Shown: piece after piece, positions 1 to 64,000 of the stretch | Layout: each line of letters opens with the position of its first letter | How positions within the stretch are numbered: the first letter of the stretch is position 1 | From: Methylocystis sp. H62 | Lineage (GTDB): Bacteria; Pseudomonadota; Alphaproteobacteria; Rhizobiales; Beijerinckiaceae | Direction: 5' to 3' | DNA: 64,000 nucleotides | NCBI RefSeq assembly: GCF_015709515.1 | Contig: NZ_JADNQZ010000057.1 | Location: 124,001 to 188,000, forward strand | Position numbers and translations under genes: made by a program | The notes under the pieces: generated by a model | The model's input: only the letters and a program-made list of their open reading frames with translations | Database searches by the model: none | What the model was told of the DNA's origin: nothing

Positions 1-2342
1 ACCTCGAAGTTGTTGCAGCCGAGCACGACGCCGACGATATTCTTGCCGATGTCGTGAACGTCGCCCTTCACCGTCGCCAGCAGGATTTTGCCGGCGGTGG
101 AGCGCTCGCTCTTGTCGGCCTCCATGAAGGGCATGAGATAGGCGACCGCCTGTTTCATCACGCGCGCCGATTTGACGACCTGCGGCAGGAACATCTTGCC
201 CGCGCCGAAGAGATCGCCGACGACATTCATGCCGGTCATCAGCGGGCCTTCGATCACGTCCAGCGGGCGCGTGGAGCGCTGACGCGCCTCTTCCACATCC
301 GCTTCGACGTAATCGGTGACGCCGTTGACCAGCGCATATTCGAGACGCTTCTCGACGGTGTTGTCGCGCCAGGCGGCGTCTTTTTCCTGGGTTTTTCCGG
401 CCGCGCCCTTGAACTTTTCAGCCAGTTCGACGAGGCGCTCGGTCGACTCCTTGCGGCGATTCAAGACGACGTCTTCGCAAAGCTCGCGCAGCTCGGGATC
501 GATCTCGCCATAGACCGCAAGCTGGCCGGCGTTGACGATGCCCATGTCCATCCCCGCCTGAATGGCGTGATAGAGGAACACCGAATGCATCGCCTCGCGC
601 ACGGGTTCATTGCCGCGGAACGAGAAGGACAGGTTCGACACGCCGCCCGACACATGCACATGCGGCAGATCGCGTTTGATGACGCGCGTGGCTTCGATGA
701 AATCGACGCCGTAATTCTCATGCTCTTCAATGCCGGTCGCGACGGCGAAAATATTGGGATCGAAGATGATGTCCTGGGGCGGAAAGCCGACGATCTCGGT
801 CAAGATCTTATATGCCCGCGTGCAAATCTCGGTCTTGCGTTTGAGCGTGTCGGCCTGGCCCTTTTCATCGAAGGCCATGACGACGACGGCGGCGCCATAG
901 CGACGCACCTTTTGCGCGTCGGCGATGAATTTCTCTTCGCCTTCCTTCATCGAGATCGAATTAACGACGCCCTTGCCCTGCAGACATTTGAGGCCGGCTT
1001 CAATCACCGCGAATTTGGAGGAATCGACCATCACCGGCACGCGGGCGATGTCGGGTTCGGCGGCGACGAGGTTGAGGAATTCGACCATGGCGCGTTCGGA
1101 ATCGAGCAGGCCTTCGTCCATATTGATGTCGATGACCTGGGCGCCGTTCGCCACCTGATCGCGCGCAACGTCGAGCGCCGCGGCATAATCGCCATTGGTG
1201 ATGAGCTTGCGGAACTTCGCCGAACCGGTGACATTGGTGCGCTCGCCGACGTTGACGAAGGGAATGTCCTTGGTCAGCGTGAAGGGCTCCAATCCAGAAA
1301 GACGCAGCATCGGCTCGATGGTCGGTATCGCGCGCGGGGCGACGCCTTTCACGGCGCCGGCGATCGCGGCGATATGGTCCGGCGTCGTGCCGCAGCAGCC
1401 GCCAAGCACATTGACAAGACCGGCGGTCGCGAATTCGCCGACGAGCTCCGCCATATATTCAGGGCTTTCGTCATAAAGCCCAAACTCGTTCGGCAGGCCG
1501 GCGTTGGGGAAGGCGCAGACGCGCGTATCGGCGATGCGGCCGATCTCGGCGATATGCTGACGCATCTCGCGGGCGCCGAGCGCGCAGTTGAAGCCGATCG
1601 AAAACGGCTTGGCGTGGGCGAGCGAATTCCAGAAGGCGACCGCCGTCTGACCGGACAGCGTCCGGCCCGAGAGATCGGTGATGGTGCCGGAAATCATGAT
1701 CGGAAAGCGGGTTCCGACCTCGTCGAACGCGTCCTCGAGCGCATAGAGCGCCGCCTTGGCGTTGAGCGTATCGAAGACGGTTTCGACGAGCAGAATGTCG
1801 GCGCCGCCTTCGATGAGGCCGAGCGCGGCTTCCTTATAGGCGGCGCGCAGTTCGTCGAAGGTGACGGCGCGAAAGCCCGGATTGGATACGTCGGGCGAGA
1901 TCGACGCGGTGCGATTGGTCGGGCCGAGCGAACCCGCCACGAAACGGCGCACGCCGGTCTTCGCCGCGACTTCGTCGGCGGCCGCGCGCGCCAGCCGGGC
2001 GCCCTCGCAATTGAGTTCGAACGCGAGATGCTCAAGCCCGTAATCGGCCTGAGCGATGGTCGTCGACGAAAACGTGTTGGTCTCGATGATGTCGGCGCCG
2101 GCTTCGAGATAGGCGACATGGATCGCCTTGATCGCGTCGGGTTGCGTCAGCGTCAGCAGGTCGTTGTTGCCGCGCAGATCCTTGGCGTGATCTGTGAAGC
2201 GCGCGCCGCGGAAATCGGTCTCCTCAAATTTGTGGCGCTGGATCATCGTGCCCATCGCGCCGTCGAGAATGAGAATCCGGCGCGAGGCCGCCTCGTCAAG
2301 AGCCTTCAAAATATTCGGGCCGTGAGATGTCTCGAAGGTCAT
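1..2342 (-). CDS. metH: Cobalamin-dependent methionine synthase (partial, C-terminus outside window)
   Basis: Transfers a methyl group from 5-methyltetrahydrofolate to homocysteine through cobalamin, in the cytoplasm. About 780 N-terminal residues are present out of a usual length near 1,230. The homocysteine domain shows the zinc motif [11 protein letters not shown] near residue 320, followed by the pterin-binding domain. The sequence reaches the cobalamin-binding signature [11 protein letters not shown], whose His is the lower cobalt ligand, just before the window edge. The ATG overlaps the metF stop by four bases (ATGA), so the two are translationally coupled. The activation domain is not visible. 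The call is very secure. Confidence 0.97.
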
Positions 2343-3238
2343 GCAAGAGCCTTTTCGCGAAGAGGACGAACGCCGAGCAAATGGCAAATGGCGAAAACGA
2401 GGTCGGCGCGATTATTTGTGTAGAAGTGGAATTCATTGACGCCGGCGCGCGCCAGACTCATCACCTGTTCGACGGCGGTCGTCGCGGCGATGAGCGCGCG
2501 CGTCTCCGGGTCTTCGTCCAATCCGTCGAAGCGCTCGGCGAGCCAGCGCGGCACGCTCGCGCCGGCCTTTTGCGCGAAGCCGGCGACCTGCTTGAAATTG
2601 CGGATCGGCATGATGCCCGGCACGATCGGAATGGTGATTCCGCGCCCCCGCGCCTTGTCGAGAAACTTGAAGTAGACGTCATTGTCGAAGAAGAACTGCG
2701 TGATGGCGCGCGTCGCGCCGGCGTCGACCTTCGCCTGAAGCGCGTCGAGATCCTGTTCGATGGAGGCGCTTTCCGGATGGCCTTCGGGATAGGTCGACAC
2801 TGAAATCTCAAAATCGCCGATCCGGCGAATGCCGCTCACGAGATCGGTCGAATTGGCGTAGCCTTTCGGATGCGCCTCAAAATGCGAGCCGACACCGGTC
2901 GGCGGATCGCCGCGCAGCGCCACGATATGGCGAACGCCGGCGTCCCAATAGTCGCGCAGGATCGCGTCGATGTCTTCGCACGCGGCGGAAACGCAAGTGA
3001 GATGCGCGGCTGGCTTCATTTCAGTCTCGCGCACAATGCGCGCGACGATCGAATGGGTGCGCTCGCGGGTGGTGCCGCCGGCCCCATAGGTGACGGAAAC
3101 AAAATGCGGTTTGAGCGCCGCCAGGCGATTGATCGTCTGCCAGAGTTGCGTCTCCATCTCCGGCGTCTTGGGCGGGAAGAATTCATAGGAGATCGCAAAC
3201 TGATTTGGCGAGGCCGTGGGATGAAGAGCGTTAAACAT
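2339..3238 (-). CDS. metF: 5,10-methylenetetrahydrofolate reductase
   Basis: Flavoprotein that reduces 5,10-methylene-THF to 5-methyl-THF, the methyl donor used by the downstream MetH. The 299 residues match the usual bacterial MetF length. The N-terminal FEFFPPKT-like motif ([10 protein letters not shown]) and a TIM-barrel sequence run throughout. The ATG overlaps the stop of the upstream regulator (TGATG), and its stop overlaps the metH start, so the three genes form a tight operon. Regulation is probably through the operator in front of the first gene. Confidence 0.96.
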
Positions 3239-4248
3239 CAGGCTGTCTCATAAGATGCTGCGGGAATGGGATCGGCGATGACGCGCGGATCGCGCGCCAG
3301 CCACAAGGACACGGTGAGCTTGGCGCCTTCGTTCGCGTCGGGCGCCAGTTCGCGGCGCTGAACGACGTCAAGCCCCGCCTGCGTCAACAGCCCGGTGATT
3401 TCGGCGTCTGAAAAACCAAGACGGCGGTGCGCGTGCTTGTCGCGCAGCGCCTCTTCCTGATGCGGGGCGAAGTCGACGACAAGCAGACGGCCGCCAGGGG
3501 CGAGGACCCGCGCCGCCTCGCGCAAGGCGCGGCCCGGATCGTCGAGAAAATGCAGAACTTGATGCATGATCGCGAGGTCGATGGAGTTGCGCTCGATCGG
3601 CAGCGCATAGATGTCGCCCTGGCGCAGCTGGACATTGTCGAAGCCGGTCTCTTCGAGACGGCCGCGCGCGACGCCGAGCATGGCGGAAGAAAGATCGACG
3701 CCGACGGCGCGTTCCGCCTGCGGCGCGAACAGCTCGAGCATCCGGCCGGCGCCGGCCCCAAGATCGAGCAGGTTGCGCACTGGTCTGTCGCCGACGACCT
3801 GACGCATCGCGTCTTCGACGCGCTCCTCGGAAACGTGCAACGCGCGGATGCGATCCCATTCCTCGGCATGCGCAGCGAAATAGCGGGCGGCGTTCTCGGC
3901 GCGCGCGTGACGCACTTGGGCGAGTCTCGCGCGATCGCCGGCGAGAAGGGCGTCGTCAGCCTCGAGCCAACCGACGATGGCGCGCGCGAGGGCGCCGGCT
4001 GGCCCCGCCGGCGACAGCCGGAAGAACGCCCAGGCTCCTTCGCGGCGGCGCTCGATCAGGCCAGCCTCGACAAGGAGCTTGAGATGGCGCGAGACGCGCG
4101 GCTGAGACTGGCCCAGGATCGCCACGACCTCGCTGACCGTCAGCTCCGACTGGGCGAGCAACGCTAGAAGACGTAGGCGCGTCTCCTCTCCGGCGGCGTT
4201 CAGCGCCGCAAGCGTCGGGTCGAGGGCCAATTTGGCGACGGACTTCAT
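3238..4248 (-). CDS. sahR: ArsR-family regulator fused to a SAM-methyltransferase-like domain (SahR-like)
   Basis: About 336 residues. The N-terminal winged helix (residues roughly 10-80) contains the ArsR pattern SQPRVSRHLKLL. The C-terminal part is a class I methyltransferase fold with the SAM motif LLDLGAGAGRML and an acidic VGVDLS strand. This architecture is that of SahR, an ArsR-type regulator that senses S-adenosylhomocysteine and controls methionine-cycle genes in Proteobacteria. Its place as first gene before metF-metH supports that role. I chose the ATG at 4248, which has a GGAG Shine-Dalgarno six to seven bases upstream, over an upstream ATG at 4266 that lies inside the apparent operator. 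Confidence 0.85.
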   Translation of the reverse strand: MKSVAKLALDPTLAALNAAGEETRLRLLALLAQSELTVSEVVAILGQSQPRVSRHLKLLVEAGLIERRREGAWAFFRLSPAGPAGALARAIVGWLEADDALLAGDRARLAQVRHARAENAARYFAAHAEEWDRIRALHVSEERVEDAMRQVVGDRPVRNLLDLGAGAGRMLELFAPQAERAVGVDLSSAMLGVARGRLEETGFDNVQLRQGDIYALPIERNSIDLAIMHQVLHFLDDPGRALREAARVLAPGGRLLVVDFAPHQEEALRDKHAHRRLGFSDAEITGLLTQAGLDVVQRRELAPDANEGAKLTVSLWLARDPRVIADPIPAASYETA

Positions 4249-4261
4249 GAGCGCTCCGTTA

Positions 4262-4285
4262 GACATAAAGATATCTATATACGTC
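4262..4285. promoter_or_regulatory. Probable operator of the sahR-metF-metH operon
   Basis: An AT-rich imperfect inverted repeat stands just before the regulator gene. It is centred on the perfect palindrome AGATATCT and flanked by ACATAA and ATATACGT arms. The surrounding DNA is GC-rich, so the block stands out. Position and symmetry fit autoregulation by the ArsR/SahR protein; binding itself is inferred. Confidence 0.6.
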
Positions 4286-4690
4286 AAATTGACCGGGCGC
4301 AACCATGGTCGGGGTTTTTTGACGGCGGAATGCTCTTGACCGAATCCCAAACCGGGTTCATCTTTTCGTTACATCGCACCTGTCGATCCGACAGCATGGT
4401 CGGCAGGCTCGCTCGGGCGGGACCTCGATGCGAACGCGATCCAGGATAGGCTCAGACACCCCCTGTTGGTGGGCCGAACCGAGCAACAACGTTGCGAGAG
4501 GAGCATGACGCCACCGGGTCAGACTATTTGACCGGCGTTTGGTTCCGGTCACTGGGCGATCAGGAGCAGCTGCCTGATCCGTCCATCCTCCGAGATAATC
4601 GACGACTTTCCGGGCGGCCGAAGGCAAAGGCCAAGCATCGGGCGCCCGCTCACAGACTGGACAATCCAGACTAGCTTCCAAGAGAAGCAA
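4286..4690. other. Intergenic region without a convincing gene
   Basis: Open frames exist on both strands, but none shows a recognisable domain, a good ribosome binding site or family-like composition. The longest minus-strand frame runs through the terminator hairpin at 4693-4720. It may be decayed sequence. Confidence 0.4.
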
Positions 4691-4692
4691 AT

Positions 4693-4732
4693 GGCCCCGT
4701 GCGCTCTGCGCCACGGGGCCTGTTTTATTTTC
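4693..4732. terminator. Strong stem-loop terminator
   Basis: A nine-base perfect stem (GGCCCCGTG / CACGGGGCC) with a ten-base loop is followed on the plus strand by TGTTTTATTTT. On the minus strand it lies about 100 bases after the CoA-transferase stop and is followed by ATTTGCTTCTCTT, so it may end that transcript. Orientation is uncertain. Confidence 0.65.
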
Positions 4733-4821
4733 CATCAGCTAAAAGTCAGGGCTTCGAGCGAAAGCCGAACGCGACGTTCGGCCCTTCGCCTTTCGAGGCT
4801 AGGAACCAGCGGCTGGTCCGG

Positions 4822-6783
4822 CTATGCCGGCGCCTTCTCTTCTTCCTTGCTGACGACCTCCAGGAAGGTCTCCGCCGCCTCGCGCCGCTCGAAGACATGC
4901 GGCTGCAGACCGCGTTTGGAGAGCGCCTCTTTCATTTTGAGCCGCGCGAAGGCGCTCGTCGCATAGCGGGTCGTGGTCAGATAATAGCGCTGGCTCATAT
5001 AGTCGATCATTTCGGCGTAAGCGTCGTAGAGCGCCTCATTGATCTTCCAGCCATCGTGATTGACGACCGAGTTGACGCGCTTGCCCACCTTGTCAGACGC
5101 CTCGATCAGCGTCTTGCGCAGATCGTCGATGTCCTTCTTGGTTCGCGCGTGCCAGCCTTCGAGATTGACGAAAAGGATGTTGCGGTCCGCGTCGTAAGTG
5201 ACGCGATCGGACATGTTGAGATTGATCAGGTCGGCGAGCAGTCCCATCGGCTCATCGATGAAGATGCGCTTATCCATCTCTTCAGCGTGTTCGATGATGG
5301 GCTTGAAGTCCATATGCGCCAGGATGTCTTTGTCGATATCGATCCCCGGCGCGACCTCGATCAGTTCAAGCCCCTTGTCGACGAGTTTGAACACGCAGCG
5401 CTCGGTCACGTAATAGACCGGTTGCTTGCGCTTTTGCGCGAATTTGCCGGAGAAGGTGATCTGTTCGACGGCGTTGAGGAACTTCTTGTTCCTGCCTTCC
5501 TGCAGAATGTTCACCTTGCCGTCGGCGATTTCGACGCGCAGTCCGCCGTTGGTGAAGGTGCCGGCGTAGACGACGAGACGGGCGTTCTGGCTGATGTTGA
5601 TGAAGCCGCCGCAGCCGTTGAGGCGTCCGCCGAATTTCGACGTGTTGACGTTGCCCTGCAGGTCGCACTCGGCCATGCCGAGACAGGTCATGTCGAGACC
5701 GCCGCCGTCATAAAAGTCGAACTGCTGATTCTGCTGGATGATGGCGTCGGCGTTGGTCGCGGCGCCGAAGCTCGAACCGGAAGCGAGCACCCCGCCGATC
5801 GCGCCGGCTTCCGTCGTCAGCGTGATGTAAGGTGTCATCTTTTCTTCGTTGGCGACGGCGGCGATGCCTTCCGGCGCGCCGACGCCAAGATTGACGACGC
5901 CGTTCGGCGGCAGCTCGAAACTGGCGCGGCGCGCGATGACCTTGCGCTCATCCAGCGGCATCTTGGCGAACTTCTCGACCGGCACGCGGACTTCGCCCGA
6001 AAGCGCCGGATCGTGGATCACGCCGTAGTTCATGCGATGCATTTCCGGCGGATCGGCGACGACCACGGCCGAGACGAGAATGCCCGGGATATGCACGTCT
6101 TTCGGCTTGATCGAACCTTGTTCGACAATGCGCTCAACCTGCGCGATGACGAGCCCGCCACTGTTATGGGCGGCCATGGCCTGCGCGAGATTGTCGAGCA
6201 CGAGCGCCTCGCGCTCCATCGAGATATTTCCGGAAGGGTCGGCCGAGGTGCCGCGAATGAAGGCGACGTCGATCTTGGTGGCGATATAGAACAGCCACTC
6301 CTCACCCATGATGTTATGGTATTTGACCATGTCCTCCTTGGTGCGGTCATTCACCTTGCCGCCGCCAAAGCGCGGATCGACATAGGTATAAAGGCCGACT
6401 TTGGAGAAGAGGCCCGGCTGGCCGGAGGCGCAGGCGCGGTAGAGCTGCGAGATGACGCCCTGCGGGAGATTGTATCCGCAGATCTTATTCTCCTGCGCCG
6501 CCTGGGCGACCTTCGGCATGCGGCCGAAATTGGCGGCGATGACCCGGCGCAGCAATCCTTCGTGATGAAAGCGCCCCGTGCCCAGGCCCTTGGAGTCGCC
6601 GGCGCCCGCGGTCATGATCAGCGTGAGGTCGCGCGGATGCTGGCTCTCGACGAAGCGCTTTTCCAATGCGGCGTGCAGAGCCTCGGGAATGCAGCTCTGG
6701 ACGAAGCCGGTGGTGGTTACGACGTCATTGTCGCGAATGAGCGCAATCGCCTCGTCGGCGGTAATGACTTTGTTGTTCGCCAT
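4822..6783 (-). CDS. Family I acyl-CoA:carboxylate CoA-transferase (YdiF/Pct-like)
   Basis: Moves CoA between acyl-CoA thioesters and carboxylates such as acetate, through a glutamyl-CoA intermediate. The frame gives about 653 residues. The catalytic glutamate is seen in TTEAGAIGG (Glu325), after the alpha/beta boundary motif GVGAPEGIAAVA. Both halves of the fold are fused in one chain, as in YdiF and propionate CoA-transferase, which are near 520-530 residues. About 100 extra residues at the C-terminus look soluble and charged. The start at MANNKVITADEA follows a GAGGA that sits very close to the ATG, so the true start may be slightly upstream. The physiological substrate cannot be read from sequence. 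Confidence 0.85.
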   Translation of the reverse strand: MANNKVITADEAIALIRDNDVVTTTGFVQSCIPEALHAALEKRFVESQHPRDLTLIMTAGAGDSKGLGTGRFHHEGLLRRVIAANFGRMPKVAQAAQENKICGYNLPQGVISQLYRACASGQPGLFSKVGLYTYVDPRFGGGKVNDRTKEDMVKYHNIMGEEWLFYIATKIDVAFIRGTSADPSGNISMEREALVLDNLAQAMAAHNSGGLVIAQVERIVEQGSIKPKDVHIPGILVSAVVVADPPEMHRMNYGVIHDPALSGEVRVPVEKFAKMPLDERKVIARRASFELPPNGVVNLGVGAPEGIAAVANEEKMTPYITLTTEAGAIGGVLASGSSFGAATNADAIIQQNQQFDFYDGGGLDMTCLGMAECDLQGNVNTSKFGGRLNGCGGFINISQNARLVVYAGTFTNGGLRVEIADGKVNILQEGRNKKFLNAVEQITFSGKFAQKRKQPVYYVTERCVFKLVDKGLELIEVAPGIDIDKDILAHMDFKPIIEHAEEMDKRIFIDEPMGLLADLINLNMSDRVTYDADRNILFVNLEGWHARTKKDIDDLRKTLIEASDKVGKRVNSVVNHDGWKINEALYDAYAEMIDYMSQRYYLTTTRYATSAFARLKMKEALSKRGLQPHVFERREAAETFLEVVSKEEEKAPA

Positions 6784-6964
6784 GTCCTCAGGGTTCCCTC
6801 GCTCCCCACTCTTTATTGGTTGCGGACTGTTGACGTCGCCGCTGTGGTGGGCGTTTTGCACAAAATGAGCGCTCAACCGTAGAGACCGGGCCGCTCTTGC
6901 GCAATAGCGGCGATGCGCCGCAGTTCGGCCGCAACCTCGCCCGCGCGCGGGGGATTGGCCGTTA

Positions 6965-7074
6965 GAGCGCTTCCCGGTCACATGAAATCATGTGATCGAT
7001 AAGGAACCGCTCAAGATCAAAGTATTGGAGCAGGTTCTCATCGAAAAAGTCTGTCAACTTTTTCGGAACTTGCT
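6965..7074. repeat. Composite palindromic intergenic repeat
   Basis: Two hairpins sit side by side. The first has the perfect arms TCACATGA / TCATGTGA at 6978-6995, inside GAGCG...CGCTC outer arms (6965-7012). The second has arms CGAAAAAGT / ACTTTTTCG at 7042-7065, directly after the queD stop, where it could also act as a terminator. The GAGC...GCTC-bounded style resembles the dispersed palindromic elements of Rhizobiales chromosomes. Confidence 0.6.
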
Positions 7075-7455
7075 CTAGTCGCCGCGGTAGACACACCCTT
7101 CAAAACAGCTGTCGCGAAAGACGCCAACTTCGGCAAGACCCGGCACTGTCGGCGAGAGGTCGCGCCAGATGTAGGCGCAGAGATTTTCGAGCGTCGGCTT
7201 CCCGAGGCCTTCGAGGTCGTTGAGAAACGAGTGATCGAGGCGTTCGCGCAGCTCCGCGAGCCTACGGCCAAGCTTGCCGAGGTCCATCACCCATTGCTCT
7301 TCGAGGGTGGGCGCGCCGCGCAGGGTCACGCGCACACGAAAGGAGTGGCCATGCAGATTGCGGTATTTGCCGCCCTCTGGCGCCTCCGGATCATAGAGCG
7401 CGTGCGCCGCCTCGAAATAAAACTCCCGAAAGACCTCGAAACTCGACACCGTCAC
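7075..7455 (-). CDS. queD: 6-carboxy-5,6,7,8-tetrahydropterin synthase family protein
   Basis: Second step of queuosine precursor synthesis, converting 7,8-dihydroneopterin triphosphate to carboxytetrahydropterin. The 126 residues show the zinc ligands His18 (EAAHAL) and His35/His37 (NLHGHSF). The cysteine that normally stands four residues before HGH in QueD is replaced by tyrosine (KYRNLHGH), so catalysis may use a variant arrangement. The GTG start overlaps the queE stop by four bases (GTGA), and the pairing with queE supports the pathway assignment. Confidence 0.87.
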   Translation of the reverse strand: MTVSSFEVFREFYFEAAHALYDPEAPEGGKYRNLHGHSFRVRVTLRGAPTLEEQWVMDLGKLGRRLAELRERLDHSFLNDLEGLGKPTLENLCAYIWRDLSPTVPGLAEVGVFRDSCFEGCVYRGD

Positions 7456-8084
7456 TTCACCCCGATCGCCTTGTGGGTTTGCAAAGACAGACGCCAGCGC
7501 GGATGCGCCAGGCAGTAGCTGACCGCGGCATCCGTATTGCGCGAAACATCCGGCCCGTCCATGGGCTGCAGCAGAAAATGCGCGAAGTCGAGCCGCTCAT
7601 AAGCGGCCGGGTCAACTCCCTGCTGGGGGAAGACCAGCTTCAATTCCGCGCCGCTTGTCTGGGCCAGCGGCGCGCCGCCCTTGGGCGACACGCAGATCCA
7701 GTCGATCCCGAAGATGACGGGCAGCGTGCCGTTCGTCTCGATGGCGATCTCGAAGCCTTGCCCATGCAGCGCCGCGACCAAGGCCTCATCGATCTGCAGC
7801 ATCGGCTCGCCGCCGGTCAGCACCGTGAAGCGTCGTTCGCGGCCCTCTCCCCACAGCGTCGCCAAATGGTCCGCAAGCGCTGTGGCGTCGGCGAACTTTC
7901 CCCCGCCCTCGCCCTCGAAGCCGACGAAGTCCGTATCGCAGAATTGGCATTGGGCGGCGGCGCGATCCTCCTCGCGCCCGCTCCACAGATTGCAGCCGGC
8001 GAAACGGCAAAACACGGCGGCGCGGCCCGCGTTGACGCCCTCGCCCTGCAGCGTTTTGAAGGCTTCCTTGACGATGTAGGCCAT
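7452..8084 (-). CDS. queE: 7-carboxy-7-deazaguanine synthase, radical SAM
   Basis: Radical SAM enzyme that contracts carboxytetrahydropterin to the 7-deazaguanine core of queuosine. The 210 residues show the non-canonical cluster motif C31-x14-C46-x2-C49, as in the QueE family, in place of the usual CxxxCxxC. Other family motifs are FKTLQGEG near the N-terminus, the glycine-rich LTGGEPML, and ETNGT. It is cotranscribed with queD through a four-base overlap. Confidence 0.94.
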   Translation of the reverse strand: MAYIVKEAFKTLQGEGVNAGRAAVFCRFAGCNLWSGREEDRAAAQCQFCDTDFVGFEGEGGGKFADATALADHLATLWGEGRERRFTVLTGGEPMLQIDEALVAALHGQGFEIAIETNGTLPVIFGIDWICVSPKGGAPLAQTSGAELKLVFPQQGVDPAAYERLDFAHFLLQPMDGPDVSRNTDAAVSYCLAHPRWRLSLQTHKAIGVK

Positions 8085-8132
8085 TTGCCCGCTCTAGCGC
8101 GGACGCCGCGCGGCGTAAAGCGAGGCCGCCTC

Positions 8133-8510
8133 TTACCCGTTCTTGGGAAGCTCCTTGTCCTTACCGTCAGGTTCAGGCGCTGGCTGCGGGCGCGGGTCGA
8201 GGCTGCGGATATAGGAGACGATGTCGTCGATCTCCTTGCGCGACAGATGCATGTCGGGCATCGGCGGATGCGGATCCATCAGGAAATGGCCAAGCTTCTT
8301 CCTGTCGGTTCGGCGCTGGGAGATATCGAAGAAGGACGGCGCGTCGGCCGAGGCGCTGGTCTGATCCGACGTCACCACATGGCAGGTCGCGCACCATCGT
8401 TTCGCGACGATCGCGCCGCGCTGAGCGTCGCCCGCCGCGAGCGCCAAATTTGCGAAAGCGGCGCTTGCGCCGACGAGAGCCATTGCGAGCGTAAGGCGTC
8501 GAAGCTGCAT
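8133..8510 (-). CDS. Small exported cytochrome c
   Basis: About 125 residues. The N-terminal signal peptide (roughly 1-26, ending ALAAGDA) sends it to the periplasm. One haem c site is seen at C40-A-T-C43-H44. A methionine in the PPMPDMHLS segment is a candidate axial ligand. The start ATG at 8510 has AAGGAAA five bases upstream. A proline-rich charged tail follows the cytochrome domain. It probably serves as a soluble electron carrier; the partner is unknown. Confidence 0.88.
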   Translation of the reverse strand: MQLRRLTLAMALVGASAAFANLALAAGDAQRGAIVAKRWCATCHVVTSDQTSASADAPSFFDISQRRTDRKKLGHFLMDPHPPMPDMHLSRKEIDDIVSYIRSLDPRPQPAPEPDGKDKELPKNG

Positions 8511-8904
8511 GTGGTTTTCCTTAAGCGGGAGCCGTCGATTCGCTTCGCATGAAAGCACAAGCGCGGCTCGCTGGGTATCGGCGCCTCTCATGCGAGCTTG
8601 CGTCAGGACGACGCGTGGCCTCGAGCCGCTGCTGCATTTTTGCAACAGACATGTGTTCTGATTGCAACAGTACGGCGGATTAGCATCTTGCCCACGATTG
8701 TCGCTATGGCAGCCCCTTTTCAGACACAAAAGCTGAGCTAAGGTGACCGGGTCACAAGCTCATTCGAGATGCGGAGACAGGCGCCGAAAGATTTTCCTTT
8801 CGGCCGCAGGTTCCTTCTTTCCCTCTCGCTGATTAGCGGTGACGGCTGGCGTATGGCCTCAAAGGACGTCGGGCGTCTTCTGGGTTGAAGGAAGTCGAAA
8901 CATT
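8511..8904. other. Intergenic region between divergent genes
   Basis: It carries the promoters of the cytochrome c gene (minus) and the ExoR-like gene (plus). A hairpin with arms GCCGAAAG / CTTTCGGC lies at 8783-8804. No small gene with a credible start was found. Confidence 0.4.
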
Positions 8905-9792
8905 ATGGTCGGAAGCGTTCATACGGGCGTGATTTCAGCCTTTAGGCGCAAGAGGCGCACGGCGTTGCCGATCTGCCTATTTGCGACGAGCCTTGGCATG
9001 CTGGTGACGGCTTTCGTCGCGCCGGCGCCGGCGCTTGACGCGCCTCGCACCGCCGCCAGGGCCGAGGCGCAACCTCTGCCGATGTTCAAGGATCCGCGCG
9101 AGGCGCTGCGCGCCGGAGTCGAGAGCTACCATGCCGGCGACGCCGCGACCTCGGTGACGGCGCTACGCTATGCCGCGGAAGGCGGTGAGCCGCTGGCGAA
9201 GTGGAAGCTTGGCAGGATGTACGCCGAAGGCGACGGCGTCGTTCGCGACGACGCCAAGGCATACGAATATTTCGCGCAAATCGTCGATCACTACGCCGAC
9301 GACGAGCCCGATCCCCGCGAGCGATCGATGGCGGCGAGCGCCTTCGTCGCCGTGGGCGTTTACCTGCGTGACGGCGTTCCAAGCGCAAAGATCAAGCCCG
9401 ATCTCGATCGCGCGTTCGATCTGTTCCGTTATGCGGCGACCTATTTCCGCAACGCCGACGCGCAATACAATCTGGCGCGCATGTATCTCGAAGGAGCGGG
9501 CGTGAAGAAGAACGTCCGCCAGGGCGTGAATTGGCTGGAGCTCGCGGCGCGCAAGGGCCATCCGCAGGCGCAGGCGATGCTCGGCCGGATGATGTTCACC
9601 GGCGAGGCGAGCGGCGAGCCGGAACGCGCGCGCGGATTGATGTATCTGACGCTGGCGCGCGACGCTGCGGGCGGCGCCACTCGCGACCAATGGATCACGG
9701 ATTTGCATGCCGAAGCGCTGAATTCCGCCAGCGACGCCGACCGTAGCGCGGCCGTCACCATGCTGGAGGGCTATCTGCGCGAACGCAACTGA
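8905..9792 (+). CDS. exoR: ExoR-like Sel1-repeat periplasmic protein
   Basis: About 295 residues with an N-terminal hydrophobic signal (ICLFATSLGMLVTAFVAPA) and then Sel1/TPR-like repeats. Examples are AAEGGEPLAKWKLGRMYAEG, NADAQYNLARMYLEG and GHPQAQAMLGRMMF. Repeat order, spacing and the C-terminal RGLMYLTLARDA segment follow rhizobial ExoR. In Sinorhizobium, ExoR is a periplasmic inhibitor of the ExoS/ChvI two-component system that controls exopolysaccharide and motility. Those partners are not in this window, so the regulatory role is inferred. The ATG at 8905 is preferred because AAGGAAG precedes it. Confidence 0.75.
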   Translation: MVGSVHTGVISAFRRKRRTALPICLFATSLGMLVTAFVAPAPALDAPRTAARAEAQPLPMFKDPREALRAGVESYHAGDAATSVTALRYAAEGGEPLAKWKLGRMYAEGDGVVRDDAKAYEYFAQIVDHYADDEPDPRERSMAASAFVAVGVYLRDGVPSAKIKPDLDRAFDLFRYAATYFRNADAQYNLARMYLEGAGVKKNVRQGVNWLELAARKGHPQAQAMLGRMMFTGEASGEPERARGLMYLTLARDAAGGATRDQWITDLHAEALNSASDADRSAAVTMLEGYLRERN

Positions 9793-9802
9793 CGTTCAGA
9801 TT

Positions 9803-10690
9803 TCAACCGGCTTGGGCCGCAGCGCCTTTGAACTTCACCGGGATGCTCAAGAAGCGTGCGCCATCGCCGCGCGGCGGCGGAAACTTGCCGGCGCGAATGT
9901 TCACCTGAATTGAGGGGAGCAGCAGCCGCGGCGCGGCAAGCTCCTGGTCCCGCTTCTGTCGCCCGGCGACAAATTCCTCTTCACTGACGCCGTCCTTGAT
10001 CTGCACATTCTTGGCGCGCTGCTCGGCGACCGTCGTCTCCCATGCGTAGACGTCTCTACCGGGCGCCTTGTAGTCATGACACATGAAGAGCCGGGTCTGC
10101 GGGGGCAGGGAAAGAATGCGGCGGATCGACCGGTAGAGCGCTTGCGCGTCGCCGCCGGGGAAATCCGCGCGCGCCGTCCCATAGTCGGGCATGAACAGCG
10201 TGTCGCCGACAAACACCGCGTCGCCGATCTTATAGGCGACGTCGGCCGGCGTGTGGCCGGGCGTGTAGATCGTTTCGCCCTCGAGTTCGCCGATGTTGAA
10301 CCGCTCGCCATCCTTGAAGAGGTGGTCGAAGCATCCGCCGTCAGCCTTGACGTCCTCAGCCCCGAACACCGGCTTGAAGATCTTCTGGACCTTGTCGATG
10401 TGTTCGCCGATGCCGATCTTCGCGCCCGTCGCCGTTTTGACGATTTGGGCGGCGGAAAGATGGTCGGCGTGCGCATGGGTTTCGAGAACCCAATCGATTT
10501 TTAATCCTTCCCGCGCCGCCTCGGCGAGGATGGCGTCGATTGAATGCGAATCGGCGACGCCGCTCGCCGGATCATAATCGAGCACGGGATCGACGATCGC
10601 CGCCCGCTTCGTCGCGGGGTCGCTGACGATATAGCTGATCGTGTTGGTGGGCTCGTCAAAGAAGGCCCTGACGGACGGCGCCTGCGGCAT
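9803..10690 (-). CDS. blh: MBL-fold persulfide dioxygenase (Blh/ETHE1-like)
   Basis: About 295 residues of metallo-beta-lactamase fold with the metal motif ETHAHADHLSAA, then PGHTP, GDTLF and MCHDY. This is the pattern of mono-iron persulfide dioxygenases, which oxidise glutathione persulfide to sulfite. In Xylella and Agrobacterium the related Blh belongs to the BigR operon for sulfide detoxification; the extra DUF442 domain found there is absent here. The ATG at 10690 has AAGGAGAG five bases upstream. It is divergent from a TauE/SafE permease, and a SqrR-type box lies between them, which fits removal of persulfide followed by sulfite export. Confidence 0.85.
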   Translation of the reverse strand: MPQAPSVRAFFDEPTNTISYIVSDPATKRAAIVDPVLDYDPASGVADSHSIDAILAEAAREGLKIDWVLETHAHADHLSAAQIVKTATGAKIGIGEHIDKVQKIFKPVFGAEDVKADGGCFDHLFKDGERFNIGELEGETIYTPGHTPADVAYKIGDAVFVGDTLFMPDYGTARADFPGGDAQALYRSIRRILSLPPQTRLFMCHDYKAPGRDVYAWETTVAEQRAKNVQIKDGVSEEEFVAGRQKRDQELAAPRLLLPSIQVNIRAGKFPPPRGDGARFLSIPVKFKGAAAQAG

Positions 10691-10785
10691 CGATCTCTCC
10701 TTCTTGCAGCGCTCAAGCGCTTCTCTTCGTTCGCGCTTTCGCCTTTTCCTGCTTGCGCCGTCAGATATATATGCGTTATAGCTAA

Positions 10786-10801
10786 ATAAGCAAGTGCTAA
10801 T
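10786..10801. promoter_or_regulatory. SqrR/BigR-type box in the blh-tauE divergent promoter
   Basis: ATAA-N8-TAAT in an AT-rich stretch 23 bases before the permease start. It has the same layout as three other sites in this window and the known ATTC-N8-GAAT SqrR element, with one deviation in the left half. Binding is inferred. Confidence 0.5.
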
Positions 10802-10823
10802 ATTATACGCGCGAAGGAGCGAC

Positions 10824-11639
10824 ATGCTGACGGCTCTTCCTCTGGACGCCGTGCTGGGTCTGGTTTCCGGCGGTCTCGTCGGCTTTACGCTGGCGCTCGT
10901 CGGCGGCGGCGGCTCGGTGCTGGCCGTGCCGCTTCTCGTCTATCTTGTCGGCGTGCCCAATCCCCATATCGCGATCGGCTCGAGCGCCGCGGCCGTCGCC
11001 GTCAACGCCCTGATGAGTCTCGCCAATCATGCGCGCGCACGGACCATCAAATGGCGCTGCGCCTCTGTCTTCGCAGTGTTCGGGGTTGCTGGCGCATTCG
11101 GCGGATCGACGCTCGGCAAGATCATCGACGGCGAGAAGCTGCTGGCGCTGTTCGCGCTGCTGATGGTCGTCGTATCCTATCTGATGCTGCGGCGCCGGGG
11201 CGCGCTAGGCTATCCGGCAGTCAGGCTCAACCGCGAGAATTTCCCCCGGCTCGTCGGCGCCGGCGCCACGGCCGGCGCGCTGTCGGGCTTCTTCGGCATC
11301 GGCGGCGGCTTCCTGATCGTGCCGGGGCTGATGTTTGCGTCCGACATGCCGATCCTGAACGCCATCGGCTCGTCGCTCGTCGCCGTCGCCGCCTTCGCGG
11401 TGACAACTGCGGCGAACTACGCTTCTTCAGACCTCGTGGACTGGGAGCTTGCCGGGACGCTCGTGCTCGGCGGCGCGTTTGGCGGGCTGATCGGCGCCGC
11501 CGCGGCGCGACATCTGTCGAAGATGCGCGGCGCGCTCAGCGCCATCTTCGCGACGGTCATCTTCGCGGTGGCGCTTTATGTGCTCTGGCGCAGCGGCGGC
11601 GCGCTCGGGCTACTCGATCACGCGGCGAAATCGGCGTAG
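10824..11639 (+). CDS. TauE/SafE-family sulfite/sulfur-anion permease
   Basis: About 271 residues, very hydrophobic, with roughly eight membrane segments in two homologous halves. The family glycine motifs appear in both halves (LALVGGGGSVLAVPLLVY and SGFFGIGGGFLIVPG). TauE/SafE proteins export sulfite and related sulfur anions. The ATG at 10824 has AAGGAG upstream. Divergence from the persulfide dioxygenase, whose product is sulfite, makes sulfite export the likely task. Its last 22 bases overlap the convergent xth gene. Confidence 0.87.
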   Translation: MLTALPLDAVLGLVSGGLVGFTLALVGGGGSVLAVPLLVYLVGVPNPHIAIGSSAAAVAVNALMSLANHARARTIKWRCASVFAVFGVAGAFGGSTLGKIIDGEKLLALFALLMVVVSYLMLRRRGALGYPAVRLNRENFPRLVGAGATAGALSGFFGIGGGFLIVPGLMFASDMPILNAIGSSLVAVAAFAVTTAANYASSDLVDWELAGTLVLGGAFGGLIGAAAARHLSKMRGALSAIFATVIFAVALYVLWRSGGALGLLDHAAKSA

Positions 11640-12403
11640 ATCGCGACGTGATCGGAAGGTTTCTCGCCGGCCCGCATCGATTTGACGATCTCCACCCGCG
11701 CTAGCCGATCAGAAGCTTGCGGCGAGAGCAGAAGATGATCGATGCGAAGCCCCTTGTTCTTCTGCCAGGCGCCGGCCTGATAATCCCAGAACGTGTAGAG
11801 CCCGCCTTCATCCGACGTCGCCCGAAGCGCGTCCACGTAGCCGAGATTGACCAGGCGCTGATAGGCGGCGCGGGTCTGCGGCAGGAATAATGCGTCGCCG
11901 AGCCACGCGGACGCCTCATAGACGTCGCGCGCCTCCGGGATGACATTGTAGTCGCCGGCGAGCACCGTCGGCTCTTCGAGGCCAAGCAGCGCCTCCGCAT
12001 GGCGCGTCAGCGTCTCCATGAAGGCGAGCTTGTAGAGATATTTCTGCGTGTGCGGCGGATTGCCGTTCGGCGCATAGATCGAAGCGACGCGCATGACGCC
12101 GCCGGCGCCGTCGGCGATGACCGCTTCAATGTAGCGCGACTGCGCCTCGCCGTCGAAGCCCGGCAGACCGAGAGTGACGTCCTGAAGCGGCGATTTGGAG
12201 AGGATCGCGACGCCGTTGAATCCCTTCTGCCCGTGGACCGCGACGTTATATCCCGCGTCCTCGATTTCGAGTCGCGGAAAAACATGGTCCTCGCACTTCG
12301 TTTCCTGCAGGCACAGCGCGTCCGGCGCGGCCTCGCGCAAAAAGGCGAGAAGCGGCGCGAGGCGTTGCCTGACAGAATTGACGTTCCAAGTCGCGATGCG
12401 CAC
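11618..12403 (-). CDS. xth: Exodeoxyribonuclease III / AP endonuclease
   Basis: Base-excision repair nuclease that cuts at abasic sites and degrades DNA 3'-5'. The 261 residues show the exonuclease III signatures: TWNVNSVRQR at the start, CLQETKCED with the metal-binding glutamate, YAPNG, LAGDYNV and the C-terminal SDHVAIYA. It overlaps the 3' end of the permease gene in convergent orientation. Confidence 0.95.
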   Translation of the reverse strand: MRIATWNVNSVRQRLAPLLAFLREAAPDALCLQETKCEDHVFPRLEIEDAGYNVAVHGQKGFNGVAILSKSPLQDVTLGLPGFDGEAQSRYIEAVIADGAGGVMRVASIYAPNGNPPHTQKYLYKLAFMETLTRHAEALLGLEEPTVLAGDYNVIPEARDVYEASAWLGDALFLPQTRAAYQRLVNLGYVDALRATSDEGGLYTFWDYQAGAWQKNKGLRIDHLLLSPQASDRLARVEIVKSMRAGEKPSDHVAIYADFAA

Positions 12404-12427
12404 CGTCGGCTCCCAACGCCGCGCGCG

Positions 12428-12976
12428 TCAATCGAGACGATAAGTGGCGTGGCAGGCGTTGCAGGCTTGCACGACTTGCGACAGTTCGGCAAGCGCCGGA
12501 CGCATGTCGCCGCCGGGCCCGATCTTGGCCGCCTCCTGCGCGAATTTGCTCGCCTGCTCATGCATCGTCAGACCAAGCGCGCGCATTTCGTCGGGCATGT
12601 GATGCGCCATCATCGCCGGCATATCGCCGAGTTCGCCGCTCTTGGCGTTCGGCTTGCACGCCGCAGCGCCGGGCGACGCCATGCTGAGATGCGCGTTTGC
12701 AACCTTTGCGGCCGCCGCGCCGTCGCCCTTGCCCAAGGCCGCCAGGATCTCGGCGACCGCCTCGGCATGTCCGCGCATATTGGCGAGCATATGCGCGCGC
12801 ATCGGCGCCGGAAGGTCGACCTCCTGGCGCGTGTCGCTCATCTTCGGCGACATTTTCATATGCTCTATGTTCATCTGCTTCATATGCCCGCTGTGATCGT
12901 CTGTGTCGTCGCCTGCGATAGCGGCGGCGGCGAACAACGAGAGCCCGCATGCCGCGGCGAAGAGAAATCTTCCCAT
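12428..12976 (-). CDS. Periplasmic cytochrome c'-like protein
   Basis: About 182 residues with a signal peptide (residues 1-22, ending AAAAIAG). The mature protein is helical and carries a single C-terminal haem site, C172-N-A-C175-H176, followed by ATYRLD. A haem site near the C-terminus is typical of the cytochrome c' four-helix bundle. A His/Met-rich segment (SGHMKQMNIEHMKMSPKM) after the signal could bind copper or another soft metal. The ATG at 12976 follows GGGGAGG. Cytochromes c' bind NO and similar ligands; here that is inference. Confidence 0.72.
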   Translation of the reverse strand: MGRFLFAAACGLSLFAAAAIAGDDTDDHSGHMKQMNIEHMKMSPKMSDTRQEVDLPAPMRAHMLANMRGHAEAVAEILAALGKGDGAAAAKVANAHLSMASPGAAACKPNAKSGELGDMPAMMAHHMPDEMRALGLTMHEQASKFAQEAAKIGPGGDMRPALAELSQVVQACNACHATYRLD

Positions 12977-13045
12977 TCTGGCCTCCCCTTCATGTGACAA
13001 CGGCGAGCGTAGCGCGCCAGGCGCCGCCGCGCGCGGGACGAATCG

Positions 13046-14659
13046 TCACGGCTGGATGTTCGGCGGCAAATTGATGATCTGTCCTTGGCGCAGCTTCTTG
13101 CGATTCAGCGCCGGATTGGCGGCGGCGATGTCGCGCCAGCGCTTTTCGTCGCCATAGAGCCGCTTGGCGATCGCGCGCAGCGTGTCGCCGCGTCGTACCG
13201 TATAGGTCTTCTGCGCGGCGGCCGACGGCGGCGGGCGTGGCGTCGCTTGCGGCGCGCCCTGATCTGCCGAGGCGGGGGCGGATGGCAGAGATGGCGCGGC
13301 CGGCTTTGCGTCGACGACGACGAACTCCCCGCGCATCATGCCCATCCAGCAACTCCAGGGAATGACCCCCGTCTTTTCGGGCGTGAATTCGATCGTCTGC
13401 AGCCCCGGCTTGATATCGAATTCGAGCTTCAGGGAAGGCACGACGATACGATGGTTGCAGTTCGTCACTTGCGTCGCGTTGATCACCCATTTGACCGGAA
13501 CGCCGCGCAGCAGCGTGAAGCGGGCGGGCGCAAAGCCAAGGCCATTGGCCTCCATCTCGATGGTTTGAGTCTTCGGCGCGGCAGGATCCTGCTGTGGCTG
13601 GGCGAGCTCAACGGGCGCCGGGCTTCGCCAGCTCGTCACTAGCGACGCGAGATCGGCGCCCGAGCCTGTAAGGATCAATCCGCGATTGATCATCACCGCG
13701 CCGAGCGCGACGACGATCACGCCGGACGCGGTCAGCAGACGATGCGTCACGGCGCCCGAGAGCACTGTCGTCAGCGCGCCGAAGGCGAGCATCACCGGCA
13801 AGGTTCCAAGGCCGAAGACGAAGAGCGTCTTCGCGCCTTCAACGGGGCTGCCGGTCCCGGCCGCCAACACATACATCGCCTGCAACGGTCCGCAGGCGAT
13901 CATCAGACCGTTGAGAAGACCGATCACGAACGGTCGATGGCGCGCGCCGCCGGCCTCTCGATTGACCCAGTTCTGTAGCGGCCGAGGCAGTCCTAACCGA
14001 AAGCGGCGCAGCGGCGCGAACAGCCCGAGCATATTGAGCCCGAAGATGAGCAGGAAAGCGCCCGCCGCGACTCCGGCGACGCCGCGCAGCACGGGCGTGA
14101 AAGCGATGAAGGCGCCGAGCCAGCCGAAGGCGGCGCCGATCGCCGTGTAGGACAGCGTCTTTCCGGCGCCATAGGAGAGGTGCGAGACAAAGGACGAGCG
14201 TCCCGCCCGCGCATCGGCTGCGGCGTAACTCACGACAAAAGCGCCGCACATGCCCACGCAGTGGAAGCCTGTCAGGAGCCCCAAGAGAAACAGGAGTCCG
14301 AGACTCATATGCTGAGCGATGTCAGGCTCGCCCTCGGCGCTGATCCAGCGCGTATCGAAGAGAATCAAACCGGCGAGGGCGGCGAGGGCGGCGACGATGA
14401 TCGCCAGTCTGACGAAAGGCGAACGCCGGCGCTGCGCCTCTTCGGTCAGAACGACGCGATAGCCGTTCTGCTCGACGCTGTTGCGAATCGCGCTGAAATT
14501 GGTCGCATCGGCGTCATAGTCGACGACGACCGTCTCGGTGGGATAGCTGGCAGAGACCCTGCGCACGCCGACGAGCTTCCTGATCGCCGCTTCGATGACA
14601 TGCTCGCAGCCGTGGCAGTGCATGCCGCGGGCGTGAAAGGTGATCGCCGTTTCGTTCAT
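13046..14659 (-). CDS. HMA - SafE-like membrane - cupredoxin - LysM fusion protein
   Basis: A 537-residue fusion. Residues 1-70 form a heavy-metal-associated domain with GMHCHGC (Cys15, Cys18). Residues about 83-345 form a sulfite-exporter-like membrane domain starting with GLLTGFHCVGMCG, a pattern of the cytochrome-assembly/metal subfamily. Residues about 365-455 resemble a cupredoxin with His in CNHRI and Cys/Met in WSCWMGMM. A proline/alanine linker leads to a C-terminal LysM domain (TYTVRRGDTLRAIAKRLYG) that should bind peptidoglycan. Copper passing from cytosol to periplasm, or supply to an oxidase, is a fair guess. The neighbouring cytochrome genes fit, but the substrate is not proven. 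Confidence 0.75.
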   Translation of the reverse strand: MNETAITFHARGMHCHGCEHVIEAAIRKLVGVRRVSASYPTETVVVDYDADATNFSAIRNSVEQNGYRVVLTEEAQRRRSPFVRLAIIVAALAALAGLILFDTRWISAEGEPDIAQHMSLGLLFLLGLLTGFHCVGMCGAFVVSYAAADARAGRSSFVSHLSYGAGKTLSYTAIGAAFGWLGAFIAFTPVLRGVAGVAAGAFLLIFGLNMLGLFAPLRRFRLGLPRPLQNWVNREAGGARHRPFVIGLLNGLMIACGPLQAMYVLAAGTGSPVEGAKTLFVFGLGTLPVMLAFGALTTVLSGAVTHRLLTASGVIVVALGAVMINRGLILTGSGADLASLVTSWRSPAPVELAQPQQDPAAPKTQTIEMEANGLGFAPARFTLLRGVPVKWVINATQVTNCNHRIVVPSLKLEFDIKPGLQTIEFTPEKTGVIPWSCWMGMMRGEFVVVDAKPAAPSLPSAPASADQGAPQATPRPPPSAAAQKTYTVRRGDTLRAIAKRLYGDEKRWRDIAAANPALNRKKLRQGQIINLPPNIQP

Positions 14660-14698
14660 CTAAGGTTTAACGCCTCGCCGCGCAGCATCGAACCAGGA

Positions 14699-14716
14699 CC
14701 GACGCTTCGGCGTCGG
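14699..14716. other. UUCG-capped hairpin
   Basis: CCGACGC-TTCG-GCGTCGG, seven perfect base pairs closed by a stable tetraloop, between the DUF2892 gene and the fusion gene. It lacks a T tract on either strand, so a processing or attenuation site is as likely as a terminator. Confidence 0.35.
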
Positions 14717-14800
14717 CCGCACTGCTCATTCCGTCTTCACGCCGTGGCCGTGCGCGAGACGGAATTCCTTACAAAGTTGCTTGCCGAATTACTTGCCCAC

Positions 14801-14986
14801 TTACTTGCCGAGCGTATCCATGCCCAGGAGCTTATAAGCGGGGCAAAAGTTGACGAAGGCCGTCGTCAGTGGAATGAGCCCGACGAGTCCCCATAGCGAC
14901 TGCGGACCGATGAAGACCAGGCTGAGCAAGAGGAGTCCGGCGACGATGCGGATGATCCGATCGGTCCTTCCGATATTGGCTACCAT
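14801..14986 (-). CDS. DUF2892 (YgaP membrane-domain-like) small protein
   Basis: 61 residues with two short hydrophobic segments. The family pattern NIGRTDRIIRIVAG is at the start, and the C-terminal LTTAFVNFCPAYKLLG contains one cysteine. DUF2892 modules are the membrane part of YgaP rhodaneses and often sit in sulfide-responsive operons. The start has AAGGGAG upstream. It lies between the cyd genes and the metal fusion protein, on the same strand. Confidence 0.85.
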   Translation of the reverse strand: MVANIGRTDRIIRIVAGLLLLSLVFIGPQSLWGLVGLIPLTTAFVNFCPAYKLLGMDTLGK

Positions 14987-15079
14987 GATTAATCTCCCTT
15001 CTCCCGCGGCGATCGTAATGTCAGGCTATCGCCTCGCATGAGATCGCACAGCGACTAAGTCTCGCTTGAGGCGCGGCTG

Positions 15080-15181
15080 CTATTTCTGCCTGTCGTCGTC
15101 GTCGAGTTCGAGCCACATGGCGTTGAGAATGGCAAAGGCGCAGGCGAGCCCAAGCCCCAATATCCATGAAAAATACCACAT
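15080..15181 (-). CDS. cydX: Cytochrome bd oxidase small subunit CydX
   Basis: A 33-residue single-pass peptide beginning MWYFSWILGLGLACAF and continuing to AMWLELDDDD, the recognised CydX pattern (Trp-Tyr-Phe start, one membrane helix, acidic tail). CydX stabilises the haem centres of cytochrome bd. It lies 17 bases after cydB with GGGAGAAAG as ribosome binding site, so it is the fourth gene of the cyd operon. Confidence 0.9.
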   Translation of the reverse strand: MWYFSWILGLGLACAFAILNAMWLELDDDDRQK

Positions 15182-15198
15182 CGCACGCTTTCTCCCGC

Positions 15199-16338
15199 TC
15201 AATAATAGTAGTCGTCGCCGCGACGGATCGCCGCCTCGGTCACTGCGCCGCGCAGCACGTAATAGACCCAGCTGGTGTAGGCAAGGACGATCGGCAGAAA
15301 GACGATCACCGCGATGAGCATGAGCGAGAGCGTCCCTTTGCTCGACGACGCGTCCCAAACCGTCAGGCTTTGGCTCGGGTCAGTCGATGACGGCAGCAGG
15401 AAGGGGAACATGCTGAAGCCCGCCATCGCCGCGACGCCGGCAACCGCCAGGCTGCTGGCGAGAAGCGCGAGTCTTTTCGTCGACAAGGCGAAAGCGAGGG
15501 CGGCGACAAGCGCGCCCGTGTACGCCAGCGCGGGCGCAGCGATCATCCAGGGGTAGGCGCGGTAATTGTCGAGCCAGGCGCCGGCCTCCCGCGTCACCGT
15601 CTTCGACAATGGATTGGACGGCCCTGCGTGGTCGATGACGCCGACGATCCGATAACCTTCGACGCCGAGCATCGTCCACAATCCAGCGGCCGAAATGAGA
15701 AGAACAAGCAGGATCGCGGCGAGCGCGCCATATCGGCGGGCGCGGACGGCGACATCGCCCTCGCTCTTGACGCTGAGCCAGGCGGCGCCCTGCATTGCAA
15801 GCATCGTCACGCTGACGAGTCCGCAGAGCAGACCGAAGGGATTGAGGAGGCCGAGTAGGCCGCCCTCATAAGTCGCGCGCAGCGTCTGATCGAAATGAAA
15901 GGGAACGCCCTGCAGAAGATTGCCGAAGGCGACGCCGAAGATCAGCGCAGGGACAAATCCCGAAACGAAGAACAGCCAGTCCCAGGTCTCGCGCCAGCCG
16001 CGCGCTTCCCTCTTGCCGCGAAAGACGATGGCGACCGGCCGCAGGATGAAGCCGATGAGGACAAGCAGCATTGCGAGATAAAAGCCGGAGAAGGACACCG
16101 CATAGAGCGGCGGCCAAGCGGCGAAAACGGCGCCGCCTCCGAGAATGAACCAGACTTGATTGCCCTCCCAGACGGGTCCGATTGCGTTCAGCGTCACACG
16201 CCGCTGCGCGTCGTTGCGGGCGATGAAGGGATGCAGCATGGCGACGCCGATATCGAAACCGTCGAGGACGGCGAAGCCCGCGAGCAGGACGCCAAGCAGC
16301 GCCCACCAGATGAGACGAAGCGTCATATAGTCGAACAT
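15199..16338 (-). CDS. cydB: Cytochrome bd ubiquinol oxidase subunit II
   Basis: 379 residues with about eight to nine membrane helices. The family start (LRLIWWALLGVLLAGFAVLDGFD), the GPVWEGNQVW motif and TSWVYYVLRG near the end are all present. It forms the inner-membrane heterodimer with CydA and has no haem ligands of its own. It starts 14 bases after the cydA stop. Confidence 0.97.
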   Translation of the reverse strand: MFDYMTLRLIWWALLGVLLAGFAVLDGFDIGVAMLHPFIARNDAQRRVTLNAIGPVWEGNQVWFILGGGAVFAAWPPLYAVSFSGFYLAMLLVLIGFILRPVAIVFRGKREARGWRETWDWLFFVSGFVPALIFGVAFGNLLQGVPFHFDQTLRATYEGGLLGLLNPFGLLCGLVSVTMLAMQGAAWLSVKSEGDVAVRARRYGALAAILLVLLISAAGLWTMLGVEGYRIVGVIDHAGPSNPLSKTVTREAGAWLDNYRAYPWMIAAPALAYTGALVAALAFALSTKRLALLASSLAVAGVAAMAGFSMFPFLLPSSTDPSQSLTVWDASSSKGTLSLMLIAVIVFLPIVLAYTSWVYYVLRGAVTEAAIRRGDDYYY

Positions 16339-16352
16339 CGCTTTCGCCTTTC

Positions 16353-17924
16353 CTATTGGTTCTGCGCCGACGCCGGCGCGGGAAGCACGGGCGCGCCGGA
16401 GGGATGAGACTCATCCGACTGTGGGCCGATGCGGACATATTTGACGATCAGCGCGACATCGATGATAGCGAGCGCGCTGTAGAACAGCACGAAGGCGGCG
16501 AGGCTCGCCGCGACATTCGACGCGGGGATGTTGGAGACGCCGAGGAACGTCGGCATCGTCGCGTCGATGATCCACGGTTGCCGGCCATATTCGGCGACGA
16601 TCCAGCCGAGTTCGGCGGCGACCCAGGGCAGCGGCAGGCTATACATGACCATGCGCAGGAACCACGGCTTCCCGCAGCGGCGCTTGCTCGACAGATAGAA
16701 CGCGACGGCGAAAAGCGCGATGAAATAGAACCCCAGCGCCACCATGATGCGGAACGACCAGAACAGCACCGGCACGTCGGGAATCGTCGTAAGCGCAGCT
16801 TCATGTATCTGCGCGTCGGTCGCATTCTCGATGTCTGGGCGAATGCGCTTGACGAGCAGCGAATGGCCGACGTCGCGCATAGAGGCTTCGAGTTCCGGCG
16901 GAACCGCCGCGTTGGGATGGCCGCCTTCTTTCGCAAGCCACTGATAGCCGGCCATGCCATTGCGGATGCGCGTCTCCGCGCGCGCGACCAGCGCTTTCAC
17001 GCCTTCGACCGGCTTATCGAGCGAGCGCGTCGCAATCAGACCCAGGAGATAGGGTATGCGAATTTCGTCTTTCGTCGTTTCACTCTTGAGATCGGGAAAA
17101 CCGAAGACCGTAAAGGACGCCGGCGGCGTCTCCGTCTCCCACATCGCTTCGATCGCGGCGATCTTCATCTTCTGGTTCTCGCCCGCCGTATAGCCGCTCT
17201 CATCGCCGAGCACGACGACCGAAAGCGCGGAGGCGAGACCGAAGCTCGCCGCCACCGTCAGCGAGCGGCGAGCGATATCGACATGACGACGGTTCAAAAT
17301 GAAATAGGCGGCGATCGACATGACAAACATCGCGCCCGTGACATAGCCGGCGCTGACCGTGTGCACGAATTTCGATTGCGCCACGGGATTGAACAACACT
17401 TCGGAGAAGGACGTGAGCTCCATGCGCATCGTCTGCGGATTGAACGCGGCGCCGACCGGGTTTTGCATCCAGGCGTTGGCGACGAGAATCCAGAGCGCCG
17501 AGAAATTGGCGCCGAGCGCGACCAGCCAGGTGACGACGAGATGCTGGACCTTGCTTAAGCGTTTCCAGCCGAAGAAGAACAGGCCGACGAAGGTCGCCTC
17601 AAGGAAGAAGGCCATCAGGCCTTCGATGGCGAGCGGCGCGCCGAAAATGTCGCCCACATAGTGCGAGTAATAGGCCCAGTTGGTGCCAAATTGAAATTCC
17701 ATGGTGACGCCGGTGGCGACGCCCATGGCGAAGTTGATGCCAAACAGCGTGCCCCAGAACTGCGTCGCCTCTTTCCAGACTTTTCGTCCGGTCATCACAT
17801 AGACGCTCTCCATGATCGCGAGCAGCAGCGCGAGGCCCAGAGTCAGCGGCACGAACAGGAAGTGATACATCGCCGTCAGCGCAAACTGCAGGCGCGAGAG
17901 CGTGACGACGTCGAATTCGAACAT
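16353..17924 (-). CDS. cydA: Cytochrome bd ubiquinol oxidase subunit I
   Basis: 523 residues. Catalytic subunit that oxidises quinol and reduces oxygen without proton pumping. The haem ligands of E. coli CydA have counterparts at His21, His188 and Met394. The quinol-binding Q loop (GDESGYTAGENQKMK onward) and the GWIVAEYGRQPW motif are intact. The length and Q-loop size match the E. coli-like type. Cytochrome bd is known to keep working in the presence of sulfide, which fits the adjacent sulfide:quinone oxidoreductase. Confidence 0.98.
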   Translation of the reverse strand: MFEFDVVTLSRLQFALTAMYHFLFVPLTLGLALLLAIMESVYVMTGRKVWKEATQFWGTLFGINFAMGVATGVTMEFQFGTNWAYYSHYVGDIFGAPLAIEGLMAFFLEATFVGLFFFGWKRLSKVQHLVVTWLVALGANFSALWILVANAWMQNPVGAAFNPQTMRMELTSFSEVLFNPVAQSKFVHTVSAGYVTGAMFVMSIAAYFILNRRHVDIARRSLTVAASFGLASALSVVVLGDESGYTAGENQKMKIAAIEAMWETETPPASFTVFGFPDLKSETTKDEIRIPYLLGLIATRSLDKPVEGVKALVARAETRIRNGMAGYQWLAKEGGHPNAAVPPELEASMRDVGHSLLVKRIRPDIENATDAQIHEAALTTIPDVPVLFWSFRIMVALGFYFIALFAVAFYLSSKRRCGKPWFLRMVMYSLPLPWVAAELGWIVAEYGRQPWIIDATMPTFLGVSNIPASNVAASLAAFVLFYSALAIIDVALIVKYVRIGPQSDESHPSGAPVLPAPASAQNQ

Positions 17925-17943
17925 TTTGAACTCCTGATCGATG

Positions 17944-18102
17944 TCAGCGCGGCGCAGTGGCGGACAGCGTTTCCGCCATCTGCGCCGGCGTCACCCTAAT
18001 GCGATGCGCGGGGCCGAAGAACGCGATGTAAAGCGCAACGAGCGCCAGCAGTTTGAACCCAAGCGCGATGGCGATCTCGCGTCCTAATGGCCTTGTGCGC
18101 AT
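17944..18102 (-). CDS. cydP: Putative small cytochrome oxidase subunit CydP
   Basis: A 52-residue single-pass membrane protein just upstream of cydA on the same strand. It starts MRTRPLGREIAIALGFKLL, followed by a hydrophobic helix (ALVALYIAFFGPAHR) and a polar tail. This basic-start, Lys-Leu-Leu, Phe-Phe-x-Pro layout is that of the CydP family found with bd oxidases. The GGGGACGAG upstream of the ATG could serve as ribosome binding site. Function is probably assembly or stability of the oxidase. Confidence 0.8.
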   Translation of the reverse strand: MRTRPLGREIAIALGFKLLALVALYIAFFGPAHRIRVTPAQMAETLSATAPR

Positions 18103-18111
18103 CGACTCGTC

Positions 18112-18141
18112 CCCTAGCGTTGCATGCCCTAGCGTTGCATG
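18112..18141. repeat. 15-bp perfect tandem repeat
   Basis: CCCTAGCGTTGCATG occurs twice head to tail between sqr and cydP, immediately upstream of the cyd operon. It may be part of the cyd promoter region or chance duplication. Confidence 0.7.
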
Positions 18142-18155
18142 GCTGCGGCGCCGCC

Positions 18156-19439
18156 TTATGACAGTGCGCGGCGCAGCCGTTCGATGCCGAGCAGTTTCAT
18201 GATGTACCGCTCATAGACAGGCTCGCTCTGTCCCTTGCGGACCTTGCGCAGGAAGTATTTCTCATAGGCGATCTTCGCGAGATGCACCCACCGCCCCTCG
18301 CTCGACCAGTTGACGTTACGCGGCGGAATCTGCGGCTTTGCGACGAAGGCGACGCCCTTGTCGCCGAAATCCGCCAAGCAAACCGCATTCCACGTGCCTT
18401 CTTCTTTTGCATCGCGCCCAGCGATCAGCGCGGCGATATTATGCGCCGTCGCCGTCACCATCGACTCGATCATGTAGCCGGTCTTCGGCGTGCCTGTCGG
18501 CACCGGCGTCGCCTCGACCGGGGGGATCGCAACGCAGACGCCGACGCCGAAGACATTGCGATATTTCGGATTGCGCTGGTTCTTGTCGATGATGACGAAG
18601 CCGCGCGGATTGACCAGTCCCTCGACGCCCATCAGCGCATCGACGCCTTTGAAGGCGGGCATCACCATGGCGAATTTGAACGGCACTTCGTGCTCTTTCT
18701 TGACCTGTCCCTGGTCGTCGAGCTCGGCGCATTTGAGAAGGCCAGGTTCGATGGCGGTCGTCTTGGCGTTGACGATCCATTTGATGTCGCGATCGCGGAA
18801 CGCCGATTCGAGCATTCCCTTCGTATCGCCGACGCCGCCCAAACCCAGATGGCCGACATAGGGCTCGGACGTGATGTAGGTCATCGGCACCTTGTCGCGG
18901 ATGCCGCGCCGACGCAGATCGGTGGAAAGGATCATGGCGTATTCATACGCCGGACCAAAACAGGAGACGCCGGGCGCCGCGCCGACGATGATCGGACCGG
19001 GATCCTTGCAGAAATCCTCATAGGCCTTGGACGCCGTCTCGGCATGCTGCAACGTGCAAACTGAATGCGTGTGTCCGCCATGTGGTCCAAGCCCCGGCAC
19101 TTCCTCGAAAGCGAGCTTGGGGCCCGTCGCGATAACGAGATAGTCGTAGGCGACGCTCTCGCCATTCTGCAGTTCGAGACGGTTTTCGTCGGGCAGAACG
19201 CGCTTCGCGCCAACGGGAATGAAATTGATCTTCTTCTTCTTGAAGACCGGCGCGAGCGGCACCTTGAGGTCTTCCGGCTTGCGCCATTGCACCGCGAGCC
19301 ACGGGTTGGACGGCGTGAACTGGAAATTCTCGAGTTCTGAAATGACCGTAACCTGATGTTGCTTTCCTAGTCCCTCGCGGAGTTCGATCGCGGCGGCGAC
19401 GCCGCCGATCCCCGCGCCCATGACGACGATATGAGCCAT
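18156..19439 (-). CDS. sqr: Sulfide:quinone oxidoreductase
   Basis: About 427 residues. A membrane-bound FAD enzyme that oxidises sulfide and passes electrons to quinone, producing persulfide or polysulfur. The N-terminal dinucleotide fold (VVMGAGIGGVAAAIEL) and a second YDYLVIATGP motif are clear. The three redox cysteines of the family are present: Cys128 (SVCTLQHA), Cys160 (GVSCFGPAYE) and Cys354 (NAVCLADFGD). The spacing is nearly the same as in the Acidithiobacillus enzyme. The start follows GGGGGAG. It lies directly upstream of the cyd operon on the same strand, so sulfide electrons may go through quinol to the bd oxidase. Confidence 0.93.
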   Translation of the reverse strand: MAHIVVMGAGIGGVAAAIELREGLGKQHQVTVISELENFQFTPSNPWLAVQWRKPEDLKVPLAPVFKKKKINFIPVGAKRVLPDENRLELQNGESVAYDYLVIATGPKLAFEEVPGLGPHGGHTHSVCTLQHAETASKAYEDFCKDPGPIIVGAAPGVSCFGPAYEYAMILSTDLRRRGIRDKVPMTYITSEPYVGHLGLGGVGDTKGMLESAFRDRDIKWIVNAKTTAIEPGLLKCAELDDQGQVKKEHEVPFKFAMVMPAFKGVDALMGVEGLVNPRGFVIIDKNQRNPKYRNVFGVGVCVAIPPVEATPVPTGTPKTGYMIESMVTATAHNIAALIAGRDAKEEGTWNAVCLADFGDKGVAFVAKPQIPPRNVNWSSEGRWVHLAKIAYEKYFLRKVRKGQSEPVYERYIMKLLGIERLRRALS

Positions 19440-19537
19440 TTCACTCCCCCCTTTGCGCTTGGCGCGCATTAAGTTTCGCGCTGACGGTTGCGCTCATTGG
19501 CGACGACATGCGCGCTTGGCGCGCGCCTGTCCGCGAC

Positions 19538-20206
19538 TTAGTCACGCTGTGCGTCGCAGAGCGAACGCAATGCCGCGAGATTGACGATCTCGGCGCCGCC
19601 GCGCGACAATTTCACCCAGCCTGAACGCTCGAACGATTTCAGCGTACGGCCGACGACTTCACGCGCGGTGCCGAGATCCGCGGCGAGCGCCTGCTGCGTC
19701 GCCGCGATCTTGTCGCCGGCGCCGCGCAGCGCGAGAAGACGTTCGGCCAAGCGAACATTGATGCGCGTGCAGACAATCTCCTCGATGCGCGACATCAGCG
19801 AGGCAAGACGCTTGCCGTAGCCGTCGAACACCAGCGCACGGAAACCTTCCGACGCGTTCATCAACGCGCTAAAACGATCGGCGGGCACAACAAAGGCGAT
19901 GACGTCAGTTTCCGCGACCCCCTCGGCCGCGTAGGCGTCGTCCGAAAGCAGCGAGGCTGTCGTCAGAACGCAGGTTTCGTTCGCGCCGACCCGGTAAAGC
20001 ACGATTTCCCGGCCCGATTCGGTCACCCGCTGCACCCGCACGGAGCCCGAGACGATCAGCGGAAAATGGACGCATTGATCGCCCGGCCGAAACAGCACGG
20101 CGCCGCGCGGAATTTGCTTGCGCACCGCGGAGTCCCGCAGAAGCGTCTTCGTCGCCGCGTCGAGGCTGCGCAAGGAAGGCGTTTCGTCGATCCAATCGGA
20201 CGGCAT
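19538..20206 (-). CDS. Crp/Fnr-family transcriptional regulator
   Basis: About 222 residues. An N-terminal cyclic-nucleotide-binding-like barrel (ending GSVRVQRVTESGREIVLYRV) is joined to a C-terminal winged helix (TQQALAADLGTAREVVGRTLKSFERSG). The barrel lacks the Fnr iron-sulfur cysteine cluster at its N-terminus but has two isolated cysteines (Cys45 and Cys79), which could sense thiols or persulfides. I used the ATG at 20206, with GAAGGGC upstream, over a GTG at 20227. Its position between sqr and the SqrR-like gene suggests control of sulfide genes. Confidence 0.85.
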   Translation of the reverse strand: MPSDWIDETPSLRSLDAATKTLLRDSAVRKQIPRGAVLFRPGDQCVHFPLIVSGSVRVQRVTESGREIVLYRVGANETCVLTTASLLSDDAYAAEGVAETDVIAFVVPADRFSALMNASEGFRALVFDGYGKRLASLMSRIEEIVCTRINVRLAERLLALRGAGDKIAATQQALAADLGTAREVVGRTLKSFERSGWVKLSRGGAEIVNLAALRSLCDAQRD

Positions 20207-20294
20207 CGTCTGCCCTTCGTCGCTCACGATCCAAAGTCTTCACTTAAGCGCGCTGCGAACGATTAACGCACCCATGCTGAACGTCGATGACGCC

Positions 20295-20495
20295 CTAGAA
20301 GGCGGCGCCTGATTTGGCGCCGTACCGCTTCAGCGCCATCGCCAATGGGCAGAGGCCCGTGAAGGCCGCCTGCAACAGGTTGACGCCGACGAAAGCGGTG
20401 AGCAAGAGCCACCACGGACTGAACAACTGCGCCAAAAGCAGGCTCAGGAGAACCATGGTCCCGGCGAAAGCCATAACAATGCGATCAATGCTCAT
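20295..20495 (-). CDS. DUF2892 (YgaP membrane-domain-like) protein
   Basis: 66 residues with two hydrophobic segments and the family pattern MSIDRIVMAFAG...GLCPLAMALKRYG, containing one cysteine in the second half. The ATG overlaps the stop of the upstream ArsR-type gene by four bases (ATGA). In BigR operons a DUF2892 protein is typically cotranscribed with the regulator, as here. The rhodanese partner is encoded separately at 25935. Confidence 0.88.
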   Translation of the reverse strand: MSIDRIVMAFAGTMVLLSLLLAQLFSPWWLLLTAFVGVNLLQAAFTGLCPLAMALKRYGAKSGAAF

Positions 20496-20851
20496 CGCGT
20501 GAGTTCCTTCGATTTGGCGCGCGCGCGTGGTTTGGCCGGCTTGCCACACTGCCCGGCGCAGAACATTTCATAGAGCAGTCCGATGATCCGCGAGACATTG
20601 CCGTCGGCCAGGGAATAGTAAATCGTCTGCGATTCGCGGCGGGTCTTGACGAGCTTGTCTTCGCGCAACCGCGCCAGATGCTGCGAGAGCGACGATTGGC
20701 TCAGTCCAATCGCCTCCTGCAGCTTTGTCACTGACAGCTCGCCACCGTGCAGCTGACAAAGCACCATCAACCGATGGCGGTTTGCCAGCGCCTTGAGAAA
20801 GCTTTCGGCCTCCGCAGCCTTTGGCGCGAGCGCGAGCAGATTTACATTCAT
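20492..20851 (-). CDS. sqrR: SqrR/BigR-like ArsR-family persulfide-sensing repressor
   Basis: 119 residues with the winged-helix pattern FLKALANRHRLMVLCQL ... LSQSSLSQHLARLREDKLV. The metal-site residues of classic ArsR proteins are missing. Instead, Cys32 and Cys98 occupy the positions of the two redox cysteines of SqrR and BigR, which form a tetrasulfide bridge when persulfides rise; an extra Cys102 follows. It is cotranscribed with a DUF2892 gene and divergent from the HiPIP-like gene. A matching ATTA-N8-GAAT box lies ten bases before its start, so autorepression is likely. There is no clear Shine-Dalgarno. Confidence 0.85.
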   Translation of the reverse strand: MNVNLLALAPKAAEAESFLKALANRHRLMVLCQLHGGELSVTKLQEAIGLSQSSLSQHLARLREDKLVKTRRESQTIYYSLADGNVSRIIGLLYEMFCAGQCGKPAKPRARAKSKELTR

Positions 20852-20860
20852 GATCGCTAA

Positions 20861-20876
20861 ATTACGATTATCGAAT
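20861..20876. promoter_or_regulatory. SqrR-type box before the sqrR-like gene
   Basis: ATTA-N8-GAAT, one base different from the published SqrR element ATTC-N8-GAAT. It lies ten bases upstream of the regulator start codon, where binding would block its own transcription. Confidence 0.65.
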
Positions 20877-20950
20877 ATACTTGTCAAGCGCGCGCATCGG
20901 CGCCGCCGAAGAGCGTTTATGTCGCATTCAAGCCGACAGGAATGCGGTAT

Positions 20951-20966
20951 ATTACATACTTCTAAT
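20951..20966. promoter_or_regulatory. SqrR-type box before the HiPIP-like gene
   Basis: ATTA-N8-TAAT, 47 bases upstream of the HiPIP-like start, in AT-rich DNA. Its right flank TCTAATTTAA is nearly the same as that of the RND operon site. Confidence 0.6.
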
Positions 20967-21012
20967 TTAATGAAATCGTCCGAGAACGGACGAATTGCGA
21001 AGGGAGAGTGAA

Positions 21013-21249
21013 ATGGCTGAATGTCTCGCGCCGACGCGCCGCTCCTTGATGTTGCTGTTGGGCGCGGCCGCCGCTGGACTGAGCACAACGAGCGCGCAAG
21101 CGAAGTCGAGCAAATTGGCGGCCGCCTATCGCGGCGCCCCGAACGGGCGGCAAAGTTGCGCGAACTGCTCCTGGTTCAACGCCCCGTCAGGCTGCGGCGT
21201 GGTGAGTGGGCCCGTCAGCGCGCGTGGCTGGTGCAATCTTTGGGGCTGA
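21013..21249 (+). CDS. HiPIP-like high-potential iron-sulfur protein, Tat-type signal
   Basis: 78 residues. A twin-arginine leader (TRRSLMLLLGAAAAGLS) ends near Ala30, so the protein should be folded and then exported. The mature part of fewer than 50 residues contains Cys49, Cys52, Cys61 and Cys74 in the pattern C-x2-C-x8-C-x12-C. With RGWCNLW at the end, this is the small HiPIP type. HiPIPs carry single electrons in the periplasm. It is divergent from the sqrR-like gene, with a SqrR-type box upstream and GGGAGAG as ribosome binding site. A role in sulfide-linked electron transfer is inferred. Confidence 0.78.
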   Translation: MAECLAPTRRSLMLLLGAAAAGLSTTSAQAKSSKLAAAYRGAPNGRQSCANCSWFNAPSGCGVVSGPVSARGWCNLWG

Positions 21250-21296
21250 CGCGGCCGCATGGAATTCGGCGGCTGCGCGCCGCTCTCTCCTTCCCG

Positions 21297-21326
21297 AACT
21301 TAAATTCGCTATTGCTAATTTAAGTT
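21297..21326. promoter_or_regulatory. Perfect inverted repeat with SqrR-type box before the RND operon
   Basis: AACTTAAATT-N10-AATTTAAGTT, ten perfect bases per arm. It contains the core ATTC-N8-TAAT at 21304-21319. It ends 21 bases before the start of the membrane fusion protein gene, the usual place for a repressor site. Confidence 0.7.
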
Positions 21327-21347
21327 GTGTGCATATAACTGGGCTGC

Positions 21348-22330
21348 ATGAGATCAATGTGCCGCTTCCATTTTGCGCCGACGGCGCTCCTCGCCGCGCT
21401 TGCCTTGTCCTCGGGCGTCAAGGCCGGAGAGGTCACGATCCGGGTCGCCCCCGTCGAGGACCTTAAAGCCGTCGTCGCCTCGGTCGAGCCGGCGCATCAA
21501 TTGACGGCGCGGGCGCGCATCGGCGGCACCGTGAGCGCGCTCAAGATCAAAGAGGGCGATGACGTCGCCGGCGGCGCGGAGATCGCGTCGGTCGTCGATC
21601 AGAAGCTTTTTCTGCAGATGCAGGCCCTCGATCAGCGCATCCGCTCTCAGCAGGCGCAGCGCGAGAAGGCGCAGGGCGATTTCGATCGCGCGCAGGAACT
21701 GTTTCGGCGCGGCGTCTATACCAAGGCGCTCTTTGATCAGGCGAAGACGGCGCTCGACGTCGCCGACCGCAACCTCTCGGCCCTGCGCTCCGATCGCAGC
21801 GTTATCGAGCAGCAGGCGGCGGAAGGCTCGGTGCGCGCGCCGGGACCAGGGCGCATCCTCACCATTCCGGTTTCCGTGGGGCGCGTCGTCATGCCCGGCG
21901 AAACCATCGCGACGATCGCCGAAGACAAATATATCCTGCGTCTGCAATTGCCTGAGCGCCACGCGCGCTTCATGCGGGCCGGCGACAAGGTCGAGATCGG
22001 CGCGCGCGGCCTGCACGAAGAGGCGGGCGGCGGGCGCAAGCAGGGTCGCGTGCGCATCGTCTATCCCGAAATTCAGGGCGGCCGCGTCATCGCCGACGTC
22101 GACGTCGTCGGGCTCGGCGACTATTTCGTCGGCGAACGGGCGCGGGTTTATGTCACGACGGGCAAGCGCGACACGATCATCCTCCCGCGCAGCGCGGTCT
22201 ATCGACGCGCCGGCGTGGATTTCGTCCGACTCGCCTCCGGCGAAGAAGTCGTCATTCAGCTTGGCGAAGCGCACGGCGACGGCGTCGAGATTCTTTCCGG
22301 CCTCCATGACGGCGACCTGGTGTCGACGCC

Positions 22331-22334
<4 letters not shown>
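21348..22334 (+). CDS. RND efflux periplasmic adaptor (membrane fusion protein)
   Basis: 328 residues with a signal peptide (ALLAALALSSGVKA). The usual adaptor domains follow: split lipoyl domain (GGTVSALKIKEGDDVAGG), a long alpha hairpin rich in Gln/Arg/Ala (residues about 85-150), a beta barrel and a membrane-proximal region. It bridges the inner-membrane pump and an outer-membrane channel; no channel gene is present here. Its stop overlaps the pump start (ATGA). Confidence 0.9.
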
Positions 22335-25563
<3,229 letters not shown>

Positions 25564-25567
<4 letters not shown>

Positions 25568-25917
25568 TCGAAGACTGGGCGGCGCTCGCCAAGAAGCTCG
25601 CCGCCGACATAAGAGAATTGCGCGTCGGCTCGCCTGAGGTGATGAAGGCCTTTTCGGCAATGGCGATCTCGGCGGGCGCGCAAGGCGCGCTCGACCCCAA
25701 GACAAAGGAACTGATCGCGCTTGCGGTCAGCGTCGCGGTGCGCTGCGACGATTGCATCGCTTTCCACGCCAAGGCCGCGTCACAGCGCGGCGCGACGCGC
25801 GAGGAGGTGATGGAGACGCTCGCCATGAGCATCTACATGGGCGCCGGACCGTCGGTGATGTATGCGAGCCACGCGCTCGCCGCCTTCACCCAGTTCGACG
25901 CCGAAAAGCAGGCCTGA
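25564..25917 (+). CDS. Carboxymuconolactone decarboxylase/AhpD-like protein
   Basis: 117 residues with the AhpD-like active site C61-D-D-C64-IAF-H68 after the helix LDPKTKELIALAVSVAVR. Proteins with this CxxCxxxH pattern are peroxidase or disulfide-reductase partners, unlike true carboxymuconolactone decarboxylases, which lack the cysteines. Its ATG overlaps the RND pump stop (ATGA), so it is translated with the pump, an unusual pairing. A thiol or persulfide reductase role is inferred. Confidence 0.88.
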
Positions 25918-25934
25918 AAAGAAAGGAACGAACA

Positions 25935-26279
25935 ATGGCTCTGGGCTCTCTCTTGTCGAAACTCGCGGGCGGCGGCGGCGCGGCGCCGACGATCGAGCAT
26001 GAGGATTTCTGCCGCGTCGTCGCGGACAAATCCTGCGCCATCGTCGATGTGCGCGAACCGCATGAATATGGCGCCGGGCATGTGCCGGGGGCCAAGAACA
26101 TGCCGCTCTCGAGCTTCGATCCGACAAAGCTTCCGAAGGGCGACGTTGTCCTCATTTGCCAGGCGGGCGGGCGTTCGGCCAAGGCGCTGGCCCAGGCGCA
26201 GGGCGCCGGACGAAAGGATCTTCGCCACTATGCGCCGGGCACCGGCGGCTGGCGCGCGCGCGGTGGCGCGGTGGAATAA
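25935..26279 (+). CDS. Rhodanese-domain sulfurtransferase
   Basis: 114 residues, a single rhodanese domain with IVDVREPHEYGAGHVPGAKNMP and the active-site loop C75-QAGGRS. Such proteins carry persulfide sulfur on the cysteine. It follows the AhpD-like gene by 17 bases with GAAAGGAAC upstream and ends the RND operon. Together with the SqrR-type box at the operon start, it ties the pump to persulfide metabolism. Confidence 0.92.
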   Translation: MALGSLLSKLAGGGGAAPTIEHEDFCRVVADKSCAIVDVREPHEYGAGHVPGAKNMPLSSFDPTKLPKGDVVLICQAGGRSAKALAQAQGAGRKDLRHYAPGTGGWRARGGAVE

Positions 26280-26315
26280 CGAGCCGCGCGATCAGCGTTG
26301 TTGTCGCGTTCTGTC

Positions 26316-26345
26316 ATCCCCGACGCGCATGGCGCGATCGGGGAT
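26316..26345. repeat. Palindromic intergenic repeat
   Basis: Arms ATCCCCGACGCGC / GCGCGATCGGGGAT form a strong hairpin 36 bases after the rhodanese stop. The wording (TCATCCCCGA...TCGGGGATCCAG) is that of a dispersed element common in Rhizobiales genomes. It may help end or protect the transcript. Confidence 0.6.
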
Positions 26346-26416
26346 CCAGAATAGAACTAATTGCGACAGTCGCGATCGCTTCGCCAAGCGAACGTCGCGA
26401 GCTACGCCAATGCGCG

Positions 26417-27001
26417 TTACGCCGCCTTGCCGAGTTTGGTCGCTTCGGACACCTCGTTGATCTTGCCGGTCTTCACATCATAGATGTAGCCGTAGATCGG
26501 GATGTTTTTCGGCACCAGCGGATGCGAACGGATGCGCGCGACATCCTGCGCGACGCTTTCCTCCTGATTCTCGATCGTGTGCCACTTGATGAAGTGGCCG
26601 GCCGCGCAACCGCCGCCATGTTGCGGGTTCGACCAGTTCTCGCCGTCGAAACTCGCCGTCGCGAGATTGTCATCCAGCAAGTCGCTCATGATCTCGTCGC
26701 AGAAGAGCTCCATGCCGCAATTGGTGTGGTGAATGACAAACCACTCCTTGGTGCCGAGCAGCTTATGAGAAATGACGAGCGAGCGAATCGCGTCATCTGA
26801 CGCGCGGCCGCCGGCGTTGCGAATCACATGCGCGTCGCCTTCCGACAGGCCGGCGTATTTCGCGGGATCGAGACGCGCGTCCATGCAGGTCAGGATCGCG
26901 AAACCGCGCGCCGGCGGCAGCGCAAGTTCGCTCTTGCTTCCGAAATTGGCGGCGTAAGCATTGTTCGCGGTCACGACCTCGTTGACGATCTGGCTTGCCA
27001 T
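26417..27001 (-). CDS. Beta-class carbonic anhydrase
   Basis: About 194 residues. Interconverts carbon dioxide and bicarbonate with a zinc held by Cys39 (TCMDARL), His92 and Cys95 (HHTNCGM), and the Asp41/Arg43 dyad. The start ATG at 27001 has GGGAGAGAG upstream. It is convergent with the rhodanese operon and divergent from the alpha/beta hydrolase gene. Confidence 0.93.
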
Positions 27002-27211
27002 GTCTCTCTCCCGTGTTGCCGTGTTGCTCTTGAAGTTTTTTTGACCTTTCTCAACATTGAAGCGCTTCAGCTTCCTTTTCAAGCAGACAAGACGCACGAT
27101 CTTCGTGACATAGTCGCTTGACGATCAGCGATATATATTTCGGGAGCGTCGGCGCTGATACTGTATAACGTTCGCGCAGCTGCGCAGGTCTAAGGGAGAT
27201 GAGTGTAACGC

Positions 27212-28096
27212 ATGTCCGATTCCGCAGAGTTTTTTCCTGGTTTCGCTTCGCATTGGATCGATGCGCCGGCTGGAAAGATATTCGCCCGCGTCCACGGCGA
27301 AGGCCCGCCCCTGGTTCTGTTGCACGGGTTCGGCGAGACGCATGTCGCCTGGCGCGAAATTGCGCCTGCGCTCGCAAAGCGCTTCAGCGTCGTCGCGATG
27401 GATCTGCGCGGCTATGGCTGGTCGGCGGTTCCGGCGAGCGAGAAGGGCGAGAACTATAGCAAACGGGAAATGGCCGCCGACGTCGTCACGGTCATGGAGT
27501 CGCTCGGCCATGTGCGCTTCGCGCTCGTCGGTCACGACAGGGGCGCGCGAGTCGGCCAGCGGCTTGCGCTCGATCAGCCGGGCCGGATCGATAAGATTGC
27601 GCTCATCAATATCGCGCCGACCAACGATGAGTTCGGCGACGCGGATTTGCAGCGCGTCGGACGCGCGCGATTCCTCGCGGCTGACGCGCCCAAGCCCGAA
27701 GAGCTGATCGGCCTCGATCCGATCGGCTTTCTCGACGATGCGCTGATGAACGCAACGAAAGCGAAATCGCTGGAGCCGTTCGGCGCGGATGCGCTCGCGG
27801 CCTATCGCCAGGCCTTCAACGACCCGGCGCGCATTCACGCTTTCTGCGAGGACTTCCGCGCCGGCGCGACCATCGATCGCGAGCACCTTGCGGCCGATAA
27901 GGCGGAGGGCAAGAAGCTCGTCATGCCGACGCTCATCGTCGCCGGCGATGCGACCTTCCCGGCGAACGGCCCCTCGCTCGTCGCCGCGTGGGGCGAATGG
28001 GGCGATGATGTCGCCGAGGCCCGCGTCGACTCCGGCCTCTATCCAATGGAGGAGGCGCCGGCGGGGACGCTTGCCGCCCTGGAGAAATTCCTGTGA
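27212..28096 (+). CDS. Alpha/beta hydrolase, haloacetate dehalogenase-like, catalytic His missing
   Basis: 294 residues of alpha/beta hydrolase fold with the oxyanion region LVLLHGFGETHVAW and the nucleophile elbow VGHDRGAR, which holds Asp109 as in haloacetate dehalogenases. At the C-terminus, where the family has SGHYxxEEAP, this protein reads SGLYPMEEAP. Leu276 stands in the place of the catalytic histidine, a one-base change from CAC to CTC. Hydrolysis of the ester intermediate would normally fail, so activity may be lost or altered. It overlaps the following patatin gene by four bases (GTGA). Confidence 0.85.
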   Translation: MSDSAEFFPGFASHWIDAPAGKIFARVHGEGPPLVLLHGFGETHVAWREIAPALAKRFSVVAMDLRGYGWSAVPASEKGENYSKREMAADVVTVMESLGHVRFALVGHDRGARVGQRLALDQPGRIDKIALINIAPTNDEFGDADLQRVGRARFLAADAPKPEELIGLDPIGFLDDALMNATKAKSLEPFGADALAAYRQAFNDPARIHAFCEDFRAGATIDREHLAADKAEGKKLVMPTLIVAGDATFPANGPSLVAAWGEWGDDVAEARVDSGLYPMEEAPAGTLAALEKFL

Positions 28097-28956
28097 GCCT
28101 CTATCGCGGCAAGACCGTCGCGCTCGCCCTTGGCGGCGGCGGCGCGCGCGGGCTTGCGCATATCTGCGTGCTCGAAGCGCTCGACGAACTGGGCGTGCGG
28201 CCGGTGGCCATCGCCGGCGCCTCGATCGGCGCCATCGTCGGCGCCGCTTATGCTGCGGGCTTCTCGGGCGCGGAGCTGCGCGCCCACACTCAGGCCATTC
28301 TCAAGAGCCGCATCGGACTCGCGCGCCGGCTGCTTCATGCGCGGGCGCGGGGGCGAAAGCGGCTGCTGTCCCGCGTCGCGCATCCGCTGCTATTCGACGG
28401 CGAGCGCTTTCTTCACGCGTTCTGGCCCAAAGGCATGCCGGAACGCTTCGAAGATCTAAACATTCCGCTGCAGGTCGTCGCGACCGATTTTCGCCGCCGC
28501 ATCGAAGCGGTTTTCGCCACGGGTCCGCTGGGCCCCGCCGTGGCTGGGTCGATGGCGATCCCGGGCATCGTGCGCGCCGCCACGAGCGATCACGGCTATT
28601 TCGTCGATGGCGGATTGGTCAATCCTCTTCCCTATGACCATCTTTGGGGCCTTGCCGACATCGTCATCGCCGTCGACGTCTCCGGCAATTTCGGCGTCGA
28701 GACCGGCAAGGGGCCGCCGTCCGCCTTCGAGACGATGATCGTCGCGAGCCAGATCATGATGAACGCAATCAGCTCGCGCATGATCGCCGAGCGGCCGCCC
28801 GACGTGCTCATCCGGCCGGAAGTGCATCAGTATCTCGCGCTGGACCTCTTCAAGGCGTCGCGCATTTTCGCCGCCGGCGACGCCTGCCGCGACACGCTGC
28901 GCCAGGGACTGGCGCAGGCGGCGCTGCGGTTAGAGGCTCGGAGCAGGATCGGTTGA
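28093..28956 (+). CDS. Patatin-like phospholipase family protein
   Basis: 287 residues with the patatin catalytic features: the glycine-rich oxyanion loop ALGGGGARG, the nucleophile elbow GASIG (Ser44) and the catalytic aspartate in FVDGGLVNPLP. Resembles bacterial RssA/NTE-type lipid hydrolases. The GTG start overlaps the hydrolase stop, so the two are coupled and may act in the same lipid or detoxification step. Confidence 0.9.
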   Translation: MSLYRGKTVALALGGGGARGLAHICVLEALDELGVRPVAIAGASIGAIVGAAYAAGFSGAELRAHTQAILKSRIGLARRLLHARARGRKRLLSRVAHPLLFDGERFLHAFWPKGMPERFEDLNIPLQVVATDFRRRIEAVFATGPLGPAVAGSMAIPGIVRAATSDHGYFVDGGLVNPLPYDHLWGLADIVIAVDVSGNFGVETGKGPPSAFETMIVASQIMMNAISSRMIAERPPDVLIRPEVHQYLALDLFKASRIFAAGDACRDTLRQGLAQAALRLEARSRIG

Positions 28957-29005
28957 CGCGGATCGCAGATGGATCCGCCTCAAACGTGAATTCTGCTCCC
29001 TCCCT

Positions 29006-29458
29006 CTAGCGCCGGGCCTGAAAGAAGTCGCGAAGAAGCTGCGCCGCCTCGCTTTCGCGAATGCCGCCATAGACTTCAGGCCGATGATGGCAGGTCGGCT
29101 GCGCGAAAAACCGCGGCCCGTGCTCGACGGCGCCGCCCTTTGGATCGCTCGCCGCATAATAGAGCCGGCGAATGCGCGCGAAGGAAATCGCGGCCGCGCA
29201 CATGGCGCAAGGCTCGAGCGTCACATAGAGATCGCAGTCGACGAGGCGCTCCGAGCCGATCGCGGCGCAGGCTTGGCGAATCACAAGCATTTCGGCGTGC
29301 GCCGTCGGATCGCGATCGCGCAGCGTGCGGTTGCCGGCGGCGGCGATGATTTCGCCATTGTGCTTAAGCGCTGCGCCGACCGGGACTTCGCCCGCCGCCG
29401 CCGCCGCGCGCGCCTCACCGAAGGCGGCGCTGTAAGGGTCCTCGCCACTCATTTGCAT
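29006..29458 (-). CDS. tadA: tRNA adenosine(34) deaminase
   Basis: Converts A34 to inosine in tRNA-Arg(ACG). The 150 residues carry the zinc deaminase motifs HAE (His54, Glu56) and P-C84-AMC87, with the family N-terminus AAGEVPVGAAL and the C-terminal YGGI. It is divergent from the pseudouridine synthase gene 51 bases away. Confidence 0.96.
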   Translation of the reverse strand: MQMSGEDPYSAAFGEARAAAAAGEVPVGAALKHNGEIIAAAGNRTLRDRDPTAHAEMLVIRQACAAIGSERLVDCDLYVTLEPCAMCAAAISFARIRRLYYAASDPKGGAVEHGPRFFAQPTCHHRPEVYGGIRESEAAQLLRDFFQARR

Positions 29459-29509
29459 CTCTTAAGCGATCGCGCTTCAAAGCGCGCTTGGCGCCTGCTA
29501 TCAGAACCC

Positions 29510-31555
29510 ATGACCGAAAAGAACCGAAATACCCGCGCCGGCTCCCCCGGCGGCGATCGGCCCTTGCGCCGGCCCGCCAAGAAGACGTCCGCGCCGCACG
29601 CCGCCGCACGCCAAGACGCAAGGCCAGCAAAGCCCGGCTTCGACAAACCGCGCTCGGACAAGCCTCGCATGGGCGAACCGCGCTCGGACAAGCCGAGCAT
29701 GGACAAACCGCGCTCGGACAAGCCTCGGTTTGACAGGCCTCGCTTGGACAGGCCCGCCGCGCCACGCGCCCAAGGCGAACGCGACAAGCGTCCTGACAAG
29801 CCCCCCGCCAAGCAGCGCGCCGCTGCGCCCGCGCCCCGCGAAAAAGCCTTCGAAGGCGAGCGGATCGCCAAAGTCATGGCGCGCGCGGGCGTGTGTTCGC
29901 GCCGCGACGCCGAGTTCTGGATCGCGGAAGGTCGCGTCGCCGTCAACGGGCGCGTGCAGACGAGTCCCGCGTTCAATGTGCGCGACAACGACAACATCAC
30001 GATCGACGGCGCGCCAATGCAGGCGCGCGAGCGCACGCGGCTCTTTCTGTTCCATAAGCCCACCGGCTATGTCACCACGGCGCGCGACGAAGAAGGCCGC
30101 GCCACGGTGTTCTCTTATCTTGAGGAACGCCATCCGGACTTGCCGCGGCTCGTCAGCGTCGGCCGGCTCGACATCAATACCGAAGGTCTGCTGCTGCTCA
30201 CCAATGACGGCGGCCTCGCGCGCACGCTCGAATTGCCCGCGACCGGTTGGACGCGGCGCTATCGCGTGCGGGCGCATGGGGCGATCGATCAGGCGCAACT
30301 CGATTCCTTGGGCGACGGCGTGACGATCGACGGCGTCCATTATGCGCCGATAGAGGCGCGGCTCGAACGCGAGCAAGGCGCCAACGTCTGGATCGCGATG
30401 AACCTCACGGAAGGCAAGAACCGCGAGATCAAGCGCGTCATGGCGCATCTCGGGCTCGACGTGACGCGGCTCATTCGCGTGTCATACGGGCCCTTCCAGC
30501 TCGCCGATCTCGCGGAAGGCGCCGTCGAAGAAGTGCGACTGAAAACGCTGCGCGAGCAGTTGGGCAAATCTCTTGCCGAACTCGCCGGCGTCGATTTCGC
30601 CGCGCCGCTGCGGGAGATGGCGCCGGCGGAACAGCAGGAGATTCGTCAGCGCGCCGAGAAGCGTCCGCGCAAACATGTCTCCACGCTGCGCAAAGAGCAG
30701 GACGAGCAACGCGACGCCGGACCGCGGGCGCGCGTTTCGCGCGGCGCAGTCGCCGACCGCAAGGGCCGCGCCGTCGCCGTCGAGCGGGTGACTCCGACGA
30801 GGGCTCCGACGAGGCGGCGCGACGAGACGGCGCCGCCGCCGTCGCGCAACGCCCGGCGCTTCGAGGCGATGCGCGCCGATGGCGCGCCGCACCAGCCGAA
30901 GGCGCGAACCGAACGCCCCTCGCGCGACAGCAGCCCGCGCGGCGAGCGTTTCCCGCGCGAGGACGGGCGCCGCCGCGACGAGCGAGCCGCCCCCGAACAG
31001 CGCCGTGCGCCGCGCTTCGATGATCAGCGCGGGGCGCGTCCACCGACGCGAGCGCCGCGCGAGCGGAGCGCCGAGGGGCGCGACGAACGTCCGCGCACGC
31101 AGAGATTCGAGAAGCGGCCGGACGACCGCGCGAGCGGTCAGAGAAATTATCGCACGGCTAATCGCGATGACGCGCGATTCGACAAGCGTCCGCCGCGTCG
31201 CGACGGGGACGAGGCGCGACGGGACACGCGCGGCGCCAGCGCGACGCGCCAGGAACGGCCGCGGACATTCGACAAGCGCCCGCCCCGCAGCGGCGAGCGC
31301 GACTTTTCGGCGGGCGACCGCGCCCCCCGCGAGCGCAAATTCGATCAGCCCCGCTCGGGCGGAGACGCGCGGCCCTCGCGCAGCGGCGGCCCGTCTCGGG
31401 GCCCGCACAAAGGTCCACGCAGCGGACCTGGCACAGGTCCCGCGGGCGGCCGAGGCGCGCCGCGCAAAGGGCCGCCCAAAGGACCCTTCAAGGGACCGCG
31501 CAAAGGACCGCCCAAGGGACCCTTCAAGGGGCCACGCAAGCCGCGCGGCGCTTAG
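29510..31555 (+). CDS. rluB: RluB-type 23S rRNA pseudouridine synthase with very long disordered tails
   Basis: About 681 residues. The enzyme core, roughly residues 110-370, has an S4 domain (RIAKVMARAGVCSRRDAEFWI) and the RsuA/RluB catalytic region with the aspartate in GRLDINTEGLLLLTNDG. It should modify 23S rRNA near the peptidyl-transferase centre. An N-terminal 110-residue tail carries repeats such as RSDKPRM/RFDRPRL. A C-terminal tail of over 300 residues is rich in Arg, Asp, Gly and Pro and ends in KGPPKGPFKGPRK repeats. Such tails occur in alphaproteobacterial homologues, but this one is long. It likely binds RNA. Confidence 0.9.
   Translation: MTEKNRNTRAGSPGGDRPLRRPAKKTSAPHAAARQDARPAKPGFDKPRSDKPRMGEPRSDKPSMDKPRSDKPRFDRPRLDRPAAPRAQGERDKRPDKPPAKQRAAAPAPREKAFEGERIAKVMARAGVCSRRDAEFWIAEGRVAVNGRVQTSPAFNVRDNDNITIDGAPMQARERTRLFLFHKPTGYVTTARDEEGRATVFSYLEERHPDLPRLVSVGRLDINTEGLLLLTNDGGLARTLELPATGWTRRYRVRAHGAIDQAQLDSLGDGVTIDGVHYAPIEARLEREQGANVWIAMNLTEGKNREIKRVMAHLGLDVTRLIRVSYGPFQLADLAEGAVEEVRLKTLREQLGKSLAELAGVDFAAPLREMAPAEQQEIRQRAEKRPRKHVSTLRKEQDEQRDAGPRARVSRGAVADRKGRAVAVERVTPTRAPTRRRDETAPPPSRNARRFEAMRADGAPHQPKARTERPSRDSSPRGERFPREDGRRRDERAAPEQRRAPRFDDQRGARPPTRAPRERSAEGRDERPRTQRFEKRPDDRASGQRNYRTANRDDARFDKRPPRRDGDEARRDTRGASATRQERPRTFDKRPPRSGERDFSAGDRAPRERKFDQPRSGGDARPSRSGGPSRGPHKGPRSGPGTGPAGGRGAPRKGPPKGPFKGPRKGPPKGPFKGPRKPRGA
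31463..31534 (+). repeat. 36-bp tandem repeat inside the rluB tail
   Basis: Two units of 36 bases, differing at only a few positions, each encode RKGPPKGPFKGP. A third partial unit follows. The reading frame is kept, so unit number could vary between strains without breaking the gene. Confidence 0.8.
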
Positions 31556-31558
31556 ACC

Positions 31559-32116
31559 ATGCGCATCGTCGGCGGCGCGTTGCGCGGTCGGGCGCTTTCG
31601 GGACCGCGTTCGCAGGCGATTCGACCAACGTCCGAACGGCTGCGCGAATCGGTTTTCGACATTCTCGCGCATCGCTTCGGCGATCCGATTGCGGGCGCGA
31701 CTGTCGTCGATCTCTTCGCCGGCGCCGGCGCGCTTGGACTCGAGGCCGTGTCGCGCGGCGCGGCGCGGGCGCTTTTCGTCGATGACGGCGCCGAGGCGCG
31801 CGCGCTGCTGCGCGCCAATATCGAAGCGCTGGGACTTGGCGGCGTCACGCGCATCTTTCGCCGGGACGCCACGAAGCTCGGCGCCGCGCCGGCAGGCGAA
31901 ACATTTTCGCTCGCCTTCCTTGACCCGCCTTACGGCAAGGATCTCGCGACGCCAGCGCTCACCGAGCTTGTCGATGGCGGCTGGCTTACGCCGGACGCCA
32001 TCGTCGTCGTCGAAGAAAGCGCCAAGGCGCACATCGACCTGCCGCCGAATTTGCGGCGCGAAGACGAACGCCGCTACGGCGACACGCAATTCGTCTTCGC
32101 GCGCTATCTTGCGTGA
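31559..32116 (+). CDS. rsmD: 16S rRNA (guanine(966)-N2)-methyltransferase
   Basis: 185 residues with the RsmD hallmarks: MRIVGGALRGR at the start, RPTSERLRESVFDIL, the SAM motif VVDLFAGAGALGLEA and the catalytic DPPYG. It starts three bases after the rluB stop, so both rRNA modification genes form one unit. Confidence 0.95.
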   Translation: MRIVGGALRGRALSGPRSQAIRPTSERLRESVFDILAHRFGDPIAGATVVDLFAGAGALGLEAVSRGAARALFVDDGAEARALLRANIEALGLGGVTRIFRRDATKLGAAPAGETFSLAFLDPPYGKDLATPALTELVDGGWLTPDAIVVVEESAKAHIDLPPNLRREDERRYGDTQFVFARYLA

Positions 32117-32144
32117 GCTGCGGCGGACGCCGCCGCAACGTGTC

Positions 32145-32567
32145 CTACTCAAAGGCGACTTGGACTTTCGTCACCGCGCGATCGAAAAGGCCGGTCGGCA
32201 GATAGCACAGCGGATTCGTGGCGAGCGGCGCTTCCTTGCAGTGCTCGTGATCGCTTGTCCAGGCATAGCCTGACTGCGCCATGCACCCCAAAATATATTT
32301 GCGGATCAGGTGATCTGGGTCCAAGCGGCGATTTTCGGGATAGGCCGACTCGCCGTCCAATTCGCAGGCGGACGTTTTAATCTGCTGCGCTTTGAAGAAG
32401 GACGAACTGGAGCCGATCAATCCGGCTTCAGCGCCAACCACCATGATCAGTCCTCCGACAAAGGCCATGACAGCCGTGACCTTACTGACCTTAAACTGTC
32501 CGTCGAGCAATGAGAGCACGCCGCCCGCCGCCAAAGCGACGCCGACGAAAATCAACACGAGAATCAT
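32145..32567 (-). CDS. Hypothetical small membrane protein
   Basis: About 140 residues starting MILVLIFVGVALAAGG, with two hydrophobic segments in the first 60 residues. A polar, probably extracytoplasmic, domain follows that holds three cysteines in addition to a few aromatic residues. TTGGAGAA stands upstream of the chosen ATG at 32567. The frame stays open further upstream, but that part has no membrane or domain features. No family was recognised. It is convergent with rsmD. Confidence 0.6.
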   Translation of the reverse strand: MILVLIFVGVALAAGGVLSLLDGQFKVSKVTAVMAFVGGLIMVVGAEAGLIGSSSSFFKAQQIKTSACELDGESAYPENRRLDPDHLIRKYILGCMAQSGYAWTSDHEHCKEAPLATNPLCYLPTGLFDRAVTKVQVAFE

Positions 32568-32809
32568 GACCCGTTCTCCAACGTCAGAGTATTTGGCTGC
32601 GCCGTCAATGAGAAACGGACATGCGTAGCGAAGGCCGCAGGCGGCGCCGGTGTATAGTCCCGATCCTTGCGCCTTCGTTCGACACGTCTTGGCGTCGACG
32701 GAAAAGACGCAACAGGGCTCGATGGATTTGAGTGTGTGCGCCAAACGCCCAGCGGTCTGCGACTTAGTCACGAGCCTTGAAGTTTGGCTTCAAGCCGCAA
32801 AAAACGCTT

Positions 32810-35491
32810 TCAGAGTTTTTTCTTCAATTCGTAGAGCGCGGCGAGCGCTTCGCGCGGCGTCATCTGGTCCGGATCAATCTCTTGAAGCGCGTCGCGCAAC
32901 GCGTCCTTCGGCGCCGACGCCTCGGTGAGGCGTGCGAAGAGCGGCAGATCGTCGATCAAGGTTTCGACCGGCGCGCGTCGGTCGGCCGCTTCCAACTCTG
33001 CGAGAATCGCATGCGCGCGCGCGACGACGCTCGCCGGCAGGCCCGCGAGCTGCGCGACATGCACGCCATAGGAGCGGTCGGCCGCGCCTTTGATCACCTC
33101 ATGCAGAAACACCACGTCGCCGGCGTGATCGGTCACCTTCATCGTCAGATTGACGAGGCGCGGCAACCGCTTTGCAAGCTGCGTCAATTCGTGGAAATGG
33201 GTGGCGAAGATCGCGCGCGAGCGATTCACTTCGTGCAGATGTTCGATCGTCGCCCAGGCGATCGAAAGTCCGTCGAATGTCGCCGTGCCACGACCAATTT
33301 CATCGAGAATGACGAGCGAACGCGGGCTCGCGCCGTTCAAGATCGCCGCGGTTTCGACCATCTCGACCATGAAAGTCGAGCGCCCGCGGGCGAGATCGTC
33401 AGACGCGCCAACGCGCGAGAACAGCCTGTCGATGACGCCGATGCGGGCGGACCGCGCAGGAACGTAGGAGCCCGTCTGCGCCAGGAGCGCGATGAGCGCG
33501 TTCTGGCGCAGATAGGTCGACTTGCCGGCCATGTTCGGCCCGGTGACGACAGCGATTCGGCCACCCTCCGTTCCGCAAAGATCACAGTCGTTCGCGGCGA
33601 AAGCCTTGCCTTGCGACTGCAGCGAAGCTTCGACGACGGGATGACGCCCGCCGACAATCTCGAAATCGAGCGAGGCGTCGATCAGCGGGCGCGTCCAGCC
33701 GCGCTTCTCTGCGACTTCGGCGAGCGCGGCATAAAGATCGAGCCGCGCGAAGGCCTCGGCGAGGCGCCGCAAGCCTTCCGCGCGCGCGCAGACGCCCGCG
33801 ACCAACGCGTCGAATATCGCCAGTTCCCGCGCCAGCGCGCGATCGGCCGCCGAAGCGATCTTTGCCTCGAGTTCAACGAGTTCGCGCGTCGAGAAACGCA
33901 TCGCGTCGGCCATCGTCTGACGATGCGTGAAGGTCGCGTCGAACGGCGGCCGCAGCAGCCTTTCGCCATGAGCCTGCGAGACCTCGAGAAAAAAGCCGAG
34001 AAAATTATTGTGCTTGATCTTAAGCTTCGTTTCGGTGAGCTGCGCGTAGCGTCCCTGCAGCTCGGCGATCACCTTGCGGCTTGCGTCGCGAAGCCGTCTC
34101 GCCTCATCCAGCTCGGAGTCGCGTCCTTCGCGAATGAAATCGCCGTTACGCTTATCGAGCGGCAGGCTGTCTTTCAAAGCTGCGGTGATGTCGTCAGCGA
34201 GCGCGATGTCCCCTTCAGAAAAAATCTGAGCTTCCGCCGCGATCTCCGACGGGGGATCAAGGGACGCAAAAAGCGTCGCAATGTCTTGCGCAGCGTCGAG
34301 CGCGACGCCGACGCTTGCAAGATCGCGCGGACCGCCGCGCTCCAGCGACAGACGCGACAAGGCGCGAGAAAGATCCGGCGTGCGCGCGAGCTTGGCGCGC
34401 AGCGCGGCGCGCAGATCGGACTTTTCGAGAAAGAAGGCGACGCCGTCGAGACGCGCTGCGATCGATCGCGCGTCGGTCAAGGGCGCCGCGATCCGATCGG
34501 CCAAGAGTCTCGCGCCGCCGGGCGTGACGGTGAGATCGACGACCGAAAGCAGCGAGCCCTCGCGCGCGCCGGACAGCGTGCGCGTCAGCTCGAGATTGGC
34601 CCGCGTCGCGCCGTCGATTTCAAGCGTCGTCAGCGCGCGCAGACTGGTCGGACGGGAAAGCGCCGGGCGCTGTCCCTTTTGCGTGCGCTCGACATAGAAG
34701 ATCGCCGTTGCGGCGGCGGCGAGTTCGCAGTCGCTGAAGGCGCCGAAGCCGTCGAGCGTCGCGACGGTATAGAACGCCATGAGGCGTCGCGCCGCGTCAG
34801 CGCCGTCGCCAATGTCGCGGCCGATCGGCGCGATGGGCGCGCCGGCGCCCTCGAAGAGCGTCGACAGAGACGCGTCGCGGCACAGCGCGTCGACAGCGAC
34901 GATTTCGCGGGGCTCCAGGCGCGCGATCTCGGCGCCGAGCGCACTCTCTTCGCGCTCACAGACCGTAAAGGCGCCGGTCGAAATATCGACGCTCGCCAGG
35001 CCGTATCGCCAGCGCCCGTCCTCCCCCCGCAAGCGCGCGATCGCCAAAAAGGCGTTGTGCCTCGTGGGATCAAGCAGCGCGTCTTCGGTGATCGTGCCGG
35101 GCGTGACCAGCCGCACGACGTCGCGCCGCACCACCGATTTTGGCCCGCGTTTTTTGGCTTCCGCCGGGTCTTCGATCTGCTCGCAGACGGCGACGCGATG
35201 TCCGAGCGCAATGAGTTTTTGCAGATAGTCGTTGGCGCGCTCGACCGGCACGCCGCACATCGGAATGTCTTCGCCAAGGTGCCTGCCGCGCTTTGTCAGC
35301 ATGATGCCAAGCGCCCGCGACGCGGTCTGCGCGTCTTCAAAAAAAAGCTCGTAGAAATCGCCCATGCGATAGAAGAGCAGGCAATCGGCGTTCGCCGCCT
35401 TGATCTCGATATATTGCGCGATCATCGGGGTTACGCGCGTCTGCGCCTGGTCATCGCGGTTTTGAGCAGGAACGGGCGCTGCGTGTTTCAT
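32810..35491 (-). CDS. mutS: DNA mismatch repair ATPase MutS
   Basis: About 893 residues. It recognises mispairs and starts repair. The mismatch-binding Phe-x-Glu is seen in [11 protein letters not shown]. The Walker A motif is [13 protein letters not shown], Walker [12 protein letters not shown], and ATHFHEL follows. The ATG of MKHAAPVP is preferred over an upstream TTG. The end KKKL lies in a plain stretch with no obvious terminator. Confidence 0.97.
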
Positions 35492-35613
35492 GCCAGCCAG
35501 TGTAACGACGTCGCGGCGCAAGCGCCACGCGCGGCATGCGCTTGCATGTGGACGACGCGTCCGCCCGGGCCTAGATTCGCCGCTTGCTTGCCGGATTGCG
35601 ATTGGAGACTTCG

Positions 35614-36630
35614 ATGATCGCCGCCATTTGCCGTCCTATCACATTCGCCGCAGCCGCCGCTTGGCTGTGTTCGGCCGCTTTCGCCGCGGAGCGTGTCGCG
35701 CCGGAATCGCCAACGCCATGGCAGGTCGACAAGCATTACTTCGGCGCGAAAAAGGCGAATGAAGCCTTCAGCGGCTTTGCCTGCGGAACGAGCGGCATGT
35801 GTGTGCTGGCCGTCGATGAAGGCCGACAGGGCGCCTTCATGCGCATCAAGGGCGATCGACTTGTTTATGTCGGCGAGCCCTTCGACTTCAGCGGCGTGGA
35901 GAAGGAGCTCGACGCCGAAGCTGCCGCCGTCGACGACGGCTATTTTTACGTGGCCGGATCTCACGCCGCAAAGCGCGAAACATGCTGCGACAATTCTGAC
36001 AGCCGACGAGTCTACCGGCTGACGGCCGACGAGAATGGCCATCTCGAAACAATGGCGCACAGCGAGCGGCTGTGGGACGCGATGCGCAGCCTGCCTGAAC
36101 TTGCGCCCTATGCCGTTCCCGGCGACTGCCGTTGCGACAGGGCTCCGGGCCACAACCGCGTCGACATCGAGGGCATGGCGGCGGCGAACGGGCGGCTCTA
36201 TTTCGCCTTGCGCGCGCCGAATGTGGAAGGAAACGGTTACATCGTCAGCGTCGACGCGAGGGCTCTTTTCGAGAGCGGCGATCTTAAACCCTCTCTCGCA
36301 ACGGTTCGGCTGGGCGCCAACAAGGGGTTTCGGGATCTTATAATCGCCGACGGCGAAGCGCTCGCGCTCGTTGGACCCAGCGACGGTCTATCGTCAGCGG
36401 ACTATTCGATCGTCGCCCTGCGTGGATTGACGGCCGGTGCAGCGGTGCAACCAAGAAAACTCGCAACGCTCGATCTGCAGAATGCGCCGCTCGGGAAGAA
36501 AGGCGCACTCATCAAGCCCGAAGCCATCGCCCTGCTTGAACTCAACCCAAGTCGCTATCGCTTGCTCGTGCTTTCGGACGGCGGCAAAGATGGCGCGCCG
36601 CTGGTCTTCGACATTCCCCGCGCGCCATAA
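35614..36630 (+). CDS. Secreted DUF3616-type protein
   Basis: About 338 residues with a clear signal peptide ([17 protein letters not shown]). The mature protein has beta-rich repeats with features of the DUF3616 family, including [20 protein letters not shown] and [13 protein letters not shown]-like segments. It contains several cysteines expected to pair in the periplasm. Function unknown. The ATG at 35614 has TTGGAGAC upstream. A strong hairpin follows the stop. Confidence 0.75.
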
Positions 36631-36631
36631 G

Positions 36632-36662
36632 AAAGCCCCGGAAGAACATCTCCCGGGGCTTT
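36632..36662. terminator. Bidirectional stem-loop terminator
   Basis: Ten perfect base pairs, AAAGCCCCGG / CCGGGGCTTT, around an 11-base loop. It is two bases after the DUF3616 stop and six bases after the stop of the convergent 24-residue peptide gene, so it can serve both. Confidence 0.8.
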
Positions 36663-36668
36663 CGCGGG

Positions 36669-36743
36669 TTAGCGCCACAGCGCCAGCAGGATGATGATCG
36701 GTATCGGAATCCCGAGCATCCACAGCAAGACAGACCGGAACAT
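36669..36743 (-). CDS. 24-residue membrane peptide
   Basis: A short frame beginning MFRSVLLWMLGIPIPII and ending in LALWR, almost entirely one membrane helix. A near-perfect GGAGG Shine-Dalgarno precedes the ATG. The Gly-x-Pro-x-Pro pattern is seen in small peptides of other Rhizobiales, which argues for a real gene. It is the last gene of a three-gene cluster and ends at the terminator. Confidence 0.65.
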   Translation of the reverse strand: MFRSVLLWMLGIPIPIIILLALWR

Positions 36744-36756
36744 TTCCTACCTCCAT

Positions 36757-37683
36757 TTAGAAGCGAGAGAACGCCGCGACGCCGACGTTTTCATCACGAT
36801 GGCGTCCGCCGAGCGTTGCGCCGTACCACGCCGCCACCGCGCCGAGCAGCATTGTCGCTGCGGACAGGAACGCGAGCAGGATGCCGGTCTTGCGCGCGGT
36901 CTCGGCCGTCTCCTTCGCCTTCGCCTGGTCTTCACGCAGGCGTTCGGCGCTCAGATCCACGCGCCGTTCGGCTTCCTGCGGCGCCAGGCCGGAGCGCGAA
37001 GCAAGAACATTGACGAGATAGGCGTGATCTTCTCCGGAGATTTCGCCGGTCGCCAAGCCGCGCTCGACGATGCGCTTCACGATCGCGCGCGGATATTCTG
37101 CCGGCATCGTCACGCCCCGTGCGTTCACGTCGCCATCGCCGCGCAACAGAAAATCGACCCGCTCCTCGACTGGAGTCACCGTGGTCGCAAGCGTCGACGT
37201 CTCGCTTCTCGCGCCTTCCGAAGACGCCGCTGCGGCAACGCCCGTCTTGGCGAGCTGGAAGATAGAAGCGCCTGCGATCAGCGCGAACACCACGATAGCG
37301 GCGGCCCAGAGCACGAGGCCATGGACCCCGTCGCGGACTTCTACCTCTTCTTGCGAAACATCTCCGGCGCGCCGGCGAAGCCTTCCCGTGACGTAGCCGC
37401 CGACCGCAAAGCTCGAAACGGTGATCCAAAGCACCCAGAGCGTCAACGCGATCAGATGAACAACCAAGGACGCGCCGCCATAAGGCGATGTCATCGACAG
37501 GCCGATCGCCGAACCGAAGGCCCCCATGATGAAGGAAATTGCGCCGGCGATCGTTGCGCCGGCGATGATAGCGGCCCAATCGGTATTGGTCGACCGGCCA
37601 GACATGTCTTCGGCGGCCGCCACAGCGGCGGCTTCGCCGCGCGACGGCCTGACGTCGAGCCCCGTTTGCACGTAGTCAGTCAT
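36757..37683 (-). CDS. Four-helix inner-membrane protein of unknown function
   Basis: About 308 residues. After a polar N-terminus, membrane segments lie near residues 37-60, 75-98, 122-143 and 278-298. A soluble region of about 130 residues sits between the third and fourth. The latter contains acidic and Arg/Ala-rich helices (AERRVDLSAERLREDQAKAKE). The pattern resembles PhnA-like/YrzE-type proteins of stressed alphaproteobacteria, but no firm family call is possible. It lies between two tiny membrane peptide genes. A near-consensus EcfG promoter lies upstream of the cluster. Confidence 0.75.
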   Translation of the reverse strand: MTDYVQTGLDVRPSRGEAAAVAAAEDMSGRSTNTDWAAIIAGATIAGAISFIMGAFGSAIGLSMTSPYGGASLVVHLIALTLWVLWITVSSFAVGGYVTGRLRRRAGDVSQEEVEVRDGVHGLVLWAAAIVVFALIAGASIFQLAKTGVAAAASSEGARSETSTLATTVTPVEERVDFLLRGDGDVNARGVTMPAEYPRAIVKRIVERGLATGEISGEDHAYLVNVLASRSGLAPQEAERRVDLSAERLREDQAKAKETAETARKTGILLAFLSAATMLLGAVAAWYGATLGGRHRDENVGVAAFSRF

Positions 37684-37694
37684 CTGCCGTCTCC

Positions 37695-37769
37695 TCAGCG
37701 CAGGCCAAGAAATGATAGAATCGCCAGGACGACGACGATCAGTCCGACGAGATAAATGATGCCACTCAT
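37695..37769 (-). CDS. 24-residue membrane peptide
   Basis: The frame starts MSGIIYLVGLIVVVLAIL and ends GLR, a single hydrophobic helix. GGAGG stands upstream with normal spacing. It is the first gene of the cluster, 11 bases before the four-helix protein gene. Similar peptides recur next to stress-induced membrane proteins. Confidence 0.65.
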   Translation of the reverse strand: MSGIIYLVGLIVVVLAILSFLGLR

Positions 37770-37846
37770 TGAAACCTCCGCTTCGACCGCTGTGCTGTCC
37801 GAAATCCTGACCTAAGCCGCAGCGTGGACAGCCGCGCATGCCCTAA

Positions 37847-37871
37847 AACTCTGACGCTTCGTCATTGTTCC
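37847..37871 (-). promoter_or_regulatory. Possible EcfG-dependent promoter
   Basis: Read on the minus strand: GGAAC-N16-AGTT, one base from the EcfG consensus GGAAC-N16-CGTT. The -10 end lies about 78 bases before the first peptide gene. Without expression data this is tentative. Confidence 0.4.
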
Positions 37872-37973
37872 GTGACGCTTGGCGCGGCCGCCTTTACCGG
37901 CAAAGCGCTTGTGAACGCAGCCACGCTCCGGGTATGGTCGCCGTGTTGCGTCGCAACAAGCAAAGGGGCGGAG

Positions 37974-40268
37974 ATGGCCGACGACATGGCGGAAAATCGG
38001 GCGGAAGGAGAGCAGCGCGCGGCGATATCGGACAAGGAGGCGCTGCTGTTTCATTCGCGCGGCCGGCCCGGCAAGCTCGCGGTCGTCGCCTCGAAGCCGA
38101 TGGCGACTCAGCGCGACCTGTCGCTCGCCTATTCGCCGGGCGTCGCCGTGCCGGTGCTCGCCATCGCCAAGGATCCTTCGGCGGCGTTCGATTACACGAC
38201 CCGCGGCAACATGGTCGCCGTCATCACCAACGGCACCGCGATCCTCGGGCTCGGCGATCTCGGCGCGCTGGCGGCGAAGCCGGTGATGGAAGGCAAGGCC
38301 GCGCTGTTCAAGCGGTTCGCGGACATCGATTCCATTGATCTCGAGATCGATACGAAGGACGTGGATGCGTTCGTCAACGCCGTGCGGTATCTCGGCCCCT
38401 CGTTCGGCGGCATCAATCTCGAAGACATCAAGGCGCCGGAGTGTTTCGTCATCGAGGAGCGGCTGCGCGACCTCATGGACATTCCGGTCTTCCATGACGA
38501 TCAGCACGGCACGGCGATCATCTCCGCCGCCGGCATGCTCAACGCGCTGCTGCTGACGGGCCGCGACATCGGATCGGCGAAACTCGTCTGCAATGGCGCC
38601 GGCGCCGCCGGCATCGCCTGTCTCGATCTCGCGAAAGCGATGGGTTTCGATCCGCGCAACGTCATTCTGTGCGACACCAAGGGCGTCGTCTATCGCGGCC
38701 GCCAGGAGGGCATGAACCAGTGGAAGAGCGCGCACGCCGTCGACACCACGGCGCGAACGCTCGCCGAGGCGCTCGAAGGAGCCGACATCTTCTACGGCCT
38801 CTCCGTCAAGGGGGCCCTGACGCCGAACATGCTGCGCAGCATGGCGGACAACCCGATCGTCTTCGCCATGGCCAATCCCGACCCGGAGATCACGCCGGAA
38901 GAAGCGCGCGCCACGCGCGCCGACGTGATCATCGCCACGGGCCGTTCCGACTATCCCAACCAGATCAATAACGTCCTGGGCTTTCCGTATATTTTCCGGG
39001 GCGCGCTCGATGTGCGCGCCAAGACGATCAACATGGAGATGAAGATCGCTGCGACGAAGGCGCTCGCCGATCTCGCGCGCGAGGACGTGCCGGACGAAGT
39101 CGCCAACGCCTACCGAGGCGCGCGGCCGCGTTTCGGCCGTGACTATATTATCCCGGCGCCGTTCGACCCGCGCCTCATCTCCATCATTCCGCCCGCCGTG
39201 GCGCTCGCGGCGATGGACACCGGCGTCGCGCGCCGCCCCATCGTCGACATGAAAGCCTATCGCGCTGAGCTCTCGGCGCGCCGCGATCCGATCGCGGGTC
39301 TGATGCAGACGGTCCACGAACGCGTGCGGCGTGATCCCAAGCGCGTCGTCTTCGCCGAGGGCGAGGAGGAGCAGGTCATCCGGGCCGCCCTATCCTTCGT
39401 TCATCAGGGTTTCGGACGCGCCGTGCTCGTCGGCCGAGAGGATCGCGTCAAGGAAGCGGCGGCGAACGCCGGCCTTGAGCTTCCCGCAGAGATCGAAATC
39501 CACAACGCCAGACTCTCGAGCCGCAACTCGGTCTATGCGCAGTTCCTGTTCGAGCGCCTGCAGCGCAAGGGCTATCTGATGCGCGACTGCCAGCGGCTGA
39601 TCAATCAGGACCGCAATCATTTCGCCGCCGCGATGGTGGCGCAGGGCGACGCCGACGCCATGGTGACGGGCGTCACGCGCAATTTCTCCCACGCGCTTGA
39701 AGACGTGCGCCGCGTGATCGACCACAAGCCGGGCCACCGCGTCATCGGCGCGTCGATCATTCTCGCCAATGGCCGGGTCGTCGTCGTCGCCGATACGGCC
39801 ATCACCGAAATGCCCGACGCCCACGAGCTGGCTGAAATCGCCATCGAGGCGGCCGGCGTGGCGCGCCGCATCGGACTCGTGCCGCGGGTCGCCATGCTGG
39901 CCTTTTCGACATTCGGCTATCCGCCCGGCGAGCGCACGGCGCGCGTGCACCAGGCGGTCAACGTTCTCGACCAACGGCGCGTCGATTTCGAATATGAGGG
40001 CGAGATGGGCGCTGACATTGCGCTCAATAAGGATTTGATGAGCGCCTATCCGTTTTCGCGACTCACCGATACGGCGAATGTCCTTGTCATGCCAGCGTTT
40101 CATTCGGCGGCTATTTCGACAAAAATGTTACAGGAACTGGGCGGCGCGACCGTTCTCGGTCCGCTGATCGTCGGACTCGACAAACCGATTCAAATCGTCC
40201 AACTCGGCGCGACGGACACGGAGATCGTCAATATGGCGGCGCTCGCCGCCTTTGGCGTCGGCGGATGA
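37974..40268 (+). CDS. maeB: NADP-dependent malic enzyme with phosphotransacetylase-like domain
   Basis: About 764 residues. The N-terminal malic enzyme domain (residues 1-430) has [11 protein letters not shown], the nucleotide-binding [17 protein letters not shown] and the metal/substrate region ECFVIEERL...FHDDQHGTA. The C-terminal 330 residues resemble phosphate acetyltransferase but act as a regulatory domain in this family. It decarboxylates malate to pyruvate and makes NADPH. The ATG at 37974 has AAAGGGGCGG upstream. Confidence 0.95.
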
Positions 40269-40413
40269 CCCATCCCTTGATGGGTAGAGTCGCGCGGCAG
40301 GCGCGGGCGGGCTGAACCGCGCGTCCCGCACTCTGCTCCCCTCCACCCGCGCGGCTTCCCCGCGCGACCTCCCCTTGGGAGGCGATCGCACATGAAGCGA
40401 GAGACTGACGCTG

Positions 40414-41718
40414 ATGAACATTACAATGATTGGTTCTGGCTATGTGGGTCTGGTTTCGGGCGCCTGTTTCGCCGACTTCGGCCATAACGTCATTTGCGTC
40501 GACGCCGACGCGAACAAGATCGAGCGCCTGAAGGCGGGTGAGATTCCGATCTTCGAACCCGGCCTCGACGAACTCGTCGCCAATAACGTCGAACAGAACC
40601 GGCTCTCCTTCACCACCGAACTCGAACCGGCGGTCAAAGGCGCGGACGCGGTTTTCATTGCGGTCGGCACGCCGTCGCGGCGCGGCGATGGCCATGCGGA
40701 TCTGTCCTTCGTCTACGCCGTCGCACAGACCATCGCCAAAGCGCTCAAAGGATTCACGGTCGTCGTCAATAAATCGACTGTCCCCGTCGGCACCGGCGAC
40801 GAAGTCGAGCGCATCATCCGCGAGGTCAATCCGGACGCCGACTTCACCGTCGTCTCCAATCCCGAATTCTTGCGCGAAGGCGCGGCGATCGAGGATTTCA
40901 AACGCCCCGATCGCGTCGTCATCGGCATCGAAGATCCGCGCGCGCGCGAAGTGATGGAGGAAATCTATCGTCCGCTGTCGCTGAACGCGCCGCCGCTGGT
41001 CTTCGTTGGCCGCCGCACGTCGGAACTCACCAAATACGCGGCGAACGCTTTTCTCGCGACGAAGATCACCTTCATCAACGAAATCGCCGATCTGTGCGAG
41101 AAGGTCGGCGCCGACGTGCAGGAGGTCGCGCGCGGCATCGGACTCGACAAGCGCATCGGCGGGAAATTCCTGCACGCGGGCCCCGGCTATGGCGGCTCCT
41201 GCTTTCCGAAGGACACGCTGGCGCTGATCAAGACGGGACAGGACGAGGGCGCTGCGCTGCGCATCGTCGAGACGGTCGTCGCGGTGAACGACGCGCGCAA
41301 GCGGGCGATGGCGCGCAAGGTGATCAACGCGCTCGGCGGCTCGGTGCGCGGCAAGAAGATCGCGCTTCTGGGATTGGCCTTCAAGCCCAACACCGACGAC
41401 ATGCGCGACGCGCCCTCGCTCGCCATCGTCGCCTCGCTCGCCGGCGACGGGGCGCAGGTGCACGCCTATGACCCCGAGAGCATGGCGCAGGCGCGTCCGC
41501 TGATGCCGGAGGTCACCTTCCACGACAACGCCTATTCGGCGCTGGAAGGCGCCGACGCGCTCGCCATCGTCACCGAATGGGACGCCTTCCGCGCGCTCGA
41601 TCTCGATCGGGTCAGGAGCCTCTTGAAGCAGCCGATCATCGTCGATCTGCGCAACGTCTATCGGCCGGGCGACGTGCGCAAGCGCGGCTTCACCTATGTG
41701 AGCGTCGGACGGACGTGA
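40414..41718 (+). CDS. ugd: UDP-glucose 6-dehydrogenase
   Basis: 434 residues. It oxidises UDP-glucose to UDP-glucuronate for exopolysaccharide and envelope sugars. The N-terminal NAD fold starts ITMIGSGYVGLVSGACFA, and the catalytic cysteine is Cys263 in GGSCFPKD. The C-terminal UDP-binding part has GLAFKPNTDDMRDAPS. It stands alone on the plus strand, without other polysaccharide genes nearby. Confidence 0.96.
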   Translation: MNITMIGSGYVGLVSGACFADFGHNVICVDADANKIERLKAGEIPIFEPGLDELVANNVEQNRLSFTTELEPAVKGADAVFIAVGTPSRRGDGHADLSFVYAVAQTIAKALKGFTVVVNKSTVPVGTGDEVERIIREVNPDADFTVVSNPEFLREGAAIEDFKRPDRVVIGIEDPRAREVMEEIYRPLSLNAPPLVFVGRRTSELTKYAANAFLATKITFINEIADLCEKVGADVQEVARGIGLDKRIGGKFLHAGPGYGGSCFPKDTLALIKTGQDEGAALRIVETVVAVNDARKRAMARKVINALGGSVRGKKIALLGLAFKPNTDDMRDAPSLAIVASLAGDGAQVHAYDPESMAQARPLMPEVTFHDNAYSALEGADALAIVTEWDAFRALDLDRVRSLLKQPIIVDLRNVYRPGDVRKRGFTYVSVGRT

Positions 41719-41743
41719 GAGGGCTTACGCGGAGGATTGTGTC

Positions 41744-42130
41744 GTGACGGACGACGAAAGAGCCATTCGCGAATTGGTCGAAGCCTGGATGGCCTGCAGC
41801 AAAGCGGGCGACCTTTCAGCGCTGCTCGATCTGATGACGGATGACGTGATTTTTTTGACGCCCGGGGGAAAGCCCTTCGGCAAGGAGGCTTTCGCAGCCG
41901 CGTCGAAAAACATGAAGAACGTCGCAATCGAGGGGCGCAGCGACATCCAGGAGCTCTGCATTTTTGGCGCCTGGGCCTATATGCGCAGTTACATCGAGAT
42001 GACGGCGACGCCTCTGGGCGGCGCGCCGGTGCGTCGGAGCGGATATGCGCTGACGATTCTGCGTAAGGAAGCCGACGGAAAATGGCGGCTGGCCCGAGAC
42101 GCAAATCTTTTGGCTGCGGAAAAATCCTGA
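41744..42130 (+). CDS. SnoaL-like/DUF4440 (NTF2-fold) protein
   Basis: 128 residues with the NTF2-like pattern: RELVEAWMACSKAGDLSALLDLMTDDVIFLTPGG near the start and KWRLARDAN at the end. The family includes small isomerases and binding proteins, and no substrate can be inferred. A GTG start 25 bases after ugd suggests possible cotranscription. A strong terminator follows. Confidence 0.85.
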   Translation: MTDDERAIRELVEAWMACSKAGDLSALLDLMTDDVIFLTPGGKPFGKEAFAAASKNMKNVAIEGRSDIQELCIFGAWAYMRSYIEMTATPLGGAPVRRSGYALTILRKEADGKWRLARDANLLAAEKS

Positions 42131-42186
42131 ACCGAAAAGTCTTTCACCGTCGACTCGCGCAGCTACCGCGCCGCGCCCTCACAAAG

Positions 42187-42219
42187 AAAAAAGCGCCGGC
42201 CATGGGCCGGCGCTTTTTT
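42187..42219. terminator. Perfect bidirectional intrinsic terminator
   Basis: A 15-base perfect stem (AAAAAAGCGCCGGCC / GGCCGGCGCTTTTTT) with a three-base ATG loop. It has A and T tracts on both sides and lies between two convergent genes, so it ends both transcripts. Confidence 0.93.
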
Positions 42220-42236
42220 GTATTCGCGAGCGACGC

Positions 42237-43523
42237 CTACTGCGCCGCGAGTTTGATTTCGGGATAGCTGCACTTTCCGTCGCTCTTCTCCTCGACATGG
42301 AGATGCGACGGCGGCTCGACGAAGGGAATGCCGAGCGTGCGCCAGACGTCGACGAGAGACTCGACGAGGTTCGCGATATGCGCCTGCGTGTGGCAGGGCG
42401 TCGGCGTGACGCGCAGCCGCTCGCTTCCCTTCGCCACCGTCGGATAGTTGATCGGCTGAATGTAGATCGAGTGGCGATCGAGCAGCAGATCGCTCGCCGC
42501 CTTGCACAGCTCGGCGTCGCGCACCATCACCGGCACGATATGCGAGCCATTTTCCATGACGGGCAGGCCGGCGGCGGCGAGGGCGTGCTTGGTGATATGC
42601 GAGGCGCGCTGATGCGCCGCGCGCAAATCCGGCCGGCGCTTGAGCAGCCGGACGGCGGCGCAGGCCGCGGCGGCGACCGCCGGCGGCAGCGCCGTCGTGA
42701 AGATGAAGGAGGCCGCGTAGGACCGGATCGCGTCAATGATGACGGCGTCGCCGGCGATATAGCCGCCCATCGTGCCGAAGCCCTTGGCGAGCGTGCCCTC
42801 GATCACATGGACGCGCGCCATAACGCCTTCGCGTTCGCAAACGCCGCCGCCGCGCGCGCCATACATGCCGACCGCATGCACCTCGTCGACATAGGTCATC
42901 GCGCCATAGCGCTCGGCGAGCGCGACGATGTCGGCGACCGGCGCGATATTGCCGTTCATCGAATAGAGACTTTCGAAGACGACGAGCTTGGGCCGATCGC
43001 CCGCTTCGATCAGCAGCTCTTCGAGATGCGCAAGATCATTATGGCGAAAGATCTTCTTCTCGGCGCGCGAACGCTTCACGCCTTCGATCATCGAATTATG
43101 GTTCGAGGCGTCGGACAGAATGACGCAATTGGGCAGCAGGTCGGCGATGGTCGAAATCGCCGCGAGATTGGAAATCCAGCCCGAGGTGAAGACGAGCGCG
43201 GCTTCCTTGCCGTGAAGATCGGCGAGTTCGCGCTCAAGCTCGACGATGGCGTGGCTGGTGCCGGAAATGTTGCGGGTGCCGCCGGAGCCGGCGCCGACCC
43301 GGCCAGCCGTGTCGACCATCGCGGCGATCACGTCGGGGTGCTGACCCATGCCGAGATAGTCGTTGGAGCACCATATGGTCACGGGCTCGACCGAGCCGTC
43401 GTCGCGATGCCAATTGGCGAGGGGAAAAGCTTCGACGTCGCGCTCCAAATGCGCAAAGACGCGGTAGCGGCGCTCGTCCTTTAGACGGGAGACGGCGGCC
43501 TCGAAGTAACGCCGATAGAGCAT
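42237..43523 (-). CDS. hemA: 5-aminolevulinate synthase
   Basis: 428 residues. PLP enzyme of the alphaproteobacterial C5-independent (Shemin) route, condensing glycine and succinyl-CoA as the first step of haem and corrin synthesis. Motifs: [43 protein letters not shown] and the PLP lysine in [13 protein letters not shown]. The length is as expected. It is convergent with the NTF2-like gene through the perfect terminator. No clear Fnr box was seen upstream. Confidence 0.97.
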
Positions 43524-43845
43524 GCTCCAACCCTTTGATTTTTCTCTTTGCCCCCGAAACCGACGACAAGGCCCCCGTCCTGCCCGCCGTCTAGTTTGGA
43601 CGTTTTCTTACATAGCCGATCCGCGCCTGAAAGGCGAGTGGCCGAATGACGCGCCCGCGCCTCTTTTCTTGCGCAATGCGGGGCCACATCGAATGAAAAC
43701 AATGGCGCCACGAGGCCGCCGCGCCGCACGGCGGCGCCCCGAGCGCGCCGTGCCTGGCGCCGCCTTCACCGGGGCTTTTTCAAGCGCGGCGTTTATGAGA
43801 TGACCGGCTGGCCTCGCGTGAGGTAACGAAGAGACGGGGGTGCGC
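43524..43845. other. Divergent intergenic region of hemA and the adenosyltransferase gene
   Basis: It should hold both promoters. A frame on the plus strand is Arg/Pro-rich and looks spurious. No palindromic Fnr/FixK element (TTGAT-N4-ATCAA) was seen. Confidence 0.4.
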
Positions 43846-44388
43846 GTGACGGCGATGAAGCTCTATACGAAAAAAGGCGACAGAGGCCAGACAAGCCTCT
43901 TCTCGGGGCGGCGGGCCGCGAAGTTCGATCCGCGCGTCGCGGCGGTCGGCGATCTCGACGAATTGTCCGCGAGCCTCGGGCTCGCGCGGGTCGTCTTCCC
44001 CGAGGCGAACGATCTTTTGAGCCGCGCGCAAAAGGCGCTCTACACGATCAGCGCCATCGTCAGCGCGGAAGCGCGGAAGATCGATCTTGCCTTCGACGCC
44101 GCCGAGACCGCGGCGCTCGAAGCCGAGATCGATCGCGCCACCGACGCGCTGCCGCCGCTGCGCGACTTCATCTATCCGGGAGAGGCGGAAGCGAGCGCGC
44201 GTCTCCACATGGCGCGCGCCGTGGCGCGACGGGCCGAGCGCAGCGTCGCCGCGCTCGATGAACCGCCGGCGCCCGAAAGCGCCCTCGCCTATCTCAATCG
44301 CCTGAGCGATTTATTGTTCGCGCTGGCGCGGCTCGCGGACCTGCACAGCGGACACGCGGACCGGATGCTCGGCGGGCATGCGCCGTGA
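43846..44388 (+). CDS. pduO: ATP:cob(I)alamin adenosyltransferase, PduO type
   Basis: About 180 residues. It makes adenosylcobalamin from cob(I)alamin and ATP. The PduO start KLYTKKGDRGQTSLFSG forms the ATP site, VGDLDELSASLGLAR follows, and the C-terminal YLNRLSDLLFALAR matches the family. GTG at 43846 is favoured by GGGGG five bases upstream, though an ATG at 43855 gives a similar protein. It belongs to the cobalamin theme of the window (metH, btuB). Confidence 0.92.
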   Translation: MTAMKLYTKKGDRGQTSLFSGRRAAKFDPRVAAVGDLDELSASLGLARVVFPEANDLLSRAQKALYTISAIVSAEARKIDLAFDAAETAALEAEIDRATDALPPLRDFIYPGEAEASARLHMARAVARRAERSVAALDEPPAPESALAYLNRLSDLLFALARLADLHSGHADRMLGGHAP

Positions 44389-44510
44389 AGGCCGCTTGGC
44401 GCCGAGAGCGGAGATTTCTTCCGGTCAGGTTCCAGGCAAATTTTGAATGAGGCTGGCGAAAGTGTCGTCATCCTCGCCTCCCGCCGTTACGTTGCGCGCC
44501 TTCATGGGCG

Positions 44511-44535
44511 GGAACAAGCAAGCGGGGCTGGCGTT
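44511..44535 (+). promoter_or_regulatory. EcfG-dependent promoter (perfect consensus)
   Basis: GGAAC-N16-CGTT, an exact match to the alphaproteobacterial general stress sigma factor promoter. It lies about 65 bases before the start of the secreted Gly/Tyr-rich protein gene and reads toward it. Confidence 0.75.
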
Positions 44536-44600
44536 ACAAGGGTGGGCGTTGGGGTTTGTCCAACAAGGGCCTGGCTGAGCCCTGCCCTGGAGTTCCGCCA

Positions 44601-44981
44601 ATGGCGACCTCACGAAAGATAATGACTGCGGCGCTCGCCGCCACGATCGCAATCACTATGCTGTCAATTTCGAGCCCAGCTTCAGCTTGGAGCCGCTGCG
44701 GTAGGAATTTGGGGCCAGGCTACTACGGCATGGCGCTCCGCGCGGCGGCGCCAATCCCCTATAGCTACGGCTATTATGGCTCCGCCAATCCATCGGGGTA
44801 CGGCTATTACGGCTCTGGAAACGCCGGCTATTACGGCGCAGCAACTTCCACGCCTGTCGCGAGTGAGGGATATTATTGTGCGACCGGCGTGAAAACTTGC
44901 TTGCTCCGCGAGCCCGGATGGCTCGGAACAGGTTGTTCCTGCGCAGTGTCGTGCGGGCGTGCACGCGGAATAGTTGAATAG
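44601..44981 (+). CDS. Secreted Gly/Tyr-rich, Cys-containing small protein
   Basis: About 126 residues. The signal peptide (AALAATIAITMLSISSPASA) is clear. The mature part holds tyrosine/glycine repeats (YSYGYYGSANPSGYGYYGSG) and a C-terminal block with six cysteines (YYCATGVKTCLLREPGWLGTGCSC and AVSCG). The layout suggests a disulfide-bonded extracellular or envelope protein. TGGAG is upstream of the ATG. A perfect EcfG promoter in front indicates induction in general stress. No family was recognised. Confidence 0.75.
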   Translation: MATSRKIMTAALAATIAITMLSISSPASAWSRCGRNLGPGYYGMALRAAAPIPYSYGYYGSANPSGYGYYGSGNAGYYGAATSTPVASEGYYCATGVKTCLLREPGWLGTGCSCAVSCGRARGIVE

Positions 44982-44994
44982 CGTCGCAAAGAAG

Positions 44995-45023
44995 CTGCGG
45001 CCGAGATAAGCAATCGGCCGCAG
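44995..45023. terminator. Stem-loop downstream of the secreted protein gene
   Basis: Arms CTGCGGCCGA / TCGGCCGCAG with a nine-base loop, followed by TGTTTCGTT. It is 13 bases after the stop. The weak T tract makes it a moderate terminator. Confidence 0.6.
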
Positions 45024-45173
45024 TGTTTCGTTACAATATGAGGCGCGCTACGCGGCGCAGCTAAAAACGCCCTCACGCTAAATGTCCGCTGCGGGTGAAG
45101 TGAAGAGCGCCGGCTAGGCTGGCGCTACGCCTCCGCCTTCACGCGAGTTTCGACCGCGCGGCCGGCACGCCCA

Positions 45174-45983
45174 TCATCCATGGAAGACCGGAAACTGCTG
45201 AGGCTGGATCAGAATCAAAAGCCCGTACACGAAAATGGCGATGCCCATGGCCTGCGCCACGGCGGGCCCCCACGGCAAAGTCTTCTCGGCGAAAACGATC
45301 GCTGTCACGCTCGCAAGCGCAGCGACGTTCATCATGCCGAGAGGAAACATGATCGCGCAAAGCAGCCAGCAGCAGCCAAGGCACCAGGCGCCGTGGTGCG
45401 CGCCCATCTGCAGGGCGCCGAGCGTCCCCTCGCGCCAGGAGGTCATGATGAAGCTGATCGGCGTGCGGCATTTGGTCAGGCAGAGCTCTTTCAGCGGCGT
45501 GAGTTGGTAGAGCCCGGCGGCGATAAGGATCAAACCGCCGACGCGGCCCAGCGCCGGCGCCGAAAGATCCAGACGCGCAGCGCCAGCCTCCGCGGCGAGC
45601 GCGCCAATATAAGCGAGGAGGCCAGACGCCATCCAGACGAGCAGATAGCCGGCGAGGAAGGCCCAGGTTCCGACGAAGGCCTGTCCCCGTTTGCGGCGCG
45701 CGGCCTGCGTCTTGTGGAAGGTGAGCGCCATCGGCGCCACCGTTGGAAACATCATCGCAATCGTCATCGCCAGCCACACAGCGATGAACAGCGGCGCGCC
45801 GAGTCCCATGGACGGCGAGGCCATGCTGCTATGGGCGTCATGACCTGCGCCTTGCCAGATCAGAAGCGCCCACGCCGCGACCGACAAGGCGATCAGCATG
45901 GCCAGGATCGCGTGACGCTGAAGCGCGATCAGGTCCACGCGCGTCTGTTCCATGCGGGGGGCGCCGTCCGTCAATTCGACCAT
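45174..45983 (-). CDS. DUF2182 integral membrane protein
   Basis: 269 residues with about six to seven membrane helices. Family motifs are WLAMTIAMMFPTVAPMALTF and a cysteine-rich stretch, LKELCLTKCRTPISFI followed later by HHGAWCLGCCWLLCAIMFPLGMM. The cysteines, histidines and methionines suggest metal binding or transfer. It overlaps the upstream DUF1326 gene by 13 bases; this pair recurs in Proteobacteria, so the two products probably work together. Confidence 0.9.
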   Translation of the reverse strand: MVELTDGAPRMEQTRVDLIALQRHAILAMLIALSVAAWALLIWQGAGHDAHSSMASPSMGLGAPLFIAVWLAMTIAMMFPTVAPMALTFHKTQAARRKRGQAFVGTWAFLAGYLLVWMASGLLAYIGALAAEAGAARLDLSAPALGRVGGLILIAAGLYQLTPLKELCLTKCRTPISFIMTSWREGTLGALQMGAHHGAWCLGCCWLLCAIMFPLGMMNVAALASVTAIVFAEKTLPWGPAVAQAMGIAIFVYGLLILIQPQQFPVFHG

Positions 45984-46594
45984 TCGATCGGCGCGTAATG
46001 CCCGTTCTGGCCCGAATTATTCCAGTCCATGCCGTGGTCGCTGAAATGGTTGCCCGTGCGGCCGACGCCGAACGCGATTTTCTCCGGCGCGAGCGGATGC
46101 CCGGTCATGCCCCAGATTTCACCGCTCGGATGCATGCTGGCGAGCGGATCGACGGCGACGGCGAGAACGCCCGGGATTTCGACGAAGCGTGATTTTCCCT
46201 CGATCGTGTAATGGATCGATGTCTTCCTGACGCCGAGATGCGTTCCGACCAAAGGCGCGAAAACCGCCATCGGTCCGCCTTCGTCGCCGCCGAAAATTGC
46301 GCCCAGAGCGGCTGTCTGTTCGTCGGTTGCACGCTCGTCGATATAGACAGCGAGCGTCCAGTCACCCTCCGCCATCGGTCCCGGCGCATGCGCCGCAAGC
46401 GCCACATTCAGCCCATCCAGCGCCACGTCGCCATAATGGCCTTTGTCGATGTGGAACGCCAAAATGTTGTCGCAGCACCCTTGCGTCGGCGTCGCCATCA
46501 TGGCCTTCGTCGAGACCAGGCAGGGACAGACGATGTCGCAATTGCAGTTCTCGAGATAGTCGCCGACAAAGCGCCACTTCGTTCGCGTCGCCAT
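45971..46594 (-). CDS. DUF1326 protein
   Basis: 207 residues with a cysteine cluster at the N-terminus (YLENCNCDIVCPCLVS) and a conserved GHPLAPEKIAFGVG near the end. No signal peptide is visible. The cysteine pattern C-x-C-x3-C-x-C could bind a metal. Coupled to the DUF2182 membrane protein by overlap. The function of the pair is not established. Confidence 0.9.
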   Translation of the reverse strand: MATRTKWRFVGDYLENCNCDIVCPCLVSTKAMMATPTQGCCDNILAFHIDKGHYGDVALDGLNVALAAHAPGPMAEGDWTLAVYIDERATDEQTAALGAIFGGDEGGPMAVFAPLVGTHLGVRKTSIHYTIEGKSRFVEIPGVLAVAVDPLASMHPSGEIWGMTGHPLAPEKIAFGVGRTGNHFSDHGMDWNNSGQNGHYAPIEWSN

Positions 46595-46627
46595 TTTCTG
46601 CTTTCTCCGCGGCCGTAATGTGCGGAC

Positions 46628-47374
46628 CTAGAACGGCTCCTTGAAGGGCCGAAGGTCCATTTCGTGAGTCCAGGCGCTGCGCTTCTGACAGTGCAGCGCC
46701 CAATAGGCGTCGGCGATGTCGTCGACCGCAAGGACGCCGTCCGCGCCTTTCGAGCGCGCGTAGTCGGCGAAATTCGTCGCCGCATATTCTCCCGCGATCA
46801 CGCCGTCGACGACGATATGGGCGACATGAACCCCCTTTGAGCCAAACTCGCGCGCAAGCCCCTGGGCGACGGCGCGCAAGGCGGCTTTGGCGGCGGCGAA
46901 GGCCAGGAAGGGCGGACGCGCCCGCAAGGACGCCGTCGCGCCGGTGAACAGGATCGTGCCCTGCCCGCGCTGGGAGAAGCGCCGCGCGGCTTCCCGCCCG
47001 ACGACGAAGCCGCCGAGGGCGTTTTGGCGCCAAAGGCGCTCGAAGAGTTCGAGCGTCGTGTCCTGAGCAGAAGCGGCGACATTGCTCCCAACATTGTAGG
47101 CGACCAGCGCGAGGTCGCCGTCGCGGTCCGCTTCGTCGAAGAGGGCGGCGACATCGGCTTCGCTCGTGGCGTCTGCGACTTTAATCGCGACCGCGCCGCC
47201 CGTGGCGGCAATCTGCTCGGCGACGATTCGCAGCCGCTCGGGCGTGCGGCCCGCGACCATGACGCGGAGCCCTTCGCGCGCGAAACGCCGCGCCAGCGCG
47301 GCGCCGAGGCCCGACTCGGCGCCAACGCCAATCACGAGCGCGCTCCCCCTATTCGCCATCGCCGGTTCTGTCAT
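46628..47374 (-). CDS. Short-chain dehydrogenase/reductase family protein
   Basis: 248 residues with the Rossmann pattern ALVIGVGAESGLGAALARRF. The usual catalytic Tyr-x3-Lys is replaced by Phe-x3-Lys (LAFAAAKAAL), and the preceding Ser region is GATASL. The clade with HVAHIVVDGVI after that motif often has this change, so it may be natural to the subgroup. The substrate is unknown. It is on the same strand as the following methyltransferase gene. Confidence 0.87.
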   Translation of the reverse strand: MTEPAMANRGSALVIGVGAESGLGAALARRFAREGLRVMVAGRTPERLRIVAEQIAATGGAVAIKVADATSEADVAALFDEADRDGDLALVAYNVGSNVAASAQDTTLELFERLWRQNALGGFVVGREAARRFSQRGQGTILFTGATASLRARPPFLAFAAAKAALRAVAQGLAREFGSKGVHVAHIVVDGVIAGEYAATNFADYARSKGADGVLAVDDIADAYWALHCQKRSAWTHEMDLRPFKEPF

Positions 47375-47405
47375 GGCGCGTCAATTCTCTTCGGCCGCGC
47401 TCGCG

Positions 47406-48065
47406 TCATGCGCGTCCAAAGAGAAGAATGAAGTTGTTCGCCGGCATGTCCATAATTTTCTTAAGCGCGATATTGTGTGCGTTGGCGGCGCGTTCGAGAT
47501 CACGCACGTCCTTAAGGCCCCATTCGGCGACCTTGGGCGCAAGGATCTCCTGATCGAAAGCGGCGTTTGATTCGGTCGTATAGCTGCCGTCAACCTTGAA
47601 GGGCCCGTAGATCGCGACAAAGCCATCCTTGGTCAACACGCGGTCGGCGACTTGAGCGATGCCGTCGCAGATCGAGACCGGCGCGACCTGGAAGAGGTTC
47701 ACGACGAAAATGCCGTCGTAGAGCCGATCGCTGGCGCTGGGCCAGGTCTGGGGTTCAGTCAGATCGATTTTGATGGGATCGAAGATATTCTTGCCGCCTG
47801 CTTCGTCGCGCTTCTTCTTGATCGAATCGAACACTTCGACGTCATAGTCGGAAGGCTGAAACGACAGATTCGGGAAATGCGGCGCGAAATAGTTGATGTG
47901 GTTGCCGGCGCCGCTCGCAAGTTCAAGCACATTGCCGCTGTTCGGGAAGATCGCTCTGAACATGCTGAGAATCGGATCACGGTTTCGATTCCCCGCCCAA
48001 GCGACATAGGGGCTGAGCGGATGCGGATCGATCGGCGGACGGTCTGCAGGAACGTTGATGGACAT
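47406..48065 (-). CDS. DUF938 SAM-dependent methyltransferase-like protein
   Basis: About 219 residues. The N-terminal SPYVAWAGNRNRDPIL and the SAM motif VLELASGAGNHINYFAPHFP are typical of DUF938. The C-terminal region NNFILLFGR closes the fold. GAGGAGGG precedes the ATG at 48065. The substrate is unknown. It is divergent from a LysR-type gene, which may regulate it. Confidence 0.9.
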   Translation of the reverse strand: MSINVPADRPPIDPHPLSPYVAWAGNRNRDPILSMFRAIFPNSGNVLELASGAGNHINYFAPHFPNLSFQPSDYDVEVFDSIKKKRDEAGGKNIFDPIKIDLTEPQTWPSASDRLYDGIFVVNLFQVAPVSICDGIAQVADRVLTKDGFVAIYGPFKVDGSYTTESNAAFDQEILAPKVAEWGLKDVRDLERAANAHNIALKKIMDMPANNFILLFGRA

Positions 48066-48317
48066 GTCGGCCCTCCTCGGCTTTCCTCGACGCTTGCGCC
48101 GCTCGCCCGATGTCGCGGAAGCGTCGCTTCGACGCTTCGCGGACGACACTCATTTTTGGATCTTGTTGCGGCCCAAGCCGTCGAACGCTTTATCGATTGT
48201 CGCCGACGCGGTAAAATTCGAAAATCTTATGAACTCATTCGGGGAACTAAACCCCTAGACGAGCTGCCGTCGACGAATTCGGAACAGCAGACTCGATTCG
48301 CAAGAGGCGGCGACAGG

Positions 48318-49283
48318 ATGGTCAACCTCAAGTCTTTCGACCTCAATCTGTTGCTGGCGCTGAAAGCGCTTCTCGAAGAGAAGAACGTGTCGCGCGCCGC
48401 AGAAAAGCTATGCCTGAGCCAGCCCGCCATGAGCCATATTTTACGCAGGCTGCGCGACCAACTCGACGATCCGATACTGGTGAAGTCCGCATCGGGTTTG
48501 GTCCCTACGGAGCGCGCGCTTGCGCTGCTGGAGCCAACGGCCGCCGTGCTTCGGCAGATCGAAAGGATCGTCGAACCCCCGCCAGAATTTGATCCCGCGA
48601 CCAGCCGCCGGCGCTTCGTGATCTCCACGAGCGACTATGTCGGCTTCGCCCTGTTGCCGACGCTTGCCGAGTCGATGATCCGCATCGCCCCGCATATCGA
48701 GGTGCATATTCGGCAGCCGATAACCGGGCCGCCCCACATCGTGCTCGAGAAAGACAATATCGATCTGGCGATCGGCTTCGACGCAATCTTCGGCGGCGCG
48801 CCGCATGTCTGCTCGCAGGCGTTGATGGGCGAGAGCATCGTTTGCCTCACAAGAAAATCCAACGCCGCAGTCCCGGGCGACGACATCAGTCTGGCGCAAT
48901 TTCTGGAATGCAAGCATGTGCTAATCAGCTGGCGGGAAGCAGGCACGGGCCTGATCGACGACAGTCTCGCAAAGCTGGGGCTACGTCGAAATGTCTTTCT
49001 TATTTTGCCGAACTTCTTGACGACGCCTTGGATTCTCGAGAAGACCGACCTTATGCTTTGTCTGCCGCAGAGGATGGCCGAGCAGTTCGTACAGCTGGCG
49101 CCGCTCAAAATCCTGCCGATCCCGATCGACCTGCCGCGCTACGCGTTGATGATGCTCTGGCATCCGCGCCACGAAAAAGATCACGCGCATATGTGGCTGC
49201 GGGAACGCGTGCGGATGGCCTGCCGCCGCGACAGCGGCAACGATGTGAACGCCGGCAGCGGCGCCAAGGCGCATGTTCACTAA
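48318..49283 (+). CDS. LysR-family transcriptional regulator
   Basis: About 321 residues with an N-terminal winged helix (FDLNLLLALKALLEEKNVSRAAEKLCLSQPAMSHILRRLR) and a C-terminal substrate-binding domain, reading like the NodD/NahR subgroup. An effector is not known. It is divergent from the DUF938 gene over a 252-base region that should hold its binding site. GACAGG lies upstream of the start. Confidence 0.93.
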   Translation: MVNLKSFDLNLLLALKALLEEKNVSRAAEKLCLSQPAMSHILRRLRDQLDDPILVKSASGLVPTERALALLEPTAAVLRQIERIVEPPPEFDPATSRRRFVISTSDYVGFALLPTLAESMIRIAPHIEVHIRQPITGPPHIVLEKDNIDLAIGFDAIFGGAPHVCSQALMGESIVCLTRKSNAAVPGDDISLAQFLECKHVLISWREAGTGLIDDSLAKLGLRRNVFLILPNFLTTPWILEKTDLMLCLPQRMAEQFVQLAPLKILPIPIDLPRYALMMLWHPRHEKDHAHMWLRERVRMACRRDSGNDVNAGSGAKAHVH

Positions 49284-49415
49284 GTGCGAATTTTTGCGAG
49301 TCAGCGCAGTCTAAGTCGCCTTAAGCGGCGCTGAATCGACGCGCCGCAACAACACGGCCCGACGAAGATCCGCGTCGGGCCGCGGCCTCCCCTTTGTCGA
49401 CGGCTCCCTCGCCCC

Positions 49416-49970
49416 CTAGATCGGGCGCGAGGCGAAGGCCTTCGTCGCATCGCGATTGATCGCCGCGGCGCCTGCGGCCTTCAACATCAACAGCACGACA
49501 AAGGCGCCGAGATTGATCAAAAAGATCCGCGTCACGACCGGCCCGGTGAAATGACCGACGCCAGGGCCTGTCGCCGCGGTGACCGCCAGAATCAGGCTCT
49601 CATAGACGACGAAGGCCGCAAGGAAAGCGGCGAGCGCGCCGGCGAAACCAGGAAAGCGGCGAGCGAGAAGGCCGGCGCTTTCACACGAAAGCAAAGCGAT
49701 GACGCCGAGCGCGCCGCCCCAAAACAGCGTCATGGCGTCCGTCGGATAATGCAGGAAAAGAAAACCCACAGCCTGATTGGCGAACCAGACTGCGCCCGTC
49801 AGCAGCAGAGCCTCGCGACGTGAGGCGGTGAGCGCCGCGACGGCGGCGAAGCCCGCGAGCGGCAAGGCGCACGCCCAACCGAAGCTGAGAATGATGCTCG
49901 CGGCGATGAAGGTCGCGGCCCAGAGCGCGCGGCGGTTGGTCGTCGGAAGAGTGGAAAGCGTAAGCGACAT
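49416..49970 (-). CDS. Small hydrophobic protein of the cobalamin operon, BtuM-like
   Basis: About 184 residues with five to six membrane helices. Motifs include FGWACALPLAGFAAVAALT, VWFANQAVGFLFLHYP and a late VYESLILA. It is the last gene of the riboswitch-controlled btuB operon. The combination of helix count, a cysteine in the first periplasmic-side helix and the NQAxGFxxLHYP motif recalls BtuM, a solitary ECF-type cobalamin transporter. The assignment is inference from motif memory and context. No BtuFCD genes are near. Confidence 0.6.
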   Translation of the reverse strand: MSLTLSTLPTTNRRALWAATFIAASIILSFGWACALPLAGFAAVAALTASRREALLLTGAVWFANQAVGFLFLHYPTDAMTLFWGGALGVIALLSCESAGLLARRFPGFAGALAAFLAAFVVYESLILAVTAATGPGVGHFTGPVVTRIFLINLGAFVVLLMLKAAGAAAINRDATKAFASRPI

Positions 49971-50021
49971 GACTGTTCTCCTTTTCAAGTGAAGACGTGG
50001 GAAGTTTAAAAGCGTGACGCG

Positions 50022-50669
50022 TCAGTCGCCTCGCAGCCGGCTGGCGGAACGATCGGCGGGATCGGGGTCGTGCAGGCCAAACCAGCGCGCGCGCAATTTG
50101 TCCCATAGCGCGAGGCGCGACCAATCCGGTTCTTTGAGAACCTTATCTGTCACAGCGTCGAGGAAGGGATTGGGCAGCAGCACAGTGATCTGCTGCTCGC
50201 CGGCGCCGTTGAACAGTTGCAATCCCCACGACATCGGCACGCAACTCGTGTTTCGCCGGCGATAGAGTTCGGCGCGCGACGTGCGTCTGAGCTGTGCAAG
50301 TTCGGGAGACGTCGGCCGAGCGCGCGATCCCTTATTCTCGCCGATGCAGACGTGAAAATGCGTGACGCCGAAGGCGACGGTGAGATAGCCGTCGAGCAGC
50401 CGGATGCGCGTCGGCGCGCGATCGGCGTGGATCTCCCACGCCGCGCCCTGAATGATCGGCCCGAAGACGATCTCGCGCCAGTGATGTTCGAAAAGGTCGC
50501 GAAACAGTTCTTCGAGACTCGCCGTATCTAGCGGCAGCGAGAAGACGTCGAGCGCGGCGCCGTCGGGTTCAATGATGCGTCGTGACGCGGCGCCTGGCGC
50601 GGCGCCTGGCGTTATGCCTGGCGCGATGCTTGGCGCTGTGCTTGGCGTTAGGTCTGCGTTGATTTCCAT
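50022..50669 (-). CDS. Hypothetical protein of the cobalamin operon
   Basis: About 215 residues, soluble, with no signal peptide. The start MEINADL follows GGGAG. Residues 9-28 are an Ala/Pro/Thr repeat encoded by five 12-base units. The rest includes FRDLFEHHWREIVFGPII and THFHVCIGENKG. The latter, with histidines and one cysteine, could hold a cofactor. It lies between btuB and the BtuM-like gene, so a role in cobalamin handling is likely. Confidence 0.6.
   Translation of the reverse strand: MEINADLTPSTAPSIAPGITPGAAPGAASRRIIEPDGAALDVFSLPLDTASLEELFRDLFEHHWREIVFGPIIQGAAWEIHADRAPTRIRLLDGYLTVAFGVTHFHVCIGENKGSRARPTSPELAQLRRTSRAELYRRRNTSCVPMSWGLQLFNGAGEQQITVLLPNPFLDAVTDKVLKEPDWSRLALWDKLRARWFGLHDPDPADRSASRLRGD
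50591..50650. repeat. 12-bp tandem repeat, five imperfect units
   Basis: Units of the form YGCYTGGCGYNR run head to tail and encode four-residue Ala-Pro-Gly/Ser-Ala/Ile blocks in the protein N-terminus. The frame is preserved, so unit number may vary. Confidence 0.75.
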
Positions 50670-50693
50670 AACGATCTCCCTGCCGTTCATTCG

Positions 50694-52772
50694 TCACCAG
50701 GCGTATTTCACGCCGCCATAGAAGGCGCGCGCCGTCGTCGAATAATTGTAGACTTCCTCGTAGAGCGCATTGCCGACATTTTCGATGCGCCCATGCAGCG
50801 TCAGCTGGTCGGTCAGCTTGTAATTCGCGAAGAGATCGAGGCGCACATAGGGCGCGAGCATCACGCGCTTATTGAAGATGAAATCCACGTCATGCGCGGC
50901 GCCGACGATGTTCGCCCGCGCTTCGAGTTCAAGACCCGGCAGTCCCGTATAAATGACCGACCACATGCCCTTGTGCCGCGGCCGGCGCAGCAGCGTGCGT
51001 CCAGCGTAGATGCTGTTCTCGTCGTCATCGAGATTGCGCGCGGCGAGGAACGTGTAGCTTCCCCGCGCGTGCAAGACGCCAGGAACGAGACTCGCTTCGC
51101 CGGAAAATTCGACGCCGCGCGTATCCGCGCGCCCGACGCTGAAATAGCAGCCGAAGATCTGCGTCGCCGTGCAACTCTCGGCCTTTCCGAACTGCACGAG
51201 ATTCGTGTAGCGATTGGTGAAGACGGAGACGGAAGCGGTGGCAAGACCGCCAAAAAAGCTCTGATCGATGCCGGCGTCGAAGCCAAGGACGCGTTCGGGC
51301 GCGAGCGCCGGATCGCCGTACTGGCTGAACTGCTGGTAGAGCGACGCGGTCTTGGCGCCGGTGGCGGCGGAGCCGCGCAGCCGCATGCCGATCTCGTCGA
51401 TGCGGAAATTCGCCATCGTCCGCCAAGTGAGAAACGTTTGGTTCTTGCTCACCGCGTCGACGCGTCCGCCATAAGAAATGTCGAGCCGGTCGAACAAGGT
51501 GAATTGGTGCTGCGCATAGCCGGACCATGTCGTCTGGACGGCATGCGTCGGCGCGTAATTATCGACGATCCAGGCCTCGCGCGAATTCTGCGCCGTCTCC
51601 GTTTCAACGCGCGATCCGACGGTCGCAAGACCCAGCGGCCCCAGCGCGATATCGCTCTGATATTCGACGCCCCTGCGCCCGCCGAGATATCCGAAGCGGC
51701 AGTTTTGCGACAGGAAGCTCTGCATGTCGAAACAGGCTTCCGTCGACCAGGCGTCGCGATTGCCGCGATTGGCGTAAAGCGTCAGCCTGTTGCGGAGCGC
51801 CTTGTCGAACAAGTCGGCGCCGAACCGCACATAGCCCTGCATGAATGTCGCATGCTGATGATTGAAAGGATCGAAGACGCTCCAGGAATTGAAGGCGTAA
51901 GGATTGTCGTAGCGAATGGCGCTGTCGTAACCGGCGATGCCCGCCTCGATTCGCGCATCTTCAGTGAAGTCATGGCCGATGCGCCCGGTGACCCCGACGG
52001 TGTTCGTCGGATCATTGGCGGGGAGCGGCGGCAGCGGCGTCGTCTGATCGCCGATGAAGATGGGACGCTGCGGGCGATAGCCGTAACGCGGGAAGCCATC
52101 GGCATGCAGGCCGGAAATCGACAGCGCGTAGGACCCCTGACCGTCGGCGCCGGAGATCGACGCGCGCGAGGACGACGTTCCATAGGCGCCGCCTTCCGAC
52201 ATGATCCAGCCTTGCGGCGCGCCCTTGCCGCGACGCGTGATGATATTGATGACGCCGCCCATCGCATCGGAGCCGTAGAGCGCCGATTGCGGACCGCGCA
52301 GCACTTCGATCCGCTCGATGTCGGTCGGAAGCAGCCGGCCGAAATCGACCGAACCGTCCGTGCTGGTCGGATCGCCAATGCGAATGCCGTCGATCAGCAC
52401 CAGAGTCTGGCCGGGAGTCGAGCCGCGCAAAGCGACGGAGGTCTGCGCGCCAGGCCCGCCGTTCGAATAGACGTCAAGTCCCGGCACACCGCGCAGCACA
52501 TCGTTGAAGCCGAGCGATCCGCGCTTCTGGATATCGCGCGCATGAATGACGCTGACCGAGGCGCCGGTGCTCGATGCCGGCTGCTCGACGCGCGTCGGCG
52601 TGACGACGGTTTGGTCCTCAACGTCGGCGGCGGGCGAGCCTGGCTGCGCCGGACTTAACGGGCCGACCTCGATGACAGGCAAGGATTGCTGGGCGAAAGC
52701 GACGGAAGTGGAGAGAGATAAAGACAGCACAAACGCGCCGCGCAAGGCGGTCGTAAAAATGTCGGAAGGCAT
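50694..52772 (-). CDS. btuB: TonB-dependent cobalamin receptor
   Basis: 692 residues: a signal peptide (AFVLSLSLSTSVAFA), a TonB box region (EDQTVVTPTR), a plug domain with LRGVPGLDVYSNGGPG and RGPQSALYGSDAMGGVINI, and a C-terminal beta barrel ending in YGGVKYAW with a final aromatic residue. It imports cobalamin across the outer membrane. A cobalamin riboswitch lies 120 bases upstream, which confirms the substrate. Confidence 0.93.
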   Translation of the reverse strand: MPSDIFTTALRGAFVLSLSLSTSVAFAQQSLPVIEVGPLSPAQPGSPAADVEDQTVVTPTRVEQPASSTGASVSVIHARDIQKRGSLGFNDVLRGVPGLDVYSNGGPGAQTSVALRGSTPGQTLVLIDGIRIGDPTSTDGSVDFGRLLPTDIERIEVLRGPQSALYGSDAMGGVINIITRRGKGAPQGWIMSEGGAYGTSSSRASISGADGQGSYALSISGLHADGFPRYGYRPQRPIFIGDQTTPLPPLPANDPTNTVGVTGRIGHDFTEDARIEAGIAGYDSAIRYDNPYAFNSWSVFDPFNHQHATFMQGYVRFGADLFDKALRNRLTLYANRGNRDAWSTEACFDMQSFLSQNCRFGYLGGRRGVEYQSDIALGPLGLATVGSRVETETAQNSREAWIVDNYAPTHAVQTTWSGYAQHQFTLFDRLDISYGGRVDAVSKNQTFLTWRTMANFRIDEIGMRLRGSAATGAKTASLYQQFSQYGDPALAPERVLGFDAGIDQSFFGGLATASVSVFTNRYTNLVQFGKAESCTATQIFGCYFSVGRADTRGVEFSGEASLVPGVLHARGSYTFLAARNLDDDENSIYAGRTLLRRPRHKGMWSVIYTGLPGLELEARANIVGAAHDVDFIFNKRVMLAPYVRLDLFANYKLTDQLTLHGRIENVGNALYEEVYNYSTTARAFYGGVKYAW

Positions 52773-52892
52773 AGCTGGACTCGCAGCGAACGTGGGCCGT
52801 CACTGCGAAAGGTCTCCGCCACACGCCGCTAAAGGCGCAGGGCTTCGGCCGCATCGGTGCACCCCGCCCGACGCTTTCGCGCGTGACCACGA

Positions 52893-53077
52893 AGCGACGG
52901 CAGGTCTCCTGGCTCGCGGGTTGTCGCCTCGGACCGCCTTCCCAGAGCCTTATGGCTCCAGTGGCTTAGTGGTCGTCGGCTCGCCGCTTACAGTTGCGGG
53001 GGCAGCCGCGGAATTGCGCACGAAGCTGCGCGCTCACCGCATTCCCATTTTGATCCCCGAAGGGAACCGTCTGCCGC
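52893..53077 (-). ncRNA. Cobalamin (adenosylcobalamin) riboswitch
   Basis: On the minus strand, in order: GGGAATGCGGTGAG, the core GCTGCCCCCGCAACTGTAAG, CCACTGG, GGGAAGGCGG, and finally the B12 box GCGAGCCAGGAGACCTGCC. All conserved blocks of the class are present in the right order. It precedes btuB and should repress the whole operon when cobalamin is plentiful. Confidence 0.95.
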
Positions 53078-53180
53078 AAAATAGAATGCCGATCGCACGA
53101 CAAGTCAAGGGCGACGCGACGATTGTCGTTGCGATTGAGCGAAGGGCCTTGGTCGTGAACGCGCATCCTGAAACGCCGCA

Positions 53181-53229
53181 GTCCTCGTGCTTCGAGACAG
53201 CGGCTTCGCGGCTTCCTCAGCATGAGGAC
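53181..53229. repeat. Hairpin repeat, copy A
   Basis: GTCCTCGTGC...GCATGAGGAC arms enclose AGCGGCTTCGCGGCT. It shares the TTCGAGAC and GCTTCGCGGC core with copy B in inverted orientation. It is a dispersed intergenic type. Confidence 0.6.
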
Positions 53230-53260
53230 TGCTTCTTGTAAATTCACACGCGAGACTTGA

Positions 53261-53310
53261 GGCCCCTCATCCTGAGGAGCCGCGAAGCGGCGTCTCGAAG
53301 GAGAGGGGCC
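53261..53310. repeat. Hairpin repeat, copy B
   Basis: GGCCCCTC...GAGGGGCC arms around GAGCCGCGAAGCGGCGTCTCGAAGG. It has the same core as copy A but in the opposite orientation, 31 bases away. It lies just past the M20 peptidase stop. Confidence 0.6.
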
Positions 53311-53335
53311 GACTTCAATGCAATCAATTTCCAAC

Positions 53336-54724
53336 TCAAGCCGCCGCCAGCGCCGCAAGCACGCGCGCCCAGGAGCGCATTCCCTTGTGGAACGATGTGT
53401 CGGAATATTTCTCGTTGGGCGAATGGATGCGGTCGTCGTCATGCGCGAAGCCGATCATCAGCGAATCCATATTGAGGTCGCGCTTGAAGGCGCCGACGAT
53501 CGGTATCGAGCCGCCGCAGCCGGCGAGCACCGCTTCCTTTTCCCATTCTTCCGCCAGCGCGCGGCGCGCGCGATTGAGCGCCTCCGAGCCGAAGGGAAGT
53601 TGCAAAGCGTTCGAAGCGCCATGTGAAATGAATTCGGCCTTGGCGTCGGTCGGCAGACGCTCGCGCACGAAACTGCGGAAGCTTTCGAGGATCGTTTTCG
53701 CGTCCTGCTTGCCAACGAGGCGAAATGAGAATTTCGCCGACGCCTGCGCCGGCAGCACCGTCTTCGATCCTGCGCCTGTGTAGCCGCCGATGATTCCATT
53801 CACGTCGCAGGTCGGACGCGCCCAGATCTGCTCGATGATTCCGCGGCCGGTTTCGCCGCCAACGCGCGTGAGGCCGATTTCCGAAAGCCATTTGGCCTCG
53901 TCGAAGTCGATGGCGCGCCATTGCTCGGCGATCTCTTCGGGAATCTCCGGCACGCTGGCGTAGAAGCCCGGCAGCGTCACCTTGCCCTCGATGTCATGCA
54001 GATCGGCGATGATTTTCGCCAGCACATGAATCGGATTCAGCACCGGCCCGCCAAACATGCCGGAATGCAAATCATGGCTGGGCCCTTTGATGATCACCTC
54101 TTCGAGCGCGAGCCCGCGCAGCATCACCGTGATCGCCGGCGTCGACGCGTTCCACATGCTGGTGTCGCAGACGAGCGCGAGATCGGGCGCCGAAAGTTCG
54201 TCCTTATTCGCCGCGAGAAAGCCGGGAAGCGAGGGCGACCCCGTCTCCTCTTCGCCCTCGAACAGAAATGTGACGTTGCAGGGCAGACCGCCATTCGCCT
54301 CGAACGCGCGGCAGGCTTCGACGAAAGTCATCAGCTGGCCTTTGTCGTCCGAGGCGCCGCGGGCGACGATGTCCTTGCCATCCTTGCCCTCGGCAAGGTG
54401 AGGCGCGAAAGGCTCGGTGTCCCACAGTTCCAGCGGGTCTGGGGGCTGCACGTCATAATGGCCGTAGAACAGCACATGCGGCGCATCCTTGCGCTTCGCC
54501 TTGGCGTGGCCGACGACGATCGGATGGCCGGGCGTCTCGCGCACTTGCGCTTCGTAACCAAGGCCGTTGAGCTGATCCTTGAGCCAGTTCGCCGCGCGCA
54601 GACATTGCGCGCTATAGGCCGGATCGGTCGAAACGGAGGGAATGCGCAAGAGATCGAACAGGCGTTCTCTCGACGCGTCGAGATTGGCGTCTATGGTCGT
54701 GAGCACGGCGTCGATCGCGGCCAT
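53336..54724 (-). CDS. M20-family metallopeptidase (dipeptidase-type)
   Basis: About 462 residues with the M20 metal motifs YGHYDVQPPDP (His/Asp), RGASDDKGQL, FLFEGEEETGSPSL (catalytic Glu and metal Glu) and a C-terminal dimerisation domain that keeps FHKG. It cleaves dipeptides or acylated amino acids in the cytoplasm. The ATG at 54724 has GAGGAG seven bases upstream. An upstream-extended frame reads through repeat DNA and is rejected. Confidence 0.93.
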   Translation of the reverse strand: MAAIDAVLTTIDANLDASRERLFDLLRIPSVSTDPAYSAQCLRAANWLKDQLNGLGYEAQVRETPGHPIVVGHAKAKRKDAPHVLFYGHYDVQPPDPLELWDTEPFAPHLAEGKDGKDIVARGASDDKGQLMTFVEACRAFEANGGLPCNVTFLFEGEEETGSPSLPGFLAANKDELSAPDLALVCDTSMWNASTPAITVMLRGLALEEVIIKGPSHDLHSGMFGGPVLNPIHVLAKIIADLHDIEGKVTLPGFYASVPEIPEEIAEQWRAIDFDEAKWLSEIGLTRVGGETGRGIIEQIWARPTCDVNGIIGGYTGAGSKTVLPAQASAKFSFRLVGKQDAKTILESFRSFVRERLPTDAKAEFISHGASNALQLPFGSEALNRARRALAEEWEKEAVLAGCGGSIPIVGAFKRDLNMDSLMIGFAHDDDRIHSPNEKYSDTSFHKGMRSWARVLAALAAA

Positions 54725-54804
54725 GAATTGAGCTCCTCGGTGAGAAGCCGAAACTAATGCGGATGCATGGCGAGGGGAAGACGCGGCGCGTGAGGCAGCG
54801 CATA

Positions 54805-54930
54805 CCTCCCCCTTGCGGGGAGGTCGCGCTGCGCAGCAGCGCGGGTGGGGTGACATTAAGAGACGAGAGATAGAAAAATAATCACCCCACCCCGGCGCTT
54901 CGCGCCGACCCTCCCCATCAAGGGGAGGGT
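54805..54930. repeat. Paired inverted CCTCCCC repeat
   Basis: CCTCCCCCTTGCGGGGAGG at one end and CCCTCCCCATCAAGGGGAGGG at the other, with GCGCGGGTGGGGTGA and TCACCCCACCCCGGCGC forming longer-range complementary arms. Typical dispersed repeat of this lineage, between M20 peptidase and fumC. Confidence 0.65.
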
Positions 54931-54954
54931 GTTTACGCAAGCTGCTTTGGTTGC

Positions 54955-56352
54955 TCACGCGCTCGGTGCGAGCATATTCTCCGGCCGCACGATTTCGTCG
55001 AACTCGATCTCCGTCACCTTGCCGGAAGCCAGCGCCTCTTCCTTCAGGCTCGTGCCGTTTTTGTGCGCGGCGCGGGCGATCTTCGAGGCCGCGTCATAGC
55101 CGATCTTCGGCGCCAGCGCGGTGACGAGCATTAGCGAGCGATCCAGGAAGCGCTTGATGTTGGCTTCATCCGCTTCAATGCCGTCGACGCAGCGCGCGAC
55201 GAAACTGTTGATGCTATCGGAGAGCAGAATGGTCGATTCGAGCAGCGCGAAGCCGACGACGGGCTTCAGCACATTAAGTTCGAGATGGCCTTGCGAGGCG
55301 GCGAAGGTGATCGTCGAATTATTGCCGAAAACCCGCGTGCACACCATGGTCAGCGACTCGACCTGGGTGGGATTGACCTTGCCCGGCATGATCGACGAAC
55401 CCGGCTCGTTCTCGGGAAGCCTCAGTTCCGCAAAGCCGGCGCGCGGCCCGGAGCCGAGCAGGCGAATGTCGCAGGCGATCTTATAGAGGCCCGACGCCAG
55501 CGCGTTAAGCGCGCCATGCGCGAAGACGATCGCATCGTGAGTCGCGAGCGCCTCGAATTTGTTAGGCGCCGAAACGAAAGGCAGTCCGGTCTGCTCGGCG
55601 ATGTCGGCGGCGACCTCTTCGCCAAAGCCTTTGAAGGTGTTGACGCCGGTGCCGACCGCCGTGCCGCCCTGAGCGAGCTGCAGAAGATCGGCGAGCGTCG
55701 TTCTGATCCGCCTTTCCGCGTATTCGGCCTGCGCCGCATAGCCGGAAAACTCCTGGCCGAGCGTCACCGGCGTCGCATCCTGCAAATGGGTGCGGCCGAT
55801 CTTGATGATATCGGCGAATTTCACCGCCTTGGCGTTGAGCGAAATATGCAGCCGCTCGACGGCGGGAATCAGCCGACCGGAGATCGTCGTGGCGCCGGCG
55901 ATGTGAATGGCGGTCGGGAAACTGTCGTTCGACGACTGCCCGAGATTGACGTGATCGTTCGGATGCACCGGCGATTTCGACCCGCGCGGCGCGCCGAGCG
56001 TTTCATTGGCGCGATTGGCGATGACCTCATTGACGTTCATGTTGGTCTGGGTGCCGGAGCCGGTCTGCCAGACGACGAGCGGAAAATGCGCGTCGAGCTT
56101 CCCGTCGATCACCTCGCGCGCCGCGGCGACGATCGCGTCGGCGATGTTAGGCGCGAGCAGGCCCTTCCTGGCGTTGACCTTGGCGGCCGCGAGCTTGATG
56201 CGCGCCAGCGCATGCACGATCTCGATCGGCATGAGATCGCCGCCGATCGGAAAATTCTCCCGCGAGCGTTCCGTCTGCGCGCCCCAATAGGCCCAGGACG
56301 GCACGGCGATGTCGCCGAAGGAGTCGCGTTCAATTCTATGATCGTCGGTCAT
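54955..56352 (-). CDS. fumC: Class II fumarate hydratase
   Basis: 465 residues, the usual class II length. It hydrates fumarate to malate in the TCA cycle without an iron-sulfur cluster. The signature [13 protein letters not shown], the N-terminal [15 protein letters not shown] and [14 protein letters not shown] are intact. Confidence 0.97.
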
Positions 56353-56415
56353 CGGCTGGCTCGCATGGGAAGGGGCGTTTCGCGCGCCTCCCTATGCGGC
56401 ATTTCCGAGCAGCGT

Positions 56416-56985
56416 TCAATCGCGCGTGGCTGCGGAGAGCTGCTCGGCCGAGGACCATTCGCGCGGCTCGGCGCTCGGCGGCGCCGACATCAGGTCGGAG
56501 AGCCGATTGCGGGCGCGATTCACCCGGCTCTTCATCGTGCCCGGCGCGCAGCCGCAGATTTGAGCAGCTTCCTCATATGACATGCCGGACGCGCCGACCA
56601 GGATCAGCGCTTCGCGCTGATCGAGCGGCAATTTTTGCATCGCGTCGCGGAAGTCGAGAAAATCCATATGCGCATGTTGCGAGTCCGGCGCGACCAGTCG
56701 TCCGGCGATCAGGCCGTCGGGATCGGGGGCCTCGCGTCGGCGCTTGCGAAATTCGCTGTAGTAGATGTTGCGCAGAATCGTGAACAGCCAGGCGGTGAGA
56801 TTGGTGCCTTCCGAAAACGTCGCGAGGCTGCCCCAGGCCTTGACCAAGGTTTCCTGAACAAGGTCGTCGGCGCGATCGGAGTTTCCGCAAATCGACACCG
56901 CGAAGGCGCGCAAGCTCGGGATGGCTGAGATCAGATCAGCCCTCAATCCCTGTCCTGCCGAATGCGCTTCTTCGCTTGCCTTCAC
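56416..56985 (-). CDS. ecfG: General stress sigma factor EcfG
   Basis: 189 residues with ECF sigma regions 2 (RADDLVQETLVKAWGSLATF) and 4 (MSYEEAAQICGCAPGTMKSRVNRAR). Released from the anti-sigma factor NepR when PhyR is phosphorylated, it transcribes general stress genes. The GTG start overlaps the nepR stop by four bases (GTGA). Matching promoters exist at 44511 and 57423. Confidence 0.93.
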   Translation of the reverse strand: MKASEEAHSAGQGLRADLISAIPSLRAFAVSICGNSDRADDLVQETLVKAWGSLATFSEGTNLTAWLFTILRNIYYSEFRKRRREAPDPDGLIAGRLVAPDSQHAHMDFLDFRDAMQKLPLDQREALILVGASGMSYEEAAQICGCAPGTMKSRVNRARNRLSDLMSAPPSAEPREWSSAEQLSAATRD

Positions 56986-57350
56986 TCACTCTTCCTCGGC
57001 GCGCTTGACGTCGCCGGGGAGGATAGCACATTCGTTTCGAGTTGGTTCAAAAGTTTCAGAAACCGATCGGGAACCGGTTGAGCCGCGACATCGTCATAGA
57101 GATTGCGAAGCTCCTTTCCGATCGAGTCCTGGAATTCCACTGGCCGCTGTCGCAGGACCGGCTGTGCGCCGCAGCGCGCCTCCCCTGCTCCTCGGCGACG
57201 ATCGCCGAATTCGTCACGTGTCATCACCCACCCTGCAAACGTCCCCACCCTTCGAGGGCCTGGTTTGGAAGAATACCGCCCGTCGCCTGCGAAAGCGTCG
57301 TCGTCTGCTTTCGGGCGCGCAACTATATTCTCCGGATTCTTATTCCCCAT
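56982..57350 (-). CDS. nepR: Anti-sigma factor NepR
   Basis: About 122 residues. The conserved C-terminal NepR segment IGKELRNLYDDVAAQPVPDR binds EcfG and, under stress, PhyR. The N-terminal 70 residues are basic and probably unstructured, making it longer than many homologues. I chose the ATG of MGNKNPEN at 57350, which has GAGGG upstream. It has a perfect EcfG promoter in front, so the pair is autoregulated. Confidence 0.9.
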   Translation of the reverse strand: MGNKNPENIVARPKADDDAFAGDGRYSSKPGPRRVGTFAGWVMTRDEFGDRRRGAGEARCGAQPVLRQRPVEFQDSIGKELRNLYDDVAAQPVPDRFLKLLNQLETNVLSSPATSSAPRKSE

Positions 57351-57422
57351 GGAGCCCTCTATTTTAATATGCATGATTTCTGGAGCCGTCGCGTTATACT
57401 GCGCCGCAAGGACGATAGGCAA

Positions 57423-57447
57423 AACGCACCGCTGAAGGATTGGTTCC
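57423..57447 (-). promoter_or_regulatory. EcfG-dependent promoter of nepR-ecfG
   Basis: On the minus strand GGAAC-N16-CGTT matches the EcfG consensus exactly, 73 bases before the nepR start. Positive autoregulation of this operon is well known in Rhizobiales. Confidence 0.85.
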
Positions 57448-57547
57448 CTAAAATGCCGAGCAGTTTTGACGTATTGTCCAAGTTTTGAATCTGCTTAGCC
57501 CGCACTCCTCTCCTCCGCGAGGCTAGATGCTGCTGGAGTTGTAAGAC

Positions 57548-58363
57548 ATGTCGGCGTCAAAGGAAATTTCAGCGCATATTCCCTATTTGAGACGTTTTGC
57601 GCGTGCCTTGGTGGGCGATCGCGAGGGTGGCGACGCCTATGTGCTGGCCACTCTCGAAACCGTTGTCGCGGAACCAAGCCGCATCACAGATTCCGATGAC
57701 CTACGCATCGCTGTATATCGCCTGTTCCTTGACGTCTGGGCGGCGTCGCCGATTAACGCCCACACCGACCGCTCCGGCGCGCTGGCGGAAAACGGCCGAC
57801 GCAATCTCGACGCGATTTCGCTGAAGCCGCGAATCGCCTTCTTGCTGCAGGCGCTCGAAGGATTCGATCTCGACCAGATTGGTCAGACTCTAAAGGTTTC
57901 GGAGGTCGAGGCTGGCGCCCTGATCGAGGCGGCAAACGGCGAGATCGCCGACCAGATCGCGACCGACGTGCTGATTATCGAGGACGAGCCCCTGATCGCC
58001 CATGACCTGAGGAGCATCGTTGAGGAGCTGGGACATCGGGTGGTCGGCATGCCGCGCACGCACGCCGAGGCGCTGGCGGCCATCGAAGAAGGCAACCCGG
58101 GACTGATTCTCGCCGATATCCAGCTCGCGGACGGCAGTTCCGGGCTCGACGCCGTAAACGAGATCCTCGTCTCTCTGTCCATCCCGGTGATCTTCGTCAC
58201 CGCCTACCCTGAGCGGTTTTTGACCGGCGAGCCGCCCGAACCGGCCTTTCTGATCGCCAAACCCTTCAATGTCGAAAGCCTGAAGGCCGTCATCAGTCAG
58301 GCGCTGTTTTTCGAACGCCGCGCCGGACGCCGCGAACAAAGCGCGCCGCGGGTCGGCATGTGA
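57548..58363 (+). CDS. phyR: Response regulator PhyR (sigma-like anti-anti-sigma factor)
   Basis: 271 residues. The N-terminal sigma-like domain (residues 1-135) mimics EcfG but does not bind DNA. The C-terminal receiver has Glu145/Asp146 and the phospho-acceptor Asp190 in LILADIQL, with Lys in LIAKPF. Phosphorylated PhyR binds NepR and frees EcfG. It is divergent from nepR-ecfG in the usual arrangement. The sensor kinase is not in this window. Confidence 0.95.
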   Translation: MSASKEISAHIPYLRRFARALVGDREGGDAYVLATLETVVAEPSRITDSDDLRIAVYRLFLDVWAASPINAHTDRSGALAENGRRNLDAISLKPRIAFLLQALEGFDLDQIGQTLKVSEVEAGALIEAANGEIADQIATDVLIIEDEPLIAHDLRSIVEELGHRVVGMPRTHAEALAAIEEGNPGLILADIQLADGSSGLDAVNEILVSLSIPVIFVTAYPERFLTGEPPEPAFLIAKPFNVESLKAVISQALFFERRAGRREQSAPRVGM

Positions 58364-58520
58364 GTTTCTGATCCTGTTGCAAACATTAGTTTTTTGCGCC
58401 CGCGCCACCCCCGACGGAAGGATCCTTCGGGACTGCGAAGATAAATCGCCGCCTCCCAGAAACATTGGCCGACCCGGCGAGTTATAGCCGAAGGTGCTGG
58501 GAAACCACGAGAGGCGGCCC

Positions 58521-58799
58521 ATGGAGGAGAATAAAAAATCCAGTCGCGGTTTTGCGTCAATGGATCCCGAAAAGCAGCGGGCCATCGCACGCAAGGGCGG
58601 CCAGAGCGTTCCTGACGAGAAACGAAGTTTCTCGCAGAACCCCGATCTCGCGGCCCGGGCAGGGCGCAAGGGCGGTCAAAGCGTGAATCCGGCCAAGCGG
58701 AGCTTCTCGCGCGATCATGCGCTCGCTTCGGAAGCCGGCCGCAAGGGCGGACACGCCTCGCATGGAGGCGGCGCCCAAAAACGCAGCGCGCCGCTCTAA
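58521..58799 (+). CDS. KGG-repeat stress-induced protein
   Basis: About 92 residues, very hydrophilic and basic. It has three GG-bearing repeats of the type AIARKGGQSV, AGRKGGQSV and AGRKGGHAS, spaced by about 25 residues with SFS segments between. This is the stress-induced YciG/con-10 family. It stands next to phyR and fits the general stress regulon, but no EcfG promoter was found upstream. The start ATG follows GAGAGGCGG. Confidence 0.88.
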   Translation: MEENKKSSRGFASMDPEKQRAIARKGGQSVPDEKRSFSQNPDLAARAGRKGGQSVNPAKRSFSRDHALASEAGRKGGHASHGGGAQKRSAPL

Positions 58800-58811
58800 G
58801 GAGCGGCGCAA

Positions 58812-59276
58812 CTATGCCGCAAACGGCTTCGAGCGCTGCGCGATCAGCGAATACAGCGCGTCGTCGTCGCGCGTCCCGCGTATCGTCGCCACGAGGCCTT
58901 GCTCCCTTAACATGCGGGCCGCGCAGGCAAGCGCCTTGAGATGGTCAGCGCCCGAACTCTCGGGCGTGAGTATCATGAAAACGAGATCGACCGGCGCGCC
59001 GTCTAGAGAGCCGAAGTCGACCGGACGGTCAAGCCGGCCGAAGACCCCGTAAATCCCCTTCAATTTCGCAAGCTTGCCGTGTGGAATGGCGATGCCTTCG
59101 CCAATTCCCGTCGAGCCCAGCCGCTCGCGGTGAAGAAGCGCATCGAAGATCTCACGCGCGGGAAGCCCGCAAATTTTCGCAGCCTTCTCGCTGAGTTCCT
59201 GGAGAAGGTGCTTCTTCGTCGTCGCCTTCAGCGAGGCGCAAACCGAATCGGGCGAAACCAAGTCCGTTGGCCGCAT
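58812..59276 (-). CDS. ptsN: Nitrogen-regulatory phosphotransferase EIIA-Ntr
   Basis: 154 residues, EIIA fold with the phosphorylated His66 in GIAIPHGKL. It regulates nitrogen, potassium and stress pathways without sugar transport. It is the last of the lptB-rpoN-hpf-ptsN group on the minus strand, the common order in Proteobacteria. Confidence 0.95.
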   Translation of the reverse strand: MRPTDLVSPDSVCASLKATTKKHLLQELSEKAAKICGLPAREIFDALLHRERLGSTGIGEGIAIPHGKLAKLKGIYGVFGRLDRPVDFGSLDGAPVDLVFMILTPESSGADHLKALACAARMLREQGLVATIRGTRDDDALYSLIAQRSKPFAA

Positions 59277-59443
59277 GCGACGTTCATCCTGCTTCTCATG
59301 GGAGGTCTAGGGCCGAGGAAGGCTCCGACCATCCTTGAAATTTCAACGTCTCGCTATTTTCGCCAAAACCCGAAGGACGTGGGAAAATGGCAAGATACGT
59401 GCCGAGAAGGCCGTTATTATGGCCGTCCCACGACGTTTTGCCG

Positions 59444-60037
59444 TCAGCGCGCATCGCCTTCCGACTCGGGGGTGTCGATCCAGCCGATATTCTCGTCGCC
59501 GCGTCGATAGACGACATTCACACGGCCGGTGTTGGCGTGCCGGAACACCACGACCGGCGCGCCAGTGAGGTCGAGGTCGAGCACCGCCGCCGAAACCGAC
59601 AGCCGGCGCAACTGCGTGGTGGATTCGGCGATGATCGCGGGGCTGAACTCCGCCGATGCCTCATTTTCCTGATCGGGCGCCTCAAGCACGTGATAGGCGA
59701 CGACCTCGGCCTGCGCGCCGTCTCCCGCGCCGTGGCCGTGCTCGTGATGGCTCTTGAGCCTGCTCTTGTAGCGGCGCAGGCGCTTTTCGATGCGTTCCGC
59801 CGCCTGATCGAACGAGGCGTAAGGCTCCTGCGCCCGGCCGTCAGCCTGAAGCACGATTCCTGAGGCGAGATGCAGGCTGCAGTCGGCCCGAAAGCCCGAG
59901 CCCTCCGGCGAGATGGTGACGTGGCCGCTGACTCGGCCGTCAAAATATTTCGCCGCGGCCGTCTCCAGCCTCTGCGTCACATGAGCCCGAAGCGCTTCGC
60001 CAATGTTGATGTTCTTGCCGGAAACCCTAAGAGACAT
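59444..60037 (-). CDS. hpf: Long-form ribosome hibernation promoting factor
   Basis: 197 residues. The N-terminal sigma-54 modulation/HPF domain (residues 1-105) has RVSGKNINIGEALRAHV. A His-rich linker (HHEHGHG) leads to the C-terminal dimerisation domain (RRGDENIGWIDTPE). Long HPF pairs ribosomes into 100S particles in stationary phase. Between ptsN and rpoN. Confidence 0.92.
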   Translation of the reverse strand: MSLRVSGKNINIGEALRAHVTQRLETAAAKYFDGRVSGHVTISPEGSGFRADCSLHLASGIVLQADGRAQEPYASFDQAAERIEKRLRRYKSRLKSHHEHGHGAGDGAQAEVVAYHVLEAPDQENEASAEFSPAIIAESTTQLRRLSVSAAVLDLDLTGAPVVVFRHANTGRVNVVYRRGDENIGWIDTPESEGDAR

Positions 60038-60289
60038 TTTGCAATCCGAACTTTCGTTGTGAGCGAAGTTTCGGCCGCGGAAAGGGCCAGCCGCGCGCCT
60101 GCCGCGCCGCCGTCAGACCAACCGCCCAATGCGCCCCATCCGCCCTGGAACTCCGCCTGAGGGGTCGGCGAATCGCCCGCCATCTAGCCAGACAGCGGAA
60201 ATTCCGCGCAGCGTTAGAAGCCTCGGCGTGCGAAGTCAATGGAGTCTTCACTCCGGGCGAAGCTTCAAGCCGAGGACGACATAGGACAA

Positions 60290-61855
60290 TTAATGGGCTG
60301 TCATGCGCGCCTGCGCAAGCTTGGCGCGGCGTCGATCGACCGAGGATGGAATGCGCAAACTGTCGCGGTATTTCGCGACCGTGCGCCGGGCGATTTCGAT
60401 GTCGTTCGCCTTCAGCCGTTCGACGATTGCGTCGTCCGACAGGATGCCGTCGGGCGTTTCCCGATCAATCATCTGCTTGATGCGAAAGCGCACCGCCTCG
60501 GCCGAATGCGCGGCGGCGCCGCTCGTCGTGGCGATCGACGCGGAGAAGAAATATTTGAGCTCGAAGACGCCGCGCGGCGTCATCATGTATTTGTTCGACG
60601 TCACTCGCGAGACCGTCGACTCATGCATGCCGATCGCATCGGCGACCGTGCGCAGATTCAGCGGACGCAGATGTTCGACGCCATGCGTGAGAAAGGCGTC
60701 CTGCAATCGCACGATTTCAGAAGCGACGCGGAGAATAGTGCGGGCCCTCTGCTCGAGACTCTTGGTCAACCAATTGGCGTTCTGCAGGCAGCTCGAAATG
60801 AAGCTTTTGTCGGCGGGGCCGGTGGCGACGGCGCTGACTTGCGCCGCATAACTATGATTGACCAAGACGCGGGGCAGCGCGTCGGCGTTGAGCTCCACAT
60901 GCCAGGCGCCGTCCGCGGCGGCGCGAACAATGACGTCGGCGACGAGCGGCTGAATTGGGGCGCCGCCGAACGCTCGGCCGGGCTTGGGCTCCAGCCGACG
61001 CAGCTCCGCCGCCATGTCGGCGATATCTTCGTCGTCGACGCCGCACAGCTTGGCGAGTTGCGCAAAATCGCGGCGCGCGACGAGCGGGAGATTGGCCACG
61101 AACGCTTGCATCGCCGGATCGTAGCGGTCGCGCTCCTTGAGCTGGATCGCGAGGCACTCCGCGAGATCGCGCGCGCCGACGCCGGAAGGGTCGAAGGTCT
61201 GGATCGTCGCCAGAATGTGCTCGGCCTCCGCCCTGTCCGCCTCGAGACGCGCGGCGATCTCGCCAAGCTCCTCTCGCAGATAACCGCTCTCATCGATCGC
61301 ATCGATGATCGATTGGCCGATGATCCTGTGACGCGGATCGGGGCAGGCGAGCGCCAGCTGTTCGGCGAGATGCTCGTGGAGGCTCTGCCGATCGGCGACA
61401 TAAGCTTCGAGATTGGGCGCTTCCCCGTCAGCCGGCCCACCGCCAGCGGCCCCGGTCCAGGAGGTCGCCGAAAGACCGGCGCCGTCAGGGGCCTCATCCC
61501 GCGCCCGCTCCCCGATCGAAGGACCCTCGGGCTCAAAAGCGTTGCTCATGTCGGCGCCGAGATCGGCGGAGAGCGTCGCCGAGTCGACGGCGAGATCTTG
61601 CTGCGCCCAGTCGCCCTCCTGCGGCCCTTCAAAGGGCTCCGCCGCGCTCGGCTCCGCGCCCTGGGAAGGATCGGCCGCGTCGACGCCGCCATCGCCGTCC
61701 TGCGCTTCGAGCAGCGGATTGCGCTCGAGCTCGTCGTGCAAAAAGGCGGCAAGCTCCAAATTGGAAAACTGCAGCAGCTTGATCGCCTGGAGCAGCTGCG
61801 GCGTCATCACCAGGGCTTGGCCCTGACGCATCATCAATTTGGTGGAAATCGCCAT
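60290..61855 (-). CDS. rpoN: RNA polymerase sigma-54 factor
   Basis: About 521 residues. The Gln-rich region I (LVMTPQLLQAIKLLQFSNLEL) binds activators. Region II is acidic. The core-binding region is followed by the DNA-binding part, with the RpoN box ARRTVAKYRD at residues 489-498. The ATG at 61855 is chosen because the longer frame adds an Arg-rich stretch absent from homologues. It serves nitrogen and related activator-dependent promoters. Confidence 0.96.
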   Translation of the reverse strand: MAISTKLMMRQGQALVMTPQLLQAIKLLQFSNLELAAFLHDELERNPLLEAQDGDGGVDAADPSQGAEPSAAEPFEGPQEGDWAQQDLAVDSATLSADLGADMSNAFEPEGPSIGERARDEAPDGAGLSATSWTGAAGGGPADGEAPNLEAYVADRQSLHEHLAEQLALACPDPRHRIIGQSIIDAIDESGYLREELGEIAARLEADRAEAEHILATIQTFDPSGVGARDLAECLAIQLKERDRYDPAMQAFVANLPLVARRDFAQLAKLCGVDDEDIADMAAELRRLEPKPGRAFGGAPIQPLVADVIVRAAADGAWHVELNADALPRVLVNHSYAAQVSAVATGPADKSFISSCLQNANWLTKSLEQRARTILRVASEIVRLQDAFLTHGVEHLRPLNLRTVADAIGMHESTVSRVTSNKYMMTPRGVFELKYFFSASIATTSGAAAHSAEAVRFRIKQMIDRETPDGILSDDAIVERLKANDIEIARRTVAKYRDSLRIPSSVDRRRAKLAQARMTAH

Positions 61856-62083
61856 AGTCGCTCGGCCCACTCGATACGCGATCGGCCGCCGCTCTGCGGC
61901 CCGGTTCTTGCTTATATCACTTCGGCTAAGCGCGCCTAGGGCCAAAAAAGCAGCGCGCGTCGGGGCAAAACGCCTAAGCCTTAATCAACCTTCGTGATCG
62001 TGAACCTGCCCCGATTTCTCAGGGCGAAGACGACCCTGTCGCATCAATGTTGGCTGGGGCGCCGCCGAGCGGCGCCTGTGGCG

Positions 62084-63067
62084 CTACATGCGGAAATCTT
62101 CGCCAAGATAGATGCGTCGAACGTCGGGATTGGCGACGATTTCGTCAGGCGTTCCTTCGGTCAGCACATGGCCGTTGTAGATGATGTAGGCGCGGTCGGT
62201 GAGCCCCAGCGTCTCGCGAACGCTATGATCGGTGATGAGCACGCCAATGCCGCGCGCTTTGAGATGCCGCACGAGATCCTGAATGCCGCCGACCGCGATC
62301 GGGTCAATGCCGGCGAAGGGCTCGTCGAGCAGCATGAAGGAGGGATGCCCGGCGAGCGCGCGGGCGATCTCGCAGCGACGCCGTTCGCCGCCCGATAGCG
62401 CCACGGCGGGCGTGTGGCGCATGCGGGTGAGGCGGAACTCTTCGAGAAGCGCCTCCAGCTCCTCCTCGCGCTTTTTGACGTCGGGCTGGGTGATCTCGAG
62501 CACGGCGCGGATGTTGTCCTCGACCGAGAGGCCCCGGAACACCGACGCCTCCTGCGGCAGATAGCCGATTCCGAGCCGCGCGCGGCGATACATCGGCAGC
62601 GGCGTCACATCATAGCCGTCGAGCGAAATCATGCCCTTGTCGGGCTTCACCAGCCCTGTGATCATATAGAAAACAGTGGTTTTGCCGGCGCCGTTGGGGC
62701 CCAGCAGCCCGACCGCCTCGCCGCGCGCCACATGCAGGCTGACGTCTTCGACGACGCGGCGCGCTTTGTAGGACTTCGCCAGATTATGGATGGAAAGCAG
62801 GCCTTGTCCGTCGAATCCGGCAGGCTCCCGATAGGCGGAGCCGGGCTCGAAGGCCGGCGGCTCAGCTTGTTCGTTTGTCGGCGTGGGTCCCCAGAAGCTT
62901 GCGTCGCGCGCCGCCTCGTCGGAATCGGCGCCTAAGTTTTGAGCGTCACGCCATTGGCCTTCCGCGATGTCGTCGGGCTTTCGCGAGCGCCTCACGCCGT
63001 GAGCGAGCCGCGCCAGCGACTGGCCGGCGGCGCGAAAACGCATGGAAAGGGCGGAAAGATAACTCAA
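62084..63067 (-). CDS. lptB: LPS export ABC transporter ATP-binding protein, with N-terminal extension
   Basis: 327 residues. The ATPase begins near residue 88, with Walker [13 protein letters not shown], the Q-loop [13 protein letters not shown], signature [15 protein letters not shown] and Walker [14 protein letters not shown]. It drives LPS transport with LptFG. The first 87 residues are an acidic/proline-rich extension not found in typical LptB of about 240 residues. Upstream is leuD, so the usual lptA-lptC neighbours are missing here. Confidence 0.92.
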
Positions 63068-63191
63068 GCGCGCCTTGTCCGTCGCTCTGGGCGTCCAGCG
63101 GTTGGAAGCGACGCTCGCCGCCCCGTCGGGGGCGCCAAAGGCCGCTTCGGAAACATTAGCCCGGCGCCGGGTTGCGGCGCCAATGTTGCTG

Positions 63192-63797
63192 TCAGGCCCA
63201 AGGGCGCTTCGCCGCAGCCTGCTTTTCGTAGTCGTCGATCTTTTCGGCTTTTTGGAGGGTCAGACCGATGTCGTCGAGCCCGTTCAGCAGGCAGTGCTTG
63301 CGAAAGGGGTCGATGTCGAATGTGATCACGCCGCCGTCCGGCCCGCGGATCTCCTGCGCCGCGAGGTCGACGGTCAGGGTGGCGTTGGCGCCGCGTTTGG
63401 CGTCGTCCATCAGCCTGTCGAGTTCGGCCTCGCTGACCGCGATCGGCAAAATCCCATTCTTGAAGCAATTGTTATAGAAAATATCGGCGAAGCTCGTCGA
63501 AATGATGCAGCGGAGCCCGAAGTCGAGCAGCGCCCAAGGCGCGTGTTCGCGCGACGAGCCGCAGCCGAAATTGTCGCCGGCGACGAGGATGCGGGCGTTG
63601 CGGTAGGCTGGCTGATTTAAGACGAAATCGGGATTCTCGGAGCCGTCGTCGCGATAGCGCATCTCCGAAAAGAGGCCCTTGCCGAGGCCGGTGCGCTGAA
63701 TGGTTTTGAGATACTGCTTGGGGATGATCATGTCCGTATCGACGTTCATGATCGGCAGCGGTGCGGCGACGCCCGTCAGCGTGGTGAACTTGTCCAT
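63192..63797 (-). CDS. leuD: 3-isopropylmalate dehydratase small subunit
   Basis: 201 residues. Partner of LeuC in leucine biosynthesis. It shows the swivel-domain motifs [26 protein letters not shown] and [17 protein letters not shown]. LeuC is not in this window. It is on the same strand as lptB, 124 bases upstream of it. Confidence 0.96.
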
Positions 63798-63882
63798 GTT
63801 TCTTTCGGTGTGGCGCGAGGAAGTCTAGCGCCCTTTACCAAATCGCCGCAGCGAGGGCAAAGCGCGAAGGGACGCGGGGTCG

Positions 63883-64000
63883 CTAAACCTCGCTCCCCGC
63901 CTCCGCCTTGCCGCCGCGCAGAAGCAGAAAGCCGGCCAGCAACATCGCGGCGCCCCAGATGATGAAGCCCGCGTCATAGATCGGCCACTGGGCGCGATCG
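63883..64000 (-). CDS. C-terminal fragment of a membrane protein (5' end outside window)
   Basis: The last 39 residues are visible: a short polar part (DRAQWPIYDAG), one hydrophobic helix (FIIWGAAMLLAGFLLL) and a charged end. It could be a DUF2243-type membrane protein, but the fragment is too short to decide. The frame is open to the edge and ends in TAG. Confidence 0.55.
   Translation of the reverse strand, partial: DRAQWPIYDAGFIIWGAAMLLAGFLLLRGGKAEAGSEV

Follow-up and report, generated by a model that had tools for sequence, protein, structure and literature searches.

A SqrR/BigR/YgaV-type ArsR regulator and its predicted sulfide-detoxification regulon in Methylocystis

The closest described systems belong to the SqrR/BigR/YgaV/HlyU group of ArsR-type regulators. 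The excerpt of PMC9774250 deduces sites of the form ATTC-N8-GAAT for SqrR and places YgaV over its own promoter as an autorepressor, and that of PMC5823870 puts BigR on the -10 region, from which it is freed by H2S and polysulfides. In the excerpts concerned, HlyU is a persulfide sensor with the same cysteine pair (PMC10509353), and NolR has the consensus (A/T)TTAG-N9-A(T/A) (PMC12445080). Sulfane-sulfur regulators of the sHdrR/SoxR type have sqr, pdo, rhodanese, TauE and RND pump genes as neighbours, according to the excerpt of PMC12423496. The excerpts of PMC9995734 and PMC10128140 contain nothing on RND pumps as targets of an ArsR-type SqrR, the ‘sqrR’ in that of PMC10128140 being a sigma-54-type regulator, and among the matches listed in the open-licence literature no title concerns a HiPIP or multicopper oxidase under persulfide sensing, SqrR or Methylocystis sulfide. 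Judged against these systems, the predicted regulon described below would be run by a switch of an established type that acts on an unusual set of targets: SqrR-type regulation, and RND pumps as neighbours (PMC12423496), are known, while the predicted HiPIP and oxidase targets look new.

The window analysed is a stretch of 64,000 nucleotides, corresponding to positions 124,001-188,000 of its contig (C57) in a 4.54 Mb Methylocystis genome (G000). Methylocystis is a genus of aerobic methanotrophs, which live where methane and sulfide meet. The window encodes an ArsR-family regulator of 119 amino acids (20492..20851, minus strand), carrying Cys32, Cys98 and Cys102 and sharing 96-99% identity with the regulators of several named Methylocystis strains. 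The ArsR winged-helix fold is recognized (PF01022, 40.3 bits), and the best match of solved structure is SqrR (7e-24), followed by HlyU (2.4e-23), NolR (2e-20), BigR (8.3e-18) and YgaV (2.9e-15). A SqrR/BigR-type Cys32/Cys98 pair, as proposed in the first-pass annotation, is confirmed by the alignment to these relatives, where both residues correspond to cysteines in SqrR and Cys98 also to a cysteine in HlyU, and by its presence in 45/45 aligned regulator rows, a set in which the query itself, identical records and second copies that have diverged are all counted. Cys102 occurs in 33 of the 45 rows, and the three other ArsR-type matches of the same genome are without the pair. Fold, cysteine pair and an ATTC-N8-GAAT-like predicted operator over its own promoter place the regulator in the SqrR/BigR/YgaV/HlyU group.

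The locus resembles SqrR of Rhodobacter capsulatus in the regulator's best solved relative, the cysteine pair and the site ATTC-N8-GAAT, and differs from SqrR as presented in the excerpt of PMC9774250 in that boxes also reach an RND operon, a HiPIP gene and a multicopper oxidase gene. The BigR operon of Xylella/Agrobacterium likewise combines a cysteine pair (Cys42/Cys108) with persulfide dioxygenase and TauE-type targets and, in the excerpt of PMC5823870, with binding at the -10 region, which is predicted here; unlike BigR, however, the regulator does not reach the NCBIfam equivalog model (NF040642; 91 bits vs the cut-off of 155), the dioxygenase is without DUF442, and the two lie approximately 10 kb apart. 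As in YgaV-YgaP of Escherichia coli, the regulator gene adjoins a gene for a YgaP-like transmembrane protein, and the autorepression at the YgaV promoter (excerpt of PMC9774250) has its counterpart in the predicted operator, but the gene here encodes only a transmembrane part of 66 residues while a separate rhodanese sits in the RND run. Compared with the neighbourhoods in the excerpt of PMC12423496 (section 2.1), HiPIP and multicopper oxidase are additions not mentioned there. NolR is close in sequence and has an ATTAG-type half-site consensus (excerpt of PMC12445080), but the targets here are sulfide genes. The close matches to NolR and HlyU, and the fit of ATTAG-N9-AT boxes to the NolR consensus, could also mean that a NolR- or HlyU-like ArsR regulator acts on similar DNA in response to a signal other than persulfide, such as general redox state or growth phase. 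We regard this as quite unlikely, since HlyU has itself been described as a sensor of persulfide that carries this pair (excerpt of PMC10509353), the pair is invariant, and the targets are related to sulfide.

The genes in question are arranged in several runs. On the minus strand, the regulator gene is followed by genes encoding a DUF2892/YgaP-like transmembrane protein (20295..20495; PF11127, 48.7 bits), a CRP/FNR-type regulator with cNMP-binding and HTH_Crp_2 domains (19538..20227) and a sulfide:quinone reductase (SQR; 18156..19439), with gaps of 67 and 98 bases within the run. The SQR assignment is based on matches to the solved sulfide-quinone reductases 3sz0 (3.7e-161, spanning residues 2-424 of 427) and 3hyv (1.8e-120). 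On the plus strand, a small PioC-like HiPIP (21013..21249; 9.6e-10 to PioC) carries a twin-arginine-like signal and the motif CxxC-x8-C-x12-C, and its Pfam HIPIP score of 22.2 bits is marginal to the gathering threshold of 22.0. This gene is followed by an RND run on the same strand, comprising a periplasmic adaptor (MFP; 21348..22334; TIGR01730, 115.6 bits, above the cut-off), a permease of the AcrB superfamily (22331..25567; PF00873, 485.8 bits), an AhpD/CMD-like protein (25564..25917; PF02627, TIGR00778) and, at its end, a single-domain rhodanese (25935..26279; PF00581, 47.2 bits). As the permease falls under the listed NCBIfam subfamily cut-offs, its assignment goes no further than the superfamily. 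Further away, a persulfide dioxygenase of the ETHE1/Blh type with a metallo-beta-lactamase fold (PDO; 9803..10693, minus; 3.5e-104 to 9g8t and 2.6e-17 to human ETHE1) diverges from a TauE/SafE-type sulfite exporter (10824..11639, plus; PF01925, 163.2 bits). The dioxygenase gene had been named blh, a name which fits its dioxygenase half only: the DUF442 half is absent, as the protein scores 379 vs a cut-off of 625 with the bifunctional Blh model (NF040641) and covers positions 140-421 of its 423. Elsewhere in the genome (G000:C58), a multicopper oxidase with a twin-arginine-like signal has a predicted box upstream; it is CueO-like only, with a score of 235 vs a cut-off of 525 (NF008205) obtained on a sequence cut C-terminally by the end of the locus.

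The first-pass annotation had proposed that the regulator controls itself, the HiPIP gene, the RND operon and the PDO/TauE pair through four intergenic boxes. All four are located where it placed them: those at 20861-20876 (ATTACGATTATCGAAT), 20951-20966 (ATTACATACTTCTAAT) and 21304-21319 (ATTCGCTATTGCTAAT) fit ATTM-N8-KAAT exactly, and the one at 10786-10801 (ATAAGCAAGTGCTAAT) with one mismatch. They are also intergenic if TauE starts at ATG 10824, while the fourth overlaps the longer TauE frame that would start at GTG 10794. The genome-wide motif scan that had been suggested gave a divided result. In favour of the proposal, three exact places are packed into 459 bp. Against it, the exact 16-base motif is found at 82 places vs 18 for the reversed control, and at up to one mismatch it occurs 17 times in the window, i.e. 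less often than expected (mean of 39.25 in 100 shuffles). Being that common in the genome and without enrichment in the window, the motif as written cannot define a regulon and was rejected for this use; likewise, WAATTMG-N6-CKAATTW at up to three mismatches was discarded as too loose (600 vs 478 in the reversed control). The predicted operator that is conserved is longer than this motif, encompassing about 22 bases.

The extended pattern, TAWATTMR-N7-KWATWTA, was obtained from an alignment of 32 of the 56 distinct genus boxes and was also drawn by eye from the boxes upstream of the regulator. It occurs exactly at five places in the 4.54 Mb, before the regulator, the HiPIP gene, the RND operon and the multicopper oxidase gene and at G000:C56:110231, the last of which was set aside as lspA-like coding sequence, a context read from the copy in another genome (G009, L081); the PDO/TauE box departs from the pattern at one base. 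With two mismatches allowed, the two strands have 30 and 31 occurrences vs 18 and 23 for the reversed control, hence little weight can be given to any but the highest-ranking places. A symmetrized 22-base weight matrix was trained on boxes found across the genus at the regulator, HiPIP and RND promoters, including those of the window, with the PDO-TauE and oxidase sites outside the training set. Predicted operators of 22 bp are located before the RND operon (21301..21322; score 36.3; no mismatch on either strand), the HiPIP gene (20948..20969; 32.3; no mismatch), the regulator (20858..20879; 31.9; no mismatch) and the oxidase gene (28.1), as well as between PDO and TauE (10783..10804; 22.4; one mismatch). 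Among the 42 scored places of the extended-pattern list, all within two mismatches, the PDO box is the weakest of the predicted operators and ranks under the lspA-like coding site (23.4), and is itself followed by a place on contig C53 (20.5). None of 2000 dinucleotide shuffles of the regulator-HiPIP and HiPIP-MFP spacers reaches their scores, which come from boxes in the training set, and outside the training set the PDO-TauE score is reached by 1/2000 and the oxidase score by 0/2000. These shuffles, together with the recurrence of the boxes at orthologous promoters within Methylocystis and ahead of the regulator gene in other genera described below, make it highly improbable that the boxes are chance AT-rich matches, a reading to which the frequency of the 16-base motif (82 places) and its lack of enrichment in the window would otherwise lend itself.

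In order to follow the boxes across Methylocystis, the regulator was searched for in 39 genomes, of which 38 gave a match (E <= 0.001), in many cases just to a distant ArsR gene, and the 30 best places were taken. A box scoring at least 15 precedes the regulator gene in 29/30 loci, the PDO gene in 29/30 (the miss being L077 of genome G034) and the oxidase gene in 29/30 (the miss being L150 of the same genome). Counted by gene position, a box precedes the HiPIP gene in all 22 loci with a HiPIP match and the MFP gene in all 26 loci with an MFP nearby, although five of the latter (L032, L034, L045, L046 and L047) have the shared regulator box as their highest-scoring site. Many of these loci are from close relatives, and the counts are not independent events. 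Between CRP and SQR, a box with scores of 26.9-33.5 is found in 9/26 loci with both genes in view (L035-L038 and L040-L044), which ties SQR directly to the predicted regulon in these; it is found in 0/17 loci of the window's own clade, and in the window genome itself the best score there is -7.1 (L018), so that SQR would be reachable only via the regulator's gene run.

The position of the boxes relative to the regulator bears on a more restricted reading, according to which the regulator controls its neighbours only (itself, HiPIP and RND), the PDO/TauE and oxidase boxes being those of another protein or mainly AT-rich promoter sequence. Indeed, the PDO and oxidase boxes (22.4 and 28.1) are weaker than those of the three neighbours, and likely -10 hexamers directly adjoin the PDO and RND boxes. 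A blind covariance-model search (8 genomes; 150 of the 223 candidates scored in G000) returned sites at its training promoters, sites whose coordinates put them upstream of MFP (G012) and of SQR (G008), and G005:C1:2277228, but not the PDO and oxidase sites; within the window, the model gave the PDO region 7.9 bits only, at a shifted place. However, the same palindrome is present at PDO and at the oxidase in 29 of the 30 loci each, the out-of-sample shuffles almost never reach its scores (1/2000 and 0/2000), and every other ArsR-type match of the genome is without the cysteine pair. We therefore consider control of neighbours only to be unlikely, and in our judgement the regulator is probably a persulfide-sensing ArsR repressor of the SqrR/BigR/YgaV group, acting over the promoters of a five-unit sulfide-detoxification regulon. 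The four promoters proposed in the first-pass annotation are retained, being supported at the sequence level by boxes conserved at orthologous promoters, by SqrR as the best match and by the cysteine pair, but the regulon is probably larger than proposed, including SQR after the regulator, the rhodanese that ends the RND run and the oxidase with its conserved box.

Regulator and boxes do not consistently occur together across the genomes of the genus. G034 lacks a close regulator, a box before PDO (a weak site of 13.6 lies about 107 bp upstream) and one before the oxidase (L150). By contrast, G035 (97% complete) and G026 (64%) have a PDO box although no close regulator turned up in them, and G037 (99% complete), in the same situation, has a weak site of 20.2 before a diverged PDO. 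In the genomes with diverged regulators G001, G004 and G017, no box precedes the oxidase even when two mismatches are allowed, and among six more distant oxidase loci one has such a box (L158). Sites within about 110 bp are present at two of the four more distant PDO loci with upstream sequence (L151 and L152), while those of L153 and L154 stand before a different ArsR gene. At L077, L153 and L154, for which the search gave no close regulator, the ArsR gene in the vicinity of PDO is a different one that lacks the cysteine pair, which suggests that control of PDO has been rewired. As a separate observation, a further copy of the regulator, diverged but retaining the cysteine pair, occurs in several genomes of the genus (L161-L169), mostly without a recognizable box nearby.

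Within the family, the regulator is matched at 1e-25 in 22/119 drawn genomes, four of which belong to the window's genus, and the remaining 18 yielded 20 loci. In 12 of these 20, an MFP-RND operon diverges from regulator-DUF2892 over a shared spacer, and a box of at least 15 is present in 11 of the 12 and in 14/20 loci overall. PDO is nearby in four other loci (L190, L192, L193 and L194), and no HiPIP match at 1e-8 was obtained in any of the 20. The two Methylocapsa loci (L015 and L016) have the arrangement RND-regulator-DUF2892-SQR, with no HiPIP match at 1e-4. With the pump-regulator arrangement present and HiPIP not found at these loci of other genera, the pair of pump and regulator looks older, and the links to HiPIP, PDO/TauE and oxidase look like additions in Methylocystis, the evidence from other genera being that of the regulator loci. 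The CRP/FNR gene located between DUF2892 and SQR in Methylocystis (20293-20237 region) also has no match in L015 and L016.

The predicted operators are closely interwoven with the promoters. For the regulator, the likely promoter (20859..20887, minus) consists of TTGACA (20887-20882) and, after 17 bases, TAATTT (20864-20859), which is a poor -10 and lies inside the operator; a scan for consensus promoters did not list it and gave none at PDO/TauE. The TTGAC is located 36 bases upstream of the regulator start codon in 28/30 loci and 35 bases in the other two. This arrangement predicts that the regulator message would be leaderless and that repression would occur by covering the promoter. Moreover, a second, overlapping palindrome (20843..20864; score 19.2) is found 15 bp off, over the regulator start codon, and weaker overlapping sites accompany the operators of RND (21316-21337; 17.3) and PDO/TauE (10768-10789; 20.4). 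Around strong sites (score of at least 22; 153 distinct), 100/306 neighbours at exactly 15 bp score at least 10, pairs of strong sites being counted twice, vs at most two at each of the other offsets from 1 to 30; part of this signal follows from the half-site itself, which reads almost identically in both registers. The outer half-site is present at 29/29 regulator promoters, 17/19 in the RND range and 25/29 for PDO, rare in the HiPIP range (1 right and 2 left of 25) and absent at the oxidase (0/29). The fixed-distance ranges used here contain a site in 25/30 loci for HiPIP, at least one of which (L040) is really the RND-side box, and in 19/30 for RND. At the regulator the outer half-site overlaps the start codon, whereas for RND and PDO it falls on likely -10 hexamers and was not accepted as proof of a second dimer. 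The predicted doubling is most convincing at the regulator, because the start-codon and upstream palindromes have similar scores in some other genera (29.9 and 27.1 in L183, and 29.9 and 31.1 in L187).

In the model that we favour, the reduced regulator would bind palindromes of about 22 bp (TAWATTMR-N7-KWATWTA) on core promoters and shut off five units, i.e. regulator and DUF2892, probably with CRP and SQR; HiPIP; MFP-RND-AhpD-like-rhodanese; PDO/TauE; and the multicopper oxidase (G000:C58). Sulfide would raise persulfides, Cys32 and Cys98 would be bridged by sulfur and the repressor would leave the DNA, both DNA binding and persulfide release being assigned by analogy with the family. SQR would then oxidize sulfide, rhodanese and PDO would pass the persulfide on to sulfite, TauE would export the sulfite, and the pump and the periplasmic redox proteins would handle the remainder; here, we infer operon extent, pump substrate and the roles of HiPIP and oxidase. 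Such a conserved regulon offers a short, testable list of genes for tolerance of sulfide, to which the HiPIP and the multicopper oxidase add two redox proteins of the periplasm. More tentatively, and with considerable doubt on our part, the repressor may couple the detoxification of sulfide in the cytoplasm to a redox module in the periplasm (the PioC-like HiPIP and the CueO-like oxidase) that is co-induced with SQR, PDO and the pump, and two dimers on the regulator's palindromes 15 bp apart may give a threshold other than that of the single-box HiPIP and oxidase promoters. If this is true, HiPIP and oxidase could maintain the copper and iron of the periplasm, and hence the methane monooxygenase, a copper-dependent enzyme, in working order under sulfide.

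Some further features of the genome are worth recording. Following SQR on the same strand, the window encodes subunits II and I of a cytochrome bd oxidase (15199-17924), and bd oxidases are known for tolerating sulfide; of the 15 highest-scoring weight-matrix sites listed for the window, none stands before these genes. A single open frame at 13046-14659 joins HMA, DsbD-like, cupredoxin and LysM domains. On another contig (L171; G000:C41:19000-21500), an ArsR-rhodanese fusion adjoins a gene with a metallo-beta-lactamase fold.
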